A model generated the notes under the pieces. The model saw only the letters and a list, made by a program, of their open reading frames with translations. It was not told the origin of the DNA and did no database searches. Below are positions 1 through 15,693 of a DNA stretch of 15,693 bases, one piece after another (the first letter of the stretch is position 1; each line of letters begins with the position of its first letter). Origin of the DNA: Gammaproteobacteria bacterium. GTDB taxonomy: Bacteria > Pseudomonadota > Gammaproteobacteria > Pseudomonadales > Halomonadaceae. A program made the position numbers and the translations under genes. The stretch spans positions 1 to 15,693 of the forward strand of contig JAMCZP010000064.1 in assembly GCA_023485185.1 (NCBI GenBank), given 5' to 3'.

Positions 1-1215
1 GGGGTCGATCAGAATATTATCCGGGCTAATCTGTTGATGAATAATATCGCGGTGGTGAAGCGCTTGAACCGCCTTCCCTAGCTGATTGGCAATATCGAGA
101 CGCTGAATCAGGCTTGCCTGAGGATGCCGCTCCGCCCATTGGCGCAGCGTCTCACCCTCGATATGCTGCATCAAATAATACAGGTAGCGCCGTGGCCGCG
201 AGGGCTCCATCACCTTAACGACAAACGGCGAATTGACCCGTTCAACCACCCACTGCTGAAGTAGAAAATGTTCAAGATAAGCATTACGCAGTGACAGTTC
301 CGGGCTTGGCGCTTTCATCACCATTTCCCGTTCGGTGTGAACATCGCGTACGCGATAAACCCGCGATTGCGCCGTTCGGGACAAGACCGCCTGCACTTCT
401 AAGCCATCTAACCGCTCACCGGGCGCAAGCTCAGGTGGAATCGGTAAGTCGCCGTATAGCTGACCGGGGTGCTCGCTTATTCCTTCAGGCAACTCATCTA
501 TTCGAACGAGCTGAAAACAGAACTGATCGCCGCCATAGCCTCGCTCTTGAGCACGCTGTTTCGCTTCATCCGCCAAACGCTCGCAAGCGGCATCCAAATC
601 ACTGGCATCCTGGCGAATCAAACGCACGTAGTCAGAAGGCAACAATGTGCCGCGCACGCCCTGGGTAGTAAACAGGAACAGATCGCCCTGTTTTAGCGCG
701 ATATGGGTGTAATCGATATCGACACTGCCATCCATACCCAAGGCACGGGAGGGGTAGCGATAGCCGCCTAAATCTGTCACATGGTCGCGGCTTAACTGCT
801 CAAACTCTGCGCCGCGTAAACGAAAGACCAGCGTATCGCCCATATGAAATAGATGGGCCTCACAGCCTCGAAACACCATCACCGACATAGAGGATACAAA
901 ACTACCCTCTTTCACATGCTGGCTTTGGCTGTAGCACCAGCTGTTAAGTGCGCGTAGCACTCGGGTTGCAGAGGTTTTGACGTCCCAGTGATCGGGGGTT
1001 GAAAAGTAGTCAGCTAAAAAGCCGCGCACACTTAAATCGCCCGCCTGCTTGGCCATAGTATTGCGCGAGATGGAGTCGCTGATAACGGCACAGCCACCTT
1101 TTGCACGCAACAGAGGCGCCTCAGGGAAACGAACCGACATTGAACTGCGGTGTGAGCGCCGATCGGGTGCGACAAACGCTTGACCATAACTGATGAGCAA
1201 CTGGGCGTGCGACAA
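1..1215 (-). CDS. PP2C-like phosphatase / protein-kinase fusion, catalytically degenerate, C-terminus cut by window edge
   Basis: 405 codons are visible and the frame stays open to the window edge. I chose the TTG at 1215-1213 because a perfect AGGAGG lies 5 bases upstream; the ATG inside that spacer (1220) is in another frame that closes after 62 codons. Residues about 5-240 follow the PP2C-type domain of bifunctional phosphatase/kinase proteins of pseudomonads, and residues about 266-405 follow the kinase N-lobe and catalytic loop. Retained: GD at 126-127, the ATP-anchoring Lys in VMK (301) and the loop Asn (400). Lost: the N-terminal RxENQD motif (residues 16-26 carry no equivalent Asp), DG read as DS (47-48), the TDG motif read as TQG (184-186), the glycine-rich loop (279-286, no Gly), and HRDxKPxN read as HQQISPDN (393-400). 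By family knowledge both activities should be impaired or absent, so a regulatory or scaffold role is inferred. The activation segment lies outside the window. No membrane segment is seen in the visible part. Confidence 0.85.
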   Translation of the reverse strand, partial: MSHAQLLISYGQAFVAPDRRSHRSSMSVRFPEAPLLRAKGGCAVISDSISRNTMAKQAGDLSVRGFLADYFSTPDHWDVKTSATRVLRALNSWCYSQSQHVKEGSFVSSMSVMVFRGCEAHLFHMGDTLVFRLRGAEFEQLSRDHVTDLGGYRYPSRALGMDGSVDIDYTHIALKQGDLFLFTTQGVRGTLLPSDYVRLIRQDASDLDAACERLADEAKQRAQERGYGGDQFCFQLVRIDELPEGISEHPGQLYGDLPIPPELAPGERLDGLEVQAVLSRTAQSRVYRVRDVHTEREMVMKAPSPELSLRNAYLEHFLLQQWVVERVNSPFVVKVMEPSRPRRYLYYLMQHIEGETLRQWAERHPQASLIQRLDIANQLGKAVQALHHRDIIHQQISPDNILIDP

Positions 1216-1386
1216 GTCATCCTCCTAGGCTGCCGACTCGATCAAGGGACATCACTGTCAATCAATACTGGTTATGATACACGCTGCTGAGCTGAAACGA
1301 TGCCCGCCAAACGTCTCTATCGTATTAGCACGCTTTTATATTCACACTTTTTTATAACGATTTTGCATCGACCCACCTATGTCGCA

Positions 1387-1416
1387 TTGGTAATCGCGCA
1401 GTCATCTTCGTATAAT
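1387..1416 (+). promoter_or_regulatory. Predicted sigma-70 promoter of ppa
   Basis: A perfect TATAAT at 1411-1416 is preceded by TTGGTA at 1387-1392 (4 of 6 matches to TTGACA) with an 18-base spacer. It lies about 60 bases upstream of the ppa ATG in the divergent interval between the kinase-like gene and ppa. I found no equally good promoter for the minus-strand gene in the same 260-base interval. Confidence 0.65.
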
Positions 1417-1475
1417 CCCCCGCTATTAACGACTCTGAAACAACTGCCTAGCCATGCACTACCAAGGAATCAACG

Positions 1476-2006
1476 ATGAACTTCGATAATATCCCTGCTG
1501 GAAAGGATCTCCCCAACGACGTTTACGTAGTAATCGAAATTCCAGCTAACCACGATCCGATCAAATACGAAATTGATAAGGATATGGGCGCGCTACTCGT
1601 TGACCGTTTCATGGCCACGCCTATGTTCTACCCTGCCAACTATGGTTTTATTCCGCATACCCTGGCAGACGATGGCGATGCACTTGATGCACTGGTCGTT
1701 ACCCCCCACCCCGTTCAGCCCGGCAGCATTATCCGCGCCCGTCCCGTCGGCATGCTCAATATGACTGACGAAGCCGGCGAAGATACTAAATTAGTGTGCG
1801 TACCCCACGCCAAACTGAGCTCACTCTATGACGATATTCAGGAGGTTACTGACCTACCTGAACTGCTTCGTCAGCAGATCGCTCACTTTTTCGAGAATTA
1901 CAAAGATCTTGAGAAAGGCAAATGGGTGAAAGTAGAGTCTTGGGAAGGCGCGGACGCTGCGCGCAAAGCAATCGAAAAAGCCGTTAGCGCGTACCAAAAA
2001 GCGTAA
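1476..2006 (+). CDS. ppa: Inorganic pyrophosphatase (family I)
   Basis: Cytoplasmic soluble family I pyrophosphatase, which hydrolyses the pyrophosphate released by nucleotide, amino-acid and fatty-acid activation and so pulls those reactions forward. The 176-residue length is typical of the bacterial hexameric enzyme. The active site appears complete: E21, K30, R44, Y56, the DxDxxD cluster D66, D68 and D71, then D98, D103 and K105, each one position later than in the E. coli protein as I recall it. The ATG at 1476 has AAGGA (1464-1468) 7 bases upstream. The gene stands alone, with its own promoter and a strong hairpin after the stop, and is divergent from the kinase-like gene. Nothing suggests damage or transfer. 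Confidence 0.97.
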
Positions 2007-2040
2007 AAACATTACGGCGGCGCTACTTTTGCCATGATGA

Positions 2041-2070
2041 CAATAAGGCTGCCCGTAGGCAGCCTTATTG
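2041..2070 (+). terminator. Terminator-like hairpin after ppa
   Basis: Perfect 13-bp stem (2041-2053 with 2058-2070) and a CGTA loop. The stem has a GC-rich core with A/T-rich outer ends (AATAAGG and CCTTATT), but no clean T run follows. It begins 34 bases after the ppa stop and precedes dsbD. Confidence 0.75.
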
Positions 2071-2085
2071 CGTTAAGGATTAACG
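2071..2085. repeat. Short palindrome upstream of dsbD
   Basis: CGTTAA-GGA-TTAACG, two perfect 6-base arms around GGA, directly abutting the ppa terminator hairpin and 105 bases before the dsbD start. It could be a protein-binding site for dsbD control or chance. No confident -35/-10 pair is visible near it. Confidence 0.35.
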
Positions 2086-2190
2086 TAATATTAGCGGGCG
2101 CGTCACGTCACCGCAGCTTGTACGCGAGGGGTTTAAGGTTGAGGTATGCTATCCCTCTTACCTTGCGATGCCATTGATTAAGGACGCTCC

Positions 2191-4047
2191 GTGTTATCCC
2201 TTAAACGCCTAAGCTTGTTTACATTATTAGTTTTCGCCATCGGCTTGTTACCGCCGATTGCCCACGCACAATGGTTTTCATCGCCCAGCAATCAGGATGA
2301 ATTTTTACCGGTAATGGAGGCCTTCCAGCCCGCTGCTTGGCATGATGGCGATACCCTGTTTATCGGGGTAGACATCGCCGATGAGTACTATCTCTATCGC
2401 CACCAGTTAGCGGTTATTGGTGAAGATGACAATGTCATGCTCGGCGAACCCATCATCCCGGAAGGCACCTTCACTAACGATGAGTTTATGGGTGATGTTT
2501 ATATCTTCCGTGATCAGTTGGTATTCGAAATTCCGCTTGAGGCGCCTTACTCAGGCCCACTAAGCATAGAGCTCACCTTTCAAGGCTGCGCCGATGCTGG
2601 GCTATGCTACCCACCGGAGCGCACGAACCTTGAGGCTAGCGAAACTCAACCGCCCAGCCAGTTTGCCAATTGGGATAACGCTAGCAGCGACGTGGTTACG
2701 GCTGGCGCCGCCGCTCAGGGTGAATTCAATGCCCCACAAAGTGAAGATAGCCGCTTCAGCGCCTTAATCAGCGATGCCAGCCTACCACTGGCGCTGGGGC
2801 TATTTTTCATCGCCGGCCTGGGGCTGACCTTTACGCCCTGCGTGCTTCCGATGATTCCAATTTTGTCATCAATTGTGGTGGGGCAGAACCCAACCAGGCC
2901 ACGCGCCTTTGTGCTTTCCGCCAGCTATGTGATGGGTATGGCGCTTACCTACGCACTGGTAGGCGTTTTGATGGGGCTGTTCGGCGCGGGACTTAATCTC
3001 CAGGCACGCTTACAGTCCGCCCCGGTATTAATTACCTTCGCAGCGCTCTTTACGCTCTTTGCACTCGCCATGTTTGGTGCGTTTAACCTCAATCTTTCAC
3101 CCCGTTTGACCAACCGTATTGATGCTTGGCAGGCGCGCGCTCAGCGCAGTGGTCCGCCGGGCTTAGCCTTAGCGGGTGCGCTATCGGTGTTGGTAGTATC
3201 ACCCTGTGTTACGGCACCCTTGGCCGGGGCACTGGTGTTTATCTCCACAACGGGGGATGCAGTGATGGGTGGCGCCGTGCTATTTGCATTGGGCTTGGGT
3301 ATGGGCATTCCCTTACTGCTCGTCGGCACCTTTGGCACTACCCTACTGCCGCGCACTGGCGCTTGGATGAATGGCGTAAAAATCGCCTTTGGCTTACTTC
3401 TTCTTGGCGTGGCGATTTGGATGGTAGAGCGCCTGGTGGCAGCGCCTATTGCGCTGCTGCTATGGGCCGGGCTGGCGATCGGCAGTGCACTGGCTTTAGG
3501 GGCACTGAATTTCAATCAGCCACAGGGCTGGCCGCGGGCGCGGCAAACCTTGGGTCTTATGTTACTTGCGTGGGGGGTACTGCTGGTGATTGGCGCCGCT
3601 CAAGGGGGCAACAACCCCCTCCGGCCACTAGCATCCAATACCAGTGCGCCTAGTGAACAACAAGCGGAATCACTCAATTTCATTGAAATAGGTAGTATCA
3701 CCGCGCTGGATGAAGCCATCGCTCAAGCTGACAATGCTGGTCAGCCAGTGTTTGTGCATTTTACCGCCGATTGGTGTATTTCCTGCAAGCTAATGGAGCG
3801 TGATGTTTACCCTGACCCTCGCGTCTCCTCTGCTTTGAGTGGCTATACATTAATTGCCGCCGATGTCACCCATACCGATAGCCAAAGTCGTGAGCTGCTT
3901 GAGCGGTTCAATCTGTTTGGCCCACCCAGCCTGCTGTTTTTTAATCAAGGAGAAGAAATTCGTGATGCACGAATCCAGGGTGAAGTAACCGCCGATCAGT
4001 TGCATGGTCACCTTGAATCTGTCAACCAGTGGTTGGCCAACAGCTAA
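2191..4047 (+). CDS. dsbD: Thiol:disulfide interchange protein DsbD
   Basis: Inner-membrane electron carrier that takes reducing power from cytoplasmic thioredoxin and delivers it to periplasmic partners such as DsbC/DsbG-type isomerases and cytochrome c maturation proteins. All three parts are present in 618 residues: a signal peptide (about 1-26, ending AHA), a periplasmic alpha domain with its redox pair C133 and C139 (CADAGLCYPP), a multi-spanning beta domain (about 198-470) with C217 in FTPCVLP and C339 in SPCVTAP, and a C-terminal thioredoxin-like gamma domain with WCISC (C529, C532). All six redox cysteines are there, so the protein should be functional. The start is GTG at 2191 with TAAGGA 6 bases upstream. 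It lies between terminator-flanked ppa and accB on the same strand. In many relatives aroQ follows dsbD; here it does not. Confidence 0.96.
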   Translation: MLSLKRLSLFTLLVFAIGLLPPIAHAQWFSSPSNQDEFLPVMEAFQPAAWHDGDTLFIGVDIADEYYLYRHQLAVIGEDDNVMLGEPIIPEGTFTNDEFMGDVYIFRDQLVFEIPLEAPYSGPLSIELTFQGCADAGLCYPPERTNLEASETQPPSQFANWDNASSDVVTAGAAAQGEFNAPQSEDSRFSALISDASLPLALGLFFIAGLGLTFTPCVLPMIPILSSIVVGQNPTRPRAFVLSASYVMGMALTYALVGVLMGLFGAGLNLQARLQSAPVLITFAALFTLFALAMFGAFNLNLSPRLTNRIDAWQARAQRSGPPGLALAGALSVLVVSPCVTAPLAGALVFISTTGDAVMGGAVLFALGLGMGIPLLLVGTFGTTLLPRTGAWMNGVKIAFGLLLLGVAIWMVERLVAAPIALLLWAGLAIGSALALGALNFNQPQGWPRARQTLGLMLLAWGVLLVIGAAQGGNNPLRPLASNTSAPSEQQAESLNFIEIGSITALDEAIAQADNAGQPVFVHFTADWCISCKLMERDVYPDPRVSSALSGYTLIAADVTHTDSQSRELLERFNLFGPPSLLFFNQGEEIRDARIQGEVTADQLHGHLESVNQWLANS

Positions 4048-4369
4048 TGCCACCATCCTCGTCAGCTCGGTGTAAAAGCCTTAATGCAGTCTTCTGTCGC
4101 GAACATCCTCAAACAGTTGTTTAAATTTATGCTAATCGGCAGCTTCTGGCTGTCGCTGGACATCCTCGCACTTTTTCGGCAAACTCCGCTCCCATATTAG
4201 CTAAAATTTTCCTTTTTTAGGGGTGAGAACGAGGTAACGTTCGCTAACATGCAGCGTTCTCTTCATTTTTAAATCTGGTTTACTGCGCTTAATGAGCGCC
4301 ACAAAGCGCTTCTCGCTCTACGCTTAAGCATTTTGTGACTACCTTTTATGACATTGATGGGGCTATGCC
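4048..4369 (+). other. 322-base dsbD-accB intergenic region with several dyads
   Basis: No ORF of note and no trace of aroQ, which often sits here in relatives. Visible structure: a 7-bp hairpin with one G-U pair (4137-4143 with 4149-4155); a wide inverted repeat GAGAACG (4225-4231) and CGTTCTC (4255-4261), followed by TTCATTTTT, which may end dsbD transcripts; and a run of competing 5-bp arms just before accB, where AGCGC (4295-4299) can pair either with GCGCT at 4285-4289 or with GCGCT at 4306-4310. A TAAAAT at 4202-4207 could be a -10 element but has no convincing -35. Long leaders and autoregulation are known for accBC in E. coli; control through these structures is only inferred. Confidence 0.45.
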
Positions 4370-4828
4370 ATGGATATCCGCAAAGTTAAAAAACTAATTG
4401 AACTGCTCGAAGAGTCCAATATTAGCGAGATTGAAATTCAAGAAGGTGAAGAGTCAGTACGCATCAGTCGCCACCCAAATGGCGCCTCTTGGCAGCAACA
4501 GCCAATGCCGCAATATGCGCAACCTAATTACGCACCCGCCCCCAGCGCTCCAACAGTAACACCGGAAGCTGAATCAGCCGGCGCTAGCTATCGTGGTGAA
4601 GCGGTGAATTCCCCCATGGTAGGGACTTTCTATCGCAGCCCGGCTCCAGGCGCTAAATCGTTTGTTGAAGTTGGTGATAGCGTTAAGCAAGGCGATACCG
4701 TGTGCATCATCGAAGCCATGAAAATGATGAACCAGATTGAAGCTGACCGTGACGGCGTAGTGGAAGCCATTTTAGTGGAAGATGGCGAGCCAGTGGAATT
4801 CGATCAACCTATGATCGTTATCGCTTAA
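4370..4828 (+). CDS. accB: Biotin carboxyl carrier protein of acetyl-CoA carboxylase
   Basis: Carrier subunit of acetyl-CoA carboxylase, the first committed step of fatty-acid synthesis. Its biotin swings between the biotin carboxylase AccC and the AccA/AccD carboxyltransferase. The 152 residues show the expected layout: an N-terminal segment (1-34) starting [16 protein letters not shown], nearly identical to E. coli AccB as I recall it; a Pro/Ala/Gln-rich flexible linker (about 36-70); and a biotinyl domain (about 77-152) with EAMKM, in which K118 is the biotinylated lysine. The ATG at 4370 has only a weak purine stretch (TGGGG, 4358-4362), and other nearby ATGs are out of frame. It forms an operon with accC, 31 bases apart. 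No oddities in the coding sequence. Confidence 0.97.
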
Positions 4829-4859
4829 TCTTTCATTTTCAACACGGGTGGATTCTCCC

Positions 4860-6200
4860 ATGCTGGACAAGGTACTTATCGCGAACCGCGGCGAGATTGC
4901 CCTCCGTATCCTACGGGCCTGTAAAGAACTGGGCATTAAAACCGTAGCGGTGCACTCAAAAGCTGATCGTGAGCTAATGCACGTTCGCTTAGCAGATGAA
5001 GCCGTGTGTATCGGGCCGGCCTCGTCAACGCAATCTTACTTGAATATTCCTGCACTAATCAGTGCGGCTGAAGTGACTGACTCAAGCGCCATTCATCCTG
5101 GTTACGGCTTTTTATCTGAGAACGCCAACTTTGCTGAGCAGGTTGAGCGTTCAGGCTTCACCTTTATTGGACCCCGCGCTGAGACAATTCGCCTGATGGG
5201 CGATAAGGTCAGCGCTATCCAGTCGATGAAGGAAGCCGGTGTTCCAACCGTTCCCGGCTCAGACGGCCCATTGGGTGACGATGACGCCACTAACTTAGCC
5301 ACCGCGAAGCGCATCGGCTATCCGGTGATCATCAAAGCAGCCTCAGGCGGCGGCGGCCGCGGCATGCGCGTAGTGCATGCTGAAGGACACCTACTTTCTG
5401 CCATTACCGTTACCCGTACCGAAGCGCACGCTGCGTTTGGTGACGGCACGGTTTACATGGAGAAGTTTCTAGAGAAGCCGCGCCATGTAGAAGTGCAGGT
5501 ACTTGCCGACGGTCAAGGCAACGCCATACATCTTTATGATCGCGACTGCTCACTGCAGCGTCGCCATCAAAAAGTGCTTGAAGAAGCACCGGCACCAGGC
5601 CTTGACCCAGAAGCCCGTGCCCAAGTGCTTGAAGCGTGTCGTCAAGCGTGCCTTAAAATTAACTATCGCGGTGCAGGCACCTTTGAGTTCTTGTACGAAG
5701 ACGGTGAATACTTCTTCATCGAGATGAATACGCGTGTTCAGGTTGAGCACCCGGTCACCGAAATGGTCACCGGCGTGGATATCGTCAAAGAACAGCTACG
5801 CATTGCCTCTGGCCTGCCACTGTCGATTCGTCAAGAAGATGTAAAACTCTCAGGCCACGCTTTTGAGTGCCGGATTAATGCCGAAGACTCACGTACCTTT
5901 ATGCCCTCACCTGGCAAGGTCACGCTGTTTCACGCACCGGGCGGTCTAGGTGTACGCATGGACTCACATCTCTATACAGGTTACACCGTGCCTCCGCATT
6001 ACGACTCACTGATCGGCAAGCTGATCACTTGGGGAGCAGACCGTGAAATAGCCTTAACCCGGATGCGCAATGCCCTTGATGAGTTGCTGGTGGAAGGCAT
6101 CAAAACCAATATTGACCTGCAAAAAGACCTGGTTCGCGACAGTTACTTCCGTCAAGGCGGCGTCAATATTCATTACCTGGAAAAGAAACTAAGCAGCTAA
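4860..6200 (+). CDS. accC: Biotin carboxylase subunit of acetyl-CoA carboxylase
   Basis: ATP-dependent carboxylation of the AccB biotin using bicarbonate. The 446 residues match the E. coli protein in length and motif spacing: [16 protein letters not shown] at the start, the glycine-rich ATP loop SGGGGRGMR (162-170), H209 and E211 in RHVEVQV, the catalytic segment E288-N290-R292-E296 ([11 protein letters not shown]) and R338 in ECRIN. I start at ATG 4860, preceded 7 bases upstream by GGTGGA (4847-4852), and not at the in-frame GTG 4848, which would add a non-conserved MDSP. It follows accB closely and is almost certainly co-transcribed with it. A hairpin after the stop separates it from prmA. 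Confidence 0.97.
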
Positions 6201-6231
6201 ACCTGCCTTTCCAGCGTCACGATTGATGCCC

Positions 6232-6257
6232 AGCGGGGTGGCTAAGTCCACCCCGCT
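6232..6257 (+). terminator. Terminator-like hairpin after accC
   Basis: Perfect 10-bp GC-rich stem, AGCGGGGTGG (6232-6241) with CCACCCCGCT (6248-6257), loop CTAAGT, followed by CTCGTTTAT with only a short T run. It lies 31 bases past the accC stop and 31 bases before the prmA ATG, so it may attenuate rather than fully stop read-through into prmA. Confidence 0.6.
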
Positions 6258-6288
6258 CTCGTTTATATTCGCGTTGCGGAGAATCTCC

Positions 6289-7203
6289 ATGCCCTGGCTT
6301 CAACTCAAAGCCCATGTCGCCCCTGAGCAAGCAGAGTTCCTCGAAGAGCTCTTGATCAATGAGGGGGCAACGGCCATTGGCCTTCAGGATGCCCATGATG
6401 ACCCGGTATTTGAACCTGAGCGCGGCACCACACCACTTTGGCAAGATACCATTTTAACCGGCCTCTACGACGACCTTGAGGGTGTTGAGGGCATGCTGGA
6501 GCGCATCGAAGCCGCGTGGTCGGAGCAACAGCCTGGCGAACCCTGCCCAACCATCGAGTATGAGTTACTGGCCGACCGTGACTGGGAGCGTGAGTGGATG
6601 GATGATTTTACGCCGCTGCGCATGGGCCAACGGCTTTGGATTGTACCTAGCTGGCACGAGCCACCAGAGGCCGACGCGGTTAACTTGATTCTTGATCCTG
6701 GCCTTGCCTTTGGCACCGGCACACACCCAACAACGGCCTTATGCCTTGAGTGGCTGGATGAGTTAGCGGTTGCCGGACACTTAGCGCAGCAGCCGATACT
6801 CGATGTGGGCTGCGGCTCGGGCATTCTCGCTATTGCCGCGCTCAAGCTGGGTGCCAGTCACGCTGATGCCACCGACATTGACCCCCAGGCGTTGCAAGCC
6901 AGCCGTGATAACGCAGAGCGCAATGGCATCGCCGAAGAAGCGTTAAACCTCTACTACCCCGAACAGTTAAGCGATAGCGTGGGCTATCCCATTTTGACGG
7001 CCAATATTCTGGCGGGCCCGCTTGTCGAACTGGCAGTAATGATTGCCGGGCATGTGGCCCCTGGCGGTCGCATTGCACTATCCGGCATATTAGCCAACCA
7101 GGCCGATGATGTTTATCAAGCCTATGCAGCCCAAGGGATTACCATGCAAGAGCCGGTAATTCGCGAAGGCTGGGTGCGCCTTTCTGGTCAGCGTCCGCGG
7201 TAA
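6289..7203 (+). CDS. prmA: Ribosomal protein L11 methyltransferase
   Basis: SAM-dependent trimethylation of lysine and N-terminal amino groups on ribosomal protein L11, in the cytoplasm. The 304-residue length is close to the usual size. An N-terminal substrate-recognition domain (about 1-110, starting MPWLQLK as in E. coli) is joined to a Rossmann methyltransferase domain. Visible motifs are FGTGTHPTTALCLEWL (141-156), the SAM-binding ILDVGCGSG (170-178), the acidic TDIDP (195-199), and N239 in TANILAGPL. I use ATG 6289, with GGAG 7 bases upstream; an in-frame ATG at 6223 would add 22 unrelated residues and run through the accC hairpin. accC-prmA adjacency is common in gammaproteobacteria. 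Confidence 0.95.
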   Translation: MPWLQLKAHVAPEQAEFLEELLINEGATAIGLQDAHDDPVFEPERGTTPLWQDTILTGLYDDLEGVEGMLERIEAAWSEQQPGEPCPTIEYELLADRDWEREWMDDFTPLRMGQRLWIVPSWHEPPEADAVNLILDPGLAFGTGTHPTTALCLEWLDELAVAGHLAQQPILDVGCGSGILAIAALKLGASHADATDIDPQALQASRDNAERNGIAEEALNLYYPEQLSDSVGYPILTANILAGPLVELAVMIAGHVAPGGRIALSGILANQADDVYQAYAAQGITMQEPVIREGWVRLSGQRPR

Positions 7204-7230
7204 AGCAGCTAACGGCCTTCACCCTGCCGC

Positions 7231-7271
7231 TGAGTAGGCGTATCATACGCCCCCTTGAAAGCGCCTACTCA
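7231..7271. repeat. Two competing hairpins between prmA and dusB
   Basis: TGAGTAGGCG (7231-7240) is perfectly complementary to CGCCTACTCA (7262-7271). Within it, GGCGTA (7237-7242) pairs with TACGCC (7246-7251) around TCA. The two folds share bases 7237-7240, so at most one can form fully. No T run follows. It may end prmA transcripts or act in the dusB-fis leader; function is unproven. Confidence 0.5.
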
Positions 7272-7319
7272 CCGCTAGCCTAGTATTTAGTCAGCCCTGT
7301 ATTTAGATAACCCAATGCG

Positions 7320-8372
7320 ATGACCTTAACAACTGTACCCGCCACTTCAGGCTTACCCTCCATCGGCCCGTACCGGCTACCCAACCGGGTAATACTGGCA
7401 CCGATGGCGGGCGTCACTGACCGCCCTTTTCGTCAGCTCTGCCGACAACTAGGGGCTGGCTGGGTGGTGGGTGAAATGGTGACGGCAGATCCCAGCCTGT
7501 GGCATACGCGAAAATCGCAGTTACGTATGGATCATCGCGGCGAGCCAGACCCACGTGTAGTACAAATCGCCGGTGGCGATGCAGAAATGCTGGCTCAGGC
7601 AGCGCGCTTAAATGCCGAGCTGGGTGCGCAGATTATTGATATCAACATGGGCTGCCCTGCGAAAAAAGTATGCAATAAAGCAGCAGGTTCAGCGCTACTG
7701 CGTGATGAAGCGCTGGTGGCGGAGATTCTTGAGGCGGTCGTTGCAGCGGTTGATATTCCAGTGACGCTTAAAATCCGCACCGGCTGGTGCGCTGAAACGA
7801 ACAACGGGTTGCGCATTGCGCAACTCGCCGAGTCAGCAGGCATTCAATCGTTAGCGATACATGGCCGACATCGCGAGCAGCGCTATACTGGACAGGCAGA
7901 GTACGACACGATTGCTGAGATCAAGTCACGCCTCTCGATACCAGTGATCGCAAACGGCGACATAACAAGCCCTGAAAAAGCCGCCGAAGTACTCGCTTAT
8001 ACCGGCGCTGATGCCGTCATGGTGGGTCGTGGCGCCCAAGGCAACCCGTGGATTTTCCAGCAGATTAGCCATTATCTTCAGCATGGAGAGCGGATGGCGC
8101 TGCCTACTCTCATAGAGCGCCACCACGTGCTTCAGGGGCATATTGCGGCGTTACATGAGTTTTATGGGGACACCATGGGCGTGCGAATCGCACGCAAACA
8201 CGTTGGATGGTACCTCAACGACGACCCACGCTTTACGCAGCTCCAACAGCGCGCGCTTAAGCAGCAGTTTAATGCATTAGCCTTACCCGAAATGCAATTT
8301 GATTGGATCAACGACGCGATGGCACCCGATGCTGCCACGCGTTTGCTAGCCAAAGGAAGCCATGCTGCATGA
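7320..8372 (+). CDS. dusB: tRNA-dihydrouridine synthase B
   Basis: FMN- and NADPH-dependent reduction of a uridine in the tRNA D-loop. The 350 residues form a TIM barrel with an early APMAGVTDRPFR (27-38), the catalytic cysteine C112 in NMGCPAKKVCNKAAGSALL, the flavin-contacting KIRTGW (151-156), IHGR and IANGDI, then the C-terminal helical tRNA-binding domain carrying RIARKHVGWYL. The start ATG at 7320 lacks an obvious Shine-Dalgarno sequence, and the N-terminus is about 14 residues longer than in E. coli DusB. The last four bases overlap the fis start (ATGA), the classic dusB-fis operon. A DUF3426-type gene commonly found between prmA and dusB in pseudomonads is absent. Confidence 0.96.
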   Translation: MTLTTVPATSGLPSIGPYRLPNRVILAPMAGVTDRPFRQLCRQLGAGWVVGEMVTADPSLWHTRKSQLRMDHRGEPDPRVVQIAGGDAEMLAQAARLNAELGAQIIDINMGCPAKKVCNKAAGSALLRDEALVAEILEAVVAAVDIPVTLKIRTGWCAETNNGLRIAQLAESAGIQSLAIHGRHREQRYTGQAEYDTIAEIKSRLSIPVIANGDITSPEKAAEVLAYTGADAVMVGRGAQGNPWIFQQISHYLQHGERMALPTLIERHHVLQGHIAALHEFYGDTMGVRIARKHVGWYLNDDPRFTQLQQRALKQQFNALALPEMQFDWINDAMAPDAATRLLAKGSHAA

Positions 8373-8704
8373 CCGAACGCGATCTTCTCTCTAGCACGAC
8401 TGAATCCCACAAGGTCTCTCACCTTGTGGGCACGCTGGCCGACCCTGCCGCCAGCTCTCCCCCACAGCCGCTTCGGGAAGCTGTGGAAACCGCCATGCGC
8501 CGCTACTTCGAGCATCTTGATGGCAGTCAAGCAACTGACCTATATGCCATGGTGATGGCTGAAGTTGAAGCACCCTTGCTGGCCTGCGTATTGGAACATA
8601 CCGACGGCAACCAGACCCGAGCTGCAGATGTACTAGGGCTCAACCGTGGCACTCTGCGCAAAAAACTAAAGCTTTACGGACTTATCGAAGGTGACGCCCC
8701 ATAA
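8369..8704 (+). CDS. fis: DNA-binding nucleoid protein Fis
   Basis: Small homodimeric nucleoid-associated protein that bends DNA and activates rRNA, tRNA and growth-phase genes and acts in site-specific recombination. 111 residues against about 98 in E. coli. The variable N-terminal part (1-36) is longer and not recognisable. From QPLREAVETAMRRYFEHL onward it matches Fis strongly, ending in the helix-turn-helix GNQTRAADVLGLNRGTLRKKLKLYGL. The ATG at 8369 overlaps the dusB stop by ATGA and has AAGGAAG (8353-8359) 9 bases upstream inside dusB. A longer in-frame ATG at 8303 would read through dusB with unrelated sequence and is rejected. Translational coupling to dusB is likely. The stop codon lies inside the following terminator. 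Confidence 0.96.
   Translation: MTERDLLSSTTESHKVSHLVGTLADPAASSPPQPLREAVETAMRRYFEHLDGSQATDLYAMVMAEVEAPLLACVLEHTDGNQTRAADVLGLNRGTLRKKLKLYGLIEGDAP
8406..8430 (+). repeat. Perfect 10-bp inverted repeat inside the 5' end of fis
   Basis: CCCACAAGGT (8406-8415) and ACCTTGTGGG (8421-8430) around CTCTC, beginning 37 bases after the fis ATG. As RNA it would form a stable stem-loop within the first 21 codons; as DNA it is a symmetric 25-base site. It does not resemble the degenerate Fis binding consensus (G and C about 15 bases apart with an AT-rich centre). It lies in the variable region of the protein. Confidence 0.7.
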
Positions 8705-8725
8705 CGATGGGGCGTTGTTGTTTTT
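8694..8725 (+). terminator. Intrinsic terminator of dusB-fis, overlapping the fis stop
   Basis: Perfect 9-bp stem ACGCCCCAT (8694-8702) with ATGGGGCGT (8707-8715), loop AACG, followed by TGTTGTTTTT. The fis TAA (8702-8704) sits at the top of the stem, so the 5' arm also encodes the last Fis residues. Confidence 0.88.
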
Positions 8726-8745
8726 AATTCTCGACTCTGCACAAC

Positions 8746-10356
8746 ATGAGCACTCTAATGGCTGATAATCCTTCCTTGATTGACAGTAGCGCTATCCCCG
8801 TCCGCCGCGCCCTTTTGAGCGTTTCTGACAAAACTGGCATTGTGGAATTCGCCCGCGGTCTGACCGAGCATGGTGTGGAACTCCTCTCAACGGGCGGCAC
8901 CTTCCGCCTATTGCAGGAAAACGCCATTCCAGTCAAAGAAGTTTCAGAGCACACAGGCTTCCCTGAAATCATGGATGGCCGCGTCAAAACCTTACATCCG
9001 AAAATTCACGGTGGCATTTTAGCTCGCCGTGGGCAGGATGATGCGGTAATGGCCGAGAACGACATTACCCCAATCGATATGGTGGTCGTCAATCTGTACC
9101 CCTTTGCCGCCACGGTTGCCAAGCCAGATTGCACGCTAGAAGATGCCATTGAGAATATCGATATTGGCGGCCCCACCATGGTTCGCGCCTGCGCTAAAAA
9201 CCACGCTTACACCACCATTGTGGTCAATAGCAGTGATTACGCTCGCGTACTAGGTGAGCTGGCAGCACACGATGGCCTGGTCAGTAACGCCACGCGGTTT
9301 GATTTAGCGGTTAAAGCTTTTGAACACACCGCTGGTTATGATGGCGCGATTGCCGACTATCTCGGCCGCATGGTCAATCCTGCCGATGAAGCATTCCCAC
9401 GCACTTTTAACCTGCAGCTACATAAAAAGCAGGACATGCGGTACGGTGAAAATCCTCATCAGCAGGCAGCTTTTTACGTTGACCCTGATGCCAGCGAACC
9501 CAGCGTAGCCACCGCCAAGATGCTCCAGGGCAAGCCGCTTTCGTATAACAATGTTGCCGATACCGACGCTGCCTTTGAGTGCGTAAAAGCGTTTAACGAG
9601 ACAGCGTGTGTGATCGTAAAGCACGCAAACCCTTGTGGTGTCGCGATTGGCGCAACCGCCCTGGCAGCTTACGACAAGGCCTTTGCCACCGACCCCACCA
9701 GCGCCTTCGGCGGCATTATTGCCTTTAATACGCCGCTAGACGCAGAGACAGCCCAGGCGATCATTGACCGTCAGTTTGTTGAGGTCATCATTGCCCCCGG
9801 GGTCAGCGATGAAGCTGCTGCTATTGTGGCCAATAAGCAGAACGTGCGTTTATTAGATGTTAGCGGCAACTGGCCCGGCCAACATCAATCAACCTTTGAT
9901 CTTAAACGCGTCAACGGCGGTTTATTGGTACAGGATCGCGACGAAGGTATGGTAGCGCGTGAAGATCTAACTGTCGTCAGCGAGCGCGCGCCTAGCGAGC
10001 AAGAGCTGCGTGACCTTGCCTTCGCCTGGCGGGTAGCCAAATTCGTAAAATCTAATGCCATTGTCTACGCCAAAGATGGTCAGACAATCGGCGTTGGCGC
10101 CGGGCAAATGAGCCGCGTCTACTCAGCAAAGATTGCCGGCATTAAAGCCGCTGATGAAGGCCTTTCAGTGCCAGGCTCTGTGATGGCATCGGATGCGTTT
10201 TTTCCTTTCCGTGACGGCATTGACGCAGCTGCCGCCGCTGGCATTACCGCAGTGATTCAACCGGGCGGTTCTATGCGTGACCAGGAAGTAATAGACGCTG
10301 CTAACGAAGCAGGTATTGCCATGGTCTTTACCGGGATGCGCCACTTCCGCCACTAA
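8746..10356 (+). CDS. purH: Bifunctional AICAR formyltransferase / IMP cyclohydrolase
   Basis: Catalyses the last two steps of purine synthesis: formyl transfer from 10-formyltetrahydrofolate to AICAR, then ring closure to IMP. 536 residues against 529 in E. coli. The IMP cyclohydrolase domain (about 18-210) shows [21 protein letters not shown] and [10 protein letters not shown] (81-90). The transformylase domain shows MRYGENPHQ (231-239), K292-H293 in [23 protein letters not shown] (316-328), [11 protein letters not shown] and [10 protein letters not shown]. Neither candidate start (ATG 8746 or ATG 8758) has a clear Shine-Dalgarno sequence; I use 8746, but conservation begins only near residue 18. 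The dusB-fis terminator lies just upstream, so it must have its own promoter or depend on read-through; I saw no clear promoter or PurR box. purD, its usual operon partner, does not follow. Confidence 0.97.
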
Positions 10357-10380
10357 ACGTGCTTAGTAACACCCCGAAGT

Positions 10381-10420
10381 TAAAAAGCCCCACCTGCAAT
10401 GTGCAGGTAGGGCTTTTTTA
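10381..10420. terminator. Bidirectional intrinsic terminator between purH and gabD
   Basis: AAAAAGCCC (10382-10390) pairs with GGGCTTTTT (10410-10418), and after one mismatch ACCTGCA (10392-10398) pairs with TGCAGGT (10402-10408) around a 3-base loop. It ends in six T on the plus strand and five on the minus strand, so it serves both convergent genes. Confidence 0.93.
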
Positions 10421-10445
10421 AGCCTTTAAAATAAAAATATCGGGC

Positions 10446-11903
10446 TTAGCCAAGGTCGATACAGAGATATTTGGTCTCAAGGTACTCTTCCAACCCCTGG
10501 TGACCACCTTCGCGACCAAGCCCCGATGCTTTTACACCACCGAAGGGTGCGGCGGCATTAGAGATTGCGCCGGTATTAATACCTACCATGCCATAATCAA
10601 GCGCTTCTGCGACACGCCATACGCGGGCAAGATCACGGGAGTAGAAGTAAGAGGCTAGGCCATACTCGGTGTCATTGGCCATCTCAATGGCGGTCTCTTC
10701 ATCATCAAAGGGGAAAACCGCTGCCAGAGGACCAAACGTCTCCTCATGAGCCACTTTCATTTTATCGGTGGCAAAGCTGATGAGCGTCGGCGTAAAGAAA
10801 TTACCGCCCAAGGGGTGAGGATGACCACCTAACAATAATTCAGCGCCATTATCGATGGCATCCTGAACATGTTCACTGACCTTGTTAACCGCATTTTCAT
10901 CGATGAGTGGGCCAATATTGATATTTGGCTTGGTGCCATCACCCACCTGTAGCTCACTGTTCATCGCCACCGCCAATTTCTCGCAGAAGGCATTGATGAC
11001 ACTCGACTGCACTAAAAAGCGGTTAGTGCAGACACAGGTTTGGCCGGCATTGCGGAATTTTGCTGCCATGGCGCCTTCGACAGCCGCATCCAAGTCAGCA
11101 TCTTCAAACACGATAAAGGGCGCATTACCGCCTAACTCTAGCGAAACCTTCTGCACGTGTTCAGCGGCTTGCGCCATTAACTTACGGCCAACCTCAGTGG
11201 ACCCTGTAAAGGTAATCTTGCGCACTTTGGGTGATTGGGTCATCGCCTTAGCAATATCGCTGGCGCTGCCCGGTACCACATTGAATACACCGCGGGGAAT
11301 ACCCGCGCGTTCGGCTAAAAGCGCGAGCGCCGTGGCTGAAAATGGCGTTTGACTGGCCGGCTTAACTACAATAGTACAACCCGCCGCTAACGCGGCACCT
11401 GCTTTGCGAGTAATCATTGCGGCAGGAAAATTCCATGGCGTAATCGCGCCCACCACACCTACCGGCTGTTTGGTAACCACAATACGCTGATTAGCTTTAG
11501 CAGCAGGTATTGTTTCACCGTAAACGCGTCGCGCCTCTTCAGCAAACCAGCGTAAAAAGCTGGCTGCATAAGCAATCTCACCTGCGGCTTCTTTAAGGGG
11601 CTTTCCCTGCTCGTAGGTCATCAACATAGCAAGGTCTTGTTGGTGCTCCATCATTAGGTCATGCCATTTCATTAGCATGTCGGCGCGCTCTTGAGCAGTC
11701 AGTGCCCGCCATGCGGGTAGCGCAGCATCAGCAGCGTCAATCGCCCGCTCGGTTTCGGCTCGACCTAAGCGGGGAATATCTCCAATTGCTTCGCCAGTCG
11801 CCGGGTTCAATACTGTAATCTGCTCGCCGCTGTCTGCTGCCACCCAACTACCATCTATGTAGGCGAACGGGCAATATAGCTGCGTTTCTTTAAGCGCTTC
11901 CAT
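10446..11903 (-). CDS. gabD: Succinate-semialdehyde dehydrogenase
   Basis: Aldehyde dehydrogenase that oxidises succinate semialdehyde to succinate, the last step of 4-aminobutyrate (GABA) breakdown. The 485 residues have all catalytic elements: TPWNFPAAMITRKAGAALAAGCT (N158 in the oxyanion hole), KPASQTP with K181 and S184, which in E. coli GabD favour NADP+, FTGSTEVGR, the general base E256 in LELGG, and the nucleophile C290 in NAGQTCVC, with a second cysteine two residues on that can form a regulatory disulfide in this family. I use ATG 11903 with AGGAG 6 bases upstream; the in-frame ATG at 11948 adds 15 non-conserved residues. gabT is not adjacent, so the semialdehyde source lies elsewhere. 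A related substrate such as glutarate semialdehyde is possible. Confidence 0.92.
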   Translation of the reverse strand: MEALKETQLYCPFAYIDGSWVAADSGEQITVLNPATGEAIGDIPRLGRAETERAIDAADAALPAWRALTAQERADMLMKWHDLMMEHQQDLAMLMTYEQGKPLKEAAGEIAYAASFLRWFAEEARRVYGETIPAAKANQRIVVTKQPVGVVGAITPWNFPAAMITRKAGAALAAGCTIVVKPASQTPFSATALALLAERAGIPRGVFNVVPGSASDIAKAMTQSPKVRKITFTGSTEVGRKLMAQAAEHVQKVSLELGGNAPFIVFEDADLDAAVEGAMAAKFRNAGQTCVCTNRFLVQSSVINAFCEKLAVAMNSELQVGDGTKPNINIGPLIDENAVNKVSEHVQDAIDNGAELLLGGHPHPLGGNFFTPTLISFATDKMKVAHEETFGPLAAVFPFDDEETAIEMANDTEYGLASYFYSRDLARVWRVAEALDYGMVGINTGAISNAAAPFGGVKASGLGREGGHQGLEEYLETKYLCIDLG

Positions 11904-12004
11904 GAAAGACTCCTGACCAAATGATGGCCTTGTAGGCTCATTAACCACTTCATGCTAAGTCGAAACGGCCCTTTAAACCAAATTTGTAGCGTGAGCAGCT
12001 CGCC

Positions 12005-12031
12005 CATTAGCGATGACTGATCTAGCTAATG
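12005..12031. repeat. Inverted repeat over the end of folE
   Basis: CATTAGC (12005-12011) and GCTAATG (12025-12031), perfect 7-base arms 13 bases apart, overlapping the last folE codons and stop. No T run follows on the minus strand, so it is not a standard intrinsic terminator; it may be an RNA 3' structure or chance. Confidence 0.4.
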
Positions 12032-12573
12032 AGCATTAAAAACTCATGCCTTGTAGATTGATTTTTACGAAATCCACCTAACATCACCGATGATGTCATG
12101 CTGGAATTCTGCTTTTCAACACCACGCATCATCATGCAGAGGTGGCGAGCTTCGATCACTACAGCAACTCCTTTTGCCTGAGTCACTTCCTGAACCGCAT
12201 CGGCGATTTCTCGCGTCAGGTTCTCCTGAATCTGCATACGACGTGCAAACATATCGACAATACGCGCAAATTTAGAAAGACCTAACACTTTTCCATTGGG
12301 CAAATAAGCAATATGGCATTTGCCAATAAACGGTAGTAAGTGATGCTCACACATTGAATACAATTCAATGTCTTTAACTAGCACCATTTCATCCGTTTGC
12401 GATTCAAATACCGCCCCGTTAATAATTTCTTCCAGCGATTGAGTATAGCCAGCATTTAAAAACTGCATAGCCTTAGCCGCCCGCTTCGGCGTATCTCTCA
12501 GCCCCTCGCGGTCAGGATTTTCTCCCAATGCGGTAATTATCTGGCGGTAGTGTTCGGCGATATCATCGGACAT
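12022..12573 (-). CDS. folE: GTP cyclohydrolase I
   Basis: Converts GTP to 7,8-dihydroneopterin triphosphate, the first step of folate (and queuosine precursor) synthesis. 183 residues, shorter at the N-terminus than E. coli FolE (222) but with a full catalytic core. Zinc ligands are C75 and H78 in CEHHLLPF and C146 in [10 protein letters not shown], with the same 71-residue spacing as in E. coli. [25 protein letters not shown] carries the family helix, and the C-terminus ends [14 protein letters not shown] start at ATG 12573, with AAGAGG 6 bases upstream; an in-frame TTG at 12588 is upstream of that site and less likely. This is the zinc-dependent type IA enzyme. It lies upstream of gabD on the same strand, 118 bases apart. 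Confidence 0.95.
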
Positions 12574-12697
12574 GTTAAGCCTCTTCAAAAACGATGCGCA
12601 ACAGCGTTAGGCGGCCAGCTAGGTCAACTGCTTTTTGCGCTTATGAAAATAAAACCCTTATTAGACGCTATGTTCCCAACGCCTTTCTCTGCACAAC

Positions 12698-12718
12698 TTG
12701 TACAAAAAGTATACTTTT
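12698..12718. promoter_or_regulatory. Two adjoining palindromes in the folE / secreted-protein intergenic region
   Basis: TTGTACAA (12698-12705) and the perfect 14-base palindrome AAAAGTATACTTTT (12705-12718) share one base, with centres exactly 10 bases apart. TATACT, a good -10 match, can be read on both strands of the larger one, but neither direction has a convincing -35 (best is TTGTGT, 15 bases upstream, on the minus strand towards folE). The arrangement looks like an operator bound on one helix face. It lies about 125 bases before folE and 165 before the divergent gene. Confidence 0.5.
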
Positions 12719-12799
12719 AATAAAACTCACACAACGAGTATTAATCAAAAAGAGCATTTTACCGCACCTGCTTCGCCTGTGGCAGAGTGACACGGCCCC

Positions 12800-12830
12800 C
12801 ACTTTGCAACCAAAGTGCCTGTGATATGAT
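12800..12830 (+). promoter_or_regulatory. Extended -10 promoter with inverted repeat, for the secreted-protein gene
   Basis: TATGAT (12825-12830) is preceded by TG one base upstream (extended -10), and TTTGCA (12803-12808) lies 16 bases before it as a 4-of-6 match to -35. A perfect inverted repeat CACTTTG (12800-12806) - CAAC - CAAAGTG (12811-12817) covers the -35 region, where a repressor could block polymerase. It lies 53 bases before the ATG at 12884. Confidence 0.6.
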
Positions 12831-12883
12831 GAATTGTTTCTATTTCCTGCTTTTAGTGCAGGCGACAACTTTGAGAGCCGACC

Positions 12884-13444
12884 ATGTCATTTAAACCCTC
12901 ACCCATTTGGTTAACCGCCATCGTGGCCCCTTTATTCGCTATGCCACTGCTTGCTGACGAGTCCACTTTGACTCTACCAAGTGAGGCAACGGTGGGCGTA
13001 GAAGTGGTTGAAGAGCTCACGTTTACATCAGGACAAGCCCGGCTAGACGACATCTTATTACACCCCATTCAGGCAGCAGGCGCGTCACACTCATTGCCTG
13101 AATATTGCGTCATTATTGGTACTGCACAGTTAAACAATGATCGCATTCGGATTACTACGCAAAATGCCACGTGCATTGAAACCAACGATGCGAATAGCAA
13201 TATTTTTTCAGGCGACTTTGTGGCCAGCGCCTATGCAGAAGATGGCCAATACGCCATTGCCTGCGATGGATCACCCTGCACGCTTTCGCCCGGGCAACCA
13301 TTTTTATTGACACTTGATGAAGCTGTCGAAATTGAAGAGCTTGATAACCCATCAGCCGAGCTAAACCAGCGTCGCCAGCAGGCGAACGGTGAAGGCGTTG
13401 TCAACCCAATCCCCCGAGAGCAGCCCAACCCAGACGCTGAATAG
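12884..13444 (+). CDS. Predicted secreted/periplasmic protein of unknown function
   Basis: 186 residues; I do not recognise the family. The N-terminus looks like a signal peptide: a hydrophobic stretch from about 8 to 22 ending LLA before DES (likely cleavage near residue 24). The mature part is acidic and rich in beta-type sequence. It has four cysteines (C75, C97, C127, C132), compatible with two disulfides in the periplasm, and a polar Pro/Asn/Gln/Glu-rich tail from about 158, suggesting a flexible end. No lipobox, membrane segment or enzymatic motif is visible. The ATG at 12884 has only a weak GAGAG upstream. The extended -10 promoter, downstream hairpin and codon use like the neighbours support a real gene. 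It is divergent from folE and convergent with srkA, so context gives no function. Confidence 0.75.
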   Translation: MSFKPSPIWLTAIVAPLFAMPLLADESTLTLPSEATVGVEVVEELTFTSGQARLDDILLHPIQAAGASHSLPEYCVIIGTAQLNNDRIRITTQNATCIETNDANSNIFSGDFVASAYAEDGQYAIACDGSPCTLSPGQPFLLTLDEAVEIEELDNPSAELNQRRQQANGEGVVNPIPREQPNPDAE

Positions 13445-13455
13445 CAAATACCCGG

Positions 13456-13491
13456 ACCCACGCTGGTTGGTTTATGCCAACCAACGTGGGT
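13456..13491. terminator. Shared hairpin between the secreted-protein gene and srkA
   Basis: ACCCACGCTGGTTGG (13456-13470) pairs with CCAACCAACGTGGGT (13477-13491), 14 of 15 pairs, with a 6-base loop. The stop codon of srkA (minus strand, 13474-13472) lies in the loop and one arm encodes its last residues. T runs on either side are poor, so it is terminator-like and possibly bidirectional. Confidence 0.7.
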
Positions 13492-14446
13492 TATCTAATT
13501 GTAAGCACTGCTGTTCTAATTGGCGGATATGCTGATCCCAGTAACCGTTGTCGGCTACCCATGGAAACGCACGTGGAAAGGCGGGGTCATCCCAGCGGGA
13601 TATCAACCAAGCAGTGTATCGTATCAGCCGATAGCTTCTTAGCGGCTCGATAAGCGACATTTGTTCTGAAGGGAAGGAACACGTTTCCTCATAACCTTCG
13701 ATAATTTCATTTAAGTATGGCCGCCAGCCCTCAGGGTCATCAGTGGGCAGCAGCATCCAGATATCCTGAATAGCGGGCGCCATTAGGCAGTCGTCGAAAT
13801 CGACCAGCGTAAACTGCTCTTCGCGGCCTAGCACATTGCCAAGATGGCAATCACCATGGCAACGAATCATGCTGCTCGCGGGTACGTTATGTTTTAAAAG
13901 GTGTTGATGCATCTTTTGTATAACGCGCTCATAGGCACGTTGTTGATAAAGGGTTAACCGCTCACTTGCCAGCACGCGCTGCTGCGCATCAAGAACACCG
14001 CTCGCCATCTCTAAGTATGGCCGGTGTTGAAACGCCTTCTTAGCCGACACTTGATGTAACCGCCCTAACACCTCCCCCATTGCAAACAAATGAGCAGGAT
14101 TATCCAGCTCTGGCGCCTGGCCTGGGCAGTGGGGAAATAGCGCAAAACTAAATGTCTTAAAGTGGTGTAGAGACACACCCTCTGCATCACGCCAAGGAGC
14201 TACCACCGGCACCTTGCTGTTAGCCAACTCCTGCAAAAAATCATGCTCTTCCTGAATCGCCACATCTAACCACCGATTAGGGCGGTAAAACTTAATAATC
14301 CAGTTTTTGCCATCTTCACCACGAAACATCAGTACACGGTTTTCATAACTGTTGAGCGCGAAGGGCTCCCCTGCTGGCCAAATACCGAGCGACTCAGCGG
14401 CTGACATCACTAAATCTGGCGAAAGAGAGCTAAACGGGTGTGACAT
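13472..14446 (-). CDS. srkA: Stress response kinase A (YihE / RdoA family)
   Basis: Cytoplasmic Ser/Thr kinase with an aminoglycoside-phosphotransferase/choline-kinase-like fold; in E. coli it protects cells under envelope and oxidative stress, and is linked to the Cpx response and MazEF-related death. 324 residues, the usual length. Seen: LNSYENRV (31-38), a probable ATP-contacting lysine K52 in IIKFYRP, the catalytic segment HGDCHLGN (197-204) with D199 and N204, and the magnesium-binding DFD (216-218). The kinase site is therefore intact. The start ATG 14446 has AGGAG 6 bases upstream. dsbA often follows yihE in enterics, but here the gene ends at a shared hairpin. comF lies upstream on the same strand, 54 bases away, with no clear terminator between. 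Confidence 0.94.
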   Translation of the reverse strand: MSHPFSSLSPDLVMSAAESLGIWPAGEPFALNSYENRVLMFRGEDGKNWIIKFYRPNRWLDVAIQEEHDFLQELANSKVPVVAPWRDAEGVSLHHFKTFSFALFPHCPGQAPELDNPAHLFAMGEVLGRLHQVSAKKAFQHRPYLEMASGVLDAQQRVLASERLTLYQQRAYERVIQKMHQHLLKHNVPASSMIRCHGDCHLGNVLGREEQFTLVDFDDCLMAPAIQDIWMLLPTDDPEGWRPYLNEIIEGYEETCSFPSEQMSLIEPLRSYRLIRYTAWLISRWDDPAFPRAFPWVADNGYWDQHIRQLEQQCLQLDNPRWLA

Positions 14447-14500
14447 AGGTCACTCCTGGGTTGGCAAAGGGGCTAGTTAATTAGCTAAAGGGTTATTCTA

Positions 14501-15202
14501 TCAATCCTTGCCTAGGGGTGTCCGCGCTGCCGCCCAAATATCGACGCGTTTCGCACCTGCTTTGAGCGCAGCAGTTGCCAGTGCATGTCCAGTAGAGCCG
14601 GTAGTGACAACATCATCGATAATCACTATATGACGAGGCAGTTTTGCTTCAATCACAAAAGCACCGGCTAAATTTGCCACTCGCTCGCGGCGGTTCAGCG
14701 TACGCTGTGAAGGGCTATCCTTAATCCGCCTGGCATTGACTAGTGGCACATCACAGATTTTAGCCAACTGCTCTGCTAACCAGTGAGACTGATTAAACCC
14801 ACGCGCTCTTGCATTCGTCGGTGTCATCGGTACCGATAAAAAGGCATCCCCTTTATCCGTTGGCGGCGTCATTAACATTAAGTCGAAAAGCAACATACCT
14901 GCTCTGGTCGTGGCATGAAATTTGAAATCATGCACTAATTCTTTAACCACACCTTGATACAACAACCCAGTGTGGGTGGCCGAAAAGGCGGGCGGGTCGA
15001 CCAGGCAGTGCCCGCACAATGGCTGCGCATGCCCCACTGGTTCGCCGCACTGACGGCAGGCATGTAAGTTCCAGGGAAGCTCTTGCTCACAGGTAAAGCA
15101 CCACCCGTGCCCTTCTGCAGGTGCCAAGCAGAATGCACAGTAGCCAGGTAGCTCACGCTTTAACCAGGTGCTCCCCCGCTGCAGCCATCGTTTTAAATAC
15201 AT
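14501..15202 (-). CDS. comF: ComF family phosphoribosyltransferase-like protein
   Basis: Homologue of ComF/GntX, needed for DNA uptake in naturally competent bacteria; its biochemical role there is probably in handling imported single-stranded DNA. 233 residues. The N-terminus has four Cys pairs (C22/C25, C35/C38, C49/C52, C63/C66), apparently zinc-binding. The middle carries VKELVHDFKFH and the family segment RGFNQSHWLAEQLA, followed by QRTLNRRERVANLAGAF. The C-terminus has the PRPP-binding loop VIIDDVVTTGST (194-204). The start ATG 15202 has GGAGG a few bases upstream. In pseudomonads comF is often beside bioB, which is not present here. It may be co-transcribed with srkA downstream. Confidence 0.93.
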   Translation of the reverse strand: MYLKRWLQRGSTWLKRELPGYCAFCLAPAEGHGWCFTCEQELPWNLHACRQCGEPVGHAQPLCGHCLVDPPAFSATHTGLLYQGVVKELVHDFKFHATTRAGMLLFDLMLMTPPTDKGDAFLSVPMTPTNARARGFNQSHWLAEQLAKICDVPLVNARRIKDSPSQRTLNRRERVANLAGAFVIEAKLPRHIVIIDDVVTTGSTGHALATAALKAGAKRVDIWAAARTPLGKD

Positions 15203-15274
15203 ACCCCCTCCGTGGCATTGCTTGAAAATCTAACGCTGACGCATCATGTTTAAGATATATTTTAAAATCACTTA

Positions 15275-15302
15275 TTGACTTCAAATGGAATGATGATAAT
15301 AT
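15275..15302 (+). promoter_or_regulatory. Predicted sigma-70 promoter of tRNA-Leu
   Basis: TTGACT (15275-15280, 5 of 6) and TAATAT (15297-15302) with a 16-base spacer. A GC-rich stretch (CGCCTCG) follows at the expected start point, the discriminator type typical of stringently controlled stable-RNA promoters. The tRNA begins 13 bases after the -10. Confidence 0.75.
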
Positions 15303-15315
15303 ACGCCTCGTCTTC

Positions 15316-15400
15316 GCGGATGTGGTGGAATTGGTAGACACGCTAGATTTAGGTTCTAGTGCCGTAAGGTGTGGGAGTTCGAGTCTCCCCATCCGCACCA
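15316..15400 (+). tRNA. tRNA-Leu, anticodon UAG, with encoded CCA
   Basis: The acceptor stem GCGGATG (15316-15322) pairs with CATCCGC (15390-15396), discriminator A at 15397, encoded CCA at 15398-15400. The anticodon stem CTAGA/TCTAG encloses TTTAGGT, giving TAG, which reads CUA and likely other CUN leucine codons. A long variable arm (TGCCGTAAGGTGT) marks a class II tRNA, and the T-arm GGGAGTTCGAGTCTCCC is perfect. The D-loop has GG in TTGGTAGAC. A single stand-alone gene with its own promoter. Confidence 0.97.
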
Positions 15401-15693
15401 ATTACTTGTTAGTTTTTAAGATATAGCATCATCCTATCTCTTCAATTAGTCGCCATATTTCAAGCTATAAGTTCAATATGGTTTACTTTTTGGCCAGTAT
15501 TTAGCATCTATCTATACCAAATCATTCGCTCAAATCAATCAATGGCTAACTGCCATTTTTTTGTGCTTGAGTTATGCATATCTATCAATGTTAACAAGCT
15601 CAGCGACAGACTGCCCCCTGCTGTTTCACTAAGCTGTGTGCACATTTTTCAGCTCTATTTTTTCCGCTATATTTACGACGTACGATCAGTTAT
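15401..15693. other. AT-rich region after tRNA-Leu, no gene seen
   Basis: No ORF with coding character. Two dyads are visible: CCATATT (15453-15459) with AATATGG (15475-15481), and the terminator at 15541-15562. The sequence is clearly richer in A/T than the rest of the window. In pseudomonads tig-clpP-clpX often follows a tRNA-Leu gene, so this could be the tig leader, or the edge of an element inserted at the tRNA; neither can be decided here. Confidence 0.6.
15541..15562 (+). terminator. Intrinsic terminator about 140 bases after tRNA-Leu
   Basis: AATGGC (15541-15546) pairs with GCCATT (15552-15557), loop TAACT, and the T run covers 15556-15562. It is oriented to end plus-strand transcripts, probably those of the tRNA gene. 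Confidence 0.75.

What the first reader, a model, noticed from the sequence alone, without database searches (positions are those of the whole stretch)
1..1215. PP2C/kinase fusion in which both catalytic domains look dead
Translated residue by residue, the kinase catalytic loop reads HQQISPDN where active kinases have HRDxKPxN, so the catalytic Asp is Gln and the Lys is Ser. The glycine-rich loop has no glycine, and the PP2C half lacks the N-terminal RxENQD Asp, reads DS for DG and TQG for TDG. Yet the frame is open, the fold-type residues remain (K301, GD 126-127, N400) and the start has a perfect AGGAGG. Loss of catalytic residues in both halves without frame decay suggests selection for a non-catalytic role: a sensor, scaffold or decoy for an active paralogue. 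This would be a double pseudoenzyme.
Basis: partly seen in the sequence, partly recalled or inferred. Interest (0 to 1): 0.72.

Follow-up and report, generated by a model that had tools for sequence, protein, structure and literature searches.

The report
Conserved double-dead kinase-phosphatase fusion protein
Salt-loving bacteria of the Halomonas family nearly all carry a protein that joins a protein-phosphatase fold to a protein-kinase fold, in which residues needed for both reactions are gone while the protein itself is kept by selection, so it has probably become a membrane-bound non-enzymatic signalling part.

Summary
Window 1-1215(-) is the first 405 of about 571 codons of a PP2C/Hanks-kinase fusion with a C-terminal membrane helix. 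Of 151 sampled genomes of the GTDB family of Vreelandella neptunia, 150 match; one match is a contig-end piece. Across 276 distinct sequences the catalytic Asp is absent in 275 of 275 scorable, alpha-C Glu is Gln in 275 of 276, and two PP2C metal Asp (24, 185) are absent wherever scorable. Beta3 Lys (273/276), DFG Asp (273/275) and both folds remain; dN/dS is about 0.14. All 71 out-of-family relatives examined keep these residues. Two reader details are not evidence: loop glycines and HRD Arg are also missing in the intact clade. 'Decoy for an active paralogue' is not general: at most 29 of 151 genomes have a second fusion, and in at least 14 the dead protein is the only PF00069 match. Best reading: a tail-anchored, possibly nucleotide-binding, non-catalytic scaffold or sensor encoded beside ppa. 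Activity and function are untested. Ten literature searches found no earlier description.

The parts
1..1215 (-). N-terminal 405 of about 571 codons of the double pseudoenzyme (gene cut by the window's first base)
481..1215 (-). PP2C-like half, residues 1-245, predicted catalytically dead
1..405 (-). Kinase-like half, residues 271-405 (first part only; orthologues continue to about residue 540)
1144..1146 (-). Ser24 where canonical relatives have the metal-binding Asp of RxxNQD/NED
   Evidence: S 270, A 4, gap 2 of 276; D in 146 of 147 canonical, one gap
1072..1077 (-). Asp47-Ser48 in place of Asp-Gly
   Evidence: D kept in 275 of 276; Gly replaced by S, T or A in 276 of 276
829..840 (-). GDTL 126-129 in place of GDSR; Arg lost
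   Evidence: L 267 of 276, R 1 of 276
661..663 (-). Gln185 in place of the metal-binding Asp of TDG
   Evidence: Q 254, R 22 of 276; D in 147 of 147 canonical
526..528 (-). Asp230, last PP2C metal position; variable in the clade
   Evidence: D 195, E 60, other 21 of 276; the alignment has a length difference close by
355..381 (-). Nucleotide-loop position without glycine (residues 279-287); canonical relatives lack it too
313..315 (-). Lys301, beta3 Lys, kept
   Evidence: K 273 of 276
256..258 (-). Gln320 in place of the alpha-C Glu
   Evidence: Q 275 of 276; E in 147 of 147 canonical
16..39 (-). HQQISPDN 393-400: catalytic Asp is Gln395, Lys position is Ser397, Asn400 kept
   Evidence: catalytic D 0 of 275; N 267 of 275
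1221..1226 (-). AGGAGG Shine-Dalgarno, five bases before the TTG start
   Evidence: AGGAGG within 25 bases upstream in 50 of 80 related loci
1476..2006 (+). ppa, inorganic pyrophosphatase, divergent conserved neighbour
   Evidence: PF00719 for the L001 orthologue; adjacent in 80 of 80 loci

Best explanation
The gene encodes a member of a conserved Halomonadaceae clade of tail-anchored PP2C/Hanks-kinase fusions that has lost phosphotransfer and phosphatase chemistry and is kept for a non-catalytic job. Shown by sequence: loss of the catalytic Asp, alpha-C Glu and two PP2C metal Asp throughout the sequences read (one alpha-C Glu excepted); predicted folds preserved; purifying selection; near-universal presence in the family sample; constant place beside ppa. 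Inferred: that the loss happened once before the family diversified; that both reactions are truly gone; that the kinase-like half still binds a nucleotide through Lys301, Asn400 and DFG Asp413 and acts as a nucleotide-dependent switch, while the strongly conserved PP2C-like half is a docking module; that the C-terminal helix holds the complex at the inner membrane, where it recruits or gates a partner. A link to pyrophosphate and glycolytic control is suggested by its neighbours ppa and phosphofructokinase, but is only a lead.
Against: No activity was measured. Kept Lys, Asn and DFG Asp leave room for residual or changed catalysis; some pseudokinases turn out active (ILK1; start of the abstract of PMC9403797 seen). 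Three acidic residues, E137, D162 and E262, are fixed in the clade and variable in canonical proteins; I had no coordinates to ask whether one lies near an active site. The tree joins two long branches and the program warned of it. NG86 dN/dS uses non-independent pairs, and only 760 of 3,160 fell in the usable dS range. The selection is weaker than on four of the five other genes compared. Nucleotide binding, docking and any link to ppa or phosphofructokinase are inference. Loss of the alpha-C Glu weakens the case for a kinase-like active conformation.
Confidence: 0.72

Rival explanations
1. Regulator or decoy of an active paralogue: the dead fusion binds or titrates an intact PP2C/kinase fusion in the same cell.
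For: An intact paralogue (HQDLRPDN, SNQD, ADG, TTDG, DDN) exists in V. neptunia, among genes that look like nitrate assimilation by recall; 29 of 151 genomes have two or more matches (G026 and G047 may be split hits).
Against: 121 of 151 genomes have one match only. 26 of 151 have a single PF00069 match; in the 13 of these whose row was listed it is the dead protein, G046 is added, G098's is another gene, and 11 were not located. 8 of 12 genomes have no PP2C_2 match.
Confidence: 0.1
2. Changed chemistry: the kinase-like half uses ATP for another transfer (for example AMP transfer, as reported for the pseudokinase SelO), with the PP2C-like half as a substrate-binding or regulatory domain.
For: Lys301, Asn400 and DFG Asp are kept in 97-99% of the clade although the catalytic Asp site drifts over nine residues; SelO and SidJ set the precedent (PMC12599244, section 4 part 1 read).
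Against: The predicted kinase half superposes on PknB in the usual way, and kept residues are equally explained by nucleotide binding alone.
Confidence: 0.12
3. Still a weak kinase and/or phosphatase with shifted catalytic residues.
For: One PP2C Asp (D47) is nearly invariant and Asp or Glu is common at 230; E137, D162 and E262 are fixed in the clade only.
Against: The residues now at the lost catalytic positions are non-acidic except one alpha-C Glu; the catalytic Asp site drifts (Q, R, N, G, L, A, S, H, I). Whether a shifted acidic residue compensates was not examined in three dimensions.
Confidence: 0.07
4. A decaying gene on its way out.
For: None beyond the lost catalytic residues.
Against: 150 of 151 genomes match, no internal stop in the listed family rows, dN/dS about 0.14.
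Confidence: 0.01

Closest known systems
Canonical bifunctional PP2C/Ser-Thr kinase fusions (V. neptunia's paralogue; Halomonas, Pseudomonas and Stutzerimonas homologues)
   Same: Same order of domains, similar length (about 570 aa), C-terminal hydrophobic helix, 34-37% identity
   Different: They keep the PP2C metal Asp, alpha-C Glu and catalytic Asp (147 of 147 at the kinase and TDG sites); V. neptunia's is not beside ppa but among genes that look like nitrate assimilation (names by recall). That P. aeruginosa PA1782 belongs here is recalled, not tested; PMC8560001 (one passage seen) names it only as one of at least three Ser/Thr kinases
Bacterial pseudokinase families ActPs1-3, GLW, CP1, DYD, DLHK (PMC12599244; abstract, outline, section 4 part 1 and sections 10, 12, 13 read)
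   Same: Hanks fold with broken motifs, conserved, function mostly unknown
   Different: The term PP2C does not occur in its main text; motif patterns differ, see membership test
EssB/YukC
   Same: Membrane-anchored bacterial pseudokinase with a scaffold role (PMC12599244, section 4)
   Different: All three motifs lost, part of T7SS; ours keeps Lys and DFG Asp
PP2C pseudophosphatases TAB1 and PHLPP2 (eukaryotic)
   Same: PP2C fold with an altered active site; TAB1 is a regulatory partner of a kinase
   Different: Eukaryotic, and not fused to the kinase. From search listings and recall
SelO
   Same: Kinase fold without the canonical catalytic residue that keeps Lys and DFG-type Asp (PMC12599244, Table 1)
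   Different: AMP transfer is reported for SelO; nothing is known here; a PP2C half in SelO is not known to me (recall)

Membership tests
Hanks-type kinase superfamily (fold) | Bilobal kinase fold, Pfam PF00069 over cut-off | tested here: met
Active Hanks-type kinase | Catalytic Asp of HRD/HQD | tested here: not met
   0 of 275 in the clade; 147 of 147 canonical
Active Hanks-type kinase | beta3 Lys together with alpha-C Glu | tested here: not met
   Lys 273 of 276 but Glu 1 of 276
Active Hanks-type kinase | DFG Asp | tested here: met
   273 of 275; outside the window, seen in orthologues only
PP2C (fold) | PP2C beta-sandwich | tested here: met
Active PP2C phosphatase | Metal-binding Asp of RxxNxD, DG, (S/T)DG and DN | tested here: not met
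   Two of four Asp absent wherever scorable, DG Gly lost in 276 of 276, the DN Asp variable
Canonical PP2C/kinase fusion family | PP2C - kinase - C-terminal helix architecture | tested here: met
Canonical PP2C/kinase fusion family | Intact catalytic residues in both domains | tested here: not met
DYD pseudokinases | beta3 Lys replaced by Arg | tested here: not met
   Arg in 2 of 276; definition from PMC12599244 section 12
DLHK pseudokinases | Catalytic Asp kept, no membrane region | tested here: not met
   definition from PMC12599244 section 13
CP1 pseudokinases | Linked to COG3899, no membrane region | tested here: not met
   Hydrophobic tail helix present; Pfam shows only kinase-type and weak PP2C matches (COG3899 itself not scanned); definition from section 10
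ActPs1-3 | All three motifs diverged | tested here: not met
   Lys and DFG Asp kept; definition from a section heading and Table 1 only
Nucleotide-binding pseudokinase | Measured nucleotide binding | not testable with these tools
   needs purified protein

The most novel reading that the evidence does not exclude
A bacterial family in which a complete kinase-plus-phosphatase switch was converted as one unit into a non-phosphorylating, membrane-bound protein whose kinase-like half carries out a different ATP-dependent reaction or nucleotide-sensed gating, tied to pyrophosphate metabolism through its neighbours ppa and phosphofructokinase.
Probability: 0.12. Interest if true: 0.85.

Novelty: new variant of a known kind. 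Interest (0 to 1): 0.64.

Why it matters
Pseudokinases and pseudophosphatases are known singly; here both losses sit in one bacterial chain, apparently dating from the ancestor of a family, and the product is nearly universal in the family sample. That gives a clean natural system (usually one copy, intact outgroup, sometimes no other PF00069 match in the genome) to test what a kinase and a phosphatase fold do without chemistry. It also warns that the public name 'bifunctional protein-serine/threonine kinase/phosphatase' carried by some of these records is probably wrong for this clade.

Tried and rejected
Decoy or regulator of an active paralogue as the general role: rejected on phyletic grounds. 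Glycine-free loop and HQ for HR as signs of decay: rejected, shared with canonical proteins. Double-dead forms elsewhere: 20 remote matches, several starting late in the query and so suspected of lacking the first PP2C motif, were fetched together with 28 class-level loci; all 48 keep the four PP2C Asp, beta3 Lys, alpha-C Glu, catalytic Asp, Asn and DFG Asp (L221 reads DD for DN and L252 lacks the APE motif). Other matches were not read. Defence-system membership: PADLOC gives only generic kinase-domain matches, stronger for the canonical paralogue. Prior description: searches showed none in their listings; PMC12599244 (parts read) and PMC12088040 (passages) mention no dead PP2C/kinase fusion in what I saw. 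The library lacks most subscription papers.

Limits: no genome is held for the window, so its own paralogues and the end of its gene were not seen. G098 is the one sampled genome without a match; its ppa-type match is only 41% identical, so loss, gap or odd placement cannot be told apart. The 151 genomes are a sample, unnamed, with completeness not shown. Only PF00069 and PF13672 were sought as other kinases and phosphatases.

Full report
What is there. Window 1-1215 on the minus strand is an open frame of 405 codons running off the window's first base. Its closest named locus, a Halomonas MAG (L001, 99% identical over these residues), shows the whole gene: 571 aa, a PP2C-like half (about 1-245), a linker, a kinase-like half (about 271-540) and a C-terminal hydrophobic helix. 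The start is TTG, five bases after AGGAGG.

Check of the observation. The comparison that decides their meaning is with the intact paralogue found in Vreelandella neptunia (37% identical; L092:6142-7863): this clade reads SNQD, ADG, GDSR, TTDG, DDN, REEW, HQDLRPDN and DFG at the same columns.

A clade, not one odd gene. P0001 as query hit 150 of 151 genomes sampled from the GTDB family of V. neptunia. For 149 the best match has E of 7.7e-155 or less and 48-96% identity; three of them (G026, G047, G027) align over residues 5-470 only. The other, G095, is a piece of residues 1-244; the miss is G098. I read 161 locus rows (157 distinct) plus 120 proteins, 276 distinct sequences in all; I did not extract every one of the 150 genomes' copies. 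Catalytic Asp: 0 of 275 (Q 186, R 47, N 13, G 8, L 7, A 5, S 3, H 3, I 2; one gap). Alpha-C Glu: 1 of 276. First PP2C Asp: 0 of 274 with a residue (S 270, A 4). TDG Asp: 0 of 276 (Q 254, R 22). DG Gly: 0 of 276. Kept: beta3 Lys 273 of 276, Asn 267 of 275, DFG Asp 273 of 275, DG Asp 275 of 276; the last PP2C Asp is D in 195 and E in 60 of 276. At 90% redundancy (81 sequences) the picture is the same. The catalytic Asp site drifts, while the replacements Ser24, Gln/Arg185, Leu129 and Gln320 are nearly fixed: the first looks unconstrained, the others look selected (inference).

Outgroup. Searches of 194 genomes of the order and 274 of the class, both samples, gave besides the family-type matches nothing above 39% identity in the listed rows. 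The 23 order-level loci and 48 further loci, 28 class-level and 20 picked remote ones, keep the four PP2C Asp, beta3 Lys, alpha-C Glu, catalytic Asp, Asn and DFG Asp: 71 of 71. In a quick ML tree of 85 rows the clade (50 rows) separates from canonical proteins (35 rows) with SH-aLRT 100; the midpoint root and long branches mean that its sister group is not settled.

Selection. NG86 dN/dS over pairs with dS 0.1-1.5: whole gene 0.138, PP2C half 0.107, kinase half 0.135, C-terminal part 0.299 (760 of 3,160 pairs for the whole gene). Same loci, other genes: ppa 0.043, pfp 0.064, accC 0.032, argG 0.015, dsbD 0.242. Window against L001: dS 0.31, ratio 0.019; its other six pairs tried have dS above 1.3 or saturated. 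So the gene is under ordinary purifying selection, weaker than on these core metabolic genes, stronger than on dsbD; the dead phosphatase half is not relaxed relative to the kinase half.

Surroundings. ppa is the divergent neighbour in 80 of 80 loci (median 253 bases between matched starts, 79 measured) and in 41 of 43 rows of the more distant loci L124-L166 (L142 and L165 are the same gene); a phosphofructokinase gene lies downstream on the other strand in 69 of 80 (that it is the PPi-type is recalled, Pfam says PFK). Two canonical loci outside the family, L190 and L191, also sit next to such a gene. This is a lead to pyrophosphate or glycolytic control, nothing more; sharing a promoter region with ppa would explain part of it too.

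Who could it regulate? 29 of 151 genomes have a second match to the fusion, 121 have one. PF00069 was sought in the same sample: 26 of 151 have one match only; for 13 of them the row is listed and is the dead gene, G046 is added, G098's is another gene, and 11 were not located. PF13672 gave no match in 8 of 12 genomes. Thus in some species it is the only Hanks-type kinase fold that this Pfam model sees. Kinases or phosphatases beyond these two models were not sought.

Mechanism. Shown: loss, predicted fold, selection, place. Inferred: nucleotide binding by the kinase-like half, docking by the PP2C-like half, membrane anchoring by the tail. I put about 0.9 on both reactions being lost, 0.5 on a nucleotide-gated scaffold or sensor as the job, 0.12 on changed chemistry and 0.1 on paralogue control. 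Residual activity through shifted residues went from 0.06 to 0.07 on checking, because three acidic residues fixed only in this clade (E137, D162, E262) could not be placed relative to the active sites.

Known or new. The review of bacterial pseudokinase families (PMC12599244; abstract, outline, section 4 part 1, sections 10, 12, 13 and a term search) describes none with a PP2C domain in what I read; the bacterial PP2C survey (PMC12088040; passages) notes PP2C proteins with kinase domains as potentially two-activity enzymes, and its text does not hold the words inactive or pseudophosphatase. Ten searches listed no account of this clade. The parts are known kinds; the double loss in one conserved bacterial chain is, as far as searched, new.

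Noticed in passing
L190:6689-8023 and L191:2028-3353: In two genomes outside the family a canonical PP2C/kinase fusion lies next to, and convergent with, a phosphofructokinase gene very like the one beside the dead fusion in Halomonadaceae; possibly an older functional link.
   Followed up: partly
L092:1449-7863: V. neptunia's intact PP2C/kinase fusion follows genes that look like nitrate reductase, SUMT (cobA-like) and a formate/nitrite transporter (names by recall).
   Followed up: partly
window 13472-14446 (-): An APH-family phosphotransferase (PF01636, 117.9 bits) with HGDCHLGN and DFDD, resembling the stress kinase SrkA/YihE by recall: an apparently intact kinase-like enzyme in the same window.
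   Followed up: partly
L148, L154, L156, L146, L151, L139: Members with further motif loss: L148 lacks the PP2C DG Asp, L154 and L156 lack the DFG Asp, L146 and L151 have Ser for the catalytic-loop Asn, L139 has Ala for the beta3 Lys, so even mostly kept residues can go.
   Followed up: no
orthologue residues 149-160 (window 736-771, -): LGGYRYPSRALG is among the two most conserved stretches of the dead clade (0.97) and differs from canonical proteins just before SRA; a candidate docking surface.
   Followed up: no
window 12884-13444 (+): 186-aa frame with a possible signal peptide (by eye) and no Pfam match at E 0.001.
   Followed up: no
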